In this document: positions 1-64,000 of the stretch, one piece after another
Layout of the letters: every line of letters starts with the position of its first letter
How positions within the stretch are numbered: the stretch's first letter is position 1
Source: Alphaproteobacteria bacterium casp-alpha6
GTDB lineage: Bacteria > Pseudomonadota > Alphaproteobacteria > Rhodobacterales > Rhodobacteraceae
DNA length: 64,000 nucleotides
Assembly: GCA_001510135.1 (NCBI GenBank)
Contig: LFER01000015.1
Coordinates: forward strand, 1-64,000
Reading direction: 5' to 3'
Notes under the pieces: generated by a model
Seen by the model: only the letters and a program-made list of their open reading frames with translations
The model's database searches: none
Told to the model about the DNA's origin: nothing
Made by a program: the position numbers and the translations under genes

Positions 1-816
1 ATATCTTGGCCCGATACCTTCGATATGCCCACCATACATTGCTGACCGACTGAGATTTTTTTGGATAATCTCGTGCGTGGCTTCGTTTGTATGAGTGATC
101 CCGCAAGAGATTTGCCGCGCTGTTGGCCTGTCCGACATAAACGAAAACAAAACAGGGTCCTGATCGCCCGCCTGAACATCCAGTTTATCCCATTTTATGG
201 TTCTACCATCTAAGCGCGGCGGCGTACCTGTTTTCAATCGCCCAAAATCTAGACCAAACTCATCCATCTTTTTGGCAAGCTTGACAGAAGGATCGTCTCC
301 CATCCGTCCGCCTGAAAACTGTTTTTCGCCAATGTGGATAACACCGCGCAAGAATGTACCAGTCGTAAGAACAGTGTTTTTGGATAGGATTTCTGATCCA
401 TCGCCCAGAACCACGCCAGAAACAGATCGACCTGATCCCAAAAAATCAACTACTTCACCGATAATGATCTCTAGATTATCCTGCGCTTTAATTAACGAAG
501 AAATCGCTTTTTTATATAGCGCTCTATCGGCCTGTGCGCGCGGCCCCTGAACCGCCGGCCCCTTTTTCCTGTTCAAAAGCCTAAATTGAATTCCAGCCTT
601 GTCTGCGGCTTTTCCCATAATTCCATCTAGGGCGTCAATCTCTCTTACCAAATGCCCCTTACCAAGACCACCAATTGCCGGATTGCACGACATTGTCCCA
701 AGATCACGTTCACGAAGAGTGACAAGCGCTGTCTTTGCTCCCATCCGAGCGGACGCTGCTGCTGCTTCGCATCCAGCATGACCTCCACCTATAACCACAA
801 CGTCAAAATGTTTCAC
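1..816 (-). CDS. mnmG: tRNA uridine-5-carboxymethylaminomethyl modification enzyme MnmG, C-terminus cut off by the window edge
   Basis: MnmG works with MnmE to install the cmnm5 group on wobble uridine 34 of certain tRNAs, using FAD, NADH and methylene-tetrahydrofolate. This reading frame is absent from the ORF track because it is open at base 1; I translated it by hand. The first residues read (V)[18 protein letters not shown], a Rossmann FAD-binding motif, followed by the family motif [20 protein letters not shown]. 272 of the roughly 620 usual residues are present. I chose the GTG at 816 because GAGGAG lies 8 nt upstream and the protein then begins just before the FAD motif; an in-frame GTG sits three codons earlier. 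The gene lies 12 bp after mnmE, as an mnmEG operon. The start region is also a perfect parS palindrome. Confidence 0.95.
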
Positions 817-824
817 GTGAAACA
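809..824. promoter_or_regulatory. parS: parS centromere site (ParB-binding palindrome)
   Basis: The 16-bp sequence TGTTTCACGTGAAACA is a perfect palindrome and identical to the classic parS consensus bound by chromosomal ParB in many bacteria. It covers the mnmG start codon (the GTG is inside the palindrome) and lies about 3.2 kb from the proposed oriC. ParB loads on parS and, with ParA, drives origin segregation and SMC loading. Identity to the consensus is seen directly; ParB binding here is inferred. parAB commonly lies near mnmG/rsmG in alphaproteobacteria but is not inside the window. Confidence 0.88.
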
Positions 825-828
825 CTCC

Positions 829-2118
829 TCATTTTCCAAGACAAAAACTCGAAAATATTTCATCGAGAATATCTTCAACCCCAACCTGACCGATCAATGA
901 ATCCAACGCACCAATTGCCAATCGGACACCTTCCGCAAGAAGTTCCGTTTGATCACAACCATCCACAAGCATCAAGCGAACTGTCTCAATATGATCTATT
1001 GCTCTTGTCAAAGATGTCCTATGCCGATCCCTAGACGCAACACCGACAACCGCTGACTTTTCTTTCAAAAAATCAGAGATTTTATCGATCAATTCATCAA
1101 TCCCCGCTCCTGTCAGGACTGAAACCGCGTCCTTATTCCCAGTGAGGTCCCCTTTTGTAAACACAAAGATTTTATCTCCGATTTCATCAACGCCATCAGG
1201 TAAACCACCATCGTCGGTAAGAATAAGAGCCAGATCAGCTTTTACACCTCGTTCCAAGGCCCGTTCTATACCAAGCCCTTCAATCACATCATTTGTAGCA
1301 CGAATACCGGCTGTATCCAATAAGGTCACCGGCAAACCATTAAGATCCATCCGAACCTCTACGACATCACGCGTAGTTCCCTCTATTTCAGAGGTTATAG
1401 CTGCCTCTCTTCCTGCGAGCTTGTTTAAAAGGCTGGATTTTCCGACATTGGGCCTTCCGAGAATGACAACTTCAAATCCTGAACGAAGCCTTTCTGCAAA
1501 AACTGCGCCCTCTGCCTCCGCCTGCAAAACCTTGCAGGTGTCTGACAACAGCTCATTGACCTCGGGATACACATCTTCTGGAACCTCTTCATCGACGAAA
1601 TCTATCGTTGCTTCCAGCAAAGCTGCGGCACGGATCAAATCAGACCGCCACTCGCTCACTTTTCGCCCAAGCTCCCCCGATAAAACCCGTTGGGCCTGTT
1701 TTCGCTGCGCCTCCGTCTCAGAATTAATAAGGTCAGCCAGACCTTCTACCTGTGACAAATCAAGCTTATTATTATCCAGAGCACGACGTGTAAATTCACC
1801 CGGTTCAGCTAATCTCACAGTATCAAAATTAGATAAACTGTCACTTAGCGCGCCAATTACAGATACACTTCCATGAACATGAAGCTCTAGAACATCTTCA
1901 CCAGTGAAACTTGCAGGTGATTTAAAAAAAATTGCTATTCCTGTATCGATCAATTCCCCATTTTGATCATTTATTCTAACAAAAGACGCGTTTCGCTGCT
2001 TTGGACAAAAACCAAGCATAGACGTCGCTACATCCAAAACCTTTGGACCAGAGACACGCAAAACAGATACGCCAGCTTTGCCTGTCGCGCTGGCAAGAGC
2101 ATAAATCGTATCCATCAT
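829..2118 (-). CDS. mnmE: tRNA uridine-5-carboxymethylaminomethyl(34) synthesis GTPase MnmE
   Basis: Partner of MnmG in wobble-uridine modification: a homodimeric, K+-activated GTPase that binds a folate one-carbon donor. It has an N-terminal folate-binding domain beginning MDTIYALASA, a helical domain, and an inserted G domain with P-loop GRPNVGKSS and G3 motif DTAGI. The C-terminus is FCLGK, matching the conserved C-[ILV]-G-K tail with its catalytic cysteine. The ORF track starts at a GTG at 2133, but GAGAGG sits just upstream of ATG-ATG at 2118/2115, so the mature start is probably one of those; 429-430 residues is then normal. It lies between rho and mnmG and is likely co-transcribed with mnmG. 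Confidence 0.95.
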   Translation of the reverse strand: MMDTIYALASATGKAGVSVLRVSGPKVLDVATSMLGFCPKQRNASFVRINDQNGELIDTGIAIFFKSPASFTGEDVLELHVHGSVSVIGALSDSLSNFDTVRLAEPGEFTRRALDNNKLDLSQVEGLADLINSETEAQRKQAQRVLSGELGRKVSEWRSDLIRAAALLEATIDFVDEEVPEDVYPEVNELLSDTCKVLQAEAEGAVFAERLRSGFEVVILGRPNVGKSSLLNKLAGREAAITSEIEGTTRDVVEVRMDLNGLPVTLLDTAGIRATNDVIEGLGIERALERGVKADLALILTDDGGLPDGVDEIGDKIFVFTKGDLTGNKDAVSVLTGAGIDELIDKISDFLKEKSAVVGVASRDRHRTSLTRAIDHIETVRLMLVDGCDQTELLAEGVRLAIGALDSLIGQVGVEDILDEIFSSFCLGK

Positions 2119-2144
2119 TTTTTCCTCTCCCACCCGACATCGGG

Positions 2145-3410
2145 TCAGGTATTCATGGAATCAAAGAATTCGGAATTTGTTTTTGTCTGCTTCAGTTTCG
2201 AGATTAAGAATTCAATCGCGTCAGTTGTCCCCATTGGATTCAAGATACGACGAAGAACAAAGGTTTTTTGCAAATCACCTTTATCGATTAACAAGTCTTC
2301 TTTCCGCGTTCCAGATTTAAGAATATCTATAGCTGGAAACACACGTTTATCCGCGACTTTACGATCGAGAATAATTTCCGAGTTCCCCGTACCCTTAAAT
2401 TCTTCGAAAATCACCTCATCCATCCGGCTTCCCGTATCGATCAGCGCTGTGGAGATAATCGTCAAAGATCCACCTTCTTCGATGTTACGCGCTGCTCCGA
2501 AAAACCGTTTAGGTCTTTGTAACGCATTTGCATCGACACCACCCGTTAACACCTTACCAGAGGATGGGATCACAGTGTTAAATGCCCTACCAAGCCTTGT
2601 TATTGAATCCAAAAGAATAACAACATCTCGTTTATGCTCAACCAGACGTTTGGCCTTTTCAATAACCATTTCTGAAACTGCCACATGCCGGGTGGCGGGT
2701 TCATCAAATGTAGAAGATATCACCTCCCCTTTCACTGATCTTTGCATATCCGTGACTTCTTCTGGTCGCTCATCAATCAAGAGCACGATCAAAAAACACT
2801 CCGGATGGTTTCTTTCAATGCTGGTTGCAATGTTTTGCAAAAGAACAGTTTTACCAGTTCGCGGGGGCGCTGTAATAAGCGACCTTTGGCCTTTTCCGAT
2901 AGGCGCAACCAGATCAATGATCCGTGCTGAGTGATCCTTAATCGTAGGATCCGCAATTTCCATTGTCATCCGCTCATCGGGATAAAGTGGCGTGAGGTTA
3001 TCGAAAGCTATTTTGTGACGCGCTTTTTCTGGATCTTCAAAATTGATCTTATCTACATTTGTCAAAGCGAAATAACGTTCTTGATCTTCAGGTGATTTAA
3101 TCAAACCTTCTATTGTATCCCCTGTCCGCAAAGAAAAGCGTCGAATCATATCAGGGGACACGTAAATATCATCTGGTCCTGGAAGATAGTTTGCTTCTGG
3201 CGATCTCAAAAATCCAAATCCATCCTGAAGAACCTCCAGAACGCCATCGCCCGAAATTTCCCAGCCATCATCTGCTCTCTCCCGCAGGATCTGAAACATC
3301 ATTTCGCCCTTACGCATGGTGGAGGCATTTTCAATTTCAAGCTCATCGGCCATAGCCAACAAATCTTTTGGGCTTTGTGCTTTAAGATCAGAGAGTTTTA
3401 GACGTTCCAT
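2145..3410 (-). CDS. rho: Transcription termination factor Rho
   Basis: Hexameric RNA-dependent ATPase that terminates transcription of untranslated RNA. At 421 residues it has the ordinary length of the family. It has an N-terminal Rho_N helical domain ([17 protein letters not shown]), then the cold-shock-like RNA-binding domain (DGFGFLRSP). The ATPase core follows, with Walker [10 protein letters not shown], Walker B-type [13 protein letters not shown] and the R-loop region [21 protein letters not shown]. It lies left of oriC in the order hemJ-rho-mnmE-mnmG, typical for alphaproteobacteria. The roughly 110-bp leader between hemJ and rho shows no ORF. All of these genes are co-oriented with replication leaving oriC leftwards. 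Confidence 0.98.
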
Positions 3411-3519
3411 AGCAACGCGCCCCTTCCACGGGTAAAAAGAACAAAAGTCAGACGGTGAATATGAACCAGAACAGGCCCTGTGCGCTCATAAGCAAAAAAC
3501 CAAAAGAAGTCAACGATCG

Positions 3520-3969
3520 CTAAAACTTTATGATCACAGAAAGGACGATTACGATCATCAAAATAGTCGGAACTTCGTTCATCAAACGATACTGACGACC
3601 TGTTAGGGAATTTTGGCCCATTTCGAAATCTTTACGACGAAGAGACAACCAATGGTGAAACCACGTCATGATCAGGACAGAACCACCCTTTAGCCAAGGC
3701 CAAACCATGGCCCAATCAACAATTCCAGGCGTCACAACAAGCAGACCGCCAAAAAACCACGTCGCAATCATTGCTGGATTCATAATCACCCGTAACAGCT
3801 TACTTTCCATAACTTGAAAAGTAACATCGAGAACATCGCCCGTAACTGCACGTTCAACGTGATACACCATCACTCTGGGAAGATAAAATAATCCCGCCAT
3901 CCATGATATGACCGCCATTATATGCAAAGCCTTTATCCAAGGATAGGCTATAAAGAGAAAATCGGTCAT
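3520..3969 (-). CDS. hemJ: Protoporphyrinogen oxidase HemJ
   Basis: HemJ converts protoporphyrinogen IX to protoporphyrin IX in heme synthesis in bacteria without HemG or HemY. It is an integral membrane, heme-binding protein of about 145 residues; this one has 149. The start MTDFLFIAYPWIKALHIMAV carries the conserved first-helix histidine, followed by SWMAGLFYLPRVMVYH; four hydrophobic segments are visible. It is the first gene left of the proposed origin, reading away from it. In many alphaproteobacteria hemE and hemC sit next to this gene; they are not seen here. Confidence 0.93.
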   Translation of the reverse strand: MTDFLFIAYPWIKALHIMAVISWMAGLFYLPRVMVYHVERAVTGDVLDVTFQVMESKLLRVIMNPAMIATWFFGGLLVVTPGIVDWAMVWPWLKGGSVLIMTWFHHWLSLRRKDFEMGQNSLTGRQYRLMNEVPTILMIVIVLSVIIKF

Positions 3970-4079
3970 CTAGATTACCACAGTTCAGCACATTCATTCA
4001 TAATATAATAATATATATAGAAAAAGATGATTATGAAGTAGGCTGATCGAAAGCTGTGGATTATTATTTATCCCATTTT

Positions 4080-4088
4080 TTATACACA
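4080..4088 (+). promoter_or_regulatory. DnaA box TTATACACA
   Basis: Exact match to the TTATNCACA consensus, inside the hemJ-maf gap. It probably binds the initiator DnaA with high affinity. Confidence 0.8.
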
Positions 4089-4181
4089 GCCTACCATTTT
4101 TACAAAATAGAAAATTAAAAATTTCCTCCACACTATCAATAACCTACGGCAAAAAAAATCAAATTATAAAAGGATAAAATC

Positions 4182-4199
4182 TTATCCACCTTATCCACA
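4182..4199 (+). promoter_or_regulatory. Tandem DnaA boxes TTATCCACC-TTATCCACA
   Basis: Two directly abutting 9-mers in the same orientation. The second is the perfect high-affinity box TTATCCACA and the first differs at the last base. Such close spacing suits cooperative DnaA loading next to the AT-rich part of the origin. Confidence 0.82.
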
Positions 4200-4343
4200 C
4201 GAAAAAGGTAATCCTTATGAACAGTGGAAAAATCTGTCGGAATTTGCCAATCATTTAGGTCGTTTTACAATCGGTAAATTTGCTAGTGAATAAATTAAAC
4301 CGTACTCTTAACATATCAGTATCTTATCCTCGGAGTTATCAAC

Positions 4344-4943
4344 ATGGCAGCGCAGGTAATTTTGGCTTCGGCGTCATCTATTCGGTCGCAAATGCTAAAC
4401 AATGTTGGTATCAATCACGAAATTTTTCCGGCAAGGATTGATGAAGAAGCCATAAAAGCATCACTTATTTCAGAGTTAACTGAAATCAGAGATATGGCAG
4501 ATATTCTAGCAGATTTGAAGGCAAAGAAAGTGTCTGCTCAACAACCTGACGCCTTTGTCATAGGTGCAGATCAAGTGCTGGAATTTGGAGATCAGGTTTA
4601 TTCAAAACCCAAGACACAGGATGATCTCAAAGGTCTTTTGCTAAAGCTAAATGGGCACGATCATATACTTTACTCCGCTGCTGTTATTTACAAGGAAGCA
4701 CGCCCGGTATGGCGACATGTGGGTAAAGTGACCTTGACAATGCGGGATCTTTCATCTGCCTATATCCATGATTATGTCGCTAAAGAATGGGATAACGTGA
4801 GGTTTTGCGTGGGGGGATATAAAATAGAAGAAAAAGGTCTGCGTCTTTTTGACAAAATTGACGGTGATTATTTTTCAATACTAGGATTACCTTTATTGGA
4901 TATCGTAAGATTCTTTGACGCAAATGGAGTATTAGAAAATTGA
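4344..4943 (+). CDS. maf: Maf family nucleotide pyrophosphatase
   Basis: Maf proteins hydrolyse non-canonical or modified nucleoside triphosphates to monophosphates (house-cleaning pyrophosphatases) and are linked to septum control. The 199-residue protein opens ILASASSIRSQML, matching the family motif LAS.S.RR..LL with Ser in place of one Arg. It then has a FPARIDEEAI segment, and FVIGADQVLEFGDQVYSKPK corresponds to the conserved GADQ catalytic region with its Asp. The ATG at 4344 overlaps a DnaA-box-like 9-mer. It is the first gene right of oriC and overlaps aroE, so maf-aroE-coaE-dnaQ look co-transcribed. Confidence 0.93.
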   Translation: MAAQVILASASSIRSQMLNNVGINHEIFPARIDEEAIKASLISELTEIRDMADILADLKAKKVSAQQPDAFVIGADQVLEFGDQVYSKPKTQDDLKGLLLKLNGHDHILYSAAVIYKEARPVWRHVGKVTLTMRDLSSAYIHDYVAKEWDNVRFCVGGYKIEEKGLRLFDKIDGDYFSILGLPLLDIVRFFDANGVLEN

Positions 4944-5773
4944 CGGCAGAAAAAATACCTCTTGTCGCAGTCATGGGATCGCCAATCGCGCATTCAAAAT
5001 CTCCAATGTTGCATGGCTACTGGCTTCGCAAATACGGAATCAAAGGTCACTATATCCCCATAGATGTCGACCCGACGCATCTCAGTCAGGTGTTGGAAAC
5101 AATGTCAAAAATGGGGTTTGTTGGCGCAAATGTTACTATTCCACACAAGGAAAACATACTTAAGCTTGCTGATAAGATCTCTGATCGAGCAGCAATGATT
5201 GGCGCTGCAAATACGCTCAGCTTTAGCGCAAACGGGCAAATTTATGCTGATAATACCGACGGTTATGGATTCATTGAAAACATTCGTCAACACCAGCCCA
5301 CATGGAAGGCCTCAGAAGGCCCAGCGCTTATTTTAGGGGCAGGGGGGGCTGCCCGTGCTGTTGTTTCGTCCCTTCTGGAAAATGGAACTCCGGAACTCTG
5401 GATCACAAACCGTACCCGCGCGCGCGCGGAAAAAATCGCATCAGACTTTGGCGCAAGAGTAAAAGTGATCGATTGGTTTTCAGTGAACAAATATCTTTCT
5501 GGGGCAACGACAGTTGTGAACGCAACATCGCTAGGCATGATAGGAAAACCTGAAATGGCCATCGATTTGAAACCGCTCACAAAAAAATCCTTGGTAACAG
5601 ATCTTGTCTACACTCCTCTGCAGACACCTCTTTTAAGTCAGGCAGCTCAGAAAGGGTGTCGTACTGTAGATGGCATAGGAATGTTGATCCACCAAGCGGT
5701 TCCAGGGTTCACAAGGTGGTTCAAAACGCAGCCGATAGTGGACAAAGCTGTCCGTGAATTGCTTTTAACATGA
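4940..5773 (+). CDS. aroE: Shikimate dehydrogenase (NADP+)
   Basis: Reduces 3-dehydroshikimate to shikimate with NADPH in aromatic amino acid synthesis. The N-terminal substrate domain has VMGSPIAHSKSPMLH, and the catalytic lysine lies in NVTIPHKENI. Asp is in NTDGYGF, the NADP-binding turn is LGAGGAARAV with NRTRARA as the phosphate site, and the C-terminal end has GMLIHQAVPGF. The 277-residue length is normal. The start is a TTG at 4940 overlapping the maf stop codon; no ATG is available upstream of the conserved start. aroC, another shikimate-pathway gene, lies at 34.9 kb on the other strand. Confidence 0.96.
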   Translation: MTAEKIPLVAVMGSPIAHSKSPMLHGYWLRKYGIKGHYIPIDVDPTHLSQVLETMSKMGFVGANVTIPHKENILKLADKISDRAAMIGAANTLSFSANGQIYADNTDGYGFIENIRQHQPTWKASEGPALILGAGGAARAVVSSLLENGTPELWITNRTRARAEKIASDFGARVKVIDWFSVNKYLSGATTVVNATSLGMIGKPEMAIDLKPLTKKSLVTDLVYTPLQTPLLSQAAQKGCRTVDGIGMLIHQAVPGFTRWFKTQPIVDKAVRELLLT

Positions 5774-6363
5774 CGTTTCGACTTGGTTTGACAGGGTCGA
5801 TCGGGATAGGGAAATCGACCACCGCAGACATTTTTTCGGAGATGGGCTGCGAAGTTTGGGATGCTGATAGAGCGGTCCATCGGTTGTACAAGAAAGATGG
5901 AAAAGCAATAGATCCTCTATCAAATGCTTTTCCAACAGCTATTATCAATAACACGGTATCACGCGAAAAATTGAAAGAAATATTGGCTCAAAACCCAAGC
6001 GAATTTGAACGTCTTGAAGCAATTGTTCATCCTTTGGTCGCTCAAGACCGAGCCGATTTCATAAAAAATGCAAAAGCAGACATTTTGGTTTTTGACATTC
6101 CACTCTTATTTGAGACACGGGCTGATAAACAGATGGATGCCGTCGCATGTGTTTTTATCGATAAAGAGACACAAAAAAAACGCACACTCGCACGAGGTAC
6201 AATGACAGAGGCCCAATTTTCGCAAATACTTGCCAAACAAATGCCAATTGACGAAAAATGCGCATTATCTGATTTCGTTATTACGACAGATTCGATTGAG
6301 CATGCGCGCGAACAGGTAATCAAAATTCTTGAGGCCATCCGAACAAGGATAGATCATGCGTGA
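5770..6363 (+). CDS. coaE: Dephospho-CoA kinase
   Basis: Catalyses the last step of coenzyme A synthesis, ATP-dependent 3'-phosphorylation of dephospho-CoA. The 197-residue P-loop kinase begins MTFRLGLTGSIGIGKST. DADRAVHRLY is the substrate-binding motif near residue 35, and VFDIPLLFET is the conserved Walker B-like strand. The ATG overlaps the aroE stop by 4 bp (ATGA), indicating translational coupling. It also overlaps dnaQ by 8 bp. Confidence 0.96.
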   Translation: MTFRLGLTGSIGIGKSTTADIFSEMGCEVWDADRAVHRLYKKDGKAIDPLSNAFPTAIINNTVSREKLKEILAQNPSEFERLEAIVHPLVAQDRADFIKNAKADILVFDIPLLFETRADKQMDAVACVFIDKETQKKRTLARGTMTEAQFSQILAKQMPIDEKCALSDFVITTDSIEHAREQVIKILEAIRTRIDHA

Positions 6364-7057
6364 AATAGTTTTAGACACGGAAACCACCGGTTTAGATCCG
6401 CATGAGGGGCATCGGATCGTAGAAATAGGGGCAGTTGAAATCTTTAATGGATTACCCAGCGGACGGACATATCACCAATATATTAACCCACAGCGCAATA
6501 TGCCTGCAGAAGCATTTGCCGTTCATGGCTTAGGCGACGATTTTCTGAAAGACAAACCAGTATTTGCTGACATCGCAAACGACTTCGTCACTTTTATCGG
6601 TGACGCACAGCTTGTTATCCATAATGCCAGTTTTGATATGAAATTTATCAACGCTGAGCTAAGCTGGATCAACAAAACGCCAATCCCCCTTAACAAGGCG
6701 ATTGATACGCTACAGATAGCGCGGAAAAAATTTCCAGGCTCACCAGCTTCACTGGATGCCCTTTGCCGGAGGTTCAACATAGACAATTCAGCGCGAACGC
6801 TCCACGGAGCTTTGCTAGATTCCGAAATATTGGCCGAAGTTTATCTGGAGCTTTCAGGCGGACGTCAGCCAGATTTTGAATTGTCTGCTCAGTCGGAAAA
6901 GCTGGAGACCCCTTTTGTCACGTCAAATACCAATGACCCGGTATCGCGCGTAAGACCATCAAAATTACCTCTTCGGATCACAGAAGAAGAAAAGGCCGCA
7001 CATGCGGCCTTTGTGGATAGTCTGGGCGACAGAACAATATGGCGCAAAGTTAATTGA
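6356..7057 (+). CDS. dnaQ: DNA polymerase III epsilon subunit (3'-5' proofreading exonuclease)
   Basis: Proofreading subunit of the replicative polymerase. The DEDDh exonuclease motifs are visible: Exo I LDTETTGLDP at the N-terminus, Exo II VIHNASFDMKFIN, and Exo III with HGALLDSEILAEVYLEL. 233 residues is normal. The C-terminal tail after residue 170 is low in conserved features and would hold the link to the alpha subunit. It is the last gene of the maf-aroE-coaE-dnaQ run and converges with secB, overlapping it by 8 bp at the 3' ends. Confidence 0.96.
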   Translation: MREIVLDTETTGLDPHEGHRIVEIGAVEIFNGLPSGRTYHQYINPQRNMPAEAFAVHGLGDDFLKDKPVFADIANDFVTFIGDAQLVIHNASFDMKFINAELSWINKTPIPLNKAIDTLQIARKKFPGSPASLDALCRRFNIDNSARTLHGALLDSEILAEVYLELSGGRQPDFELSAQSEKLETPFVTSNTNDPVSRVRPSKLPLRITEEEKAAHAAFVDSLGDRTIWRKVN

Positions 7058-7568
7058 GCGGCGTTTTCGGCAGATCTTGCTCAGCCTTATTTTTTTGAGC
7101 TTCTTCCTGACGGCGCAAGATTTCACCTCTGTAAAGTTGAAGAAAATCAATGTTTTCAAGATTTAATGGGGGAAACCCGCCATCCCTCGTAACATCGCTA
7201 ACAACCCGTCGAATGAATGGAAATAACATTCGAGGACATTCAATTAACAAAAACGGATGAAGCTGATCATCAGGTACACCTGTTACCTGAAAAACCCCCC
7301 CGTACTCCAATTCCAAAACAAAGAGCGGCTCTCCTCCATTTTTGGATTTTGAGTCAACATTCAGTTTTATGGCTACTTCATACTGATTTTCGGCACTGCG
7401 CTTTTTTGCATCCAGATTGACCTGAACTTTTACTTCTGGCGCAACCTCACCGACGACACCCTTTTTCGCAAGTTCATTTTCAAACGACATATCCCTAATG
7501 TATTGCGCAAGTATATTCATCGATGGTTGTGCGGCCGTTTGTGCTTCTACAGTTGTGTCTTCCGCCAT
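7050..7568 (-). CDS. secB: Protein-export chaperone SecB
   Basis: Tetrameric cytosolic chaperone that keeps precursors unfolded and hands them to SecA. The 172-residue protein begins after GAGGAGTAAAAT, with IRDMSFENELAKKG as the conserved amino-terminal sheet. LELEYGGVFQVTGVPDDQLHPFLLIECPRMLFPFIRRVV covers the SecA-contact and peptide-groove region. DVTRDGGFPPLNLENIDFLQLY is the classic C-terminal signature. The gene is 3'-overlapped by dnaQ and reads opposite to it. The C-terminal tail is polar and variable. Confidence 0.97.
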   Translation of the reverse strand: MAEDTTVEAQTAAQPSMNILAQYIRDMSFENELAKKGVVGEVAPEVKVQVNLDAKKRSAENQYEVAIKLNVDSKSKNGGEPLFVLELEYGGVFQVTGVPDDQLHPFLLIECPRMLFPFIRRVVSDVTRDGGFPPLNLENIDFLQLYRGEILRRQEEAQKNKAEQDLPKTPLN

Positions 7569-7638
7569 ATTTTACTCCTCAATAGAATTCCGTCTTCCGT
7601 TATCATCTGCACCAATTGGGCTCAAGAGAGCATATGTT

Positions 7639-8115
7639 TCAATCGTCTCGTTTGTTTGAATTGCGATTTTCATCGTGATATTCACCTTCAATTATTATCG
7701 GACCTCGGTCCTTTTTTGAGTAACGGTATTGTGATTGCTGATGCTCTGTACGAAACTGGGTCTTGCGTACCTGTATTTTACTTCTCATATAGTTATAAAG
7801 ATGCCCCCTGAACCACGGCGTCAGGAGAAGAAAACCGACAGCATCCGTGAAAAAACCAGGTGTCAGAAGAAGAGCACCGGCAAACAAAATCATCGCGCCT
7901 TCCGCCAGAGGTTCTGTAGGGTTTTGCAGTGTTTCAAGGCTTTCCCGCAGACTTCCGAATGTTGCGATAGCCTGAGAACGCACAAGATGGGTTCCCAGCG
8001 CAGCTGTAATAACTACGATTAATAATGTTGGCAAAAGACCCAACCAACCCCCAATTTGTATAAATAAAGCAATCTCAATGATAGGAACTGCCACAAAAAC
8101 GAAAAATAACCACAT
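7639..8115 (-). CDS. fxsA: FxsA family membrane protein
   Basis: FxsA proteins are small inner-membrane proteins; E. coli FxsA suppresses F-plasmid exclusion of phage T7, and the general role is unknown. The 158 residues show a hydrophobic N-terminus (WLFFVFVAVPIIEIALFIQIGGWLG), a second segment LPTLLIVVITAALGTHLVR and a third FAGALLLTPGFFTDAVGFLLLTPWFR, the family signature. A charged cytoplasmic tail follows. GGGAGA precedes the ATG by 8 nt. It sits in the usual alphaproteobacterial place, beside secB and divergent from the Tim44-domain gene. Confidence 0.9.
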   Translation of the reverse strand: MWLFFVFVAVPIIEIALFIQIGGWLGLLPTLLIVVITAALGTHLVRSQAIATFGSLRESLETLQNPTEPLAEGAMILFAGALLLTPGFFTDAVGFLLLTPWFRGHLYNYMRSKIQVRKTQFRTEHQQSQYRYSKKDRGPIIIEGEYHDENRNSNKRDD

Positions 8116-8226
8116 AAGAGTGTCTCCCTAAGTACCGCAGAATGTGGACTTGTTGTTCTTACTCACCTACATAGTAGAACTAGGCAGAACATTCTATAGG
8201 CCATAGGAAAGGGTCGAAGAAAACCT

Positions 8227-8871
8227 ATGAAATACGAACTTCTTATATTGTTGGGCATCGCACTATTTCTGATTTTTCGCTTGCGCAGCGTTCTTGGGAC
8301 ACGGGAGGGTTTTGAAAAATCTCCCACTCCAACGGTGACCTCTAAAAAATCACCTGATTTTAAGGTAATAGAAGGGGGGCCGGACTCTGACATTACCGAT
8401 CACGTTGATGCGGAGTCTGAAATGGTCGAAACATTGATGTCCATTAAGCGGGTGGACCCCGATTTTAAGCTTGCCGATTTTCTGAACGGGGCGCGTGCAG
8501 CTTATGAAATGATTTTAATGGGATTTGAACGCGGCGAAATTGACGATGTCCGCGCATTTCTGTCAGAAGAAGTCGCACAGACATTTGATGAAGTTGTGCA
8601 GCAACGACATGAGCGTGGAATCCGCGTAGAAGCAGAATTCGCCGGAATCCGCGAAATGAAATTACAGGCTGTCGCATTTGATAAATCGAATAATATCGCA
8701 GATCTCACGGTTTTGTTTGTCGGCGAAATGATGTCGGTGGCAAAAAATAAAGATGGCGATGTGATTGAAGGGGATGCAAAACAAGTCAAACGCCAAAAAG
8801 ATGTTTGGACATTTTCAAAGGATATGAGCCTGAATGATCCGAACTGGCAACTTGTTGCAACGGATGAATGA
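8227..8871 (+). CDS. Tim44/TimA domain membrane-associated protein
   Basis: The 214-residue protein has one N-terminal membrane helix (YELLILLGIALFLIFRLRSVLG). A linker follows, and then a Tim44-like domain of NTF2/SnoaL fold from about residue 65 (FLNGARAAYEMILMGFERGEIDDVRAFLSEEV, ending KDVWTFSKDMSLNDPNWQLVATDE). Bacterial members in this genomic place are related to the mitochondrial import subunit Tim44; their bacterial function is not well settled (TimA in Caulobacter). It overlaps mltA by 4 bp, so the two are coupled. The pairing Tim44-mltA-smr is conserved in alphaproteobacteria. Confidence 0.88.
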   Translation: MKYELLILLGIALFLIFRLRSVLGTREGFEKSPTPTVTSKKSPDFKVIEGGPDSDITDHVDAESEMVETLMSIKRVDPDFKLADFLNGARAAYEMILMGFERGEIDDVRAFLSEEVAQTFDEVVQQRHERGIRVEAEFAGIREMKLQAVAFDKSNNIADLTVLFVGEMMSVAKNKDGDVIEGDAKQVKRQKDVWTFSKDMSLNDPNWQLVATDE

Positions 8872-9889
8872 AACGGTACTTAGCTAGCCTATTTATTTTT
8901 ATTTTCCCATCTTTTTCGGTCGGCGACGTCCGAATCACGCATTTTGATTTTTCTGATCTTTTGGGCTGGTCGTCTGATAATCATGACTTGGCTCTTGATG
9001 TATTCAAGGAAACCTGCCCAGATCTAAAAGCCCCTGATTGGTCTTCCTTATGCGCCATTGCCCAGAACACAGATGCGTCTCGCGAGTTTTTGAAATTTTC
9101 TTTAAACCGGTTCACATATCTACGGGCGACGCGACGCTCTTTACGGGTTATTTTGAACCAGAGATAAATGGGTCCCGGATTAAAACAAATCGGTTTTCAT
9201 ATCCTGTTTATTCAATGCCTCCGGAGCTGCGTCAGGGGCAAACATGGTTGACGCGCGAAGAAATTGAAACATCGTCCACACTGCGAGAAAGAGGGTTAGA
9301 AATCGCTTGGGTCGATGACTTGGCAGATTTGTTTTTTCTTCAAATCCAAGGCTCCGGTCGCATCAAATTGGATGATGGCGGTGTTCTGCGGATTGGATAT
9401 GCTGGATCAAACAGCCGCCCTTTTAAATCTGTCGCTGAAGAGTTCATTCGCCTCGGCATTTTAGAAAAACACCAAGCGTCTGCAAAAATGATCAAGAGTT
9501 GGGTCCGGAAAAACCCGCAAGCGGGTTCAAAAATTTTGTGGCACAATGAATCTTATGTCTTTTTTCGTGTCGTCGAAAAACTGGCGTCTGACAAAGGTCC
9601 CGTGGGTGCGATGAACAGATCTCTCACGGCTTTACGATCGTTGGCAGTAGATCCGGATTACGTTCCTTTGGGTGCACCGGTCTGGATCAACAAAAAAGGG
9701 AACCCCCCTATGAGGAGGCTTATGATCGCGCAAGATACGGGCTCTGTGATCAAGGGATCCCAGCGCGCTGACATTTTTCTTGGATCAGGTGATATCGCCG
9801 GAGATAAGGCATCCCAGATCAAAGATGGAGGCTCGCTATTTGTATTACTTCCCTTTAAGAGAGCCATGTTGTTGTCTTCACACGAATGA
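8868..9889 (+). pseudogene. mltA: Membrane-bound lytic transglycosylase A (MltA family), interrupted by a -1 frameshift
   Basis: MltA-type enzymes cleave the MurNAc-GlcNAc bond of peptidoglycan to 1,6-anhydro ends. Two ORF-track pieces (8868..9167 and 9038..9889) are halves of one protein. The first gives a signal peptide (KRYLASLFIFIFPSFSVG) and the N-terminal domain down to NTDASREF. The second continues EIFFKPVHISTGDATLFTGYFEPEI and holds the 3D domain with catalytic Asp in IAQDTGSVIKG and RADIFLGSG. Adding one T to the T5 run at 9087-9091 restores a continuous frame (SREFFEIFF). So there is a one-base deletion: a true mutation, an assembly error, or, less likely, frameshifting. The N-terminus overlaps the Tim44 gene by ATGA. 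A cysteine for lipidation is not obvious. Confidence 0.85.
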
Positions 9890-9890
9890 T

Positions 9891-10466
9891 ATGGCCAGAC
9901 GGAAGCTTAGCAAAGACGAACAGGACCTTTGGAAGAAGGTTAAGGAAAGCGCAGTTCCGCTCTCCAAGCCCAAGGCCACGCCCATTGCGTCACAACTAAC
10001 CAAGAAAAAAGATAACACGCAGGATACGCGCCCGTTAAAAGCTTTCCAAATTCGTCCCGTTTCCAAGCCGTCCACGATCACTTTGTCGCCGCCTCACGGT
10101 AAGCCAGACCTGAAAATGGACCAAAAAGCTTTTGTCAGAATGACACGAGGGCGACTTGAACCAGAGGCAACTTTAGATCTTCACGGATATACACTCGCTC
10201 AGGCACATCCTCTTCTTTTACAGTTTATTCAAAGAAATTATCATGCAAACCGCCGCCTCGTTCTGGTCATCACTGGAAAGGGGGCAAAACAAAAACATCT
10301 TTCCGACGAAACCGAAGGATACGGTGTTCTGCGAAAACAGGCTCCCTTGTGGCTGGCATCGCCGCCATTCAAGTCAAAAATATTACAAGTCCACGAAGCG
10401 CATTCGAAACATGGCGGCTCAGGCGCGCTTTATGTGTACTTGACCAGAAATAGAGCGAAAACCTGA
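9891..10466 (+). CDS. Smr/MutS2-domain protein
   Basis: The 192-residue protein starts at ATG 9891, one base after the mltA stop codon. The longer ORF-track start at 9780 lies inside mltA in another frame and is rejected. The first roughly 90 residues are lysine-rich and look disordered. The C-terminal Smr domain has the signature TLDLHGYTLAQA and the loop VITGKGAK, ending in HEAHSKHGGSGALYVYL, the usual H-G-G-x-G-A-x-Y-V motif. Smr domains bind or nick nucleic acids; the role of the alphaproteobacterial gene is not defined. It follows mltA in many alphaproteobacteria. Confidence 0.92.
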   Translation: MARRKLSKDEQDLWKKVKESAVPLSKPKATPIASQLTKKKDNTQDTRPLKAFQIRPVSKPSTITLSPPHGKPDLKMDQKAFVRMTRGRLEPEATLDLHGYTLAQAHPLLLQFIQRNYHANRRLVLVITGKGAKQKHLSDETEGYGVLRKQAPLWLASPPFKSKILQVHEAHSKHGGSGALYVYLTRNRAKT

Positions 10467-10842
10467 TATGCCGGACAGCAGCAAATAAGTCAGGAACATA
10501 ACTCAAAGAAGTTCTTTCAAACCGCACCTTAGTTAAAATAACCCATCGAATTACCGGAAAAGGGCGTTTAATTTCAGAGGAAACGACTAAAGTATAAGAT
10601 GTAATGTACTTGTCTTCTGCGCATAAATGAAACTAAAATTTTATTTGGAACACTCTGACTCGCCCAACTGTTGAGAAAAGACTGTAAAAAAGGTCGTCTT
10701 ATGGTTGGCGCGTATTATTTGATAATCTCAGAGCGAAACAAAAAAGTTGGAAAAAGGGCGTCAGACGTAAAAGTGAAAATAAAAGACAACCAGCCTTACA
10801 ACTGACAAAAGTTAAATATCTTCGTATTAAAGGGAGGACCAA
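10467..10842. other. 376-bp intergenic region upstream of cox genes
   Basis: No convincing ORF, RNA or strong palindrome is visible. It must contain the promoter of coxSLM. A Shine-Dalgarno GGGAGG lies 6 nt before the coxS ATG. The sequence is AT-rich, with several A-tracts in its right half. Confidence 0.6.
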
Positions 10843-11328
10843 ATGACAAAAATAACAATGACCGTCAATGGCAAGTCTGCATCAGGCGATGTCGAAGGGC
10901 GGACGCTCTTGGTAGATTTTCTTAGAAATGATCTCCACCTTACAGGAACCCATGTGGGTTGTGACACGAGCCAATGTGGTGCCTGCACGGTCCATGTGAA
11001 TGGCAAAGCTGTAAAATCATGCACCATGTTTGCCGCAGATGCGGATGGCGCGGACGTTCAAACCATCGAAGGTCAGGCCAATGAAGACGGATCTTTGAAT
11101 GTCATTCAACAGGCCTTTCAGGATCATCATGGCCTTCAGTGCGGTTTCTGTACGCCCGGTATGGTTATGGCCGCTGCAGAACTGTTGAAAAACAATCCAA
11201 AACCGACAGAGGCTGACATCCGTCATCACCTTGAAGGAAATATCTGCCGCTGCACAGGATATCACAATATTGTGAAGTCCATCATGGCTGCTTCAGGTCA
11301 GGATGTGTCAGCCATCGCTGCAGAATAA
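10843..11328 (+). CDS. coxS: Aerobic carbon-monoxide-dehydrogenase-type small subunit ([2Fe-2S])
   Basis: Electron-transfer subunit of a molybdenum hydroxylase (xanthine oxidase family). 161 residues. The N-terminal plant-type ferredoxin domain has C-x4-C-x2-C in [16 protein letters not shown] and a later C in VKSCTMFA. The C-terminal helical domain binds the second cluster through [13 protein letters not shown] and [12 protein letters not shown]. All eight cluster cysteines are present. The order S-L-M is that of form II cox operons. Whether the natural substrate is CO is uncertain for form II enzymes. Confidence 0.93.
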
Positions 11329-11370
11329 CAATAACAAAAAGCCCAGCTTTATCAGCAAGGAGAATTTATT

Positions 11371-13737
11371 ATGCCAAAAGACAGCGGTATCGGCGCATCC
11401 AGCAAGCGTCGCGAAGACATAAGATTTTTAACTGGCACTGGCCAATACACAGACGATATCAACGTTCAAGGACAGGCCTATGTTCATTTCTTGCGCTCTT
11501 CTGTGGCGCATGGAAGGATCAACAGTGTCGACACAAGCACTGCGGCAACCATGCCCGGCGTTGTGCGCATTTTTACCGGTGCGGATTTTGAGGGTGTCGG
11601 CGGGCTTCCCTGCGGATGGCAGGTGACAGACCGTCACGGCCAGCCTATGCAAGAACCTGCGCATCCCGTTTTGGCGCAAGGCAAAGTGCGTCATGTAGGG
11701 GACCCCATTGCGGCGATTGTCGCCGATAGTGCATCGCAAGCCCGTGATGCTGCAGAAGCGATTGTTGTCGATATCGAAGAGCTTTCTGCAGTGATTGATA
11801 TGAAAGAAGCAGTCAAAGACGGCGCGACCAAGGTGCACGATGATCTGACATCTAACTTGTGCTATGACTGGGGCTTTGTCGAAGAAAACAAAGGTGCCGT
11901 TGACGAAGCTTTCGCAAATGCGGCGCATGTCACGACACTAGAACTTGTCAATCAGCGCTTGGTCGCCAACCCGATGGAACCAAGGGTGGCAATCGGTGAA
12001 TACAATCGCGCCAATGATGAAAGTACGCTTTATACAACTTCGCAGAACCCTCACGTGATCCGTCTTTTGATGGGAGCCTTCGTGCTGGGAATTCCAGAGC
12101 ACAAACTTCGCGTCGTTGCACCAGATGTTGGCGGTGGATTTGGAACAAAGATTTTCCACTACGCAGAAGAAGCGTTCTGTACGTTTGCTGCGCGCCAAAT
12201 CAATCGTGCGGTCAAATGGACTTCTTCACGCTCAGAATCCTTCATGTCTGATGCGCAAGGCCGTGACCATGTCACGAAAATTGAACTGGCGCTGGATGCC
12301 GACAATAATTTTATGGCGATCAGAACAGACACACTGGCGAATATGGGTGCGTATCTTAGCACCTTTGCCCCATCTGTTCCAACTTGGCTGCACGGAACCT
12401 TGATGGCGGGGAACTATAAAACGCCGCTTATCTATGTGAATGTTAAGGCTGTGTTTACCAACACCGTTGCCGTTGATGCCTATCGTGGTGCCGGCCGACC
12501 AGAGGCGACTTTTCAGTTGGAGCGCCTGATCGACAAGGCGGCACGGGAACTGGGTGTTGATCCCATTGCGTTGCGCCGTCAGAACTTTATCACACAGTTC
12601 CCATATGCAACGCCAGTTGCCGTTGAATATGACACTGGAAACTATGTCGCAACGATGGATAAACTGGAACAGATCGGTGATCTTGCAGGTTTTGAAGCAC
12701 GCCGTAAAAAATCCGAAGCGAATGGCAAGCTACGCGGTTTGGGCATAAATTGTTATATTGAAGCCTGCGGCATTGCCCCTTCTGCGCTTGTTGGTCAATT
12801 GGGTGCCCGTGCTGGTCTTTATGACGCGGCGACCGTTCGCGTGAATGCGACAGGAACAATCAGCGTGATGGTTGGCGCACATAGCCATGGACAGGGGCAT
12901 GAAACGGCATTCCCTCAAGTGGTGGCGGAAATGCTTGGCATTGACGAAAACATGATCGACATTGTGCACGGCGACAGCTCCAAAATACCGTTTGGGATGG
13001 GCACTTACGGATCCCGTTCGATTGCGGTTTGCGGATCAGCCATGGTTCGGGCCACCGAAAAAATCATCAATAAGGCCAAGAAAATCGCCTCTCACCTTCT
13101 GGAAGCATCAGAAGCAGACATTGAATTGAAAGATGGTCAATTTAGTGTGGTGGGGACCGATAAATCCTGCGCTTGGGGCGATGTGACACTGGCGGCCTAT
13201 GTGCCTCATAACTATCCGCTGGAAGAGATTGAGCCCGGGCTGGAAGAAACAGCCTTTTATGATCCTTCAAACTTCACCTATCCTGCTGGAGCATATGCCT
13301 GCGAAGTCGAAGTTGACACTGCAACAGGCAAGGTGACGATTGAAAGGTTCTCAGCTGCGGATGATTTTGGAAATGTCATCAACCCGATGATCGTGTCTGG
13401 ACAGGTCCACGGTGGGATAGGCCAGGGAATTGGTCAGGCGCTGTTGGAGAACACCGTTTACGATGAAAACGGGCAACTTCTTAGCGGATCGTATATGGAT
13501 TATGCGATGCCACGTGCGTCAGACGTACCATTCTTTACTGTCGATCATTCCTGCCAAACGCCCTGCACCCATAACCCACTAGGTGTTAAGGGCTGCGGAG
13601 AAGCGGGGGCTATCGGTACACCGCCAGCCGTCGTTAACGCGGTGATTGATGCGCTGCATTCGGGTGGTCACACCCACGTCACCCATATTGATATGCCGGT
13701 ATCCCCGTCACGGGTCTGGTCTGCAATCAACGGTTAA
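11371..13737 (+). CDS. coxL: Form II CoxL-type molybdopterin large subunit
   Basis: Catalytic subunit with the Mo-molybdopterin cytosine dinucleotide cofactor. 788 residues, full length for the family. DVGGGFGTKIF and the following blocks bind the cofactor. The active-site loop reads DAYRGAGRPEA, i.e. AYRGAGR, which marks form II (BMS) enzymes; form I CO dehydrogenases have AYxCSFR. GVKGCGEAGAIGTPPAVVNAV near the C-terminus contains the catalytic Glu. A Shine-Dalgarno AAGGAG precedes the ATG. Known form II enzymes have weak or no CO oxidation and may use other carbonyl or N-heterocyclic substrates. No accessory coxDEFG genes are seen nearby. Confidence 0.94.
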   Translation: MPKDSGIGASSKRREDIRFLTGTGQYTDDINVQGQAYVHFLRSSVAHGRINSVDTSTAATMPGVVRIFTGADFEGVGGLPCGWQVTDRHGQPMQEPAHPVLAQGKVRHVGDPIAAIVADSASQARDAAEAIVVDIEELSAVIDMKEAVKDGATKVHDDLTSNLCYDWGFVEENKGAVDEAFANAAHVTTLELVNQRLVANPMEPRVAIGEYNRANDESTLYTTSQNPHVIRLLMGAFVLGIPEHKLRVVAPDVGGGFGTKIFHYAEEAFCTFAARQINRAVKWTSSRSESFMSDAQGRDHVTKIELALDADNNFMAIRTDTLANMGAYLSTFAPSVPTWLHGTLMAGNYKTPLIYVNVKAVFTNTVAVDAYRGAGRPEATFQLERLIDKAARELGVDPIALRRQNFITQFPYATPVAVEYDTGNYVATMDKLEQIGDLAGFEARRKKSEANGKLRGLGINCYIEACGIAPSALVGQLGARAGLYDAATVRVNATGTISVMVGAHSHGQGHETAFPQVVAEMLGIDENMIDIVHGDSSKIPFGMGTYGSRSIAVCGSAMVRATEKIINKAKKIASHLLEASEADIELKDGQFSVVGTDKSCAWGDVTLAAYVPHNYPLEEIEPGLEETAFYDPSNFTYPAGAYACEVEVDTATGKVTIERFSAADDFGNVINPMIVSGQVHGGIGQGIGQALLENTVYDENGQLLSGSYMDYAMPRASDVPFFTVDHSCQTPCTHNPLGVKGCGEAGAIGTPPAVVNAVIDALHSGGHTHVTHIDMPVSPSRVWSAING

Positions 13738-13751
13738 TCGGAGGAGAAACC

Positions 13752-14534
13752 ATGTATAATTTTGAATTCGTAAAGCCTTCGAGTGTCGCAGACGCTGTTT
13801 CAGCGCTAAGTGCTGAAGGCGCGCAAGCGCTGGGGGGTGGTCAGACGCTTATCCCTACAATGAAGCAACGTCTTGCATCCCCGGATACGCTTGTGAGTTT
13901 GTCTGATATTGCAGAAATGCAGGGTGTGAGCAGCGCGGGTGGCAGCGTGACCATTGGGGGCGCAACAACACATGCAGATGTGGCGGCGGCGAATGCCTTT
14001 GCAGGTCTGACAACCCTTGCCGGCAATATCGGCGACCCGGCGGTACGCAATCGGGGGACAATTGGTGGATCATTAGCAAACAATGATCCCGCAGCCTGCT
14101 ATCCCGCAGCGGCACTGGCCACGGGTGCGACAATCACCACAAATGCACGTGATATCGCGGCGGATGATTATTTTCAGGGCATGTTCACCACTGCTTTGGA
14201 AGACGGCGAAATCATTACGTCTGTGACGATGCCTGTTCCAGAGGCCTCAAACTATCAAAAGTTTGAACAGCCTGCATCGCGTTTTGCATTGGTTGGCGTA
14301 TTTGTTGCCAAATATGCAGATGGTGTCCGTGTTGCGGTAACGGGTGCATCAGAAAACGGTGTGTTCCGTTGGAGCGAAGCCGAGGCAGCGCTGAACGGTA
14401 ATTTTTCAGCCGATGCAATCGCTGATCTGAGCATTGATGCCTCTGGCATGATCGAAGATCTGCATGGCAGCAAAGCTTACCGTGCAAACCTTGTTAAAGT
14501 TCTGACAGACCGGGCCGTCAGCGCAGCAAGCTAA
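13752..14534 (+). CDS. coxM: CoxM-type FAD-binding medium subunit
   Basis: Flavoprotein subunit that passes electrons from the iron-sulfur clusters to FAD. 260 residues, slightly short of the usual roughly 270-290. It has the FAD pyrophosphate motif AQALGGGQTLIPTMKQRLA, the second motif TIGGATTHADVAA and NIGDPAVRNRGTIGGSLANNDPAACYPAA, the family signature. It follows coxL by 14 bp with GGAGGAG before the ATG. It is the last gene of the cox operon; a strong terminator follows. Confidence 0.94.
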   Translation: MYNFEFVKPSSVADAVSALSAEGAQALGGGQTLIPTMKQRLASPDTLVSLSDIAEMQGVSSAGGSVTIGGATTHADVAAANAFAGLTTLAGNIGDPAVRNRGTIGGSLANNDPAACYPAAALATGATITTNARDIAADDYFQGMFTTALEDGEIITSVTMPVPEASNYQKFEQPASRFALVGVFVAKYADGVRVAVTGASENGVFRWSEAEAALNGNFSADAIADLSIDASGMIEDLHGSKAYRANLVKVLTDRAVSAAS

Positions 14535-14552
14535 TAAACATACGAAACCTTA

Positions 14553-14580
14553 AAAAACCCCGCCACAGAGCGGGGTTTTT
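14553..14580 (+). terminator. Rho-independent terminator after coxM
   Basis: An 11-bp perfect inverted repeat, AAAAACCCCGC / GCGGGGTTTTT, with a 6-nt loop ends in a T-run. It lies 18 bp after the coxM stop and closes the coxSLM operon. Confidence 0.93.
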
Positions 14581-14665
14581 CTATTTTTGATATAGGGCGG
14601 GGCATTGTAAGCCAGAGATGCAATAGATATAGAGCGGTAATTTCAAAAATTGGGAGTACCGCGCA

Positions 14666-15493
14666 ATGTCCAATAGTCAATTAGAATCCGCGATCGAAGC
14701 CGCTTGGGACGCCAAAGATCAAATCAGCCCACAAACGACCGGCGAACAACGCGAAGCCATTGAAGATACTCTAAACGCATTGGACAGTGGAAAGTTGCGG
14801 GTTGCCGAACGTCAGGACGATGGTCATTGGCATGTCAATCAATGGGCAAAGAAAGCTGTGCTTCTGGGATTTCGGATCAAAGACATGGAAATTCAGGATG
14901 GTGGCCCCCAAGGATCCGGTTGGTGGGACAAAGTTGACAGTAAATTCAAAGGCTGGGGTGATAATCAATGGCGAGCGGCGGGATTTCGTGCTGTTCCAAA
15001 TTGTATTGTGCGAAAATCCGCATTTATCGCGCCCGGTGTGGTGTTGATGCCATCTTTTGTGAATCTTGGCGCCTATGTAGACGAGGGAACAATGGTTGAC
15101 ACTTGGGCCACGGTCGGAAGCTGTGCCCAGATTGGCAGAAATGTGCATCTTTCTGGAGGTGTTGGCATTGGTGGCGTTCTTGAACCCATGCAAGCCGGGC
15201 CAACCATTATCGAAGACAACTGTTTCATCGGGGCGCGTTCCGAAGTTGTTGAAGGCTGCATTGTGCGCGAAGGATCAGTGCTTGGCATGGGCGTTTACAT
15301 CGGTCAGTCCACAAAAATTGTTGATCGCGAAACCGGCGATGTGATGTATGGCGAAGTTCCCCCATATTCCGTCGTGGTATCTGGAAGCATGCCGTCCAAG
15401 AATGGTATTAACCTTTATTGTGCTGTTATCGTGAAGCGTGTGGATGAAAAAACGCGCAGTAAAACCGGAATAAACGAATTGTTGCGGGATTAA
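14666..15493 (+). CDS. dapD: 2,3,4,5-tetrahydropyridine-2,6-dicarboxylate N-succinyltransferase
   Basis: Succinylates tetrahydrodipicolinate in the succinylase branch of lysine/meso-DAP synthesis. 275 residues. There is an N-terminal helical part ([15 protein letters not shown]), then a left-handed beta-helix with hexapeptide repeats ([33 protein letters not shown]) and the C-terminal catalytic/CoA part [27 protein letters not shown] precedes the ATG. The gene for the later desuccinylase step, dapE, lies 1.9 kb downstream on the same strand. Confidence 0.97.
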
Positions 15494-15568
15494 TTCAGAT
15501 TTTTCGTAATATACCGACGGAAACAGATGGGCCCCGCGTTTAATGATTTCTTAGTAAGGGAGAATATC

Positions 15569-16330
15569 ATGAAATTTCGCGTTTTAATCATCTCAGGCGT
15601 CTGTGCATTGATATCATTTACTGCGCAGGCGCATGAAAATGAGGTATCGATCGCAGTCAAGGGAAACGAACGGTGCATTACATCAAACGGCTCTCCGACC
15701 CACGATATCGGAGAGTTCCCCAATTCTGGAAATCCGAACAGTTTTCGAAAACAAAAGGTCAGCGTCTGTATGGATGCAAGCCCTAAAAAAACTGGAACTG
15801 TGAATAGGCGGGCCAATGGGTCAGGTATTTCTATCACAGGGATAATATTCCGGCCCGGTACAGCTGACTGGTATGATGCGTCAACAAAACGTGGATTCAG
15901 TTGGGATCAATCAAGCGGCTGGAACCTAGAAGGCATGGGTCCTGGAAATAAACTGGGAATGGATCAGGAAAATGCCCATGTGGACAACCGCGGGCTTTAT
16001 CATTACCACGCCGTTTCACCTTCTTTGGCGGAGGATTTAAACGGAAGCCTGATTGGCTATGCTGCTGATGGATTTGAGATACACTATATCGGTGGACAAG
16101 CGGTTTCATCATGGAAACTGAAATCCGGAACGCGACCCACAGCACCTTACGGAACATATGACGGAACTTACAACGAAGATTATGAATATGTAGCCGGTTC
16201 TGGAAATCTTGATGAATGTAATGGCGCAATGTCAAATGGGGCCTATTATTATTTTGCAACAGAGACATATCCGTTCTTCCCACGGTGTTTTCTGGGAACG
16301 GTAAGCGATGACTTTTTAGGTCGTCCTTGA
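15569..16330 (+). CDS. Secreted YHYH-domain protein
   Basis: 253 residues from the ATG at 15569 (AGGGAG 7-8 nt upstream); the ORF-track start at 15527 adds a non-signal stretch. A clear Sec signal peptide is present (KFRVLIISGVCALISFTAQAHE, cleavage near AQA-HE). The mature part contains NRGLYHYHAVS, the YHYH signature, and GYAADGFEIHY, with several cysteines near the ends. YHYH proteins are exported proteins of unknown biochemical role found in marine bacteria. The gene stands between dapD and a small unknown gene. Confidence 0.85.
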   Translation: MKFRVLIISGVCALISFTAQAHENEVSIAVKGNERCITSNGSPTHDIGEFPNSGNPNSFRKQKVSVCMDASPKKTGTVNRRANGSGISITGIIFRPGTADWYDASTKRGFSWDQSSGWNLEGMGPGNKLGMDQENAHVDNRGLYHYHAVSPSLAEDLNGSLIGYAADGFEIHYIGGQAVSSWKLKSGTRPTAPYGTYDGTYNEDYEYVAGSGNLDECNGAMSNGAYYYFATETYPFFPRCFLGTVSDDFLGRP

Positions 16331-16394
16331 TTTATGGAAATATCTGCGCCCATTTAAGATGGACGCGTTATGTCAGAAAGGATGCGTTCCACGC

Positions 16395-16745
16395 ATGACA
16401 AAGAAGGTAAAACAACCAAAACACGAAGATGTGTTTACCCTTTTGGTTCAAGTGGGGCGCGCCAAGAATGACGGCCTTCCACCGACGAGCACTGGTGCCG
16501 GAATTTTATGCTATACTGCAGCCCAAACCGAAGATGAAGCAGTTCGTGAAACAGTCAGACTACTTAAGCAGGCCGATATGAACCCGTTGGATGTCACTGG
16601 TTACGGAACGATTGAGGAACGGGAATCCGATGGGCAGCTTTTGTCGGATGAAGAGAAGGATTTGATGGCGCAGGCAAAGGCAGAAAACTCTGTAATAATC
16701 GCGCAAATTACCCCATTTTTTGAAAATACTCTGGAAAATTCATGA
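16395..16745 (+). CDS. Conserved hypothetical protein, acidic, about 116 aa
   Basis: I do not recognise a named family. I prefer the ATG at 16395 (MTKKVKQPKHEDVF) because the first 12 codons of the track ORF are uncharged and cysteine-containing and fit poorly; the ORF could also begin earlier. It is a soluble protein with a GAGILCYTAAQTEDEAV segment and an acidic C-terminal half; no membrane segment or signal is visible. It overlaps the start of the HAD phosphatase by 4 bp, so the two are co-translated. Confidence 0.7.
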   Translation: MTKKVKQPKHEDVFTLLVQVGRAKNDGLPPTSTGAGILCYTAAQTEDEAVRETVRLLKQADMNPLDVTGYGTIEERESDGQLLSDEEKDLMAQAKAENSVIIAQITPFFENTLENS

Positions 16746-17383
16746 AAACCGTATTTCTCGATCTTGACGGAACCTTGACTGACGCGGGACCGGGAATCTT
16801 AAATTCTGTTTCCTATGCCTTGGAAAAAATGGGATATGCTCCTTTTGAGGGGGACGGTTTTTGGATGGTCGGCCCTCCTTTGTGGGACAGTTTTCGCAGG
16901 CTTGGGGTTCCCGAGGACCGACTGGATGAGGCTGTGCAGCATTATCGTGATCGATATGCAGATGTGGGATGGTCAGAAAACAATCTTTACAAAGGTATTT
17001 TGACAGAACTCAGCACATTGAAATCCCAAGATTATCAGCTTTGCATCGCAACCTCAAAGCACAATACCTATGCTCGCAAAATCACCAAACATTTTGGAAT
17101 TGCTGACTTTATGGATTATGAATTTGGTTCAGAAAGTGATGGAACGCACGCGGATAAAACATCCCTCATCCGCTTTGGCATGGCCCAATCAAAGGCAAAG
17201 GCTGAACAGAGCATCATGGTGGGCGATCGTCATTACGATATCATAGGGGCGCAAAACAATGGTCTTCGCTCTGTCGGGGTGACCTATGGGTACGGTGGGC
17301 AGCAAGAGCTTGAAAAAGCAGGCGCAACCAAGATAATTTCAAGGCCAACTGATCTCGCCAATGCTGTTAAAGCGCTTTTATGA
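16742..17383 (+). CDS. HAD-superfamily hydrolase, phosphoglycolate-phosphatase-like
   Basis: 213 residues with all HAD motifs. Motif I is VFLDLDGTLTD (nucleophile Asp5 and acid Asp7), motif II Thr/Ser is in CIATSKHN, the motif III Lys is around HADKTSLI, and motif IV is MVGDRHYDIIGAQNNG. The alpha-helical cap between motifs I and II fits subfamily IA (Gph/PgmB-like). The substrate is not readable from sequence. The ATG overlaps the upstream stop codon, and dapE follows after 15 bp. Confidence 0.88.
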   Translation: MKTVFLDLDGTLTDAGPGILNSVSYALEKMGYAPFEGDGFWMVGPPLWDSFRRLGVPEDRLDEAVQHYRDRYADVGWSENNLYKGILTELSTLKSQDYQLCIATSKHNTYARKITKHFGIADFMDYEFGSESDGTHADKTSLIRFGMAQSKAKAEQSIMVGDRHYDIIGAQNNGLRSVGVTYGYGGQQELEKAGATKIISRPTDLANAVKALL

Positions 17384-17398
17384 TAAAGGATCATCTCC

Positions 17399-18544
17399 AT
17401 GCCGCCCATCGATCCGGTTGATCTTACTGCACAATTGATCCGCTGCCCCTCCGTTACCCCAAAAGAGGCAGGTGCACTCACGCTTTTGCAAGGCCTGTTG
17501 GAGCAGAATGGATTTAAATGCACGCGCATTCCCCGGGGCACCGTGGATAACCTCTTTGCAAGATGGGGTGAGGGCCGCAATGGGGCGAGCTTTGGTTTTA
17601 ACGGACATACGGATGTTGTTCCGATCGGAGATCTATCCGCATGGAGCGTCGATCCCTTTGGGGCGGAGCAAAAAGACGGTTTTATGTATGGTCGCGGGGC
17701 CGTAGATATGAAGTCAGGCGTTGCCGCCTTTGTCGCGGCAGCAATAGATTTTGCAAAAGACACGCCGCCTGATGGGTCCATCGTGATTGCGATCACAGGT
17801 GATGAAGAGGGCGACGCCGTTGATGGGACCACTGCGATTTTTGATTGGATGGCGCAAAACAATGAAAAAATTGATCATTGCATCGTTGGGGAGCCCACCT
17901 GCCCAGAGACATTTGGCGATATGATGAAAATAGGCCGGCGCGGATCACTCAGTGCCTTTTTCACAGCCAAAGGGATACAGGGCCATTCTGCTTATCCTCA
18001 TCGGGCGAAAAACCCACTTCCTGCTTTGGTCCGTTTAATGGACGTTTTTGCCAATCACGAATTGGATCAGGGGAGCGACCATTTTGGCCCCTCAAACCTT
18101 GCCATCACCACCATAGATACGGGCAACCCGGCCAACAATGTGATCCCAGCGCAGGCCAAAGCGACGATAAATATTCGATTTAACGATACACACACTGGTC
18201 AAAGCCTTAGCAGCTGGATCAAAGAACAAACGGATGTCATTTCTCGCGAAACCGGAATTGAGATCGGTGTTGAGATTAAAATCTCCGGCGAAAGCTTTGT
18301 GACCCCGCCAGGGCGTCTGTCTGACCTTGTGTCAAAGGTAGTGCAGGCTGAAACCGGTAAATTGCCAGAACTTTCAACAACCGGCGGAACGTCAGATGCC
18401 AGATTTGTCAAAGATCATTGCCCAGTCGTTGAATTTGGTTTGGTTGGAAAAACAATGCATGCGGTTGATGAACGCGTTGAGGTTGCACAAATACACCGGC
18501 TGAAATCGGTCTATACCCGTATCTTGCAAGACTACTTTGCTTAA
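17399..18544 (+). CDS. dapE: Succinyl-diaminopimelate desuccinylase
   Basis: Zinc amidohydrolase (M20 family) that releases succinate from N-succinyl-LL-diaminopimelate. 381 residues. It has N-terminal [18 protein letters not shown], the metal motif [28 protein letters not shown] with the bridging Asp, the catalytic pair in [13 protein letters not shown], and the dimerisation lid with [22 protein letters not shown] near the end is the DapE signature. It works with DapD upstream. It overlaps the following DUF2064 gene by 8 bp. Confidence 0.96.
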
Positions 18545-19169
18545 TCCCTACGTGAAAAACCAACTCATTATCATGCTAAAAGAACCGCGCGCCGGACGGG
18601 TGAAAACCCGACTTGGAAAAGACATTGGGATGGTCCCTGCCGCTTGGTGGTTTCGGCATCAAAGCCGGCGCCTTCTTCGGGAACTTGAAGATCCGCGTTG
18701 GACCATCACCTTGGCGATCTCTCCAGATAAGGCTGCTTTTGGAAAACGTATCTGGCCCGCAGAGTTAACGCGGATCCCGCAGGGGCAGGGCGACCTTGGC
18801 CAAAGGATGCGACGTCAATTCGTGAACGCCCCTCGCGGCCCAGTATGTATCATCGGCGCGGATGTTCCCGATATTTCAAAGACTCACGTACAAACCGCCT
18901 TCAAGACACTTGCGTCCCATGACTGGGTTTTTGGTCCGGCGGCGGATGGAGGGTATTGGTTGATTGGAGCAAAACGCATATCGGCGCTTGCACCGCGCGT
19001 TTTTCAAAATGTGCGTTGGTCTACAAGACACGCTCTGGCAGATACGATCAAAACTTTGCCAGATGCGCGAATTGCATTGATCGATACCCTGCGCGATGTT
19101 GATACATTAAGCGATTTGAAGAAATTTAATCGCCACCGCCACATCCCGAAGGGTCATGACGCCTCTTAA
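18537..19169 (+). CDS. DUF2064/TIGR04282 family glycosyltransferase-like protein
   Basis: 210 residues, nucleotide-diphospho-sugar transferase fold. The family hallmarks are [18 protein letters not shown] at the N-terminus (the nucleotide-sugar loop), [12 protein letters not shown] (metal-binding Asp) and [13 protein letters not shown]. Members are annotated as arsenosugar-biosynthesis glycosyltransferases or molybdenum-cofactor-guanylyltransferase-like proteins; here no arsenic genes are nearby, so the exact reaction is open. The start codon is a TTG at 18537 overlapping the dapE stop; a later in-frame ATG at residue 13 (MLKEPRAG) would cut close to the motif. Confidence 0.85.
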
Positions 19170-19190
19170 TTTCCGTGCTACAGGGATCCT

Positions 19191-21437
19191 ATGACAAAAT
19201 TACCGCTCCGCGCTGAGATACTGGACTGGATTGCGCAGCATCCAACCCAAACCGCGAAAAGAGATTTGGCCAGAGCCTTTGGATTAAAAGGTGACGCGCG
19301 TATAGAGCTTAAGAGACTGCTCAAATCGCTCGAAGATGAAGGCGTGCTTCAAAAGGACAAGAAATCGTATCGAAATCCGGATCTCCTCCCTCCGGTGAGT
19401 ATGTTGCGCATTACCCGCCAGTCTTCTGATGGGGATCTATTTGCGGGCGCTGTTGAATGGAAAGGTGACTCTGCGGAACCTGAAATCCTTATGGTGCTGC
19501 GCCCAAATGATCCGACTTTGGGTGTCGGTGACCGGCTTCTTGCGCGGGTTGAGCTCACTCACGCTGAAAAAAACCAATACGAAGGACGCGTCATTCGTAA
19601 ATTGGGCAGCGCGGCAGCGCGCATTGTTGGCATTTTTCGCCGCGGCCCAGAGGGCGCACGCATTGTTCCAATTGAACGCAATGGTAAAGAATGGAGCGTC
19701 CAAGACGCCGACACGCATGGGGCCAAAGACGGCGAGCTGGTCGAAGCCGAACGCAAAGGACCATCGCGAACCATGGGATTGCCCAAAGCCCGTATAATTA
19801 CCCGACTTGGCGACCCATCGGCGCCAAAATCTATCTCTTTGATTGCGCTTCATCAGCATAATATACCTGACGAATTTCCGCCTGATGTATTGTTGGAGGC
19901 CGGAAAAAACTGGTCGATTGTTCTGGAGGGAAGAGAGGACCTTCGTTCCCTTCCTTTGATCACCATTGATCCCGCCGATGCGCGTGATCATGATGATGCC
20001 TGTTATGCAATTGCAGACGATGACCCTGAAAATTCTGGCGGGTATATCATCTGGGTCGCGATTGCGGATGTTGCCCATTATGTGAAATCTGGAACTGAAC
20101 TTGATAAAGAGGCTCTAAATAGGGGGAATTCGACCTATTTTCCTGATCGTGTGTCTCCAATGCTTCCTGAAAGTCTTTCTGGTGACCTATGCAGTTTGCA
20201 TGAAGGGGTTGATCGATATTGTGTTGCTGTTCGGATGAAGATCACGCCAGATGGTGAAAAACTATCCCATAGTTTCCATCGGGGATTGATGCGTTCCGCA
20301 GCCTCGCTGTCCTATGAACAGGTTCAATCGGCCTATGACGGGCAACCCAATGATGTGCCGGATGGACTTTTGGAAAATGTTATAAAACCGATTTATGCCG
20401 CCTATCATGCGCTTTCGGCGGCGCGGGACAAAAGACAGCCGCTTGCGCTTGATTTGCCGGAACGCCAGATCGAATTGGATGAAACGGGCCAAGTCGCTGC
20501 TGTCAAATTCAAAGATCGAATGGAATCAAACCGTTTGATCGAAGAATTTATGGTGCTGGCCAACGTTGCTGCTGCGGAAACTCTGATCGCTAAAAAGACA
20601 CCGCTCTTATTTCGTGTTCATGAAGAGCCCGCCAAAGAAAAGCTCGACGCGCTGCGCGAAACAGCACAATCGTCTGGTTTGAACTTGGCAAAGGGACAAG
20701 TTTTGAAAACTGCGCATATCAATGCGTTGCTTAATATGGCGCGGGATAGTGACCATTCGGAACTGATCAATATGTCCACTTTACGAGCTATGACGCAAGC
20801 CTATTACAGTCCGGATAACATCGGGCATTTTGGTTTGGCGCTTCGGTCTTATGCGCATTTTACCTCTCCTATCCGGCGATATGCCGACCTTATTGTCCAT
20901 CGCGGGCTTATCAGCGCGCACGGCTGGGGTGAGGATGGTTTGACTGATGCGGATTTGGACAATTTAAACCAAACAGCAGAACGCATTTCCAATACCGAAC
21001 GCCGATCGATGGCTGCAGAGCGCGACACAGTGGATCGCTATCTTGCTGCCTATCTGTCAGAACGAAAAGGAATTGAATTCACAGGCCGCATCAGCGGTGT
21101 TGTGAAATTTGGTGTCTTTGTCCGCTTGGATGAAACAGGTGCAGAGGGCCTTGTCCCTGTTCGCAGTATTTCGCGCGAATTTTTCCATTATGACAAATCG
21201 GTCAATACGCTAATGGGGTCTGAATCCGGATTTGTTTTGACACTTGGCCAGCGGGTTCTTGTGCGTCTGGCAGAGACTGCAGCAGAGTCGGGTGGGATCA
21301 CATTTGATCTGTTGGAGGTTGAAGGAGGCACCCTTCCTTCTGCCGTTGGATCCCGCCGCATGAATAGAAAACCCAAACGTGGAAAACCTAAAACAGGGCG
21401 CGTTAAAGTCAGTCGAAATCGTAAGAAAAGACACTGA
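19191..21437 (+). CDS. rnr: Ribonuclease R
   Basis: Processive 3'-5' exoribonuclease that degrades structured RNA. 748 residues. An N-terminal winged-helix region (EILDWIAQHPTQTAKRDLARAFGLKG) is followed by cold-shock domains. The RNB catalytic domain has ITIDPADARDHDDACYA, where the Asp cluster binds Mg2+. The central VHEEPAKEKLD and FTSPIRRYADLIVHRGL are further signatures. A C-terminal S1 domain (FTGRISGVVKFGVFVRLDETGAEGLVPV) ends in a very basic tail (RMNRKPKRGKPKTG). One base separates it from the next gene. Confidence 0.97.
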   Translation: MTKLPLRAEILDWIAQHPTQTAKRDLARAFGLKGDARIELKRLLKSLEDEGVLQKDKKSYRNPDLLPPVSMLRITRQSSDGDLFAGAVEWKGDSAEPEILMVLRPNDPTLGVGDRLLARVELTHAEKNQYEGRVIRKLGSAAARIVGIFRRGPEGARIVPIERNGKEWSVQDADTHGAKDGELVEAERKGPSRTMGLPKARIITRLGDPSAPKSISLIALHQHNIPDEFPPDVLLEAGKNWSIVLEGREDLRSLPLITIDPADARDHDDACYAIADDDPENSGGYIIWVAIADVAHYVKSGTELDKEALNRGNSTYFPDRVSPMLPESLSGDLCSLHEGVDRYCVAVRMKITPDGEKLSHSFHRGLMRSAASLSYEQVQSAYDGQPNDVPDGLLENVIKPIYAAYHALSAARDKRQPLALDLPERQIELDETGQVAAVKFKDRMESNRLIEEFMVLANVAAAETLIAKKTPLLFRVHEEPAKEKLDALRETAQSSGLNLAKGQVLKTAHINALLNMARDSDHSELINMSTLRAMTQAYYSPDNIGHFGLALRSYAHFTSPIRRYADLIVHRGLISAHGWGEDGLTDADLDNLNQTAERISNTERRSMAAERDTVDRYLAAYLSERKGIEFTGRISGVVKFGVFVRLDETGAEGLVPVRSISREFFHYDKSVNTLMGSESGFVLTLGQRVLVRLAETAAESGGITFDLLEVEGGTLPSAVGSRRMNRKPKRGKPKTGRVKVSRNRKKRH

Positions 21438-21438
21438 A

Positions 21439-22566
21439 ATGAGCCGAAACCAAACATTCGATGCGTGGTTGGGGGAATTTCGGGGCTCGCATTTGGGGCG
21501 GTATAGCGCTGATTTCTTGGACGGTGTTTTTTCGGATATAAATTTCCTTTCCGAGATACTTGAAAAAGATAGGAACCAAGCGGAAATGACTTTAAACACG
21601 GGGCAATATATCGAACGCCTCTTTTCTAGAGACCGCCTTATCAAAGGGCAAACAGCTTACACAAAGTGGTCAGATGTTTTGACAAAGGTCGAACAGGCCT
21701 ATGGTGTTGAGAGAAATGTTTTACTGGCCATCTGGGGGATTGAGACGTCATACGGAACGACACGCGGTGAAATTCCAACACTTTCTGCTTTGGCAACATT
21801 GGCCTTTGACGGGCGCCGTCGGCAGTTTTTTGAAGCAGAGCTTTCTGCCGCGATAGAAATCCTCCATGAATCTGCGAGATTTTCATCGCAATTCAAGGGA
21901 AGTTGGGCAGGCGCCATGGGGCATGTGCAATTCATGCCTTCGACATACCTAAATCATGCCGTTGATTTTGATGGCGATGGGATTGCAGACATCTGGTCAA
22001 ACAGTCCAATTGATGCGCTTGCTTCGGCGGCGTCCTATTTGTCATATCATGGATGGATCCCATCTTTGCCATGGGGATCCCTTGTCAAATTGCCACGTCA
22101 TTTTGACTATGCGCTTACAGCACCAAATATCCGAAAATCTGTCTCTGAATGGGTAGATATTGGCCTGAACAACCTTCCTGACAATCGTGATGCGATGGGG
22201 TCTTTAATCTTACCGATGGGCGCAACTGGTCCTGCATTTTGGATCAGTGACAATTTTGATGCCCTTAAACGGTATAATAATTCTAATTCATATGCACTTT
22301 CCGTTGGCCTACTGGGCAATGCGTTTACCACCAAGGAATATTGTCATTTCCAGTGGCCGACCAATATTAAAGCTCTGTCCAAAACTGACATGAAAACCCT
22401 GCAAACGCAGCTGACGAAACAGGGCTTTGACACCAAGGGCAGCGATGGGATTTTTGGCCCCAACACGGAACTGGCTATTCGCGCGTTTCAAAAACGCAGC
22501 GCTATGATTGAAGACGGATTTCCTAGCCTTGGTCTTTTGGAGCGCTTACGCAAAAACCAGCAGTGA
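21439..22566 (+). CDS. Lytic murein transglycosylase (MltB/SLT2 type) with C-terminal peptidoglycan-binding domain
   Basis: 375 residues from ATG 21439; the track start at 21379 runs into rnr. The SLT domain contains LLAIWGIETSYGTTRGEIPTL with the catalytic Glu and GSWAGAMGHVQFMPSTYLNHAVDFDGDGIADIW, both family hallmarks. The last roughly 65 residues form a PG_binding_1 domain (LQTQLTKQGFDTKGSDGIFGPNTELAIRAFQKR). Oddly, neither the chosen start (MSRNQTFDAWLGEF) nor the longer one gives a signal peptide or lipobox, although the enzyme must act in the periplasm. The 5' end may have been lost, or export may use another route. Confidence 0.9.
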   Translation: MSRNQTFDAWLGEFRGSHLGRYSADFLDGVFSDINFLSEILEKDRNQAEMTLNTGQYIERLFSRDRLIKGQTAYTKWSDVLTKVEQAYGVERNVLLAIWGIETSYGTTRGEIPTLSALATLAFDGRRRQFFEAELSAAIEILHESARFSSQFKGSWAGAMGHVQFMPSTYLNHAVDFDGDGIADIWSNSPIDALASAASYLSYHGWIPSLPWGSLVKLPRHFDYALTAPNIRKSVSEWVDIGLNNLPDNRDAMGSLILPMGATGPAFWISDNFDALKRYNNSNSYALSVGLLGNAFTTKEYCHFQWPTNIKALSKTDMKTLQTQLTKQGFDTKGSDGIFGPNTELAIRAFQKRSAMIEDGFPSLGLLERLRKNQQ

Positions 22567-22572
22567 CAAACC

Positions 22573-24924
22573 TTATCCCTCCCCAAAGGGAATCCAGACG
22601 GTTTTAACTTCTGTCGCAGCGTCCAGAAACTCTTTTCCCTCTCCGGCCTCCCCCATCCAATCACGATCAACCCCGTAATTCACCCAAGCACGCTTCAGAT
22701 TCAAAGCCGCCCCAGTTTCGATGACTTTGGAGAGATCTTTTGACGAAAAGCTCCAAATCGCATCAAGGTTCATGTGCTTTGCCAGCGTGTCACAGAGTTC
22801 GCCATGCGCACCAGTCAAGATGCTAACGACCCCATTGGGCACATCCGAGGTATCCAAAATCTGATAAAATTCGGTCGCCACAAAAGGATAAGGTTCGGAG
22901 GCAACCATAATCATACGATTGCCCATGCTTAATCCTGCTGCCATTGTGGAAACGAGCCCAAGCAATGGCCAATCATCGGGACAGATAACTCCAATCTTTC
23001 CCACTGGTTCGTTCAGCTTTAACGCCAGTCCACGCATCGGAACATTTCTGACATCCCCGTCAAATTTATCTGCCCATGCGGCATAGGTGAACAGGCGGTC
23101 AATACTGGCCTCGACTTCTTTCCGTCCGTTTTTCCGTCCTGTCATTTGATTGATCGATTTTGCAAATTCTTCCCCGCGCGCAGACAGGTTTTCCGCGATA
23201 TAGTAAAGAATTTGCGCCCGCATATGCCCGTGTGTTGCTGACCAAGACGCTGCAGTATCGGCTGCCTCAAGCGCATTTCGAATGTCTTTACGGTTTGCCT
23301 GTGGAACATGTCCCATAAAATTCGATGATGCATCAAATACCGGATTTGAATACCCACTATCTGGGCGGGATTGTTTGCCCCCGATATAAAGCTTTGCAGT
23401 ACGGTCTAGGCCAGCTATCCCATCGTTTGTACCGCAATGTCCAACAATAGGCTCTAATTTTTTGAGAGTCTTGGCGCGGGGTTTGGTGTAGGCCTCAAGA
23501 CCTTCCCAACCACCTTCTCTTCCAAAACCGCTTTCCCGCATCCCCCCAAAACCCGCAGATGCGTCAAACATATTGGTACCGTTTATCCAAATGACGCCGG
23601 CTTTGATTTTTGGGGCAAGACCCAGACACAGGTTAACATTTTCACTCCAGATGGATGCCGCCAGGCCATAGCGCGTATCATTGGCCAATTTTGCGGCTTC
23701 GTCAGGTGTTCTAAAGGTCGTCGTAACCAAAACGGGGCCGAAAATTTCCTCTTGCATCAGGATGTCAGAGGTCCCAAGTCCTGAGATAAGGGTAGGGGGG
23801 AAATAACATCCTGTGTCTGGGATGCTTTCGCAGGATTGAAACATCTCACCCGCGGGGTTGTCAGACAGCATTTGGGAAATTCTGGATTTCTGCACAGGAT
23901 CGACAATCGCACCAATATCAATTGATTTGTCCATCGGGTCCCCAACGCGAAGTGTTTTCATGCGGGTTTTGATCTTGTTGAGAAATTTATCTGCGACACC
24001 TTCCTGAACCAAAAGCCGTGATCCCGCACAACAGACTTGACCCTGATTAAGCCATATGGCGTCAACAACGCCCTCTACTGCGCTGTCAAGATCGGCATCG
24101 TCAAAGACAATAAAAGGGGATTTTCCGCCAAGTTCCAGAGTCAGGGATTTACCAGTCCCCGCCGTCGCCTCTCTGATCTTGCGACCCACTTCTGTGGAGC
24201 CGGTAAAGGCGATTTTATCAATGTTGGGCTCAGAAACGATCAGCTCCCCGACACGTCCGTCCCCGGTAACAATGTTTACAACACCTTTCGGAACACCGGC
24301 TTGTTGGCAAATTTCTGCAAAAAGAAGCGCGCTAAGCGACGTGTATTCTGCCGGTTTAAGCACGACAGTATTGCCCATGGCGAGCGCGGGCGCAATTTTC
24401 CATGCCAACATCAAAATTGGGAAATTCCAAGGAATAATCTGACCACAGATTCCAACCGCCTGACGGTCTGGCAAGGATTTTTCCATCAATTGCGCCATGC
24501 CCGCATGATAATAAAAATGCCTTTGCGCCAAGGGAATATCTATATCGCGGCTTTCGCGTATGGGTTTACCGTTGTCCAACGTTTCCAGCGTCGCAAAAAG
24601 CCTGCTTTGTTTTTGCAAAAGCCGCGCGATGGCATAAAGCACTTTAGCGCGACCGTGACCGCCAAGTGCTTCCCATCCAGATTGCGCTGCAACTGCGGCC
24701 TTGACTGCGGCCGACACAGATTTTGCAGAGGCCTGACTGATCTGTGCCAGTTCTTCTGTCGTTGCCGGATTGATGGTGAGAAACAAATCTTCCGGTTTTG
24801 TGAATGCACCGTTGATGAAATGGCCAAACCTTCCTTTGTGCGACGCGATCCATTTCATCGCCTCTTCATTTGCTTCGGGTGCTTTTCCGTAGTCCATCGT
24901 TTCAAAAATCTGGCTGATGTTCAT
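22573..24924 (-). CDS. Double-domain aldehyde dehydrogenase family protein
   Basis: 783 residues made of two ALDH-fold halves. The first (about residues 30-480) is complete: PWNFPILMLAWKIAPALAMGN, GSTEVGRKI, the general-base Glu in LTLELGGKSPFIVFDDAD, and catalytic Cys in NQGQVCCAGSRLL. The second half (about 510-783) begins LYIGGKQSRPDSGYSNPVFDAS, keeps the cofactor-domain start (PVGKIGVICPDDWPLLGLVS) but lacks a recognisable catalytic Cys block and is shorter. It probably oxidises an aldehyde from deoxyribose or a related sugar-phosphate route, since deoC lies 20 bp upstream on the same strand. It converges with the transglycosylase gene 6 bp away. Confidence 0.9.
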   Translation of the reverse strand: MNISQIFETMDYGKAPEANEEAMKWIASHKGRFGHFINGAFTKPEDLFLTINPATTEELAQISQASAKSVSAAVKAAVAAQSGWEALGGHGRAKVLYAIARLLQKQSRLFATLETLDNGKPIRESRDIDIPLAQRHFYYHAGMAQLMEKSLPDRQAVGICGQIIPWNFPILMLAWKIAPALAMGNTVVLKPAEYTSLSALLFAEICQQAGVPKGVVNIVTGDGRVGELIVSEPNIDKIAFTGSTEVGRKIREATAGTGKSLTLELGGKSPFIVFDDADLDSAVEGVVDAIWLNQGQVCCAGSRLLVQEGVADKFLNKIKTRMKTLRVGDPMDKSIDIGAIVDPVQKSRISQMLSDNPAGEMFQSCESIPDTGCYFPPTLISGLGTSDILMQEEIFGPVLVTTTFRTPDEAAKLANDTRYGLAASIWSENVNLCLGLAPKIKAGVIWINGTNMFDASAGFGGMRESGFGREGGWEGLEAYTKPRAKTLKKLEPIVGHCGTNDGIAGLDRTAKLYIGGKQSRPDSGYSNPVFDASSNFMGHVPQANRKDIRNALEAADTAASWSATHGHMRAQILYYIAENLSARGEEFAKSINQMTGRKNGRKEVEASIDRLFTYAAWADKFDGDVRNVPMRGLALKLNEPVGKIGVICPDDWPLLGLVSTMAAGLSMGNRMIMVASEPYPFVATEFYQILDTSDVPNGVVSILTGAHGELCDTLAKHMNLDAIWSFSSKDLSKVIETGAALNLKRAWVNYGVDRDWMGEAGEGKEFLDAATEVKTVWIPFGEG

Positions 24925-24944
24925 TGGGGTTCTCCGGAATGGGT

Positions 24945-25934
24945 CTAGGCCATCGGGTGACGGTGTGAAGCGGAATAGGCTCCGGTGACGAAATGTTCGA
25001 GTTGGCGTTCAATATCACCTAACAGCGATGATGCACCAAAGCGGAAGAGTTCAGGGTTCAGCCAGGAGTTTCCCAGCTCTTCTTTGATAAGCGACAGATA
25101 GGTCAGCGCATCTTTGGCTTTGGATATCCCTCCTGCGGGTTTATAACCAACCTTGAACCCCGTTTGTTCGTAATAATCCCGGATCGCACGCACCATCACC
25201 AAGGATACGGGAAGCGTTGCGTTCACACTTTCTTTTCCGGTGGAAGTTTTGATAAAATCCGCCCCAGCCATCATACAAATCAGTGACGCGCGCGCCACGT
25301 TGCGCAGGCTTCCCAATTCCCCTGTGGCCAAGATTGTTTTGAGATGGGCATCCCCGCAAGCGTCACGAAATCGTTTGACCTCATCATAAAGTGCGGCCCA
25401 GTTTTGAGTCAAAACATGGCGTCTTGAAATGACAATATCAATTTCCTCAGCACCGCAAGAAACGCTTTCCTTGATTTCGGCAATGCGCAGCTCAAGTGGG
25501 GACAATCCGGCAGGAAACCCAGTGGAGACAGCAGCGACAGGGATGCCGGAATCCTGTAAACGTGTCACAGCTGCCTTAATCATATCATGGTAAACACAGA
25601 CGGCCCCAACCCTGATCTTTGGAACATCCAGCTGACTGAGAATATCCTGACGTATCGGGTTTTTTGCCTTGTCGCATAACCGGTAAACACGGCCTTCGGT
25701 GTCATCCCCTGACAGGGTGGTAAGGTCGATGCATGAGACAGCACGAAGCAACCATGCCACTTGATGAGATTTTTTCACCGAACGTCGAGTGGAAAGAGTC
25801 GATGCGCGTCTTTCAATTGCTGATGTGTTTGCTTGGGCCGACATGACCCAGTCCAGGTTCAGCGCCTGACCGGGGTTGCGATCCAAATGATTTGAAACAG
25901 AACGCAGAGCAGTCGTCAAAGAGTGTGTTTCCAT
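24945..25934 (-). CDS. deoC: Deoxyribose-phosphate aldolase
   Basis: Cleaves 2-deoxy-D-ribose-5-phosphate to acetaldehyde and glyceraldehyde-3-phosphate by a Schiff base. 329 residues, the longer DeoC type. The Schiff-base Lys is in GADFIKTSTGKESVNAT. EEIDIVISRRHVL and LKTILATGELGS are further active-site strands, and VGYKPAGGISKAKDAL is the phosphate loop with the proton-relay Lys. The downstream double ALDH could remove the acetaldehyde product (inference from gene order). It is divergent from the sit-type metal transporter. Confidence 0.94.
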   Translation of the reverse strand: METHSLTTALRSVSNHLDRNPGQALNLDWVMSAQANTSAIERRASTLSTRRSVKKSHQVAWLLRAVSCIDLTTLSGDDTEGRVYRLCDKAKNPIRQDILSQLDVPKIRVGAVCVYHDMIKAAVTRLQDSGIPVAAVSTGFPAGLSPLELRIAEIKESVSCGAEEIDIVISRRHVLTQNWAALYDEVKRFRDACGDAHLKTILATGELGSLRNVARASLICMMAGADFIKTSTGKESVNATLPVSLVMVRAIRDYYEQTGFKVGYKPAGGISKAKDALTYLSLIKEELGNSWLNPELFRFGASSLLGDIERQLEHFVTGAYSASHRHPMA

Positions 25935-26010
25935 AGTATTACCAATTTTTCACATCATAAACCGTGACACGCTGGATAGTGAATGACAAGAATTTGTTCG
26001 GAAAATAAAT

Positions 26011-26055
26011 TGCGAATAATTCGCATTTGCATTGACTTTTTGCAAATTATTCTCA
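26011..26055 (+). promoter_or_regulatory. Promoter with two Fur/Mur-like operators upstream of the metal ABC transporter
   Basis: A 15-mer TGCGAATAATTCGCA (26011-26025; 7-bp perfect arms around one base) and a related 15-mer TGCAAATTATTCTCA (26041-26055) are spaced 30 bp apart. A -35 TTGACT (26032-26037) and a -10-like CATTAT (26054-26059) with 16-bp spacing place the second site across the spacer and -10. The pattern resembles operators of Fur-superfamily repressors, in alphaproteobacteria the manganese-responsive Mur. Repression by metal is inferred. Confidence 0.72.
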
Positions 26056-26082
26056 TTATCAAGTACAGAGGCTTTTTTAAAG

Positions 26083-27042
26083 ATGAAACGCAGAGACATT
26101 CTTTTAGGTTTGGGCGCTGGGCTGCTGGTTGTTCCACTGCGGGCGGCGGCGGTTGGCGCACCATTGAATGTTGTCGCCACCACGGGCATGATCTCTGATC
26201 TGATTTCCAATATAGGCGGATCAATTGTTGATGTGCTTGGGATCATGGGTCCGGGTGTGGATCCTCATTCCTATCGCCATACTCGTAGCGATATTTTAGC
26301 TATGACAAGGGCTGATGTCGTCTTTTACCACGGTCTTGACCTTGAAATTCAGATGATGGAATTTTTTCAACAACTGTCGCAAAAAAGTCCAGTCAAGGCA
26401 ATTGCCAACGCAATTGACCGGTCAAAGCTATTGAGTTCAGTTGTAAAGGGGAATTCTTTCGACCCGCACGTCTGGATGGATCCTATGATCTGGGCAGAAA
26501 CCATTGGTCCGGTTGTTGAAACCCTCCACCAAATCATGCCTGATAAATTGAATTTCCTAATGTCGAATGCAGACAATTACAGAAAGAAATTACAGGCGCT
26601 TGATGTTTATTCAAAGCAAGTCCTGACAAGTGTTCCAAGGCAAAGCGCAATTTTAATAACTGCGCATGATGCTTTTGCCTATTTTGGGGCCGCCTATGAT
26701 TTTGAAGTGATCGGCGTTCAGGGAATATCAACAAATTCAGAGGCAGGTCTGTATCGTATCGGGGAACTGGTCGACCTAATTGTGGATCGCAACGTGTCAG
26801 CGGTTTTTGTGGAAAGTTCTGTATCAGATCGAAACATGCGGGCGCTTATAGAAGGCGCAGCAGCCAAAGGCCACGCGGTGTCACTGGGCGGGGAATTGTT
26901 TTCTGATGCAATGGGTCCCGCTGGCAGTTACGAGGGTACCTATATTGGAATGATCGATCATAATGTGACAACGATTGCCAGAGCGCTCGGTGGAACGGTT
27001 CCGGAACGTGGATGGCAAAACAAGCTTGGATTGGGAACATGA
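26083..27042 (+). CDS. sitA: Metal (Mn/Zn/Fe) ABC transporter substrate-binding protein, SitA/TroA type
   Basis: Periplasmic receptor of the cluster A-I metal ABC family. 319 residues from ATG 26083; the track start 26032 lies within the operator. The signal peptide is MKRRDILLGLGAGLLVVPLRAAAVGA, with twin arginines but an imperfect Tat motif. Metal ligands of the family are visible: His in GVDPHSYRH, His in SFDPHVWMDP, the conserved ITAHDAFAYFG, and Glu in AVFVESSVSDRN. There is no His-rich loop of the zinc-specific ZnuA type, which favours Mn or Fe. The ATG of the ATPase gene overlaps its stop. Confidence 0.92.
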   Translation: MKRRDILLGLGAGLLVVPLRAAAVGAPLNVVATTGMISDLISNIGGSIVDVLGIMGPGVDPHSYRHTRSDILAMTRADVVFYHGLDLEIQMMEFFQQLSQKSPVKAIANAIDRSKLLSSVVKGNSFDPHVWMDPMIWAETIGPVVETLHQIMPDKLNFLMSNADNYRKKLQALDVYSKQVLTSVPRQSAILITAHDAFAYFGAAYDFEVIGVQGISTNSEAGLYRIGELVDLIVDRNVSAVFVESSVSDRNMRALIEGAAAKGHAVSLGGELFSDAMGPAGSYEGTYIGMIDHNVTTIARALGGTVPERGWQNKLGLGT

Positions 27043-27845
27043 TGGCAGGAGTTGCGCTGGTTTCAGATCAAGGAGTTCGGCTGGGCGAGGCCAGAGAGCC
27101 GGGGGAAGAGCCGCTTAATATACGCGGTTTGACGGTCTCTTATGGTCAGGTTCCCGCTGTGTATTCCATCGACTTTTCCGTAAAATCGGGATCTTTGATG
27201 GGAATAGTTGGACCGAATGGTGCGGGAAAATCGACAGTATTAAAGGCAGCAATGGGTATTTTGCCCCTTATTTCAGGACAGGTAACATTTTTTGGAAAAC
27301 CTCTTAAAGAGGCGCGCCACAGAGTTGCCTATGTCCCGCAACGTGCAAGCGTGGATTGGGATTTTCCGGCTACAGTCTATGATGTGGTTTTGATGGGCCT
27401 CTATCCGTCGCTGGGACTATTGCGTCGTGTATCAAAGGCGGACAAAGCCAAAGTGGCAGAAAGCCTCGCGAAAGTTGGGATGCAGGATTTCGTAGACCGT
27501 CAAATTGGACAATTGTCAGGCGGGCAACAACAAAGGGTCTTTCTTGCCCGATCACTTGTGCAACAGGCGGATGTTTTTCTTTTAGATGAACCTTTTGCAG
27601 GCGTTGATGCAGCAACGGAAACAGCGATCATGGGTGTTTTAAAGGGTCTGCAGGAAGACGGCAAAACCATTATTTCCGTTCATCACGATTTAAGTACAGT
27701 GAGCACCTATTTTGATCATCTGTTTTTGCTCAACCGAAAGGCAGTGGCCTACGGTCCAGTAGCGGAGGTGTTTACGAAAGAAAATCTTTCCATTGCCTAT
27801 GGTGGCAAACTTGCTGCAGCGCAGTTGGATACGATGGGACTTTAA
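27039..27845 (+). CDS. sitB: Metal ABC transporter ATP-binding protein
   Basis: ATPase of the importer. 268 residues from ATG 27039 (ATGA overlap with sitA); the track start is 27 bp upstream. Walker A is GPNGAGKST, the Q-loop is in YVPQRASVDWDFPATV, the signature is QLSGGQQQRVFLARSL, Walker B is VFLLDEPFAGVD and the switch His is in SVHHDLSTV. YVPQRASVDWDFP is typical of Mn/Zn transporters of this family. It overlaps the permease gene by 1 bp. The first roughly 25 residues are an unconserved extension. Confidence 0.93.
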   Translation: MMAGVALVSDQGVRLGEAREPGEEPLNIRGLTVSYGQVPAVYSIDFSVKSGSLMGIVGPNGAGKSTVLKAAMGILPLISGQVTFFGKPLKEARHRVAYVPQRASVDWDFPATVYDVVLMGLYPSLGLLRRVSKADKAKVAESLAKVGMQDFVDRQIGQLSGGQQQRVFLARSLVQQADVFLLDEPFAGVDAATETAIMGVLKGLQEDGKTIISVHHDLSTVSTYFDHLFLLNRKAVAYGPVAEVFTKENLSIAYGGKLAAAQLDTMGL

Positions 27846-29056
27846 TGTTGTGGGCCGCGCTTTCCCTGTCATTGGGATATAACGCAACACTTGTGACACT
27901 TGGGGCAAGCCTGCTTGGAGCAGCAGCAGGAATGGCGGGAACATTCCTGTATCTAAGAAAAAATGCCCTTATTAGTGACGCAATTTCCCATGCAACATTA
28001 CCTGGGTTGGGTTTTGCCTTTCTGGTGGCGTTTGGTTTTGGAATAGATGGCCGTCAATTGTTGATCCTTCTGAGTGGCTCTGCACTCAGTGCGGCACTGG
28101 GGTTGTATTTTGTGAATTGGCTCACGCGGGAAACAAGACTGACGCAGGACACCGCAATCGGTTGCGTGCTTTCGGTGTTTTTTGCCTTTGGCGTCGTTCT
28201 TTTAACCATAATTCAAGTCATTCCAGCTGGCCGGAAGGCTGGGCTTGAAAGCTTTCTTTTGGGCTCAACAGCCGGCATGCTATATTCGGATGCTCTTTTG
28301 ATCCTTATCCTAAGTATCATCACGGCGCTGGTTCTATTTGTGTTTTTGCGCCCAATAAAACTTGTGGTGTTTGACCAAGGTTATAGTGAAACTCTTGGTA
28401 TTTCAGTGCGGCGTGTTGATTTTATTATTCTCATGGTCACTCTGGCCGTCACCGTTCTGGGAATGAAGATCGTTGGCCTTATTCTAATTGTGGCACTCTT
28501 GATCATTCCAGCGGTCAGCGCACGGTTTTGGAGCGAGAGGACCAATATCATACTTGTCACGGCAACTTTGTTTGGTGCGCTATCGGGGTATATCGGCTCT
28601 GCAATATCGGCTGTATCACCGGGATTACCCACAGGACCGATCATTGTTCTATGCTGTTTTGGATTGTTTTTGTTCTCGTTTCTTTTTGCACCAAAAAGGG
28701 GGGTTTTGGCGGTTGCACTGGATCACTACAGATTTCAAAAGGCTGTGCATCTTACGCAAGGGCTTTTGTCGATGGCTGCGGCGCAACCGATTTATGAACC
28801 AAAAACACAACGTTTGTTGCGCCGTTTGGGATATATCCGAGCTGATGGTGTTGCAACGGAGACAGGAAAATCCTTAGCGGCAAAGACGCTTTTGAATGAA
28901 AAACGATGGTCTTATTGGCAGGAAATATTGAAGGAAAGTGATCAGTTGGATGGTCAAGCCGTGTTCAATTTGATGGACATTGAAACCAAACTTACACCGG
29001 ATCAAATCAAGTCAATTGATCAAGGCTTGGCCTTAAAACAGGGGGAGCGCATGTGA
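27845..29056 (+). CDS. sitC: Metal ABC transporter permease with C-terminal winged-helix-like extension
   Basis: 403 residues; the first about 290 form the permease with eight or so membrane segments (LGASLLGAAAGMAGTFLYLRKNALISDAISHATLPGLGFAF is the family start). From about residue 310 a soluble C-terminal part follows (QPIYEPKTQRLLRRLGYIRADGVATETGKSLAAKTLLNEKRWSY). It looks like a winged-helix/iron-dependent-repressor-like module, known in some Mn/Fe permeases of this family. Its role, perhaps metal sensing at the membrane, is inference. It overlaps sitD by 4 bp. Confidence 0.9.
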   Translation: MLWAALSLSLGYNATLVTLGASLLGAAAGMAGTFLYLRKNALISDAISHATLPGLGFAFLVAFGFGIDGRQLLILLSGSALSAALGLYFVNWLTRETRLTQDTAIGCVLSVFFAFGVVLLTIIQVIPAGRKAGLESFLLGSTAGMLYSDALLILILSIITALVLFVFLRPIKLVVFDQGYSETLGISVRRVDFIILMVTLAVTVLGMKIVGLILIVALLIIPAVSARFWSERTNIILVTATLFGALSGYIGSAISAVSPGLPTGPIIVLCCFGLFLFSFLFAPKRGVLAVALDHYRFQKAVHLTQGLLSMAAAQPIYEPKTQRLLRRLGYIRADGVATETGKSLAAKTLLNEKRWSYWQEILKESDQLDGQAVFNLMDIETKLTPDQIKSIDQGLALKQGERM

Positions 29057-29967
29057 TGGGAAGCGAATTTGTTGCCCTTGGCCTGACGCCCGTATTGATC
29101 TCTGCTTTCGCGGGTATGGCTTGCGCACTGCCGGGTAATTTTTTGGTCCTGCGCAAGCAGGCGCTTATCGGTGATGCGATCAGCCATGTGGTTTTACCAG
29201 GGATTGTTGTTGCATATTTGCTGACGGGGCAGGTGTCTACATGGCCCATGATGTTGGGCGCGGCCGGAGCGGCGGTAATTTCAGTCGTTCTGATTGAGAT
29301 GATACGCCGTTTGGGTCGCATTGAATATGGTGCCGCTATGGGTGTAATATTCACCACCATGTTTGCGGCCGGTGTTTTGCTTTTGGAACAATCAGATACA
29401 AGCCGCGTACATTTGGACGTCGAGCATGCGCTTTTCGGAAATCTAGAGACCCTGATTTGGCTCCAATCTGATGGCTGGGGGTCATTGTTGGATCCTTTAT
29501 CTCTGGCCCAATTACCACCTCAGTTTTTTAGGATGGTGATCGCGTTTTTTGTGATTTCGGCCTTTACCTATATCTTTTGGCGTCCCTTGGTTCTGATTAG
29601 CTTTGACGAAGCTTATGCAAGGACCATCGGCACACAGGCGACAGTGGTTGGATTTCTTTTGGTTGTACTTGCGGCAATGGCGGCTGTGGCTGCCTTTGAT
29701 GCGGTGGGGTCTATTATCGTGATTGCGATGATCTTGTGCCCGCCGGCGACTGCGAGACTTTTGACCAATGACATAAAAACACAGGTCTTTTTAAGCCTGA
29801 TTTTAGCGCTTGGCGCGACGTTGATCGGATATGTGGTAGCGGGCTATCTTCCTCTTTGGTTGGGGTATTCCAACACATTAAGCGCAGCGGGGATGATCGC
29901 AACAGTCAGCGGCTTGCTTCTTGCTTCGTCTGCGATATACGGGCGTCATCGAAAAAGAGTGATCTGA
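29053..29967 (+). CDS. sitD: Metal ABC transporter permease (second)
   Basis: 304 residues, all membrane permease with the family start FVALGLTPVLISAFAGMACALPGNFLVLRKQALIGDAISHVVLPG. It has DEAYARTIGTQA and an AFDAVGSIIVIAMILCPPATARLL segment near the C-terminus. It lacks the soluble tail of the preceding permease, so the channel is a heterodimer of unlike subunits. The ATG overlaps the stop of sitC. It is the last gene of the sitABCD-like operon; no terminator is obvious before the next gene. Confidence 0.92.
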   Translation: MMGSEFVALGLTPVLISAFAGMACALPGNFLVLRKQALIGDAISHVVLPGIVVAYLLTGQVSTWPMMLGAAGAAVISVVLIEMIRRLGRIEYGAAMGVIFTTMFAAGVLLLEQSDTSRVHLDVEHALFGNLETLIWLQSDGWGSLLDPLSLAQLPPQFFRMVIAFFVISAFTYIFWRPLVLISFDEAYARTIGTQATVVGFLLVVLAAMAAVAAFDAVGSIIVIAMILCPPATARLLTNDIKTQVFLSLILALGATLIGYVVAGYLPLWLGYSNTLSAAGMIATVSGLLLASSAIYGRHRKRVI

Positions 29968-29979
29968 AGGGACTAGGGT

Positions 29980-30498
29980 ATGGCGGGTGCAAGACCAGAA
30001 CAGGCGATATTGACGCGTGACACTGACATGACCAAAACGGCAGCCACACGTAGTGTGATTGAAAATATGGTTGATGGATTGAACGATCATCGCATTTCAG
30101 ACATCGGAGAGTTTTTTGCAGAAAGCTTCCGCTGGATCGGAAACCAAGGGTGCGGCACAAAAAACGGACTGCGCGCTTTTCAGGAAAATTGGCAAAAACC
30201 TTTTCAGGCAGCCTTTTCAGATAAGGTATGTATAGACGAAGCGCGTCTTTACATGGGCGAATGGGCGGCGGCCTTTGGTCGGCAAGAAGCCATCCATTCA
30301 GGTGAATTCATGGGCATTGCTCCGACTGGAAAGAAAGTTGAAATTCGCTACATGGATTTCTGGAAAGTCGAGGATGGCAAAATCACTGATAATTATGTGA
30401 TGGTTGATTTTCCCCATGTAATGGCGCAGCTTGGAAAAGACGCCTTTGATGGTCATGGGTGGGAAAAATTTGATGCTCGGGATTCGGGCAAAGGGTAA
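29980..30498 (+). CDS. SnoaL-like ester cyclase/NTF2-fold protein
   Basis: 172 residues with an NTF2-like fold. VIENMVDGLNDHRISDIGEFFAESFRWIGN is the N-terminal helix pair, GEFMGIAPTGKKVEIRYMDFWKVEDGKITDNYVMVDFPHVMAQLG is the typical SnoaL C-terminal sheet. Such proteins are annotated as ester cyclases or polyketide cyclases, but functions vary widely and none is established here. The first in-frame ATG is used; a second at residue 17 (MTKTAATR) is equally plausible. It lies 12 bp after sitD and could be co-transcribed. Confidence 0.8.
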   Translation: MAGARPEQAILTRDTDMTKTAATRSVIENMVDGLNDHRISDIGEFFAESFRWIGNQGCGTKNGLRAFQENWQKPFQAAFSDKVCIDEARLYMGEWAAAFGRQEAIHSGEFMGIAPTGKKVEIRYMDFWKVEDGKITDNYVMVDFPHVMAQLGKDAFDGHGWEKFDARDSGKG

Positions 30499-30538
30499 AC
30501 ATCTACGCCCTTCACAATCACAACATTGAATTCAGCTG

Positions 30539-31294
30539 TCACTGGCTATAATTGCTGCCCTCTTCGTCAAGGATTGCTTTGAGCTCTTCAAAGTGACGCT
30601 GGTCCTGTTCCGGATAGGTTTCAAGCTGATCAGCCACCTTTGATGCAACTTCATCCGAAAGCACGCGCAGCGGTTGTCCGGTTTGCAAAGCCCGAATGTA
30701 AGTTTCCGCGGCACGTTCAAAATAATAGAGCCTATTGAATGTATCAGCGACCGTTTCCCCAATCACCAAAACACCATGATTACCCATTATCATGACCTTT
30801 TTTTTGGGATCTTGCAGCATCGCGGCGCAACGTTCCCCTTCGTCTTCAAACGCAAGCCCGCCATAGTTGTCATCAATCACATAGCGATTGTAAAAAGTGG
30901 CACAGTTTTGATCGATTGGAAGAAGTCTGCTGTCTTTGAGGGATGCCAAAACTGTTGCGTGGATTGAATGCACATGCATCGCGCATCGCGCATGGGGGCA
31001 GTTGCGATGGAGAGAGCCATGCAACCCCCAGGCCGTTGGATCTGGCGCATCCGGCCCAGAAAGAGTATCGGGATTATTCGCATCAATTTCGATAATATCG
31101 CTGGCTTTGATGCGGGAAAAATGACTCTGACTTGGGTTCATCAGAAATCTGGTTCCATCTTCGTTGACGGCAAGCGAAAAATGATTGGCTACGGCTTCGT
31201 GATAATTTAACCGTGCGGTCCAACGAAATGCTGCCGCCAAATCCACACGTTCCTGCCAATTGTCCATATTTGGTCTTAAGTGCGTTACAGTCAT
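30539..31294 (-). CDS. Class II aldolase/adducin family protein
   Basis: 251 residues from ATG 31294, preceded by GGAG at 8 nt; the track start at 31306 has no better ribosome site. Metal-binding histidines typical of the fold appear in HARCAMHVHSIHATVLASL, and the later His in IMGNHGVLVIGETVADTFNRLYYFERAAETYIRAL. The N-terminal WTARLNYHEAVANHFSLAV replaces the usual GLxxGxxGNxSxR loop by NYHEAVANHFS, a subgroup of aldolase-like decarboxylases or hydrolases. The substrate is unknown. It converges with the SnoaL gene. Confidence 0.85.
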   Translation of the reverse strand: MTVTHLRPNMDNWQERVDLAAAFRWTARLNYHEAVANHFSLAVNEDGTRFLMNPSQSHFSRIKASDIIEIDANNPDTLSGPDAPDPTAWGLHGSLHRNCPHARCAMHVHSIHATVLASLKDSRLLPIDQNCATFYNRYVIDDNYGGLAFEDEGERCAAMLQDPKKKVMIMGNHGVLVIGETVADTFNRLYYFERAAETYIRALQTGQPLRVLSDEVASKVADQLETYPEQDQRHFEELKAILDEEGSNYSQ

Positions 31295-31368
31295 CTTTCG
31301 CTCCATCGGATTTTGCAGATGGTATTTCTACGTCAATACCCTTGGCTTAAACCATAGTTGTCACAAAT

Positions 31369-31794
31369 TCACTCTGCAAGTGGTCTAGATGGTATCCAGA
31401 CGTATCCATCATGGGATAGGATTGCGCATTCCCGAAGGCCGTGGGGCTTATCAAGGGGTGTATGCAGAATACTATCCCCTCGGACCACTGCTCTGCGATG
31501 ACATTCGTCGGGATCAGAATTATAGAGACGGATTTCGATACCGGCGCCGCGTGGTGGATTTTCAGGAAGAATCCCGAAAAGTGGATGACGACCATAGGTA
31601 TGATCTGCATGTAGCTGGAATATCTGATCGGTATATTTCAAAATAGCAAAGTCATTTGTCGCCCGAAATGCTTTCATGTCAAAATTATCTTTCAAAAAAG
31701 ATACATGGCGTGGGACATCCCGCACGATAAGGTTGAGGCCTAGTCCGGTTAACGTTTTCCCAAAAATGTCTGCTTTTATGTTGTCTAAAACCAT
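31369..31794 (-). CDS. VOC (glyoxalase/bleomycin-resistance fold) family protein
   Basis: 141 residues. The N-terminal strand GLNLIVRDVPRHVSFLKDNFDMKAFRATNDFAILKYTDQIFQLHADHTY gives one beta-alpha-beta-beta-beta unit. GAGIEIRLYNSDPDECHRRAVVRGDSILHTPLDKPHGLRECAILSHDGYVWIP gives the second. His and Glu residues could form the metal site (HAD, GIEIRLY), but the metal and substrate cannot be read. It lies 74 bp upstream of the class II aldolase on the same strand, so they may be transcribed together. Confidence 0.82.
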   Translation of the reverse strand: MVLDNIKADIFGKTLTGLGLNLIVRDVPRHVSFLKDNFDMKAFRATNDFAILKYTDQIFQLHADHTYGRHPLFGILPENPPRGAGIEIRLYNSDPDECHRRAVVRGDSILHTPLDKPHGLRECAILSHDGYVWIPSRPLAE

Positions 31795-31984
31795 TACAAA
31801 TATCCTGAGTGTTTATGAGGGTTACCTTGCACAATCTATTGCAGTGTGACATAATTTTTCATGGATATTACATCAAAACCTCCAGAAATCCCTAAGATAT
31901 GCGGCAGTGATATTTTTAGTCGCGACAAAGCACTGTATACAGAGACAGTCATACAAATGATTTTATGATGTGGCCTGAAAGACT

Positions 31985-33448
31985 ATGAAAATCGATCAAC
32001 CAGACTATTTTCCTCCCGCTGACTTCACGACCGCTGACGAAGCCGTTGACCGCCTTAAGCAGATTTATGACCTAAGCATTAGTTTTCTGAAAAATGCCTT
32101 TTCAGACATCACAACGTCAATGAAAGGTGGGATCAAATACCGCGCATTTTATCCTGAAATCAGTATAAAAATTGACCGATTTGCGCAGATTGACTCCCGA
32201 CTTAGTTTTGGTCACCTCACACAACCGGGGCATTATGCGACAACAATCACCCGCCCTGATTTGTTTGAAAACTATCTTAAGCAACAAATTGGTCTCCTGA
32301 TCCGAAATCATAATGTGCCTGTCACCATCGGTGTGTCTGACACCCCTATACCGCTCCATTTTGCGATACCTCAGGGTTTGGATGGTAATATTACTCAGGA
32401 TAGGGTGAGCCAGACATCTCTTCGAGATATGTTTGATGTCCCAGAGCTCTCGAATATGAATGACAATATTGTTGATGGGCTTTACGACAATCACGGCGGG
32501 ATGCCGCTTCCACTTGCACCGTTCACGGCGCAGCGCGTGGATTATTCTTTGGCGCGTTTGGCCCATTACACAGCCACCCGACCAGAGCATTTTCAAAACT
32601 ATGTTTTATTTACCAACTACCAGTTTTACGTATCTGCGTTTGAAATTTACGCCCGCGAACAATTGGCGCGAACTGATAGTGGTTACACAAGCTTTGTTGC
32701 TACGGGGGATCATGAAATTACGTCGTCGGACGCTGACATAGAGCAAAGCACAAAGACGCCGCAGATGCCGAGTTATCATTTAAAACGGGCAGATGGTAAT
32801 GGTATCACGCTGGTTAATATTGGCGTTGGCCCCTCAAACGCAAAAACGGCCACAGATCACATCGCGGTTTTGCGTCCCCATGCATGGTTGATGGTGGGGC
32901 ATTGCGCCGGGCTGCGCAGCAGTCAAAATCTGGGTGATTTTGTTCTTGCGCATGCTTATGTGCGGGAAGACAAAGTTCTAGACGATGATCTTCCTGTTTG
33001 GGTTCCCATCCCAGCCTTGGCCGAAGTGCAGGTTGCTTTGGAACAGGCGGTTGCCTCTGTAACCGAACTCCAAGGATTTGAGCTTAAGAAAATCATGCGG
33101 ACAGGAACTGTCGCAACACTGGATAATCGCAACTGGGAACTTCGTGATAATTCTGGCCCCGTGCGCAGGCTAAGCCAGTCGCGTGCCGTCGCTTTGGATA
33201 TGGAAAGTGCGACAATCGCGGCCAATGGGTTTCGGTTCAGGGTTCCCTATGGAACATTACTTTGCGTTTCCGATAAACCCCTTCACGGTGAACTAAAGCT
33301 ACCTGGAATGGCCTCGGAATTCTACAAATCACAAGTTTCACGGCATTTGATGATTGGCATCAAAGCGATGGAAAGCCTTCAAAATATGCCTCTTGAACGG
33401 CTCCATAGTCGGAAATTACGCAGTTTTGATCAGCCAGCCTTCCTATAA
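31985..33448 (+). CDS. amn: AMP nucleosidase
   Basis: Hydrolyses AMP to adenine and ribose-5-phosphate and so sets adenylate levels. 487 residues, the full length of the long bacterial type. The N-terminal AMP-nucleosidase domain contains GIKYRAFYPEISIKIDRFAQIDSRLSFGHL, and PDLFENYLKQQIGLLIRNHNVPVTIG follows. The C-terminal phosphorylase fold has GVGPSNAKTATDHIAVLRPHAWLMVGHCAGLR, and ALDMESATIAANGFRFRVPYGTLLCVSDKPLHGE carries the nucleosidase Glu and Asp. The 190-bp stretch upstream holds only the promoter. Confidence 0.95.
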   Translation: MKIDQPDYFPPADFTTADEAVDRLKQIYDLSISFLKNAFSDITTSMKGGIKYRAFYPEISIKIDRFAQIDSRLSFGHLTQPGHYATTITRPDLFENYLKQQIGLLIRNHNVPVTIGVSDTPIPLHFAIPQGLDGNITQDRVSQTSLRDMFDVPELSNMNDNIVDGLYDNHGGMPLPLAPFTAQRVDYSLARLAHYTATRPEHFQNYVLFTNYQFYVSAFEIYAREQLARTDSGYTSFVATGDHEITSSDADIEQSTKTPQMPSYHLKRADGNGITLVNIGVGPSNAKTATDHIAVLRPHAWLMVGHCAGLRSSQNLGDFVLAHAYVREDKVLDDDLPVWVPIPALAEVQVALEQAVASVTELQGFELKKIMRTGTVATLDNRNWELRDNSGPVRRLSQSRAVALDMESATIAANGFRFRVPYGTLLCVSDKPLHGELKLPGMASEFYKSQVSRHLMIGIKAMESLQNMPLERLHSRKLRSFDQPAFL

Positions 33449-33577
33449 TTTGTCTAAAGGTGGGAAAAAAGGATGTATTTTGAGGATTTTCCGCCACTAT
33501 TTATTGTATACGTCAACAATATAACGTTATTATCACACCGTGAGGATACAAGTCTTGGGCAGCTAAGGAGAACATAA

Positions 33578-33865
33578 ATGTCTAAACCAATGACAAAGAC
33601 ACAGCTGGTAGCAACACTCGCTGACGAAATGGGATCAGATAAGAAATCAGCTGGTGCGGCGCTGGACGCCATCTGCAGCATCATCACTAAGGAAGTATCT
33701 GGCGGTGGCGCAGTCACCCTGCCTGGTATCGGTAAGATTTCCTGCCGCGCGCGTCCAGAGCGCATGGTGAGAAACCCTGCAACTGGCGAACAGTTCAAGA
33801 AAGAAGCTGATAAGGTTGTTAAAATGACAATCGCCAAAGCGCTGAAGGACAGTGTGAACGGCTAA
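33578..33865 (+). CDS. hup: HU family DNA-binding protein
   Basis: 95-residue nucleoid protein. An N-terminal helical dimer region (MTKTQLVATLADEMGSDKKSAGAALDAICSIIT) is followed by the beta arm with GAVTLPGIGKISCRARPERMVRNPATGEQ. The tip differs from the usual RAARTGRNPQTGE, with PERMVRNPATGE keeping the intercalating Pro. The C-terminal helix is basic. A Shine-Dalgarno AAGGAG stands 9 nt before the ATG. The 129 bp upstream are AT-rich. A terminator follows the gene. Confidence 0.95.
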   Translation: MSKPMTKTQLVATLADEMGSDKKSAGAALDAICSIITKEVSGGGAVTLPGIGKISCRARPERMVRNPATGEQFKKEADKVVKMTIAKALKDSVNG

Positions 33866-33890
33866 GTCAATTTTGACAGATATTTTTAGG

Positions 33891-33912
33891 GGGTCGCGAT
33901 TGCGGCCCTTTT
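33891..33912 (+). terminator. Rho-independent terminator after the HU gene
   Basis: GGGTCGC, loop GATT, GCGGCCC (one G-U pair in RNA) followed by TTTTC, 25 bp after the stop codon. Confidence 0.85.
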
Positions 33913-33966
33913 CATTTTATCGAAGACATGTCACCAATCATGACTGATATTGTGTAGGGATCAGTC

Positions 33967-34845
33967 ATGGATTTTCGAGCCATCTTATTGGGTGTTACTT
34001 TTGCGCTGATGTGGTCTTCTGCGTTTAGCTCGGCGCGGATAATTGTTGCCGTGGCTCCACCTTTGACCACACTGTCCATCCGTTTTTTTATTGCTGGATT
34101 AATCGGTGTCGCCATCGCCAAATTCCTTGGACAAACATTTAAGCTAACCAAAGGACAACGCAAATCCACTATTATTTTTGGCATTTTTCAGAATGCATTT
34201 TATCTTGGCTTGAATTTTATTGCGATGCAAACCGTCGAAGCATCCCTTGCTTCAATTATCGCGTCTTCTATGCCATTGATGGTGGCTTTTGCCGGTTGGG
34301 CTATCTTTCGTGAAAGACTGTCCTTACTTGCGGCATTTGGTCTGTGCCTAGGGTTTGTTGGGGTCGGCATGATTATGGGTCTTCGTATAAATGGGGGTGC
34401 AGACGGGTTTGGCGTATTTCTCTGTATTGTTGGGGCGGCAGCACTAGCTGTGGCAACACTGTCGGTGCACGGCGCAAGCGGTAGTGGCAACCTTATGATG
34501 GTGGTCGGGCTTCAGATGATCGTTGGCGCAATCTTTCTTGGAATTGCGGGCGTGCTGACTGAAGAGCTCAGGGTCGAATGGAGCTGGCTTTTTGTCTTTG
34601 CCTTTATATACACCACTTTGGTTCCGGGCCTAGCTGCAACGGTTATTTGGTTTTTACTTGTCAATCGGATTGGCACGGTAAAGGCTTCGACCTTTCATTT
34701 TCTGAACCCGTTTTTCGGGGTTGCCGTTGCGGCCGTCATTTTGGGCGAAGCGATGGGGCCATTTGACTTTGCCGGTGTCATCATCATCACAATTGGCATT
34801 TTGGCTGTTCAGCTATCGAAACAAAAAGACCCAATCAAAGGCTAA
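33967..34845 (+). CDS. EamA/DMT-superfamily transporter
   Basis: 292 residues with about ten hydrophobic segments in two EamA repeats. The first repeat begins ILLGVTFALMWSSAFSSARIIV and includes SLASIIASSMPLMVAFAGWAIFRERLS, the typical end-of-repeat motif. The second ends GTVKASTFHFLNPFFGVAVAAVILGEAMGPFDFAGVIIITIGI. Such proteins export amino acids or other metabolites; the substrate is unknown. It stands alone between the HU terminator and the convergent aroC. Confidence 0.9.
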   Translation: MDFRAILLGVTFALMWSSAFSSARIIVAVAPPLTTLSIRFFIAGLIGVAIAKFLGQTFKLTKGQRKSTIIFGIFQNAFYLGLNFIAMQTVEASLASIIASSMPLMVAFAGWAIFRERLSLLAAFGLCLGFVGVGMIMGLRINGGADGFGVFLCIVGAAALAVATLSVHGASGSGNLMMVVGLQMIVGAIFLGIAGVLTEELRVEWSWLFVFAFIYTTLVPGLAATVIWFLLVNRIGTVKASTFHFLNPFFGVAVAAVILGEAMGPFDFAGVIIITIGILAVQLSKQKDPIKG

Positions 34846-34859
34846 GATGCGCCTCATTT

Positions 34860-35966
34860 TCAGCCGATTTTACCGCCATTACCTTCCCCCATTTGTCCCC
34901 GATGTAACAATATGTGGTCAAGAAGAACGCAGGCCATCATCGCTTCACCAACAGGTACGGCGCGGATGCCAACGCAGGGGTCATGGCGTCCTTTGGTAAC
35001 AACCTCTATCGCATTCCCAGCTTTGGTGATCGATTGTCTCGGGGTCAGGATTGAAGATGTGGGTTTCACTGCAAATCTGACAACAACATCCTGACCTGTG
35101 GAAATTCCGCCTAAAATCCCTCCTGAGTGGTTTGACGAATATACAGGAAGGCGATCATTTCCCATGAATATCTCATCTGCATTTTCGGATCCGGTGAGGC
35201 TGGCTGAGGCCATGCCTTCCCCAATTTCCACGCCTTTGACAGCGTTTATTGACATCATTGCCGAGGCCAGATCAGAATCAAGCTTTGCATAGATAGGTGC
35301 GCCAAGTCCAACGGGGACACCTTTGGCCACGACTTCGATGACGGCACCAACGGAGTCATGAGATTTGCGAATATCATCAAGATAAGCTGCCCAATCTTTG
35401 GCAGCTTGTGCATCAGGTACCCAAAACGGATTTTTTTCGATCTCTGCCATATCAAAATTTTCGCGATCAATGTGGCGTTGCCCCATTTGCACCATATAGC
35501 CAGTTATGGTCAGGTTGGGGGCAAGAGAGTTTAATGCAGCGCGCGCGATACCGCTGGCAGCAACCCGCGCCGCAGTTTCGCGGGCCGAAGATCTTCCTCC
35601 ACCACGATAATCACGGATGCCGTATTTTTGCCAATACGTAATATCAGCATGTCCCGGACGAAATGTGTCTGCGATGTCGCCATAATCCTTTGAGCGCTGA
35701 TCTGTATTTCGGATCATCAGTTGGATCGGCGTTCCTGTGGTTTTTCCCTCAAAAATACCTGAAAGAATTTCTACTTCGTCTGCTTCGCGGCGCTGGGTTG
35801 TGAATTTATTTTGTCCGGGCTTTCGTTTGTCCAGCCAGTGTTGGATCATCGCTTCGTCCACACTGATCCCTGCTGGACAGCCGTCCACCGTCGCCCCAAG
35901 CGCAGGTCCATGGCTTTCGCCCCATGTGGTGACCCTAAATAAATGTCCGAAACTGTTCAGGCTCAT
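34860..35966 (-). CDS. aroC: Chorismate synthase
   Basis: Converts 5-enolpyruvylshikimate-3-phosphate to chorismate with reduced FMN. 368 residues from ATG 35966, where AGGAG lies 7 nt upstream; the track start at 35987 precedes that ribosome site. The signatures are [27 protein letters not shown] (N-terminal), [31 protein letters not shown] and [18 protein letters not shown]. All FMN- and substrate-binding blocks look intact. It marks the end of the housekeeping part of the window; the region to its right differs in base use. Confidence 0.97.
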
Positions 35967-36435
35967 CTCATCACTCCTTTGATCCAAGGCAATATAAGCC
36001 AGTGTTCAAAGAGACAAGATCAATCGTTTAATTGATGAATATTCAAAGCCTGAGTTTACGATATCCCTTAACAATATCTTAACGCTGCAATAGAATATGA
36101 TTATGTCGCAGGCACGCCGACGCCACAACAGGAGGGCAGAGCCAATATGCTTTGCTTTGAGCGGGTGGGAAGCTTAAATATTGTCAGTAACGTAATTCAG
36201 ACCTGAAACTCAAATTAACGGGATACAGAAAGGCACATTTTTGTGGTCAAAACTTCAAAAACGGAACTTCGCGATGATTTTGACCGTCACGGGTGGATGT
36301 CACCGTTGAACCATGACGCGGTCTGGGCTTTTTGGCGTGAGCTTGATCCAGACATGGAGGGCGATCTGGGCTGATTGAGTGTCGCCTTGTGACGCCAACC
36401 GATCAAAGTCCGTATGATTTGACCGCTTTGGCTTC
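35967..36435. other. Gene-poor boundary region between aroC and the catabolic block
   Basis: 469 bp with no intact gene. The left half is AT-rich and probably carries the aroC promoter. The right half turns G+C-rich and contains the fragment at 36243-36374. In another frame, 36370 onwards stays open for about 36 codons into the SDR gene's 3' end, so the two frames may be parts of one decayed gene. No repeat or integrase was recognised. Confidence 0.6.
36243..36374 (+). pseudogene. Possible gene remnant, 43 codons
   Basis: From GTG 36243 the frame reads VKTSKTELRDDFDRHGWMSP and further to DPDMEGDLG before TGA. FDRHGWMSP resembles the N-terminal F-x-x-x-G-[FW] opening of phytanoyl-CoA-dioxygenase-like proteins, which is only a weak hint. 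There is no good ribosome site. A +1/-1 change near 36370 would extend the frame. It could be a decayed gene, a small real protein, or chance; I favour a remnant. Confidence 0.35.
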
Positions 36436-37161
36436 TCACAGGCTCATTGCGCCAACACTTGCCCCGCCGCAGACATAAAGCGTTTGACCCGTCACAAAAC
36501 TGTTTTTGGGATCACAGAAAAACAAAAATGCGTTTGACACATCTTCGGGAGTGCCAAGTCGGCCGATCGGGATCCGTTTGGCCAATGCCGCCTCCTCGGG
36601 GCTGTCTTTTTTGATGATCCCCCAGAAATTATCGGTTTGAATGGGGCCGGGCGCCACCACATTGACGGTAATCCCAAAGGGGGCAAGTTCAAGCGCCCAA
36701 GTCCGCGCCATCCCGATGATCCCTGCTTTGGTCGCGCTATAGGCCGTACGGGTGGGTACGCCAAGGGCTGCGCGGGATCCGTTGAACATGATGCGACCGA
36801 ATTTGCGCGCCTTCATGGCGGGCAGGGCGGCTTGAGTCAGCGTCAGCGCGGATCCCAAATGCAATTGGGCAAGTCCGGCGATATCGCTTGGTTTTGCCTC
36901 TTCAATGAGATTTGGCCAGATCATGCCTGCGTTATGGATCACGTGGGAAATACTGTGGACGCCGGCAGCTTTTTTGGCTGCTTCGGCCACTTGGTCGGGC
37001 TCCAGTAAATCGACTTCGATGGAAAACAGGTTTTTATGCGTGATCTCTGGTGCGCGGCGCGCCATGGACACGACCTTATATCCCTGATCCAACAGGCGGG
37101 ATGCAAGGTCAGCGCCAATGCCTTTGTTTCCTCCGGTGATGAGGGCGGTAAATTCTGTCAT
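36436..37161 (-). CDS. SDR family NAD(P)-dependent oxidoreductase
   Basis: 241 residues, classical SDR. The cofactor motif is ITGGNKGIGADLASRLL (T-G-x3-G-x-G), the HNAG motif is in SHVIHNAGMIWP, catalytic Ser is in IMFNGSRAALG, and the Tyr-x3-Lys motif is TAYSATKAGIIG. GPIQTDNFWG and the C-terminal FVTGQTLYVCGGASVG are normal. It is close to FabG-type reductases and probably oxidises a hydroxyacyl-CoA or ring alcohol in this operon. Its start overlaps the stop of the cyclase gene by 4 bp; it is the last gene of the eight-gene operon. Confidence 0.92.
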   Translation of the reverse strand: MTEFTALITGGNKGIGADLASRLLDQGYKVVSMARRAPEITHKNLFSIEVDLLEPDQVAEAAKKAAGVHSISHVIHNAGMIWPNLIEEAKPSDIAGLAQLHLGSALTLTQAALPAMKARKFGRIMFNGSRAALGVPTRTAYSATKAGIIGMARTWALELAPFGITVNVVAPGPIQTDNFWGIIKKDSPEEAALAKRIPIGRLGTPEDVSNAFLFFCDPKNSFVTGQTLYVCGGASVGAMSL

Positions 37162-37946
37162 ATGTCATTTCCCTGAACGAGAGCCATCACACGCAGAGGG
37201 CTTCCGGTGCCATCCTTAATTTTCAACGGCGCGGCGAGTAAAATGGCACCCCTTGGCGGAAGCAGGTCCAAATTGGCAAGGCACTGCAGACCAAATTTTC
37301 CCGCCCCGTGCAGGTAAAAGTGTGCGGGGTAGGGGGGGGTGTAGTGGCTTCCCTGTCCGGCGTCTGTTCCCACAGTTTCTGTCCCAAACCCCCGGATATT
37401 GCGTTCATGGATTAAAAACCGGATGGCATCGGGTGTCGGCCCGGGGGAATGGGGACCGTCATCGCGCATATTGAGGTAATCCGCACCGGTTTTTTTTGAC
37501 CAATCCGTGCGCATCAGCACCCAGCTGTCTTTGGGTATTTCACCATGCTCTTCTTCCCATGCGAGGATCAGTTCCGGGGTGAGTTCAAAATCTTCATTTG
37601 TGGCGGAGCCTTCAGAACAATCGATGACCATAACAGGCCCCACGAAATTTGCGGGGTTGATCGTATCCACAGAATTATTGGGCAGGTCACGACCAGAAAT
37701 CCAATGTGCGGGTGCGTCAAAATGGGTGCCCGTGTGTTCTGAGAGTGTAATGTTATGCCATTTCCATGCCGGACCGCGGTGATCATAGGCGCTGATTTCT
37801 TCCATCCGGAACCGCGCACATTGGTTGAATTCTGGTGGCAGGATGATCACTGGGAAATCAGGGTCCAAGGTGTGGGTCAGATCAATGACTTTTATGCTTT
37901 GATCGCCCAAAGCTTTGGCAAGGTCGGAAAGAATGGTTTCACTCAT
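37158..37946 (-). CDS. Cyclase family protein (kynurenine-formamidase-like metal hydrolase)
   Basis: 262 residues. The family motif H-x-G-T-H-x-D-x-P-x-H is intact in SEHTGTHFDAPAHWI, giving the metal ligands and the general base. The start VIDLTHTLDPDFPV and the end GIRFLIHERNIRGFGTETVGTDAGQ (approximate) are typical. Relatives include kynurenine formamidase, isatin hydrolase and other amide or lactam openers, so a ring- or ester-opening hydrolase is plausible; the substrate is unknown. It overlaps the DUF35-SDR gene and the SDR gene by 4 bp each. Confidence 0.88.
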   Translation of the reverse strand: MSETILSDLAKALGDQSIKVIDLTHTLDPDFPVIILPPEFNQCARFRMEEISAYDHRGPAWKWHNITLSEHTGTHFDAPAHWISGRDLPNNSVDTINPANFVGPVMVIDCSEGSATNEDFELTPELILAWEEEHGEIPKDSWVLMRTDWSKKTGADYLNMRDDGPHSPGPTPDAIRFLIHERNIRGFGTETVGTDAGQGSHYTPPYPAHFYLHGAGKFGLQCLANLDLLPPRGAILLAAPLKIKDGTGSPLRVMALVQGNDI

Positions 37947-39199
37947 GCGCCGTCTCCAGCCAATGTTGTTTCGCGTTCAAGGATCAGGGGGTTGTCTCTG
38001 AAACGTTCAAAAACGTCCTTTGCAACATCCCCGCAATAGGTTTCCTCAAGCCCGTTTTGCAATCCTGTGACCAATGTGCGCGCCACGGCTTGGGGTGTGA
38101 CTTTGGGAGGAGGAAGCGGTTGATACCACTCATCCTCTGTTGGGCCACAATAAAGGTTCATGACACGCAGGCCAGAGGCGCGAAATTCCGCCCGCAGCGA
38201 TTGGCTGAGGGACCGAGCGGCCGCATTTGAGGCGGAAAAGCACCCGAATTCTGGCTGTGACGAAAGCGCATGCACCGAGAGAATATTCACCCAAGCAACC
38301 GAGGCATTCACCCCATCTGCCGTGCGCGAGGCCATCACGGGACCAAAGGACTGTGCAAGCCGCATGAGGCCGAAATAATTGACCTCCATTTCCTCTTTGG
38401 CAAAAGACGTGTCAGACCGCGCCAAAACCCCACCGGGGCGTAAAAAACGCGCATTGTTGATCAGGATATCGGTTTTACCGCCAATGGCGCCAGCCAGTTT
38501 CTGCACAGAGTGCGTATCCGTCACATCCAGAGGCAGCACATCAACCTTATCCATGGCAGACAAGGCGTCCAACGTAGGGGAGGGGCGCCATGTTTCGCTC
38601 AGCCCGACAAAAATCATTGAAGCCCCCGCATCACTCAAAGCTCTGGCAATTTCCGATGTATTGGGATTACGCGCATCCGTGATCAGGATGCGGCGGTGTT
38701 TTGGATCGCTCGTCATGGCTCTCAGTTGCGGGTCGTCTTCCATGTGGGGGCTCCTCTGTGAGGGAAGGGCAAGCAAAACAGCCTGCCCCGATCTGTCCAA
38801 GCGGTTGATGATGTCTACACGACCATTTCGCACACAATCCCCGTGCAAATGGCAAATAATCACCGGTCCCGCATCCAACTGCACGCTGCCTGTGCGCCAA
38901 GGCGTGCGTTCGCGAAAATAGAGCTTGGTTGAGGTGTGGATCGTGGTTTCGGCAAGAAGCGTTCCCTTTGCATCCGTATCTTTCCAACGAAGCTCTGTTG
39001 AAAGACATCCGCTGCAGGCATCGCGCGGGGGATATTGCACTTTGCCGCATTCGTCGCAGTGTTGCAGCGCAAAACGCCCCTCTGCCGCCGCAGCACTAAG
39101 GCCAAGTGCGGCGCGGCTGCGCGCCTCGGGCGGTCGTGTGGGGGAAACCGTCCTGACCTGCGGATTTTTCTTGGGAGGGGGGGACAGCGGGTCTGTCAT
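37943..39199 (-). CDS. DUF35 Zn-ribbon/OB-fold protein fused to a degenerate SDR domain
   Basis: 418 residues. After a Pro-rich, disordered start, residues about 40-150 form a DUF35 unit: zinc ribbon HCDECGKVQYPPRDACSGC with two C-x2-C pairs, then the OB-fold ending around DCVRNGRVDIINRL. From about residue 175 an SDR-like domain follows (ILITDARNPNTSEIARAL; DILINNARFLRPGG; WVNILSVHALS). Its cofactor turn lacks the G-x3-G-x-G motif, and the Y-x3-K site reads GCFSASNAAARS, i.e. Tyr to Phe and Lys to Asn, so dehydrogenase activity is unlikely. DUF35 proteins partner thiolase-fold enzymes, and the next gene is one. It is translationally coupled on both sides. Confidence 0.9.
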   Translation of the reverse strand: MTDPLSPPPKKNPQVRTVSPTRPPEARSRAALGLSAAAAEGRFALQHCDECGKVQYPPRDACSGCLSTELRWKDTDAKGTLLAETTIHTSTKLYFRERTPWRTGSVQLDAGPVIICHLHGDCVRNGRVDIINRLDRSGQAVLLALPSQRSPHMEDDPQLRAMTSDPKHRRILITDARNPNTSEIARALSDAGASMIFVGLSETWRPSPTLDALSAMDKVDVLPLDVTDTHSVQKLAGAIGGKTDILINNARFLRPGGVLARSDTSFAKEEMEVNYFGLMRLAQSFGPVMASRTADGVNASVAWVNILSVHALSSQPEFGCFSASNAAARSLSQSLRAEFRASGLRVMNLYCGPTEDEWYQPLPPPKVTPQAVARTLVTGLQNGLEETYCGDVAKDVFERFRDNPLILERETTLAGDGA

Positions 39200-40368
39200 C
39201 GGGCACCCCCAGTGATCACCGCCGCCGCGGAACAGACGCCACGATCATAATTGATCATCCCAAATCCAGAGACGAGCGCAGATGACGCACCCGCAACCTG
39301 CGTTGGGCCTGCTTGCCCTGTGACCTGACGGATGGCTTCGACCAGTCCGATAAACCCGCCCGCCGCCCCCGCTTGACCGGCAGACAGCTGCCCGCCAGAG
39401 GTGTTATGGGGAAAATCGCCCTTTATCGTCATATCTTTGTCCCGCAAAAACGAAGGGGCCTCACCTTTGGGACAAAAGCCCAGATCTTCGATCTGCATGG
39501 CAGAAATCACCGGATAATCATCATAGGTTTGCACAAGGTCCATGTCCACGGGCGCACAGCCTGCCATATCCCAAAGTTCGTCAATATCAACGCTCCATCC
39601 GCCGCGCAGCTGGATGGGATCCTCGGCATGTGCATTATGCCGTTCAATCGCGCCTGAAATACGGGCATAGGGCAGGGCGCGCTTTGCCGCCTCTTCTTCG
39701 GACATAACCAGAAACGCCTCTGATCCGGCGCAGGGCATTACACAATCAAACAAGGCGATCGGGTCTGAAATCGGCTTAGCCGCCAAATATTGCTCTAACG
39801 TGAGCGGTTTTTTCATCACAGCGCCCGGATTGGACAGAGCGTTTTGGCGTTGGGCCACGCAGATTTTCCCGAAATCTTCGCGCGTTGCGCCAAATTCCTG
39901 CATATATCGGTCAGTCAAAAGCGCAAAATTCGCGTTTGGCCCGCCATAACCATAGGGGTATGACGCATCCGAGGCAAAGCGTGAAAAACTTGACAGCATC
40001 AGGCGGAAACTGTCGATATGGTTTGTATCGCCCGCGACACAGGCCACAATATCCGCATCCCCCGACTGAACCGCACGCGTGGCACGGCGCAGCGCGACAA
40101 CGCCGCTAGCGCCACCCATCGGAATATGGTCAAGCCATCTCGGAGACAGACCCAAATGCTGCGTCAACCCCACCGCCGTATCGGGAAAAAGCGTAAAGCT
40201 CGACACAGTAAACCCGTCAATTTCGCTTGGCCGCAGCCCTGCAAGATCAAGGCTGCCCTTCAGGGCGCGTGCAATCCACCAATGTGCGGTTTCAATGGAA
40301 TATCGTTGATAGGCTGTGGTGAAGGGGGCGCAAAGCACAACACCGTCATATGATTGCCGCATTCCCAT
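39196..40368 (-). CDS. Thiolase-fold lipid-transfer-type protein, probable retro-aldolase partner of DUF35
   Basis: 390 residues with the SCP-x/lipid-transfer thiolase fold. The site where thiolases carry the nucleophilic Cys reads PMGGASGVVALRRA and has no Cys. The C-terminal N-x-x-GG block reads PHNTSGGQLSAGQAGAAGG, with Gln where thiolases have His. DLVQTYDDYPVISAMQIEDLGFCPKGE resembles the Tyr-containing block of Ltp2-type aldolases. Ltp2 with its DUF35 partner cleaves beta-hydroxyacyl-CoA in steroid side-chain degradation (established family knowledge), so a retro-aldol role is inferred. It overlaps the ligase by 1 bp and the DUF35 gene by 4 bp. Confidence 0.87.
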   Translation of the reverse strand: MGMRQSYDGVVLCAPFTTAYQRYSIETAHWWIARALKGSLDLAGLRPSEIDGFTVSSFTLFPDTAVGLTQHLGLSPRWLDHIPMGGASGVVALRRATRAVQSGDADIVACVAGDTNHIDSFRLMLSSFSRFASDASYPYGYGGPNANFALLTDRYMQEFGATREDFGKICVAQRQNALSNPGAVMKKPLTLEQYLAAKPISDPIALFDCVMPCAGSEAFLVMSEEEAAKRALPYARISGAIERHNAHAEDPIQLRGGWSVDIDELWDMAGCAPVDMDLVQTYDDYPVISAMQIEDLGFCPKGEAPSFLRDKDMTIKGDFPHNTSGGQLSAGQAGAAGGFIGLVEAIRQVTGQAGPTQVAGASSALVSGFGMINYDRGVCSAAAVITGGAR

Positions 40369-41990
40369 CAGGCCACCTGCCGTTTTTTAAGATGACCGGT
40401 GTTGATCGTCTCTGGCGTATTGAGCAAGGCGCAAGCGCGGGTTTTCAATTCCGCGCGTTGGATTTTCTGGGTCGGGGTGAGGGGAAGCGCATCGACAAAG
40501 GCGATAAACCCCGGCGCTTTGTAATAGGCCATTTCCTGAAGGCACCATGCCGTGATGGCATGGGCGGTGTCTTTGGTCGGGCTGTCTGAGACGATGCAGG
40601 CAAAGACCTCATCGCCCCGAATGGGGTCCGGAACGGCGGTAACCCCCACGGCTTTGATGTCTGGATGGCGCATCAGCACTGATTCCACTTCTACCGCGGC
40701 GATATTTTCGCCAGAGCGTCGGATGACGTTTTTCTTGCGGTCCACAAAAAATATGTCACCCTTTGGGGATTGGCGGACAAGATCGCCGGTATGAAACCAT
40801 CCCCCCTCCCACGCTTCATAGGTGGCCTGCGGGTTTTTGTAATAGTGAGAGAAAAAACCATACTTCGGGTCACCTTTGGCGCGGCGTACCCAAAGTTCGC
40901 CCGGCGTGTCATGGGGCACCTCTTGCCCCGCTTCATTCACGATTTTGCAGGTGATGTCAGGCGCGGGTGTGCCAAGGCTGGATTGGCCGATCAGGCGGTC
41001 ACGGGTGTTGGCGGCGATGACAGCACCTGCGCCGGTTTCGGTCATAGCCCATGCTTCGACCAAGGGAATGGCAAAGCGGGTTTCAAAGGCCTGATGCAAT
41101 TTGGGATCGATCCCTGCACCAAAGCCAAACCTTACGGAATGGGTTTGGTCTTTGGGCGATGGGGGCGCGCGCATCAACATGGTGGGCATCACCCCAAGAT
41201 AGTGGAGACAGGTCGCGCCGGAGTTTCTGACATCTGACCACCATGTCGCGGGATGAAAACGATCCAGTGCAATAAGGCATCCGCCCACCGCAACCATCGC
41301 CATAAAGGAATAGGCCATCGCATTCATGTGAAAGACGGGGAGCGGAGTGATCATCCGTTCCCCCGTTTCGCTCAGGTCTGCAAGACCCCCAACGTTGCGG
41401 TACCATTCCCCCGCCAAGAGGAAATAGGTGTTGGGCAGAACACAACCTTTGGGATGTCCTGTGGTGCCTGACGTGTAGAGAAGGGCGGCTTCTTGTGCTT
41501 CCCCGTCCAGAACATCCGCGACGACCCCGCCGCCTTTGGGAACGGGGATGCTGTCACCCGGGCCAATGACGTCTACAGACAGGCCGGCGGATGTTGCCGC
41601 TTTGCGCAATTCTTCCTGACGGGCTGGGATGGCAATAACCAATGCTGGTTCTGAATGGCCGATCAGGTAGGTTTGTTCGCTTTGTCGCAGGTCCGGATTG
41701 ATTGGTACCACGGAGACGCCAAGCCGGTTCAGCGCCAACCAGATGAGAAAATAATCGGGCCGGTTTTCCAGCAAAACCGCGACGCGCATACCGCGTCGAT
41801 AGCCTGCGGCGTCAAAGGCCTCTGCGCGTGTAAGGCTCTCTTGATACGCCGTGTGATAGCTGATGGTGCCCGCAGGGATTCCGTAAACCGCTGCCGTGTC
41901 CGGCATCACCGTCAGAAAATCCCGTTCGGACCAGCGCAGGGTGGTCTGTTCAAAGGCGGCAAATACGGTTTCAGGGGGCATCTTGGTCAT
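40368..41990 (-). CDS. AMP-dependent acyl-CoA synthetase/ligase
   Basis: 540 residues of the ANL superfamily. The P-loop motif LLYTSGTTGHPKGCVLPN, the A5-like motif AWAMTETGAGAV, the hinge GDLVRQSPKGDIFFVDRKKNVIRRSGENIAAVEVES and the C-terminal catalytic Lys in PLTPTQKIQR are all present. It forms acyl-CoA from a carboxylic acid with ATP, presumably the substrate or an intermediate of this operon. Sequence is nearest to crotonobetaine/carnitine-CoA-ligase-like (CaiC) enzymes by general appearance; acid specificity cannot be read. It overlaps neighbours on both sides. Confidence 0.92.
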   Translation of the reverse strand: MTKMPPETVFAAFEQTTLRWSERDFLTVMPDTAAVYGIPAGTISYHTAYQESLTRAEAFDAAGYRRGMRVAVLLENRPDYFLIWLALNRLGVSVVPINPDLRQSEQTYLIGHSEPALVIAIPARQEELRKAATSAGLSVDVIGPGDSIPVPKGGGVVADVLDGEAQEAALLYTSGTTGHPKGCVLPNTYFLLAGEWYRNVGGLADLSETGERMITPLPVFHMNAMAYSFMAMVAVGGCLIALDRFHPATWWSDVRNSGATCLHYLGVMPTMLMRAPPSPKDQTHSVRFGFGAGIDPKLHQAFETRFAIPLVEAWAMTETGAGAVIAANTRDRLIGQSSLGTPAPDITCKIVNEAGQEVPHDTPGELWVRRAKGDPKYGFFSHYYKNPQATYEAWEGGWFHTGDLVRQSPKGDIFFVDRKKNVIRRSGENIAAVEVESVLMRHPDIKAVGVTAVPDPIRGDEVFACIVSDSPTKDTAHAITAWCLQEMAYYKAPGFIAFVDALPLTPTQKIQRAELKTRACALLNTPETINTGHLKKRQVA

Positions 41991-42469
41991 GGAAGAAGCT
42001 GGATGTTTCCAAAGGCGGCGTCAGAATTCAAAAGATCGACCCGTTTGTTGGCGATCCGCAATTGCCCCTCGACATGTTTCAATTCATGCGTTGCCGTCAA
42101 TGCGAGCAGAAACTGGTCATCAAGGCGCGTTTCCACGTAGTGCATGGAGGTATTGGTGACATACCGCCCGGCCTCATGGTCCATCTCATCCACAAAGGGG
42201 CGTTGGATGACGTGGTGACATCGGCTTTTGGGTTTTTGGCTGAAGGTGCGCGCGCCGTTCAGCCGCTCCACCCTCAATTTCAGCATAAACATATCTTCGT
42301 ATAGGAGCGAAGTGACCAGATGCGGATCGCTTTGTTTATGGTCCAGCGGCATCCAGTAATGCCCGTCCGGAAGCCAAAGCGCGAGCCAATCGTCATAATG
42401 TCCTTCGTCCAGCAGTCGCGCCTCGGTGTAGATGAAATCAATCAGTTCTTCTTTGGTGACAGGGTTCAT
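41987..42469 (-). CDS. Ring-hydroxylating dioxygenase beta subunit
   Basis: 160 residues with the NTF2-like fold of the small (beta) subunit: ELIDFIYTEARLLDEGHYDDWLALWLPDGHYWMPL is the signature beginning, and YVTNTSMHYVETRLDDQFLLAL a later strand. It is structural and completes the alpha3beta3 oxygenase. It overlaps the alpha gene by 4 bp and the ligase gene by 4 bp, so the oxygenase and ligase are made from one message. Confidence 0.92.
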   Translation of the reverse strand: MNPVTKEELIDFIYTEARLLDEGHYDDWLALWLPDGHYWMPLDHKQSDPHLVTSLLYEDMFMLKLRVERLNGARTFSQKPKSRCHHVIQRPFVDEMDHEAGRYVTNTSMHYVETRLDDQFLLALTATHELKHVEGQLRIANKRVDLLNSDAAFGNIQLLP

Positions 42470-43824
42470 TCTGCGGCCTCCGGCGTACCGATGGCGCAGT
42501 GCCTCATCGTGGCGGTCATGAATTTGCGCCAGGCGTCAAACTGGTTTCGCATCTGACGCTCTGTCGTGCCGTTTTCAACGGCTTCTTCGGAAAAATCCTC
42601 ACCGTCGACGGGGTAAAGCCGCTGCAGGTTCACCCATTCAAGCCCGTCCGACATCAATCCTTCTTGGGCACGTTCATACATTTCAAGATCATCATGTCCC
42701 ACGATAGAGGTCGGTGCATTGATCATCCGGTTATACATTGCTGTGCGCGCCAAAAGCTGGTCAGGTGCGTCCACAAGGCGGTAGATATAACTTTCCACCA
42801 GCGTTTTATCCGGACCAAGGGGGATAAAATTGCGCAGCTGCTGTATCGGGCCTTTGACCATGATAGAGGGAAAATAAATCGTGTTATGGCGGTTTTCGTC
42901 CAGAATCGCCTTGGCGCGGTCTTCGCCATAGGCGTCACACATCGCTTCAAAATATCCCGGGATTGCAGAATAATCGGAATGGATGGAATGGTGCACACCT
43001 GTGTGACCATGTCCGTTGGGCCATGTGCGAATGCCCATGTTTTCAAAAAATTCATAAGGCGACATGAAGGGCGCGATGATTTGCATCGCAGGCGGGCGGG
43101 GTTCCGGATTTCCCAGTTCTTCCCAGATTTTCACGGCCGTTCCGGCAGAGCTTTCATGGGCGACCATCGGATGACAGGTGTCGGTCTGGTTTTCGACCAG
43201 CATTTTCCAGTTGCATTTGTGCATATAGCGAAGCGGGGGGCCCGCGACCTCCAACCGGCCTGCAGGGGAGCGATCCACCATATTGTCAATCGAGGATAGG
43301 CTGTCGAGAAAGAAATCTTCAAAGCTGATGCCGTCTTCGGTCAGACGGGCGAAAATAAAACCGCGGTAGTTTTTCACCGCGCCAACCGGTTTCATCCCTT
43401 TGGCGTTGTCTGTATTTTCAAGCCCCGTGCCCTCATACCCTTTTTTCAACGGGATTGCCAAAAGACAGCCATCGGTTTTAAACGACCACGCGTGATAGGG
43501 GCAGCGGAAAAACTTTCCGGTGTTGCCTTCGCGGTCAATCGCGATTTTGGTGCCTTTATGGGGGCACCTGTTGTGAAGAACCTTGATCTCGCCATCGCTG
43601 TGGCGCACTTGAATTACGGGCTGATTACCGATCTGTGTGGTATAATAATCGCCTTTGTTGGGCGTCTGGCTGTCATGCCCTACAAAGACCCAAGTATTCG
43701 CAAAAAGGTGGCGCATTTCGAGGTCAAAGACCCTCTGACTGGTATAGACATCCCGATGCACCTGATGGCCCTCAATCATCGCATCAATATCTTCTGCACT
43801 TAGGGGATGATGCCGTTCAGACAT
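42466..43824 (-). CDS. Rieske ring-hydroxylating dioxygenase alpha subunit
   Basis: 452 residues. The Rieske [2Fe-2S] site is NRCPHKGTKIA with FFRCPYHAWSF (C-x-H, C-x2-H). The mononuclear iron motif N-x2-D-x2-H-x4-H is intact as ENQTDTCHPMVAH, with the electron-bridging Asp. This is the catalytic subunit that inserts O2 into an aromatic or related ring or demethylates an aryl ether. Substrate specificity is not readable. Its start is 12 bp after the reductase gene, with a Shine-Dalgarno AGGA. The first gene block of the operon is reductase-alpha-beta. Confidence 0.94.
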   Translation of the reverse strand: MSERHHPLSAEDIDAMIEGHQVHRDVYTSQRVFDLEMRHLFANTWVFVGHDSQTPNKGDYYTTQIGNQPVIQVRHSDGEIKVLHNRCPHKGTKIAIDREGNTGKFFRCPYHAWSFKTDGCLLAIPLKKGYEGTGLENTDNAKGMKPVGAVKNYRGFIFARLTEDGISFEDFFLDSLSSIDNMVDRSPAGRLEVAGPPLRYMHKCNWKMLVENQTDTCHPMVAHESSAGTAVKIWEELGNPEPRPPAMQIIAPFMSPYEFFENMGIRTWPNGHGHTGVHHSIHSDYSAIPGYFEAMCDAYGEDRAKAILDENRHNTIYFPSIMVKGPIQQLRNFIPLGPDKTLVESYIYRLVDAPDQLLARTAMYNRMINAPTSIVGHDDLEMYERAQEGLMSDGLEWVNLQRLYPVDGEDFSEEAVENGTTERQMRNQFDAWRKFMTATMRHCAIGTPEAAE

Positions 43825-43836
43825 GATTTTCCTCCG

Positions 43837-44781
43837 CTACAGATCCAGCACAAGGCGCGCCGATTTGGCCCGACTTACGCAGATTTGCATGACTTTGCCC
43901 GCTTGGCGGTCTGCCTCAGACAGCACAACATCGCGGTGATCAGGGACTCCGCTGATCACATCGGTCTGACAAATACCACAGTCACCACGTTGGCAGTCAT
44001 ATAGAATATCTTTGCCTTCTGTGCTCAGCACGTCAATGATCGATTGGCCTATGGGGATGGTGAACACTTCTCCGGTGCTGTGGATTTCCACTTCAAAGGG
44101 GGTATCTTCTGAACTGTCTTGAGGCGTTGAAAATAGCTCTACATGAATATTTTGGCTGCTATGTCCCGCAGCTTCTGCTGCGGTGCGCGCCGCCTCAATC
44201 ATGGCTTTGGGTCCACAGATATAAATCGCGCTTCCCGCTGGCTGATTTTGCATAAGGTCGGTCAAATCAAGGGGGATTTTGTCGTCAAAGTGGAAGGACA
44301 TCTGTGGTGCAAAAACCGCATCAAGTCTGTCTTTGAACGCCATGCGTTTTTCAGTGCGGGCGCTGTAGTGGAAACGAAAAGCGCGTTCCTCAAAGGCAAG
44401 CTGCGTTGCCATTGAAATCAGCGGTGTGACACCGATCCCTCCGGCGAGCAACAAGACTTCTGAGCGGTCTTTGATGAGTTCAAAATCGTTTTTGGGATGG
44501 CTGGCCTGCAAAATGGACCCGATTTCAAGCCGATGCATTGCCTTTGATCCGCCCGCTCCGTCGTCTTCACGCTGCACAGCGATTTGATAGGTACGGGGAT
44601 GCTTTTCTTCCAAAGCCCAATCAATGAGAGAGTAGGCACGCGCCCCAATCACATCCAGTTCAAAATCAATATGTGCTCCGGCACTATATGCTGGCAGGGC
44701 GTTGCCCGAAAAATTTTGGAATTCCAAAAGGCGCACCTGATCTGTTACGTCCTGCATTTCAATAAGCTGCAGATTAAGCAT
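43837..44781 (-). CDS. PDR/VanB-family oxidoreductase (flavin, NADH, [2Fe-2S])
   Basis: 314 residues. The N-terminal ferredoxin-reductase-like FMN domain (AGAHIDFELDVIGARAYSLI) and NAD domain (LLLAGGIGVTPLISMATQL; IYICGPKAMIEAAR) are followed by a C-terminal plant ferredoxin domain. That domain holds DCQRGDCGICQTDVISG and the later C in MQICVSRAKS (C-x4-C-x2-C and one more C). It passes electrons from NADH to the Rieske oxygenase encoded next. It is the first gene of the operon, with AAGGAGG before the ATG and an operator-bearing promoter immediately upstream. It is divergent from the MarR gene. Confidence 0.94.
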   Translation of the reverse strand: MLNLQLIEMQDVTDQVRLLEFQNFSGNALPAYSAGAHIDFELDVIGARAYSLIDWALEEKHPRTYQIAVQREDDGAGGSKAMHRLEIGSILQASHPKNDFELIKDRSEVLLLAGGIGVTPLISMATQLAFEERAFRFHYSARTEKRMAFKDRLDAVFAPQMSFHFDDKIPLDLTDLMQNQPAGSAIYICGPKAMIEAARTAAEAAGHSSQNIHVELFSTPQDSSEDTPFEVEIHSTGEVFTIPIGQSIIDVLSTEGKDILYDCQRGDCGICQTDVISGVPDHRDVVLSEADRQAGKVMQICVSRAKSARLVLDL

Positions 44782-44802
44782 GCTAAGAAACCTCCTTGAA
44801 AA

Positions 44803-44831
44803 ATTATATGAATTTTCATATAAAAGGGCAA
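44803..44831 (-). promoter_or_regulatory. Promoter of the oxygenase operon overlapped by a 20-bp perfect palindrome (MarR-type operator)
   Basis: On the minus strand a -35 TTGCCC (44826-44831) and -10 TATAAT (44803-44808) are spaced by exactly 17 bp. The 20-bp perfect palindrome TTATATGAA-TT-TTCATATAA (plus strand, 44804-44823) fills most of the spacer and overlaps all but one base of the -10. The reductase ATG with AAGGAGG lies 22 bp downstream of the -10. A bound MarR dimer would block RNA polymerase. Binding is inferred; the sequence match is direct. Confidence 0.82.
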
Positions 44832-44896
44832 GCAGTTTTTTGATCTCTGTCGTCCTTGGGAGAGTACCTTAAAAAAACCAGATGATCGGAGGCCCA

Positions 44897-45340
44897 ATGA
44901 CACAAGCAGATCAAACTTCGGAAGCGTTTGTATCTTCCTACCTTTTGTACCTGCTTGCGGCGTCAAGTGATGCGGCAAGCGCGCAGTTTCACAAGATTGT
45001 CCGAGACAAGGGTTTGCGGGTTCCTGAATGGCGGGTCATTGCCTGTCTTTACGATCAGGACGGGCTGATGACCACAAAACTGGCGGATTACGCATTGATG
45101 GAACAATCGCGGCTGACGCGAATCCTGGACCAGATGGATCAAAAGGGCTGGGTGGAACGGCGCATTGATCCAGAGGATCGCCGCCGCGTTCGAGTGCATC
45201 TGACAGATACGGGCAAAGGGCTGGCAAAGTCATTGGTTGAAGACGCAAAAATACACGAACAAAAATTGCTGAGCATTCTCAAAGACACGGATGCCGCGCG
45301 GCTCAAACCCGCGCTGCAGGCGCTCTTGGCGCATCTGTAG
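44897..45340 (+). CDS. MarR family transcriptional regulator
   Basis: 147 residues from ATG 44897, with GGAGG just upstream; the track start at 44882 precedes that site. It has the winged helix-turn-helix (MTTKLADYALMEQSRLTRILDQMDQKGWVERRIDPEDRRRVRVHLTDTG), including the D-x-R-D-R-R wing and R-V-x-L-T motif. MarR repressors usually respond to aromatic acids or aryl-CoA. It is divergent from the oxygenase operon; the palindrome in the 115-bp gap is the obvious operator, and a similar site lies before iorAB. Confidence 0.93.
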   Translation: MTQADQTSEAFVSSYLLYLLAASSDAASAQFHKIVRDKGLRVPEWRVIACLYDQDGLMTTKLADYALMEQSRLTRILDQMDQKGWVERRIDPEDRRRVRVHLTDTGKGLAKSLVEDAKIHEQKLLSILKDTDAARLKPALQALLAHL

Positions 45341-45480
45341 CGCAAGGGCATGTCGCCTTTTTTGTCAATGTGGCAAAATTAAATGCGTCCGGGCGGTTAA
45401 AGGTATCCATCCAGAGAAAACAAAACGCGCATCTTTGGCAGTGTTTGACATGTTGCAATCTGCGCTGGCAATCAACCAAG

Positions 45481-46476
45481 TCACATTTCTGGGCTTAAGA
45501 TGATTTTTGGCGTGGCAACGACCCCTGAGCGAATGTCGGAAAAGGCTTTTTGCCCATATTTCAGGGGTCTTTGTTCCGTCCAATCCAGTTGTCCGAGCCG
45601 TCCGTCAAAAATCGCCTCTGCCGTGTCGCGAAAATCCTCAGCCGTATAGGTATAGGTTCCCATAAACGTGATTTCCTGAAGCGTCATACGCCGCACATCC
45701 AATCCCCCTGCGTTTGATCCAAGTCCGATATGGGCAATTACCCCACCGGAGCGTGCATATTCAGAAGCAAGTTTTCTGGTGGCTTCATACCCGACACCAT
45801 CCACCACCAGATCGAATTCTGTCTGTGGGGGGATGGTCTGTGGTGTTGTTAAGCGTTGGGCGCAATGGGTTGAGATATACGCGCGCCGCAAATCATTCGG
45901 CTCCACGATCAGCACGTCTTTGATCCCTTGTGCGTGACAACTAAGCGCAGCGCCAAGGCCAATTGCCCCCCCTCCGATCACCAAAGCGCGAATATCGCGG
46001 TCTTTTCTGTTCAAAACGGCTTTGGCTTTGCGCACTGCGTGCCAGCCGCAGGCAATCGGTTCTGCCAGTGCCGCAACACTTAGCGCGATATCATCTGGTA
46101 CGGTGACAAGATTGCGCTCCGGCATGGTGATATATTCAGCAAAGCCGCCGTCGCGGGGGGCCATGGAAATGATCTGACGCGTGGTGCAAAGGTTGTCTTG
46201 TCTGGCGATGCAAAAAGGACAGGTGCCGCAGGTCACGAGAGGATTGACTGTGACGCGTGTGCCATCGCGCGGACCGCCCGTGATGGTTCCGGCCACTTCG
46301 TGACCAAGGATCAAAGGGGCAGGGCGGCGTTCATCATGGCCAAGGAATGCGTGCATGTCAGATCCGCAAATCCCCACACTGTCCACTTTGACCAGAACCT
46401 CACCGTCTTTGGGTGTTGGGTCGGGAACCTCGCGATGGTCCAATGCCTCTGGTCCGATGTAAACAAGCGCCTTCAT
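45481..46476 (-). CDS. Zinc-binding alcohol dehydrogenase (sorbitol-dehydrogenase-like)
   Basis: 331 residues, medium-chain dehydrogenase. Catalytic zinc is bound by Cys in VGICGSDMHAFLGHDE and His-Glu in LILGHEVAGTI. Structural zinc has four Cys in CGTCPFCIARQDNLC, and the Rossmann turn is VIGGGAIGLGAALS. The start MKALVYIGPEALDHREVPDP is typical of polyol dehydrogenases. It is the last gene of the operon that includes the HpsN-like enzyme and TRAP transporter, so it probably acts on a polyol or hydroxy compound; the true substrate is unknown. Confidence 0.9.
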   Translation of the reverse strand: MKALVYIGPEALDHREVPDPTPKDGEVLVKVDSVGICGSDMHAFLGHDERRPAPLILGHEVAGTITGGPRDGTRVTVNPLVTCGTCPFCIARQDNLCTTRQIISMAPRDGGFAEYITMPERNLVTVPDDIALSVAALAEPIACGWHAVRKAKAVLNRKDRDIRALVIGGGAIGLGAALSCHAQGIKDVLIVEPNDLRRAYISTHCAQRLTTPQTIPPQTEFDLVVDGVGYEATRKLASEYARSGGVIAHIGLGSNAGGLDVRRMTLQEITFMGTYTYTAEDFRDTAEAIFDGRLGQLDWTEQRPLKYGQKAFSDIRSGVVATPKIILSPEM

Positions 46477-46512
46477 GTCGGAAAATCCAATATCTGACGC
46501 ATGGGGACCAGC

Positions 46513-47829
46513 TCAAACATCGCTTGCCACCCCGACGAGGTCAAAGTTTTCATGTGGAAAATACTTGGCGAGGCGCACGTCAGCCGCACGCGCATGGCCT
46601 TCCATGCCTTCCAGTCGGGATATACGCGCGGTGGCAAGTGCCACGGGTTTTGATCCTTCACGGGTGGCGCGCTGCCATGTGACAATCTTCATATATTTAT
46701 GGACAGATAATCCCCCGGTGTAGGACGCGGCGCCGGACGTGGGGAGCACGTGGTTTGTGCCGGAGGCTTTGTCTCCGTAGGATACGGTGGTTTCTTCGCC
46801 CAAGAAAAGCGATCCATAACAGCTGAGTCGGTCAAGCCACCAGTCAAGATCGTCTGCCTGAACCGTCAGGTGTTCGGGCGCGTATTCGTCTGACGTCGCT
46901 GCCATGTCTTCGCGATTTTCGCAAAGAATGACTTCTGCGTAGTCTCGCCACGCGGCAGAGGCGTTGTTGCGGTTCAACTCGGGCAGATCATCAATCAGTT
47001 TGGGCACAAGGGCGAGAACTTCTTCTGCCAAAGCCCGATTATCTGTCACCAACCAGACGGGCGAATTATATCCATGCTCTGCCTGACTGACGAGGTCGGT
47101 GGCCACAACAAAAGGATCTGCCTGTTCATCGGCAAGGATCAGACTGTCGGTTGGACCGGCAATCATATCAATCCCGACGCGACCAAAAAGCATCCGTTTG
47201 GCTTCGGCGACAAATTGATTGCCCGGACCCACAAGGATATTTGCCTTTGGTAAACCAAACAGCCCGTAGGTCATCGATGCAACCCCCTGCACCCCGCCCA
47301 TGGCGAGGATTTTATCCGCGCCGCATATATGGGCGGCATAGATGATGGCTGGTGCAATCCCGACCCCTGCACGTGGCGGGGAACAGGCAATGATTTTGTT
47401 GCACCCCGCCACTTTGGCGGTGGTCACTGTCATAATTGCGCTTGCTATATGATTGTAGCGACCGCCGGGGATATAACATCCCGCCGTATCCACGGGGATG
47501 GCTTTCTGTCCGGCGATGAGACCGGGAACAACTTCGACTTCGAAATTTGCAACTGTCGCCTTTTGTGCTTCAGCAAAGCGACGCACATTTTCATGTGCAA
47601 ATTGGATATCGGCCTTGAGTTTATCCGGCACCAGCGCAATTGCAGCCTCTATATCCGCTTCAGAAAGCAAAATAGGCCCGTCATACTGATCAAACTTAGC
47701 GGAATATTCCAGTGCTTTTGCGTCCCCGCCGGTCTCTATATCATCCAAAATCGCGCGCACGATGTCTTTGGTTTCGCTGGCATCAGATTTTGATTTCAAA
47801 GTCGCTTTTTTCAAATATTCACGACGCAT
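46513..47829 (-). CDS. Histidinol-dehydrogenase-fold enzyme, HpsN (sulfopropanediol 3-dehydrogenase)-like
   Basis: 438 residues. The HisD fold is clear from VDTAGCYIPGGRYNHIASAIMTVTTAKVAGC, NILVGPGNQFVAEAKRMLFGRVGIDMIAGPTDSLILAD, EHGYNSPVWLVTD, and SGAASYTGGLSVHKYMKIVTWQRATREG. The opening RREYLKKATLKSKSD and overall wording resemble HpsN of roseobacters, which oxidises (R)-2,3-dihydroxypropane-1-sulfonate to sulfolactate, more than the biosynthetic HisD. That identification is from memory of the family. No desulfonating lyase (suyAB, cuyA) is in the window, so other polyol-like substrates are possible. It lies downstream of the fused TRAP permease. Confidence 0.85.
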   Translation of the reverse strand: MRREYLKKATLKSKSDASETKDIVRAILDDIETGGDAKALEYSAKFDQYDGPILLSEADIEAAIALVPDKLKADIQFAHENVRRFAEAQKATVANFEVEVVPGLIAGQKAIPVDTAGCYIPGGRYNHIASAIMTVTTAKVAGCNKIIACSPPRAGVGIAPAIIYAAHICGADKILAMGGVQGVASMTYGLFGLPKANILVGPGNQFVAEAKRMLFGRVGIDMIAGPTDSLILADEQADPFVVATDLVSQAEHGYNSPVWLVTDNRALAEEVLALVPKLIDDLPELNRNNASAAWRDYAEVILCENREDMAATSDEYAPEHLTVQADDLDWWLDRLSCYGSLFLGEETTVSYGDKASGTNHVLPTSGAASYTGGLSVHKYMKIVTWQRATREGSKPVALATARISRLEGMEGHARAADVRLAKYFPHENFDLVGVASDV

Positions 47830-47898
47830 GTTTACTCCATTTACAGTTTGATCGACTCGTCGGGTTTCAAGAGAAATCTGTTTTCTACTGGATGCTTA

Positions 47899-50361
47899 TC
47901 ATCCCGACAAAAATTTTGGCAACCACAGAACAAGTTGCGGGAAGGCAAACAACAGCGCCAACCCAACAAGTTGGATTACCATGAATTGCATCATACCAAA
48001 GTAGATATCTTTGAGGTCCCAGCTTGGCACAACACCCTTGAGGAAATACGCCGAAAGGGCAACAGGCGGGCTGAGCCAAGCCGTTTGCAGGTTAACCGCC
48101 ACCAGAATACCAAACCACACGAGCATATCGTAGGTGCTGTCAAAATACGCCAAGTCCAGTGCAATCACGGTCGGAAGCAGGATGGGCACAACAATCAGCA
48201 CGATGGGCACCCATTCGAGAGGCCAACCCAAAAGGAAAATGAGGGCCATAATCAGGATAAGAACCACATAAGGGGACATATCAAGCGACAATAAGGCCTC
48301 TGTCATCATTTTTGGCGTGCCAAGGCTCGAAAATTCAGCACCGAAAAAATTGGATGCGGCAACAAGGAACATGATTAGCACGGTGATTTCCAGCGCTTTG
48401 ATCATGCTTTCAAAAAATCCGCCAAGCGTGAATTTGCGGTATGCCAGCGAAAGAAGGATCGCACCAAAAGCCCCCATAGCCGCAGCTTCGGCGGGGGTGG
48501 CAAAGCCTAAAAGAATTGAGCCAAGCGCAAAAGAGATCAGGATAGTAGGCGGCATAAGCCCCGCAAAAAATTCGTCCCAAACATAGGAGAAATAAAAATC
48601 TGATGCCGCCTCTTTGCGATAAATAGGGGCGCCAAGCAGCGCCAAGAGCACCACAAAGCCGCAAAAGACAAACGTCCAAAGGCTCAAGCCAGAGTTTGCC
48701 ACGCTGACGCAGACATGGAAAATCACGGTGAGCGGGACAAGAAGCCGCAAAATGTTCAGATTTCGATAGGCCAGATAAGTCAGCCCAAGTGCCGCGGCGA
48801 GGACAAAAAACCCGCCAAAGGGCAGATAGGTTCCGAAAATTCCGCTCAGGCCAAGGCCAAAAATCCGACAGAGGGTTAGGATCCCCAATGACACAAGAGC
48901 AACTTCGGCACCATAGAATTTAGAGGTTTCAGGTTGATCTTCTTCGGATAGGATCGGGCCAAGCTCCGGATTGATCCAGCAGCGCACAAGTGTGTAAATC
49001 AGGTACAAACTCGCCAAAAGTGCGCCCGGAATAAATGCGCCACGAAAAAGATCCAGCGTGGATACTTCCAAAACGGGGCCCATCACGATCAACATGATGG
49101 AAGGCGGGATCAAAATACCAAGCGTTCCGCCGGCGGTAATGGTACCGGCTGCCAATTGGACATTATATTTTGCGCGGTTCATCGTGGCGCCGGCCATGAT
49201 GCCCAAAAGTGTGACGGACGCACCAACGATACCTGTGGCGGCGGCAAAAATCGTCGAAACAATCAATACGGCAATATACAGAGAGCCGCGCACCCGTGCC
49301 ATGATCATCTGAATGGATGCAAAGAGGCGTTCCATCAACCCCGCCGTTTCCATAACAATGCCCATTAATACGAATAAAGGAACCGCCATGAGCTGATCAT
49401 TGAGCATTGTGGAATTGGTGTTGAGCGTGAAAAGCAGCGTTGTCAGCTTAAAATTCGCGCCCCAAATGCCAAAGATAAAGGCCAGAAAAATGAGCGTGAA
49501 AGAAATCGGAAAACCGATGAAAATCACGAACAACATGGCGGTCAGCATGATTAAACCGATGGTGGGTTTGGACAGGCTGGGGCGGGCCTTCATCAGATCG
49601 GTAAACCATTCTCCACCCGGAACAAGATCAGGGGTAAAAACCGCAAGTACCAGCCAAAGCAGAACGATAACATAGATTGGCAACGCTCTGACAAAAAGCC
49701 GTTCGTGGTCCTTTCCCATTTTGTGGAGGGCACGGAAAATTTCGGGTATTCCCTGAATAAGCAGTAAAAATCCTCCGACTGGCATGGCCGTGCGGGCAGG
49801 CCAGAGAAGCGGACCCCAAGCGCTGTCGATTTGCATGGTTTCCGAGGTAGAATAGGCAAGCCACCAAAATTTTGCAGAGACGATGGTGAAAAAGATCATG
49901 GAGGGGATGAAAAACAACAGATAGAGGGTGGCATCCACCGTAGCTTGGGTTTTGTCAGACCAGTTTCGATAGAGAAAATCTGCGCGAATATGCACACCGC
50001 GCATCAATCCATATCCTGCGGCCCCCATGAAAAGCACGCCGCTGATCATGCGGCTTGTGTCATAGACCCAAAGCGTCGGTCCAAGTCCAAGCGCTTTGCC
50101 GAGCCATCCCATCTCTGCATCAATGAGCATGGCGTCGATATTTCGGGACAGGACTTCGTAGACCACCACTGCAATCAGCGGCACCATGAGAAGGGCAAAA
50201 AACTGACCGGCGCGATAATTGACCACATCGATAAAGGCAGTGATCGGACGTTGCCAAGGCGTCATGTCTTCGGGTGTTTCCCCCGGTTTTTCGGCCCGAC
50301 GTTCGGCGATCAGCTCATCCGCGATGTCAAGCTCTTGGGGATTTGGCGTATCGGCGGCCAT
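47899..50361 (-). CDS. TRAP transporter permease, fused small (DctQ) and large (DctM) subunits
   Basis: 820 residues. After a soluble N-terminal tail (about 40 residues) a DctQ-like four-helix part spans about 45-230 (SRMISGVLFMGAAGYGLMRGVHIRADFLYRNW). The DctM part follows, with FVLMGIVMETAGLMERLF, AGTITAGGTLGILIPPSIMLIV and ATPAEAAAMGAFGAIL. Extra hydrophobic segments are inserted in the DctM part (around residues 480-600), making it longer than usual. It imports a substrate by a Na+ or H+ gradient together with DctP. The ATG follows GGGAGG by 7 nt. It lies between dctP and the HpsN-like gene. Confidence 0.92.
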   Translation of the reverse strand: MAADTPNPQELDIADELIAERRAEKPGETPEDMTPWQRPITAFIDVVNYRAGQFFALLMVPLIAVVVYEVLSRNIDAMLIDAEMGWLGKALGLGPTLWVYDTSRMISGVLFMGAAGYGLMRGVHIRADFLYRNWSDKTQATVDATLYLLFFIPSMIFFTIVSAKFWWLAYSTSETMQIDSAWGPLLWPARTAMPVGGFLLLIQGIPEIFRALHKMGKDHERLFVRALPIYVIVLLWLVLAVFTPDLVPGGEWFTDLMKARPSLSKPTIGLIMLTAMLFVIFIGFPISFTLIFLAFIFGIWGANFKLTTLLFTLNTNSTMLNDQLMAVPLFVLMGIVMETAGLMERLFASIQMIMARVRGSLYIAVLIVSTIFAAATGIVGASVTLLGIMAGATMNRAKYNVQLAAGTITAGGTLGILIPPSIMLIVMGPVLEVSTLDLFRGAFIPGALLASLYLIYTLVRCWINPELGPILSEEDQPETSKFYGAEVALVSLGILTLCRIFGLGLSGIFGTYLPFGGFFVLAAALGLTYLAYRNLNILRLLVPLTVIFHVCVSVANSGLSLWTFVFCGFVVLLALLGAPIYRKEAASDFYFSYVWDEFFAGLMPPTILISFALGSILLGFATPAEAAAMGAFGAILLSLAYRKFTLGGFFESMIKALEITVLIMFLVAASNFFGAEFSSLGTPKMMTEALLSLDMSPYVVLILIMALIFLLGWPLEWVPIVLIVVPILLPTVIALDLAYFDSTYDMLVWFGILVAVNLQTAWLSPPVALSAYFLKGVVPSWDLKDIYFGMMQFMVIQLVGLALLFAFPQLVLWLPKFLSG

Positions 50362-50403
50362 CCCAGTCCTCCCATTAAATTCTGCCCTTCTAGGCGTCTT
50401 TTT

Positions 50404-50477
50404 GGAAAAAGGCGATCTGTTTTGAGATCATGCGCCTTTGTCGAAAAAGACGTACGGGACCAAAAAGGCCCCGTACG
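50404..50477 (-). terminator. Tandem terminator-like hairpins between dctP and the TRAP permease
   Basis: On the minus strand the first hairpin is CGTACGGGGCC-TTTTT-GGTCCCGTACG followed by TCTTTTTCG (T-run at 50441-50450). The second is GATCT-CAAAAC-AGATC within GGCG/GCC followed by TTTTTCC (50404-50436). They probably act as attenuators, making much more binding protein than permease, a common pattern in importer operons; the effect is inferred. Confidence 0.75.
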
Positions 50478-50486
50478 AGGAGTGGA

Positions 50487-51596
50487 TTATTTTTTGAGCG
50501 TGTCGGCGTGTGCCTTACCCAATCCAGCGTTTGACGCCTGTGCACCGGCCCAGAAGGGAACAGCGACGTCTGCAAAGTCTTTTTGGGACTGCCAGACTTC
50601 TGCAAAAAACGCGTTTTCATCTGCGGCGGCCTGAAGCGCTTTCTTGGCGGCGGCCATATATTCGGTGAAATAATCTGCAGGCGTATCTTCGAGGATAACA
50701 CCGTGGTTGTCTGTGAGATCTTTCAACGCTTTGCCGTTTTCAATTATCCGGTAGGACATTGATTTTGACAAAGATGCGTTGGCCGCGACTTCGAGCGCTT
50801 TCTTTTCCAGATCCGTGAGGCTGTCATAAAAATCGCCGTTTACATACATATCGGCGTTCACAACCACTTGGTGAAGACCCTGGAGGTAGTAGTGTTTCAG
50901 CACTTTCTGAAAACCAAAGACAGAGTCTGGTTTAGGGCAGCACCATTCGGCGGCGTCGATTGTGCCTTTTTCAAGCGCAGGAAGGATATCCCCGCCACCC
51001 ATGGCAACGGCTGGAACACCGATGTCTGCATAGGCCGCACCGACCATACCGGGAGGTGCACGGAAGCGCATTTTACGGAAATCATCCATGGTTTTGTTAG
51101 GTTCTGGGAACCAACCCAGAGCTTCTGGACCTACAGGCTGCAGCATAAAGCCTTTGACGTTCACACCCATTTCATCCCACAGGCGGTCATAAAGCTCTTT
51201 CCCGCCGCCATATTGGAACCATGACAAGAACGCGAGCGCATCAAGACCAACACCGGCCCCAGCCACAGGCGCGCCAAAGAGGTTTGCGGCAACATGTTTA
51301 CCACCCCAGTAATGGGTCCAGCCAAATCCACCCTCGACAAGACCTGCATCCACGGCATCAATGATGTCCCTTGGGCCAACGACAGCTCCGGCAGGCAGCA
51401 CCTCAATGACCAAAGATCCATTTGTCAGCGCTGCAACATCCGCGCCAAAATCTTTGAGCATCACCACCTCATCAGCGGTGTTGGGCAAAACAGATTGGAT
51501 GCGCAATACCTTTTCCGCAAATGCGGCCGAGGCTGTGATCTAAAGACCCGCCGCGGTGAGAGCAGCGCCTTTCAGTAGCTTATTCAGTTTCAACAA
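50487..51596 (-). pseudogene. TRAP transporter substrate-binding protein DctP, interrupted by an amber codon in the signal peptide
   Basis: The track ORF (51506) starts inside the mature protein at MRIQSV, without a signal peptide. Reading upstream in the same frame gives TTG at 51596/51593, LKLNKLLKGAALTAAGL, then TAG (51542-51540), then ITASAAFAEKVLRIQSV. This is a textbook Sec signal peptide (cleavage AFA-EK) cut by one stop codon; GGGAG precedes the start by 8 nt. The mature part has the TakP/mannitol-chloroaromatic type features: TMDDFRKMRFRAPPGMVGAAYADIGVPAV, GGGDILPALEKGTIDAAEW. So the gene is either a recent nonsense mutant, a suppressed amber, or a base error. The importer permease follows. 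Confidence 0.85.
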
Positions 51597-51720
51597 AGTT
51601 CATACTCCCTTTTATTGCCTTCTTAAGGTGTTCCACCGGCCATTCGAAGGCTTTATGGTGGTGGATTTCTGGGCTTCATGGGTTGCCCGAAACAGGTTTT
51701 CTCTTTTCCAGCGGATCGCG

Positions 51721-53334
51721 TCAGCCAGCGTTTTGCAAATCCTCCAGAATCATATCAGATGCTTTTTCGCCAATCATGATGGAAGGCGCATTGGTATTTC
51801 CAGAAGTGATGGTCGGCATGATTGATGCATCTGCCACACGCAATCCTTTGATACCGTGTACCCGCAGGCGGGCATCCACAACGCTCATCGGGTCGCTTCC
51901 CATTTTGCAGGTTCCCGTGGGGTGATAAATCGTCACGGATGTGTTGCGCGCCCATTCCAAGGTACCCGCCTCATCATCATGGGCAATTTCGCGTCCTGGC
52001 GCGTATTCTTCGGTTATGTGGGATTTCAACGGGTCAAGAGATGCGATTTTGCGCGCAATCTGGATGCCTTTGACAATGGTAGTTTGATCGGTCGTGGTGG
52101 AAAGATAATTCGGATGAATTGCGGGGTGAATTCGGCTGTCTGCGGATTTGAGTTTCAGGCATCCCGTGCTTTCAGGACGCAATTGCAGGACCGAGGCGGT
52201 AAACGCCGAAAATGGATGCGGGCCCTCCACTGCATTATTCGCGCTGAAGGGTTGGATATGAAATTGAATATCGGGGGTTTCAAGGTCAGGGTGGGTTTTC
52301 AAAAACCCAGTTCCCAGACTGGCAGCCATGGTCATGGGGCCGGTGCGTTTGAACGCATATTCAAGGCCCATCATGGCCCTTCTCGCCCAGCTTTTGATTT
52401 CCGTGTTGATGGTGCTGAGGTTTGTTTTGAAAATTGGGCGTGCCTGAAGATGATCCTGAAGGTTTTGTCCCACACCAGAAAGATCGCGTTCCACTGGTAT
52501 TCCCCAACTTGCCAGTTCCTGCCCCGGACCGATGCCCGAAACCATCAGAATATGTGGTGAACCGATTGCCCCCGCGGAAAGCACAACTTCGCGTTCCACG
52601 TCCAATGATATTTCCTGACCTTTGGATCTGGCCAATACCTGCACAACACGGCCCTCGCGCAGGACAAGTTTTTCGACCTGTGTGTCGGTGAGGACATGCA
52701 GATTTCTGCGATCCCGCGCGGGTTTGAGATAGGCCTTGGCCGAACTGCACCGTTGCCCCTGATGCAGGGTCAATTGAAAATATCCAACGCCCTCTTGGGT
52801 CTCGCCGTTATAATCTTCGTTCTGGTGATATCCTGCAGCGACAGCTGAATTTATCCAATAATCGACAATATCGCGTTTAGCGGCTGTGGGCGACACAGAC
52901 AGCGGCCCCTGCGCACCACGAAATGCATCGTTTGCGCCTTTGCCCCCATGCCAGGTTTCAAGGCGTTTAAAGACGGGCAAAACATCTTCCCATGCCCAGC
53001 CGATATTGCCAAGTTGACGCCAGTGATCGAAATCCTGCGGCTGACCGCGCACAAAAAGCAATCCGTTGATGGAACTTGACCCGCCAAGCACCCGACCACG
53101 GGGCCAGCGAATGGTGCGACCGTTCAACCCGTCATCGGGATCGGTCACATATTGCCAGTCTGATTTCGGATTCCCCATGGTTTTAAAATATCCCACCGGA
53201 ATATGGATCCATGGGTTGGTGTCTTTGGGGCCTGCTTCGAGTAAGGCAACACGATATTTACCGTTCTCGCTGAGACGCGAGGCGACAGCACATCCAGCTG
53301 ATCCAGCACCTATAACTACAAAATCAAACGTCAT
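51721..53334 (-). CDS. GMC family FAD oxidoreductase (choline/alcohol dehydrogenase type)
   Basis: 537 residues. The FAD motif DFVVIGAGSAGCAVASRLSE at the N-terminus is followed by the GMC signature 1 around GGSSSINGLLFVRGQPQDFDHW. Signature 2 is LSAGAIGSPHILMVSGIG, and the C-terminal active-site block YHPTGTCKMG (catalytic His) and NTNAPSIMIGEKASDMI are intact. It oxidises an alcohol to an aldehyde with FAD as acceptor. It is the first gene of the operon GMC-dctP-dctQM-HpsN-like-ADH and is divergent from iclR, suggesting oxidation of the alcohol imported by the TRAP system. Confidence 0.92.
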   Translation of the reverse strand: MTFDFVVIGAGSAGCAVASRLSENGKYRVALLEAGPKDTNPWIHIPVGYFKTMGNPKSDWQYVTDPDDGLNGRTIRWPRGRVLGGSSSINGLLFVRGQPQDFDHWRQLGNIGWAWEDVLPVFKRLETWHGGKGANDAFRGAQGPLSVSPTAAKRDIVDYWINSAVAAGYHQNEDYNGETQEGVGYFQLTLHQGQRCSSAKAYLKPARDRRNLHVLTDTQVEKLVLREGRVVQVLARSKGQEISLDVEREVVLSAGAIGSPHILMVSGIGPGQELASWGIPVERDLSGVGQNLQDHLQARPIFKTNLSTINTEIKSWARRAMMGLEYAFKRTGPMTMAASLGTGFLKTHPDLETPDIQFHIQPFSANNAVEGPHPFSAFTASVLQLRPESTGCLKLKSADSRIHPAIHPNYLSTTTDQTTIVKGIQIARKIASLDPLKSHITEEYAPGREIAHDDEAGTLEWARNTSVTIYHPTGTCKMGSDPMSVVDARLRVHGIKGLRVADASIMPTITSGNTNAPSIMIGEKASDMILEDLQNAG

Positions 53335-53431
53335 TTTGTCAAAATTTTCAATTAATGAGATTTTTAGTCTCGTTTTTGCGTAAAAAATAGCCTAAGAGCT
53401 AAAGAAGGGTAAAAGCAAGAGGAAATTGAAA

Positions 53432-54190
53432 ATGTCTGAAAATTCTCGAATTGCCACGAATTTACGGACGCTCTTGCTTCTTGAGGTCTTTGCAAATTCT
53501 GGAAAGGCGCTTTCAGCCAAAGAGGTGCACGCGCATATTGATTTGCCTTATCAGACAATCCACCGGCTTTTGGTCGCATTGGAAGGCGAAGGGTTTCTTA
53601 TGCGGGATGCAAATGAGAAAAAATTCCGTGCGACGCGGCGGCTTCGCTCTATCGCCTCCGGCCTATTGAACATGTCGCATGTTCATATGGCACGCCATCA
53701 GATTTTGACGGATGTCGCGTCCAAGACCAGAGAAACGGTCAATTATGTTGTCCCGCAGGACACTGGTATGCATTATCTTGATCGTGTTGAAACAGACTGG
53801 GCATTTCGCGTGCAATTGCCACGGGGATCAAACGTGCCGTTTCATTGTACCGCAAGCGGTAAGATTTTTATGTCCAGTCTGAAAAAATCTGTTCGCACAG
53901 GTTTTGTGGACGCATTGCGCCTGACGCGTGAAACTGGAAATACCATTACAGAAAAAGATCATCTTCTAGAAGAACTGGCTTTGACAAAAAAACGGGGCTT
54001 TGCACTGGATAACGAAGAGTTCATGGAAGGGATGGTTGCCATCGCTGTGCCGGTGCATGATCCGCAGAACCGTTTTGTTGCCGCACTGGCGACCCATGGG
54101 CCGAAAAGTAGGATACCTTTAGAACGGCTGTTGGAATACCGGGAAATACTTTCCCAGGGGGCGAGCCAAATTGCAAAAACAGTCTTCTAA
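53432..54190 (+). CDS. IclR family transcriptional regulator
   Basis: 252 residues from ATG 53432 (GAGGAAA upstream). The N-terminal winged helix is LLLLEVFANSGKALSAKEVHAHIDLPYQTIHRLLVALEGEGFL. The C-terminal effector domain has ETVNYVVPQDTGMHYLDRVET, PFHCTASGKIFMSSL and MVAIAVPVHDPQNRFVAALATHG. It is divergent from the GMC-TRAP operon across a roughly 97-bp AT-rich gap, so it most likely controls it. The effector is probably the imported substrate or a metabolite of it; no clear operator could be picked. Confidence 0.92.
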   Translation: MSENSRIATNLRTLLLLEVFANSGKALSAKEVHAHIDLPYQTIHRLLVALEGEGFLMRDANEKKFRATRRLRSIASGLLNMSHVHMARHQILTDVASKTRETVNYVVPQDTGMHYLDRVETDWAFRVQLPRGSNVPFHCTASGKIFMSSLKKSVRTGFVDALRLTRETGNTITEKDHLLEELALTKKRGFALDNEEFMEGMVAIAVPVHDPQNRFVAALATHGPKSRIPLERLLEYREILSQGASQIAKTVF

Positions 54191-54240
54191 ACAGGCGTAT
54201 CAATTCTCTTGGATTTCTATTTGGCAAAGATGACAGTGTC

Positions 54241-54618
54241 ATGGCAGCACGCATATCAATTGGCGGTACGTTTGAGCATTCGGATTTTGATCTGTGTCTG
54301 AGACAACCGACATTGGTGCTTTGCGATATCGAAGGGGCTGAAGAGGCCTTGCTCGATCCGCTCAAATCACCCAGTTTAAAGGCGGCAGACATACTTGTTG
54401 AGGTGCATGATTGCTTTAATGACGGCCTCTCGGAAGAAATAGCCGCGCGCTTTAAAACCTCCCACAGCGTTGCCAAAATAAATCGCGATGTGGATATGTC
54501 TGCTTTACCCGACTGGATGGAGACACTGTCTGACATGGATCGATTGATGGCGCTTTGGGAGTGGCGCATCGGTCCAACACCTTGGCTGTGGATGCAGGCG
54601 CGCGACCGTATCTTGTGA
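54241..54618 (+). pseudogene. 5'-truncated SAM-dependent methyltransferase remnant
   Basis: 125 residues. LVLCDIEGAEEALLDPL and AADILVEVHDCFNDGLSEEIAARFKTSHSVAKI match the latter half of FkbM-like or class I methyltransferases, where CDIEG is the motif IV strand. The SAM-binding N-terminal half is missing. In-frame reading upstream of the ATG (LGFLFGKDDSV) stays protein-like into the end of iclR, so the start may be lost rather than real. A ribosome site is absent. It converges with iorB, 7 bp away. It could be a decayed gene; an expressed short protein is less likely. Confidence 0.6.
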
Positions 54619-54625
54619 CACTGGT

Positions 54626-56176
54626 TTAAGCCGCCGGTTCAGGGGTGTTTGTAAAGGATCGGACAGTCTTTATCGCCCCATCCAGTTCTTGTCCCGCCTC
54701 ATCCTTGAGCGCAGCCGCGCGAAGGCGCGATATCCAGTCCGACGCGTCTTCTCTGCCGTGCAGTATTTCCGCTGAATCGAGAACTTTGGCAAATTTGGAG
54801 TGACCGCGAGCATGGGTGTCGGAATACCCTTTAACCAACCGCTGACAGGCCAAAATTTCCACGGCCAATGCGTAATCTTCCTTCACATATCCTGCGGCAG
54901 TGCCCAAAAGTTTTGACAGGTGCGCTTGCTCCTCTTGATGGCGATACAGCGCGCGGCGGTAGGGTTTTAAAATCCCCAGGAAGCGCAACAAGAGGTATCC
55001 GCGCAGACGGTCGGTTCGAATGCGCCGCCCGCGATTGACCAGCCGGTCAAGGCGGGCAAAGGCTTTGGGTCTGGCAAAAAACCAAGCGCCCAGTCGGGCG
55101 GGCAGGGTGGCGCAGATTTCTTCCCCGCGGGGATGAAAATATTCGGTAACTTCTGCGATTTCATCTTGGGAAAGCCCCTGTTCCTTGCGCAGCCGAGTGT
55201 TTCGACTGGCGCGCGTTTTAAGGTCGGCGACGCGGATAATATCATCATAGCACATCGCATTGGCGATATATTTTGCGGCCGTCTGGGTAAGTTTGAATTC
55301 ATAGTGTTCATCATCCTTGGCCTGCCAAGCAAAAAGATGATCAAGATATTCCGCCCCATAGGCGATATCCTGATAGTCCACCACTTTTCGAAGTCCGGCT
55401 CGTGCAATGTCGCGGGCAGGGGGGGCGATGGCATTCACACGTTTTGACAGATCTTCCCATGCCGCGATCAATGGGGCCGGGCCTGTGACAGAGGCTATCC
55501 CTTTCTTTGGCGATGCGGGGGGAGAGACTGTTTGGGTTTCTTCATAGTTCAGCGCCGCGCGAAAGGCTGCGAGGCTTTGATCCACCCCTCGCCCTGACGC
55601 TCGGATCACCTCTTCATAAAGGCTGGGATCAAAGGGTAAGGTTCTGCTTTTGGCTAATGCACCAAAAAGGCTTGAGGAAATGACACTTTTGGCCTGCAGG
55701 GCGATACTGTCCATATCAAAACAGACGCTGCGCAGCGCCGATTTTTGAATATCCTGTGCAAGAATATCCACATCGGATCGCCCGTCTCCGGGCACCATTT
55801 TTTCCGAAACTGCAAGAATGCGATGCGTTGAGGCAATCAGCGTGGTGCGATCAGGCGTTACAAAACCGCGCAAAACCGCGCGTCCCGCTTCGACCAGTTC
55901 GGCGGCAATCATAATATCCACATCGCCCGGTGCGGGGCTTTGGGCAAAAACGGGCCTGCGGTCGGATTTAGGGGCCATTTCGATGTAATACACAGTCGCC
56001 CCCGTACGTTGGGCAACCCCCGCAACGGAGGTGGTTTGCACATCATAGCCGCCTTTGGCCGCCAAATCCGCGGTCCAATTGGTCAAAACACCCCCCCCCT
56101 GTCCGCCCACGGCGAGGATGGCGATCTTGATCACATCTGAGAGGGTTGGATCAGGTGATGCTTGGTTTTGGTTCAT
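54626..56176 (-). CDS. iorB: Indolepyruvate-type 2-oxoacid oxidoreductase beta subunit with C-terminal DUF6537-like part
   Basis: 516 residues from ATG 56176, whose ATGA overlaps the iorA stop; the track start at 56365 adds a frame-shadow of iorA. The N-terminal gamma/beta domain (IKIAILAVGGQGGGVLTNWTADLAAKGGYDVQTTSVAGVAQRTGATVYYIE) is the pyruvate:ferredoxin oxidoreductase fold. The C-terminal half (about 300-516), with HLSKLLGTAAGYVKEDYALAVEILACQRLVKGYSDTH, is the extension seen in long indolepyruvate oxidoreductases. With iorA it should oxidatively decarboxylate an arylpyruvate to aryl-acetyl-CoA, passing electrons to ferredoxin. The substrate is inferred from family only. Confidence 0.9.
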   Translation of the reverse strand: MNQNQASPDPTLSDVIKIAILAVGGQGGGVLTNWTADLAAKGGYDVQTTSVAGVAQRTGATVYYIEMAPKSDRRPVFAQSPAPGDVDIMIAAELVEAGRAVLRGFVTPDRTTLIASTHRILAVSEKMVPGDGRSDVDILAQDIQKSALRSVCFDMDSIALQAKSVISSSLFGALAKSRTLPFDPSLYEEVIRASGRGVDQSLAAFRAALNYEETQTVSPPASPKKGIASVTGPAPLIAAWEDLSKRVNAIAPPARDIARAGLRKVVDYQDIAYGAEYLDHLFAWQAKDDEHYEFKLTQTAAKYIANAMCYDDIIRVADLKTRASRNTRLRKEQGLSQDEIAEVTEYFHPRGEEICATLPARLGAWFFARPKAFARLDRLVNRGRRIRTDRLRGYLLLRFLGILKPYRRALYRHQEEQAHLSKLLGTAAGYVKEDYALAVEILACQRLVKGYSDTHARGHSKFAKVLDSAEILHGREDASDWISRLRAAALKDEAGQELDGAIKTVRSFTNTPEPAA

Positions 56177-58338
56177 GCGTCTGATCCTGAAAACACCAAT
56201 CGCCGCTTGTCCTGACGATGTTGCATCCATGTGATGATGCTTTGGCGCAGCTGATGTTTTATTCGGTCCCAACGCGTAGGGTTTGAAACGACCTCTGCCT
56301 GATAAAACGATGGGCAAAGCACGGCCGCATCGGCAACTTCGCCACAATTGCCACAGCCGACACAATTTTCGTCGATATGAGCCACCGGATCATCGCGCAG
56401 CGGATCATCAAGCTGCTTGAGCGACAAAGATGGGCATCCCGACAGCCGGATACAGGCGTGATCGCCTGTACAAATATCTTCGTCCACGCCAAACCGGGTG
56501 CGCGTGATCCGACGGCCCTCTGCCACCGCTTTGGCGCGCAGAGGTTTTTCCCGCCTTTGGCGGTTTAACATACATTCAGAAGAGGCGATGATCACTTTGG
56601 GGCCGGTTTCGGGGGTGGTCAGCGCCTCTTTGAGAGTGGCCTGAACCTTGCCGACATCGTAGGTGTGGTCAATTTGGCGGACCCATTTGACCCCGATCCC
56701 CTCGATGGCCTGTTTGATCGGATGCTGGGTGGATTTTGTCGTATTCTCTGCACGAGATGACAGGATATCCTGTCCCCCTGTCGCCGCGGAATAATAATTA
56801 TCCACGATCACAATCACCCCGTCATTGTCATTAAAAACGGCGTTTCCCACCGAAGAGGTCAGTCCATTGTGCCAGAACCCCCCGTCGCCGATGAATGAAA
56901 TGGACCGGCGATTGGCTGTTTTGTCGTTAAAGGCCGCTGCAGAGGCGGCCCCAAGTCCATATCCCATCGTTGTTGCCCCGATATCAAAGGGAGCATTGAT
57001 GGAAAAAAGGTGACATCCGATGTCCCCTGCGATGTGATGTTGGCCCAGTTCCTGTTCAACAAGCTTTGTTGCCGCAAAAATGGGCCGTTCTGGGCAGCCG
57101 ACGCAGAAACTTGGGGGGCGGTTGGGAACCTGCGTTACGAGACGCGGCGGAGGTTGCTGAGCTGGCGCGTTGGGTGCCAGCGCTTGGTCCGGTAAAATTT
57201 CCGGTGCGCTGTCCTTGAGAAAGCTTCTGATGCCGTCATGCATCACCATCCCCGTCATTTCTCCAGCGGTCGGAAAAGGGTCTTTACCGCGCAATCGCGC
57301 AGGCACGCCGGCTTTGTGCAGAATTGCGCGAAGTTCTTGTTCGATGTAGTCGGGATATCCTTCTTCGATGACGAGAATATCGGTTTTGTCTTTAGCAAAT
57401 TCCAGAAATTCATCATCAATGAGTGGATAGGTCACGTTCAAGACATAAAGGGGGATATCTACATCGCCATAAAGGGAGCTCAGGCCCAAACGCTGTAGCG
57501 CACGGATTACTGTGTTATAAAGCCCGCCCTGACAGACAATCCCGATCCGTGACGCTTTGGGATTTGCCGCCTGAAAGACTTCGTTCAGCTTTTGCGTTTT
57601 GATAAACTCTATGGCGGCCGGGCGCCGCTTTGTCACCTTTTCCTGTTCATGCAAAAAAGAGGCAGGCGGCAAAACGATCCGGTTGATGTCGCGTTTCGGG
57701 GCTTCCAGCGCATCCTTGACGGTCATCTCTGGGCGGCGATTGTCGCGGGCTTCAAAGGTGCCGAGCATATGACAGGATTTGATGCGCAGCTGGAGCATGA
57801 CCGGCGTGTTCGACGCCTCTGATAAAGCAAAGGCATCGCCCACAGATTTTACAATCGAGGGCAGGTTTGGACGCGGATCGAGCAACCAAATCTGGCTTTT
57901 CATTGCGAATGCATGGCTGCGTTCCTGCATGATGGAAGAGCCTTCGCCATAATCCTCCCCAACAATTACGATGGCCCCTCCGGTCACGCCGCCAGAAGAC
58001 AGGTTTGCCAAAGCATCAGAGGCTACATTTGTCCCGACGGTGGATTTGAAGGTCACAGCCCCGCGAATGGGATAGTGGACGGAGGCGGCCAAAGTCGCAG
58101 CGGCGGTGGCCTCGGACGCGCTGGCTTCAAAATGGACGCCAAGGTCGGAAAGAATATCCTGCGCATCGGCCAAGACATCCATCAAATGGCTGATTGGGGA
58201 ACCCTGATATCCTGCAACATAGCCCACACCATTTTCCAAAAGAGCCTTTGTAATTGCCAGAATCCCTTCGCCACGAAAGGTTTCGCCTGCGCCGATTTTG
58301 AGATGTTCGACTTCTTTTACAAAGGACCTTTCCGCCAT
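56173..58338 (-). CDS. iorA: Indolepyruvate ferredoxin oxidoreductase alpha subunit
   Basis: 721 residues. The N-terminal pyrimidine-binding domain has the conserved GYQGSPISHLMDVLADA and ASASEATAAATLAASVHYPIRGAVTFKSTVGTNVASDALANL. The TPP/Mg domain has DIGCHLFSINAPFDIGATTMGYGLGAASA, then FIGDGGFWHNGLTSSVGNAVFNDNDGVIVIVDNYYSAATGGQD (the GDG...N motif). The C-terminal ferredoxin-like part has CTGDHACIRLSGCPSL and NCVGCGNCGEVADAAVLCP for [4Fe-4S] clusters. PSFCVGCPERP is the CoA/cluster-proximal motif. It is the promoter-proximal gene of the iorAB pair; the promoter upstream has a MarR-like half-site palindrome. Confidence 0.93.
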   Translation of the reverse strand: MAERSFVKEVEHLKIGAGETFRGEGILAITKALLENGVGYVAGYQGSPISHLMDVLADAQDILSDLGVHFEASASEATAAATLAASVHYPIRGAVTFKSTVGTNVASDALANLSSGGVTGGAIVIVGEDYGEGSSIMQERSHAFAMKSQIWLLDPRPNLPSIVKSVGDAFALSEASNTPVMLQLRIKSCHMLGTFEARDNRRPEMTVKDALEAPKRDINRIVLPPASFLHEQEKVTKRRPAAIEFIKTQKLNEVFQAANPKASRIGIVCQGGLYNTVIRALQRLGLSSLYGDVDIPLYVLNVTYPLIDDEFLEFAKDKTDILVIEEGYPDYIEQELRAILHKAGVPARLRGKDPFPTAGEMTGMVMHDGIRSFLKDSAPEILPDQALAPNAPAQQPPPRLVTQVPNRPPSFCVGCPERPIFAATKLVEQELGQHHIAGDIGCHLFSINAPFDIGATTMGYGLGAASAAAFNDKTANRRSISFIGDGGFWHNGLTSSVGNAVFNDNDGVIVIVDNYYSAATGGQDILSSRAENTTKSTQHPIKQAIEGIGVKWVRQIDHTYDVGKVQATLKEALTTPETGPKVIIASSECMLNRQRREKPLRAKAVAEGRRITRTRFGVDEDICTGDHACIRLSGCPSLSLKQLDDPLRDDPVAHIDENCVGCGNCGEVADAAVLCPSFYQAEVVSNPTRWDRIKHQLRQSIITWMQHRQDKRRLVFSGSDA

Positions 58339-58393
58339 TCTTTGTCCGGCTCCCGTCTACCCGCCTTGAATAAGGCCTCGTTCGAAGATAAAA

Positions 58394-58444
58394 TATGAAA
58401 TTTCATCTTTATGCGCAGTATACCCCATCTTTTGTGTCTTGCAA
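58394..58444 (-). promoter_or_regulatory. iorAB promoter with operator-like palindrome related to the oxygenase-operon site
   Basis: On the minus strand a -35 TTGCAA (58439-58444) and -10 TATACT (58417-58422) are spaced by 16 bp. Just downstream lies ATGAAATTTCAT (58395-58406), a perfect 12-bp palindrome. Its core TATGAA-N-TTTCAT matches the 20-bp palindrome before the oxygenase reductase gene. The position overlaps the expected transcription start region, fitting repression. Common control by the MarR protein is inferred from this likeness. Confidence 0.68.
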
Positions 58445-58491
58445 TGTTTGGATCGGGCTTCAGAGCGTCAGACGGAAAAGGGCGTTTCCGG

Positions 58492-59844
58492 CTAGAACAT
58501 CACCGATACCAGCCAAAGGGAGATCGTCGGAAAACTGATCAAAAGCGCAACGCGTAGTATATCGGTGATCAAGAATGGCAATACCCCATGATAGGTGCGC
58601 TGCATTGGAATATCCTTGGCCATGGAGTTGATGATAAAAAGATTCATGCCCACCGGCGGCGTAATCAGCCCAACTTCGACAACGATAAGAGCAAGGATGC
58701 CAAACCAGATTGCCGTGGCTTCGGCTGTCATGCCAAAATCAAGGCTTTCAATGATGGGAAAAAAGATGGGGATCGTCAAAAGGATCATGCTGAGCGAATC
58801 CATGACACATCCAAAGATCAGATATGTCAGCAACATCACCAGCAAAATTGTCATGGGTGAAAATCCGGAGGTGCCGATCCACTCTGCCAATGCGAGCGGC
58901 ATTTGTGTGATTGCAAGAAAAGAATTAAAGAGCTGCGCGCCAAGTAAAATAAGGAAAATCATCGCGGATGCGCTGGCAGTGGACAGGATGCATTCGACAA
59001 AGCTTTTTCGGTTCAAACCACCGGTCCAAAGCCCGTATAGTCCCGTCGCGACGACGCCCCATGCCGCCCCTTCGGTCGGGGTAAAAAGCGCTTGCACGCC
59101 ATCTTTTGACCAATTCCAGTCCCCTGCAATACCGCCCATGACAAGGCCAAAAATCACTACAACCGGCCAGATCCGCAGGAGCGATGCAAACCGTTGAGAA
59201 TAGGGCACCCGTGGAGAGGTGGTAGCGCTTTTGGGGTAGAGCCTGACATAAACCGAAACGGCCAGCATATATCCCAAGGCAGCCAAAATACCCGGAATGA
59301 AGGCCGCAAGAAACATTTTGACGATGTTTTGTTCCGTCAAAATCGCATAGATTACCAAAATCACAGATGGCGGAATAAGAATGCCCAATGTACCGCCCGC
59401 GGCTAAAACACCTGTGGACAGCGCATCAGAATACCCGCGTTTGCGCATTTCTGGCAGGGCCACCTGTCCCATGGTGGAGGCCGTCGCAAGAGAACTTCCG
59501 CAGACAGCTCCAAAGCCCGCGCAGGCACCCACCGCAGCCATTGCCACACCGCCTTTGCGATGACCAAGCCAGTCAGAAGCGGTTTCGAATAAGGCCTTTG
59601 ACATGCCAGATTTGGTTGCAAATTGTCCCATCAGGAGAAACATCGGCACAATCGACAAGGAATAGGATGAAAACATGTCATAAGACATGCTTTTCATTTG
59701 CGACAACACAGCCGTAGGGTTACCCCGAATGATCCAGCTTCCGACAAAACCTGCAACAGCCATGGCAATGGCAATGGGCATGCGCAGGAAAATTGCGCCA
59801 AGCATGAGGAAAAATCCCAAAAGCGCCAATTCAAAGCCTGTCAT
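58492..59844 (-). CDS. TRAP transporter large permease (DctM)
   Basis: 450 residues with about 12 membrane segments. FLMLGAIFLRMPIAIAMAVAGFVGSWII is the start, MFLLMGQFATKSGMSKALFETASDWLGHRKGG and LSTGVLAAGGTLGILIPPSVILVIYAILTEQ are DctM hallmarks, and GVMNLFIINSMAKDIP-like wording ends it (VGLITPPVGMNLFIINSMA). Together with the small subunit and DctP it imports an organic acid, probably the substrate of the iorAB/CoA genes on either side. It overlaps dctQ by 4 bp. Confidence 0.93.
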   Translation of the reverse strand: MTGFELALLGFFLMLGAIFLRMPIAIAMAVAGFVGSWIIRGNPTAVLSQMKSMSYDMFSSYSLSIVPMFLLMGQFATKSGMSKALFETASDWLGHRKGGVAMAAVGACAGFGAVCGSSLATASTMGQVALPEMRKRGYSDALSTGVLAAGGTLGILIPPSVILVIYAILTEQNIVKMFLAAFIPGILAALGYMLAVSVYVRLYPKSATTSPRVPYSQRFASLLRIWPVVVIFGLVMGGIAGDWNWSKDGVQALFTPTEGAAWGVVATGLYGLWTGGLNRKSFVECILSTASASAMIFLILLGAQLFNSFLAITQMPLALAEWIGTSGFSPMTILLVMLLTYLIFGCVMDSLSMILLTIPIFFPIIESLDFGMTAEATAIWFGILALIVVEVGLITPPVGMNLFIINSMAKDIPMQRTYHGVLPFLITDILRVALLISFPTISLWLVSVMF

Positions 59845-60422
59845 TTGTCTCTTCCCAAAAGGTCATTCAGCGATCTCCACACGGTGAAGGCGCTGATCAG
59901 GGCAAAACAGAAGGCCCCTATAAAGCTGAGCAGATAGCTGTACCAAAAAGGCATGCCAAGAATGTAAGTGGTATTATTGGTAAAGGGTTTATAACCAAAT
60001 CCGATCAAGTCGCGGATCGGCTGGCTGAACCATGTGACTTGTTCGCCAAATCCCATCCAAAGCCGCCATGCTATTACAAAAGCGACGATGAAAATGAGGC
60101 TATTTCCAATAAGTATCAAGAGCGCGTTGGCACGCTGCCCAAACTGATTGGTGAAAATATCAACCGTAACATGCCCTTGGTTTAACTGGCACCAAGACAT
60201 AAAGCAAAACACTGACACAGCAGTTCCCGCTTCGACCAGCTCAAAATCGCCCGGTATCGGGCCCAAGCCGATTTGCAAACCGACAAAAGCCCGCCCGATC
60301 GTCGACAAAACGGTCATAAATGCAAGTGCTGTTAAGACAGCGCCCCCAAAAAAGACAAGCCCTTTGGACAGCTGGTTGGCAAAACGTTCAACCCGTTTTT
60401 CTGAGTTAACGGCGATACCCAT
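59841..60422 (-). CDS. TRAP transporter small permease (DctQ)
   Basis: 193 residues with four membrane helices. GLVFFGGAVLTALAFMTVLSTIGRAFVG is the first, and WCQLNQGHVTVDIFTNQFGQRANALLILIGNSLIFIVAFVIAWRLW contains the family's central H-V-x-V-D motif. It pairs with DctM downstream (4-bp overlap) and DctP upstream. A GC-rich hairpin separates it from dctP. Confidence 0.91.
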   Translation of the reverse strand: MGIAVNSEKRVERFANQLSKGLVFFGGAVLTALAFMTVLSTIGRAFVGLQIGLGPIPGDFELVEAGTAVSVFCFMSWCQLNQGHVTVDIFTNQFGQRANALLILIGNSLIFIVAFVIAWRLWMGFGEQVTWFSQPIRDLIGFGYKPFTNNTTYILGMPFWYSYLLSFIGAFCFALISAFTVWRSLNDLLGRDK

Positions 60423-60446
60423 GTTATGCGCAGTCTTTCCTCAAAT

Positions 60447-60477
60447 CCGGCCCGCAGCATAAAATACGGCGGGCCGG
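60447..60477 (-). repeat. GC-rich inverted repeat between dctP and dctQ
   Basis: Perfect 9-bp arms CCGGCCCGC / GCGGGCCGG with a 13-nt AT-rich loop, 9 bp after the dctP stop codon. No strong T-run follows, so it probably protects the 3' end of dctP mRNA or weakly attenuates rather than terminates. Confidence 0.8.
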
Positions 60478-60485
60478 GAGTTTTA

Positions 60486-61517
60486 TCAATTATTGTATTT
60501 GGCAATCAATGCACGCGCATCGTCAAGCATGGCCTGACCCGGAAGACCCGCAGCATCCATCGCTTTCACCCATTCCTCAATTTGAGGGGCGGCAATCGCT
60601 TTTATTTCCGCGGTGGCTTCCTCAGACATCGTGATGATCGGATTATCGCCTTTAGAAATAACCGCCAATGCTTCGGAATCTCCGATATCCATAGCACGTC
60701 CGGCCCATGCAGATGTTTCAAGCCCTGAGTTTGCATCGATCACTGCCTTGAGATCGTCTGGAAGATTTGCATAACTCGTCTTGTTCATCGCCCAGATAAA
60801 GAAGGTGTTATACATCGCTGCATCGCCTGCAACTTCTGAATGGCCGTCCGTCAATTCATGGACTTTGAGCGGAAGAGTTATTTCCCAAGGGATCACGCCG
60901 CCTTCGACAACACCTTTCGAAAGGGCTTCTGGGAAGGCGGGAACAGGCATACCAACGGCGGTCGCGCCCATCGCTTCAAGCAGATTGTTGGCCGCACGCG
61001 ATGGACCGCGCAGTTTTTTGCCGGCAAAATCTGCTGGTCCCGTCACTGGGCCACCTTTGGTATGGACAATCCCCGATCCGTGTACATGCACGGCGATCAG
61101 ATGGACATCGGACATCCGCTCAAGCAAATATTTTTGTGCATATTCCCAAGCCGCCTGCGATGTTTTTTCCGCAGATTTTGAGGATACAAACGGTAATTCG
61201 AAGGCTTCGGATTCAGGGAACCGGCCGGGTGTATAGGCCGGCAGCGCCCAGCCTCCATCGATCACACCATCACGGATTTGATCATAAAGGGATGGGGGTG
61301 TTCCGCCCAATTGCATGGCAGGATAGAGTTCAATTTTCAGTCGCCCACCGGATTCTTCCATAACTTTGTCAGCCCATGGATACATGAAATGGGCCGGCAC
61401 CGCCGACTTAGGGCCTGTAAAAAACTGAAACCTCAGCGTGACGTCTTGGGCAAAAGCTGCGGACGCCGTAAGCGCAAGAGCAGCGAAGCCACCAAAGAGT
61501 GATTTAGAAAAAGACAT
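60486..61517 (-). CDS. TRAP transporter substrate-binding protein (DctP)
   Basis: 343 residues from ATG 61517 (GGGAGG 7 nt upstream); the track start at 61556 precedes the ribosome site. The Sec signal peptide is MSFSKSLFGGFAALALTASAAFA, cut before QDV. The mature protein has LRFQFFTGPKSAVPAHFMYPWADKVMEESGGRLKIELYPAMQLGG and PADFAGKKLRGPSRAANNLLEAMGATAVGMPVPAFPEALSKGVVEGGV. The Arg in KKLRGPSRAANNLL would bind the substrate carboxylate (family knowledge), so an organic acid is likely. Unlike the first DctP gene in this window it is intact. Confidence 0.94.
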   Translation of the reverse strand: MSFSKSLFGGFAALALTASAAFAQDVTLRFQFFTGPKSAVPAHFMYPWADKVMEESGGRLKIELYPAMQLGGTPPSLYDQIRDGVIDGGWALPAYTPGRFPESEAFELPFVSSKSAEKTSQAAWEYAQKYLLERMSDVHLIAVHVHGSGIVHTKGGPVTGPADFAGKKLRGPSRAANNLLEAMGATAVGMPVPAFPEALSKGVVEGGVIPWEITLPLKVHELTDGHSEVAGDAAMYNTFFIWAMNKTSYANLPDDLKAVIDANSGLETSAWAGRAMDIGDSEALAVISKGDNPIITMSEEATAEIKAIAAPQIEEWVKAMDAAGLPGQAMLDDARALIAKYNN

Positions 61518-61684
61518 TTTATTCCCTCCCATGCCTTTGTCGTTATGATTACACACAACATTTTTGTTCTGCAGACATCGATACGATATACAGATCCAAC
61601 CTGTCTAGCTTTGCAATAATGGGTTTTAATTTCAAGTGATGTTATTCTCTGGCGATTATTGGCGTTCGATGGGTGATTTTGGCA

Positions 61685-62119
61685 TTAAAATCCGAGCACT
61701 TCTTGAGTTGTACACCATTCATCCAAAATCTCTTTCACATCTTCAGGCCAAGAAATGGATGTATGTTTGTCAAGGTCACTCGCGGCAAGGACCTGAGAGC
61801 TTGACCATCTGACCTCTGAGCCGCAGCTGATCCGGTGCCGCAGGGTAACAGAGGATCGACCAACCCGCACAACGCCAAGTTCAAAAGACAATGTTTCTCC
61901 GAAAAAAGAGGGTTTGGAAAAGTCGCAGGACAGATGAACAGTCGGAGTGCCCCAGCGATCGTTCCAAATAATTTTATGCCAAGGGTAGCCAAGATAGGCC
62001 CAGAATTCTTCGTTCACTCCATTCAGGATATCCAAATAGGAGGGGAAATAGGCTGTACCCGAAATATCGCAGTCCCCAAAGCGTAAGGCGCGGTCTGTTC
62101 TGAAAATTTTTGCTGACAT
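61685..62119 (-). CDS. Acyl-CoA thioesterase (4-hydroxybenzoyl-CoA-thioesterase-like hotdog)
   Basis: 144 residues, hotdog fold. LRFGDCDISGTAYFPSYLDILNGVNEEFW contains the catalytic Asp in the same place as in 4-hydroxybenzoyl-CoA thioesterase (FGDxDPAGIxFYPxY, here D-I-S-G-T-A-Y-F). HLSCDFSKPSFFGETLSFELGVVRVGRSSVTLRHRI is the long central strand pair. It hydrolyses an aromatic or short acyl-CoA, probably to release CoA from a dead-end or product. It lies before ridA and the acyl-CoA dehydrogenase, as in known 2-aminobenzoyl-CoA clusters (recalled). Confidence 0.88.
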   Translation of the reverse strand: MSAKIFRTDRALRFGDCDISGTAYFPSYLDILNGVNEEFWAYLGYPWHKIIWNDRWGTPTVHLSCDFSKPSFFGETLSFELGVVRVGRSSVTLRHRISCGSEVRWSSSQVLAASDLDKHTSISWPEDVKEILDEWCTTQEVLGF

Positions 62120-62236
62120 CTATCCCCTTTCTGGCGGCACATCTCACATGGCAACTGGATGCACAGAATTTAGAACCTCGCCCATTTGGGTAGGATCGTC
62201 AATTGTTAAGCCGCATAAAAGATAACTTGTGAACGT

Positions 62237-62632
62237 TCATCCGAGATGCGCAGTGGCTTCGATTTCGACTTTGGCGCGGTCTTCGACAAGGCCGGCAACC
62301 ACAACCAAAGACATGGCCGGAAAATGCCGGCCAAAGACATCGCGGTAGGCGGCCCCAACTTCTTTTTGGGCGGCAAGATATTCTGCCTTGCTGGTGACGA
62401 ACCAAGTCAGGCGGGTGACATCCTCCACCTGACCGCCCGCGGTTTCAACAATTTGACGAATATTGCTGAGGGCTTGGCGCATCTGGTCGATGAAATCATC
62501 CGAAACGAATTCTTTGTTTCCGTCCCAACCGATCTGGCCGCCAATATGAAGAATACCGTCTTTGGTCAGGATGCCATTGGCATATCCTTTTGCAGGAAGC
62601 CAACTTTCAGGATGAATGGTTTTATGGGTCAT
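62237..62632 (-). CDS. RidA family enamine/imine deaminase
   Basis: 131 residues from ATG 62632; the track ORF to 63013 runs into the acyl-CoA dehydrogenase in another frame and is rejected. The YjgF/RidA fold is shown by ANGILTKDGILHIGGQIGWDG, FIDQMRQALSNIRQIVETAGGQVEDVTRLTWFVTS and FGRHFPAMSLVVVAGLVEDRAKVEIEATAHLG; the usual catalytic Arg in the final motif (xARVEIE) is Lys here. RidA releases ammonia from enamines or imines; its presence suggests a nitrogen-bearing intermediate in this pathway. Confidence 0.9.
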   Translation of the reverse strand: MTHKTIHPESWLPAKGYANGILTKDGILHIGGQIGWDGNKEFVSDDFIDQMRQALSNIRQIVETAGGQVEDVTRLTWFVTSKAEYLAAQKEVGAAYRDVFGRHFPAMSLVVVAGLVEDRAKVEIEATAHLG

Positions 62633-62648
62633 TTCAAACCCCTTTCTT

Positions 62649-63809
62649 TTAAGAGTGCTGAGAGGCGTTTTGAAGAGTTCCAAGCGCTTGACGGGCAATG
62701 ATGACCTTTTGCACGTCACTTGCGCCCTCATAAATACGAAGCGCACGGATATCGCGGTAAAGCTGTTCGACCGGCATTCCGCTGCGCACCCCGTCGCCGC
62801 CAAACAGCTGAACGGCGGTATCGATGACCTTCTGGGCCTGCTCTGTGGAAAACAGTTTTGCCATAGCGGCTTCTTTGGTGATCCGCGCTGCGCCGCTGTC
62901 TTTGGCCCATGCGGCGCGGTAAACCAGCAAAGCGGCCGCATCAATATCAAGTGCCATATCCGCGATATGCCCTTGGACCATCTGAAGATCAAAAAGGGGC
63001 GCTCCCTGCACATGGCGTTCGCTCACGCGGGTGAGTGCCTCGTCAAAGGCCCGCCGCGCAAAGCCCAGTGCGGCCGCGGCAACAGTGGGGCGAAAGACAT
63101 CCAAGACGGACATCGCGATCTTAAATCCTTGCCCGGGGGCGCCAATCATTGCAGAGCTTGGCACGCGGCAGTCTTCAAACCGCAATGTGGCCAAAGGGTG
63201 GGGGGCGATGGTCTGAAGCCGTTCTTTGATGGTAAATCCCGAAAGATCCGGTGTGATTACAAAGGCCGAAAGACCGCGCGCGCCTGCGGCTTCGCCTGTG
63301 CGGGCAAACAGCGTGTAGATGTCGGCAATCCCGCCGTTGGAAATCCATGTTTTTTCGCCGTTCAGGATGTAGTCATCTCCATCCGGTATTGCCGTCATGG
63401 TGGAATTGGCCACATCCGACCCTGATCCAGGCTCTGTTAGGGCAAAGGCGGAAATAGCCTCACCCGAGCGAGTTTTGGGAAGCCAGCGGTTTTTCTGTGC
63501 TTGGCTGCCAAAAAGCGTCAAAGCCCCTGTTCCAAGTCCCTGCATGGCAAAGCTGAAATCGGCAAGTCCATCATGGCGGGCCAGAATATCGCGAGCAAGA
63601 CATAGCTTTCGGACATCAAATTTCCCTGTGTCGCTCGAGGTTGGGCCAAGAACGCCGCTTTGCCCCAAGGTCTGCACCAGATTTTGGCAGGCTGCGTCAA
63701 CGTCACTGTGATCGACCCTTAAACCTTTGGCGACTTCTTCAACCTTTTCTGACCATTCCCTGTGGTGATCATCAAAAAAGGGCCAGTTGAGATAGGTTCG
63801 ATCAGACAT
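62649..63809 (-). CDS. Acyl-CoA dehydrogenase family protein
   Basis: 386 residues. FALTEPGSGSDVANSTMTA and WISNGGIADIYTLFARTG bind FAD. The C-terminal flavin block reads QLFGGDGVRSGMPVEQLYRDIRALRIYEGASDVQKVIIAR, with the family's usual catalytic Glu in YEGASD. It introduces a double bond into an acyl-CoA, or acts on a cyclic acyl-CoA. It begins in a TGATG overlap with the enoyl-CoA hydratase gene and is followed by ridA. The group fits an aryl-CoA beta-oxidation branch; the exact acyl chain is unknown. Confidence 0.93.
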   Translation of the reverse strand: MSDRTYLNWPFFDDHHREWSEKVEEVAKGLRVDHSDVDAACQNLVQTLGQSGVLGPTSSDTGKFDVRKLCLARDILARHDGLADFSFAMQGLGTGALTLFGSQAQKNRWLPKTRSGEAISAFALTEPGSGSDVANSTMTAIPDGDDYILNGEKTWISNGGIADIYTLFARTGEAAGARGLSAFVITPDLSGFTIKERLQTIAPHPLATLRFEDCRVPSSAMIGAPGQGFKIAMSVLDVFRPTVAAAALGFARRAFDEALTRVSERHVQGAPLFDLQMVQGHIADMALDIDAAALLVYRAAWAKDSGAARITKEAAMAKLFSTEQAQKVIDTAVQLFGGDGVRSGMPVEQLYRDIRALRIYEGASDVQKVIIARQALGTLQNASQHS

Positions 63810-64000
63810 CAGTTTCCCTCGAACACTGGTTTTTCTTTCGCGACAAAGGCGTCATAGGCACGCTGGAAATCCTTGCCCTGCATGCAGATGGCTTGCGCTT
63901 GGGCTTCTGCCTCAATGGCTTGCTCGATGCTCATCGACCATTCCTGCGCCAGCATGGTCTTGGTCATGGAATTTGCAAAAGTGGGGCCACTTGCGATCCG
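63809..64000 (-). CDS. Enoyl-CoA hydratase/isomerase family protein, C-terminal end (N-terminus beyond window)
   Basis: The minus-strand frame is open at base 64000 and not in the ORF track; I translated it by hand. 63 residues read [62 protein letters not shown]. The C-terminal helix with [23 protein letters not shown] is typical of crotonase-fold enzymes (D-x-x-x-G-x-x-A-F-x-x-K-R-x-P-x-F). It overlaps the acyl-CoA dehydrogenase start (TGATG), so it stands upstream in the same operon. Confidence 0.85.

Follow-up and report, generated by a model that had tools for sequence, protein, structure and literature searches.

The intergenic region between hemJ and maf is, with a probability of about 95%, the chromosomal replication origin (oriC) of casp-alpha6, and an origin of the ordinary kind. 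This sequence-based assignment, already proposed in the initial annotation, was strengthened by the agreement of DnaA-box density, AT content, outward-reading flanking genes, nearby parS and parAB, synteny, conservation in about 50 relatives, and turns of the GC skew. Such an origin is expected at hemJ-maf, and its only unusual detail is a DnaA box placed on the maf start codon. The origin of the casp-alpha6 draft genome would thereby be placed. The analysis also offers a candidate recipe for oriC in Rhodobacteraceae: the hemJ-maf gap, with TAG-13-GTGGATTA at its left end and a double DnaA box on the maf start at its right end.

The analysed window (64,000 nucleotides) is the start of contig C15 in a draft assembly of 2.98 Mb. 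Its Rho protein shows up to 91% identity to Rhodobacteraceae Rho, and the hemJ-maf locus is common to the Rhodobacteraceae genomes compared. The features considered below are the following (window coordinates).

809–824, plus strand: parS, exact match to TGTTTCACGTGAAACA, 3.1 kb from the gap
3520–3969, minus strand: hemJ (UPF0093), left flank, named by protein family
3970–4343, no strand: hemJ-maf intergenic region, probable oriC, 374 bp, 30.2% GC
3990–4026, no strand: AT-rich tract, probable DNA unwinding element, as judged from sequence and from the family consensus, which is A/G-rich in this stretch
4026–4041, plus strand: conserved GATGATG..GTAG element, GATGATTATGAAGTAG, DnaA-trio-like, its final TAG separated from the left box by 13 nt
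4055–4063, minus strand: left DnaA box TAATCCACA (R1-like), at most one mismatch to TTATCCACA
4080–4088, plus strand: DnaA box TTATACACA, at most one mismatch to TTATCCACA
4182–4190 and 4191–4199, plus strand: abutting tandem DnaA boxes TTATCCACC and TTATCCACA, zero spacer
4324–4344, plus strand: right double DnaA box TTATCCTCG-GAG-TTATCAACA, with TTATCAACA at 4336–4344
4344–4943, plus strand: maf, right flank, first gene of maf-aroE-coaE-dnaQ, with overlapping reading frames

Genomic setting, GC skew and DnaA-box content of the gap

The arrangement described in the initial annotation, with hemJ and maf reading outward from an AT-rich gap and a parS site in the vicinity, was confirmed. Most 1-kb stretches of the window have a GC content of 0.43 to 0.58, as compared with 30.2% in the gap. 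Assignment of protein families to the flanking genes yielded the order mnmE-rho-hemJ, gap, maf-aroE-coaE-dnaQ-secB-fxsA. The wider neighbourhood, with parAB, mnmG, mnmE, rho, and hemJ on one side and maf, aroE, coaE, dnaQ, and secB on the other, is of the classical alphaproteobacterial origin type, and the gap occupies the hemE slot between the rho-hem cluster and (ppsR-)maf-aroE-coaE-dnaQ-secB, near parAB. The mnmG gene is split across contigs (1–804 of the window and C7:1–465), the ends of which share an exact 99-bp overlap. Contig C7, once reversed, therefore connects with the beginning of C15, which brings parB (C7:2695) and a second exact parS (C7:1175) near the origin. A hemJ-maf gap of ∼400 bp is kept in about 50 Rhodobacteraceae. 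An Rfam search of the window returned zero matches, and a promoter scan of the gap detected no more promoters than in shuffled sequences.

Because the genome is a draft (86% complete, 68 contigs), skew analysis of casp-alpha6 was limited to the joined contigs C7 and C15, and 20-kb samples were taken from the complete relatives G003, G055, and G094. Cumulative G−C along the joined contigs is −517 at position 4340 and −522 at 8170, and climbs up to 904 at 87000; the minimum is a plateau across 4 to 8 kb. In G003, samples between 1.7 and 3.47 Mb have negative skew, and those from 3.49 Mb, across the record start and on to 1.3 Mb, have positive skew, with the exception of one near-zero sample at the record start itself; the sign switches around the 20-kb stretch containing hemJ-maf. 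G055 also exhibits a skew turn at this locus, less sharp than that of G003, and the G094 samples are too noisy to place a turn. Within the scope of the joined contigs and the sampled relative G003, the skew minimum anticipated at the gap was thus observed, in casp-alpha6 as a flat one.

DnaA boxes were defined as 9-mers with at most one mismatch to TTATCCACA, and 2,000 dinucleotide shuffles served as the null. The gap harbors 5 such boxes versus 0.17 in shuffles, and none of the 2,000 shuffles reached 5. Allowing up to two mismatches, the figures become 10 and 1.9. This density (5 boxes per 377 bp) is unmatched by other stretches of the window, C7, or C15, and 44 family gaps contain on average 2.75 boxes versus 0.12 in shuffles. 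The initial annotation had listed several DnaA-box-like 9-mers including a tandem pair, which is what we found, and had counted two of them as exact. On this last point only 4191–4199 is an exact TTATCCACA; two boxes (4080 and 4191) qualify under the looser TTWTNCACA pattern. The tandem pair at 4182–4199 is the sole TTATCCAC-N0-20-TTATCCACA arrangement in the 2.98-Mb assembly and aligns with no conserved block of the relatives. A gap with 70% AT might be expected to accumulate AT-rich 9-mers resembling DnaA boxes by chance. This explanation is extremely improbable, given that shuffles preserving the dinucleotides never reach the observed count and that boxes are kept in relatives whose gaps have 50% GC; a chance cluster was ruled out by these shuffles together with the start-codon box controls described below.

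Conserved ends of the gap and comparison with known origins

Alignment of the hemJ-maf gaps of 43 family members revealed two conserved ends and little conservation in the middle, where mean pairwise identity is 0.35, as compared with 0.66 in the left element, 0.63 in the left box, and 0.69 in the maf box. The family left end consists of an AT/purine tract, GATGATG..GTAG, and an opposite-strand box GTGGATTA. In casp-alpha6, the AT tract at 3990–4026 lies beside the outer DnaA box at 4055, a layout that argues for an unwinding element. In 16 of 45 family members, among them casp-alpha6 (TAG-13-TGTGGATTA), TAG and the box are separated by precisely 13 nt. The published unwinding arrangement known as BUS comprises a DnaA box, a spacer (most commonly of 13), and DnaA-trios (PMC8287927). 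The casp-alpha6 origin has the box and the 13-nt spacer, as in BUS; with strict DnaA-trios taken as at least three triplets with a middle A, in one register and adjoining the spacer, it differs in having only two in-register triplets (TAG and AAG), followed by GAT-GAT-TAT shifted by one base.

Several traits are shared with E. coli oriC: TAG-13-TGTGGATWA at the left (DUE-R1), a TTATACACA box inside, a right-end box-GAG-box of the C1-R4 type (TTCCTGACA-GAG-TTATCCACA in E. coli), and end boxes in opposite orientations. Unlike in E. coli, the outer edges of the end boxes are 290 bp apart rather than 189, the right box overlaps a start codon, and the flanking genes are different.

Among alphaproteobacteria, the Caulobacter Cori and the Rickettsia origin occupy the known place hemE-oriC-ppsR, experimentally known in Caulobacter (PMC1914354), and the Hyphomonas origin was located near hemE by marker frequency, with parAB about 7 kb off (PMC6650430). 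In other alphaproteobacteria, hemE and ppsR (COG1806), here recognized from their translations alone, sit in the same slot with a box-rich cluster between them. The casp-alpha6 locus resembles Cori and other alphaproteobacterial origins in its gene order, rho-hemJ-[hemH]-[hemE], oriC, [ppsR]-maf-aroE-coaE-dnaQ-secB, and in combining a DnaA-box cluster with an AT-rich stretch, but it is directly flanked by hemJ and maf instead of hemE and ppsR. In casp-alpha6, hemE maps to C42:136691, about 5 kb from uvrC, and a search of the assembly (86% complete) did not detect ppsR (PF03618, COG1806), so that hemJ and maf are the immediate neighbours of oriC; as the hemJ-maf gap is also short in the relatives, this change of flanks is general in the family. 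A further difference from Cori is that CtrA sites (TTAA-N7-TTAA, at most one mismatch) were not found in the casp-alpha6 gap. Across the family gaps such sites are mildly enriched (6 exact versus 0.8 in shuffles). In seven relatives (L035, L036, L039, L043, L044, L108, and L025), a CtrA-like TTAA-N7-TTAA with 0 or 1 mismatch occurs 36 to 37 nt before maf, just before the right double box.

A survey of the same family combined skew minima, DnaA boxes, minima of local GC content, and parAB to predict oriC in 101 Rhodobacteraceae; eight strains of that survey were left without an assigned origin (PMC6699656). Its main text names neither hemE nor maf; we infer that the oriC regions it reports correspond to the hemJ-maf gap.

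These features suggest how the origin may work. ATP-DnaA would bind the left box at 4055–4063 and oligomerize leftward, across GTAG/GATGATTATG and along a single strand of the hemJ-side AT tract; this tract would then melt. A second DnaA array of opposite direction, as in E. coli, could assemble on the inner boxes together with the right double box at 4324–4344. Helicase loading would be followed by the departure of two forks, one via rho-mnmE-parAB and the other via maf-dnaQ, and segregation would begin with the origin, through ParB bound to the nearby parS sites. Because the origin directly abuts maf, its right box probably comes to lie between the ribosome-binding site and the ATG of this gene; DnaA at this box may in addition impede expression of maf, an effect that would be dispensable for origin function.

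The double DnaA box at the maf start codon

The initial annotation had pointed to a box-like site overlapping the maf start codon. This site is TTATCAACA at 4336–4344, the last A of which is the first base of the maf ATG, and the overlap extends to most relatives: in 30 of 51 genomes, the nine bases up to and including the A of the maf ATG form a DnaA box with no more than one mismatch. When start codons were scored with identical search tolerance, a box was found at 29 of 49 maf genes and at none of 225 starts of seven neighbouring genes, controls that ruled out a chance origin of the maf box. A weaker partner box is retained 12 nt upstream, exclusively at a spacing of 3 nt; these three bases are often GGG or GAG and may also serve as the ribosome-binding site. 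A preference of DnaA for box pairs 2 to 3 bp apart has been reported (PMC11317965).

Conservation of the start-codon box is the evidence for DnaA control of maf-aroE-coaE-dnaQ, which it renders plausible, and the box is equally well explained as the right end of oriC. Both roles may coexist, with the gap acting as oriC and DnaA on the double box repressing the operon, so that its expression would be tied to origin occupancy. We regard this dual role as a tentative proposal. The incidence of the box at maf compared with the control starts, the retention of its upstream partner, and the fact that the two boxes fill the stretch from the ribosome-binding site to the maf ATG are all in its favor, but about 40% of the relatives carry no good start-codon box at maf. 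Moreover, in several Rhizobiales the right-end box is located about 20 to 60 nt upstream of ppsR and does not touch the ppsR start, which suggests that the maf box belongs to the origin first, as its boundary. The stronger formulation, in which the right boundary of oriC and the maf translation start are fused into one element in Rhodobacteraceae and DnaA occupancy directly gates maf-aroE-coaE-dnaQ, is likewise possible but doubtful. If true, the gated operon would include dnaQ, the gene of the replicase proofreading subunit. The conserved start-codon box makes this coupling between origin occupancy and operon directly testable.

It might also be argued that the boxes represent a DnaA-regulated promoter or a titration site for the maf operon, with the origin lying elsewhere, e.g., at dnaA. 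The strong conservation of the start-codon box would fit such a function, as would the requirement that transcription of maf-aroE-coaE-dnaQ start in or cross the gap. Nonetheless, this is very unlikely: the GC-skew turns, parS/parAB, and the origin synteny all coincide at the gap, the AT tract and the left element are on the hemJ side, far from maf, and the 20 kb around dnaA (on C42) contain at most 1 box per 377 bp. The lack of a box cluster in that region excluded an origin at dnaA.

A DARS1-like element upstream of uvrC

Inspection of the remaining exact DnaA boxes in the genome revealed a three-box element, TTATCCTCA-AAG-TTATCCACA-GGAAC-GGTGGAAAG, at C42:141611–141646, about 110 nt upstream of uvrC, a gene named here from its sequence alone, with no family search. 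Its layout (box-3-box-5-inverted box) is like that of E. coli DARS1, which lies upstream of uvrB and reads from the other strand as TAATACACA-TGG-TTATCCACA-GGAAT-AGTGGATAA; the role of DARS1 has been described previously (PMC6015884 and PMC10380432). This resemblance suggests an alphaproteobacterial DARS-like element, and we consider it a candidate for either an alphaproteobacterial DARS or a DnaA-controlled uvrC promoter. A review reports DARS-like sequences in many proteobacteria, which makes the novelty of the element uncertain; it may nevertheless be more novel than oriC itself. All 30 Rhodobacteraceae inspected have a DnaA box at this place within a conserved neighbourhood, and 24 of 29 genomes sampled across Alphaproteobacteria have one within 600 nt upstream of uvrC. 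Of 142 alphaproteobacterial genomes, 43 contain the motif TTATCCACA-N6-GTGGA and none its reversed control, and 22 of the 30 copies fetched are located upstream of uvrC on the same strand.
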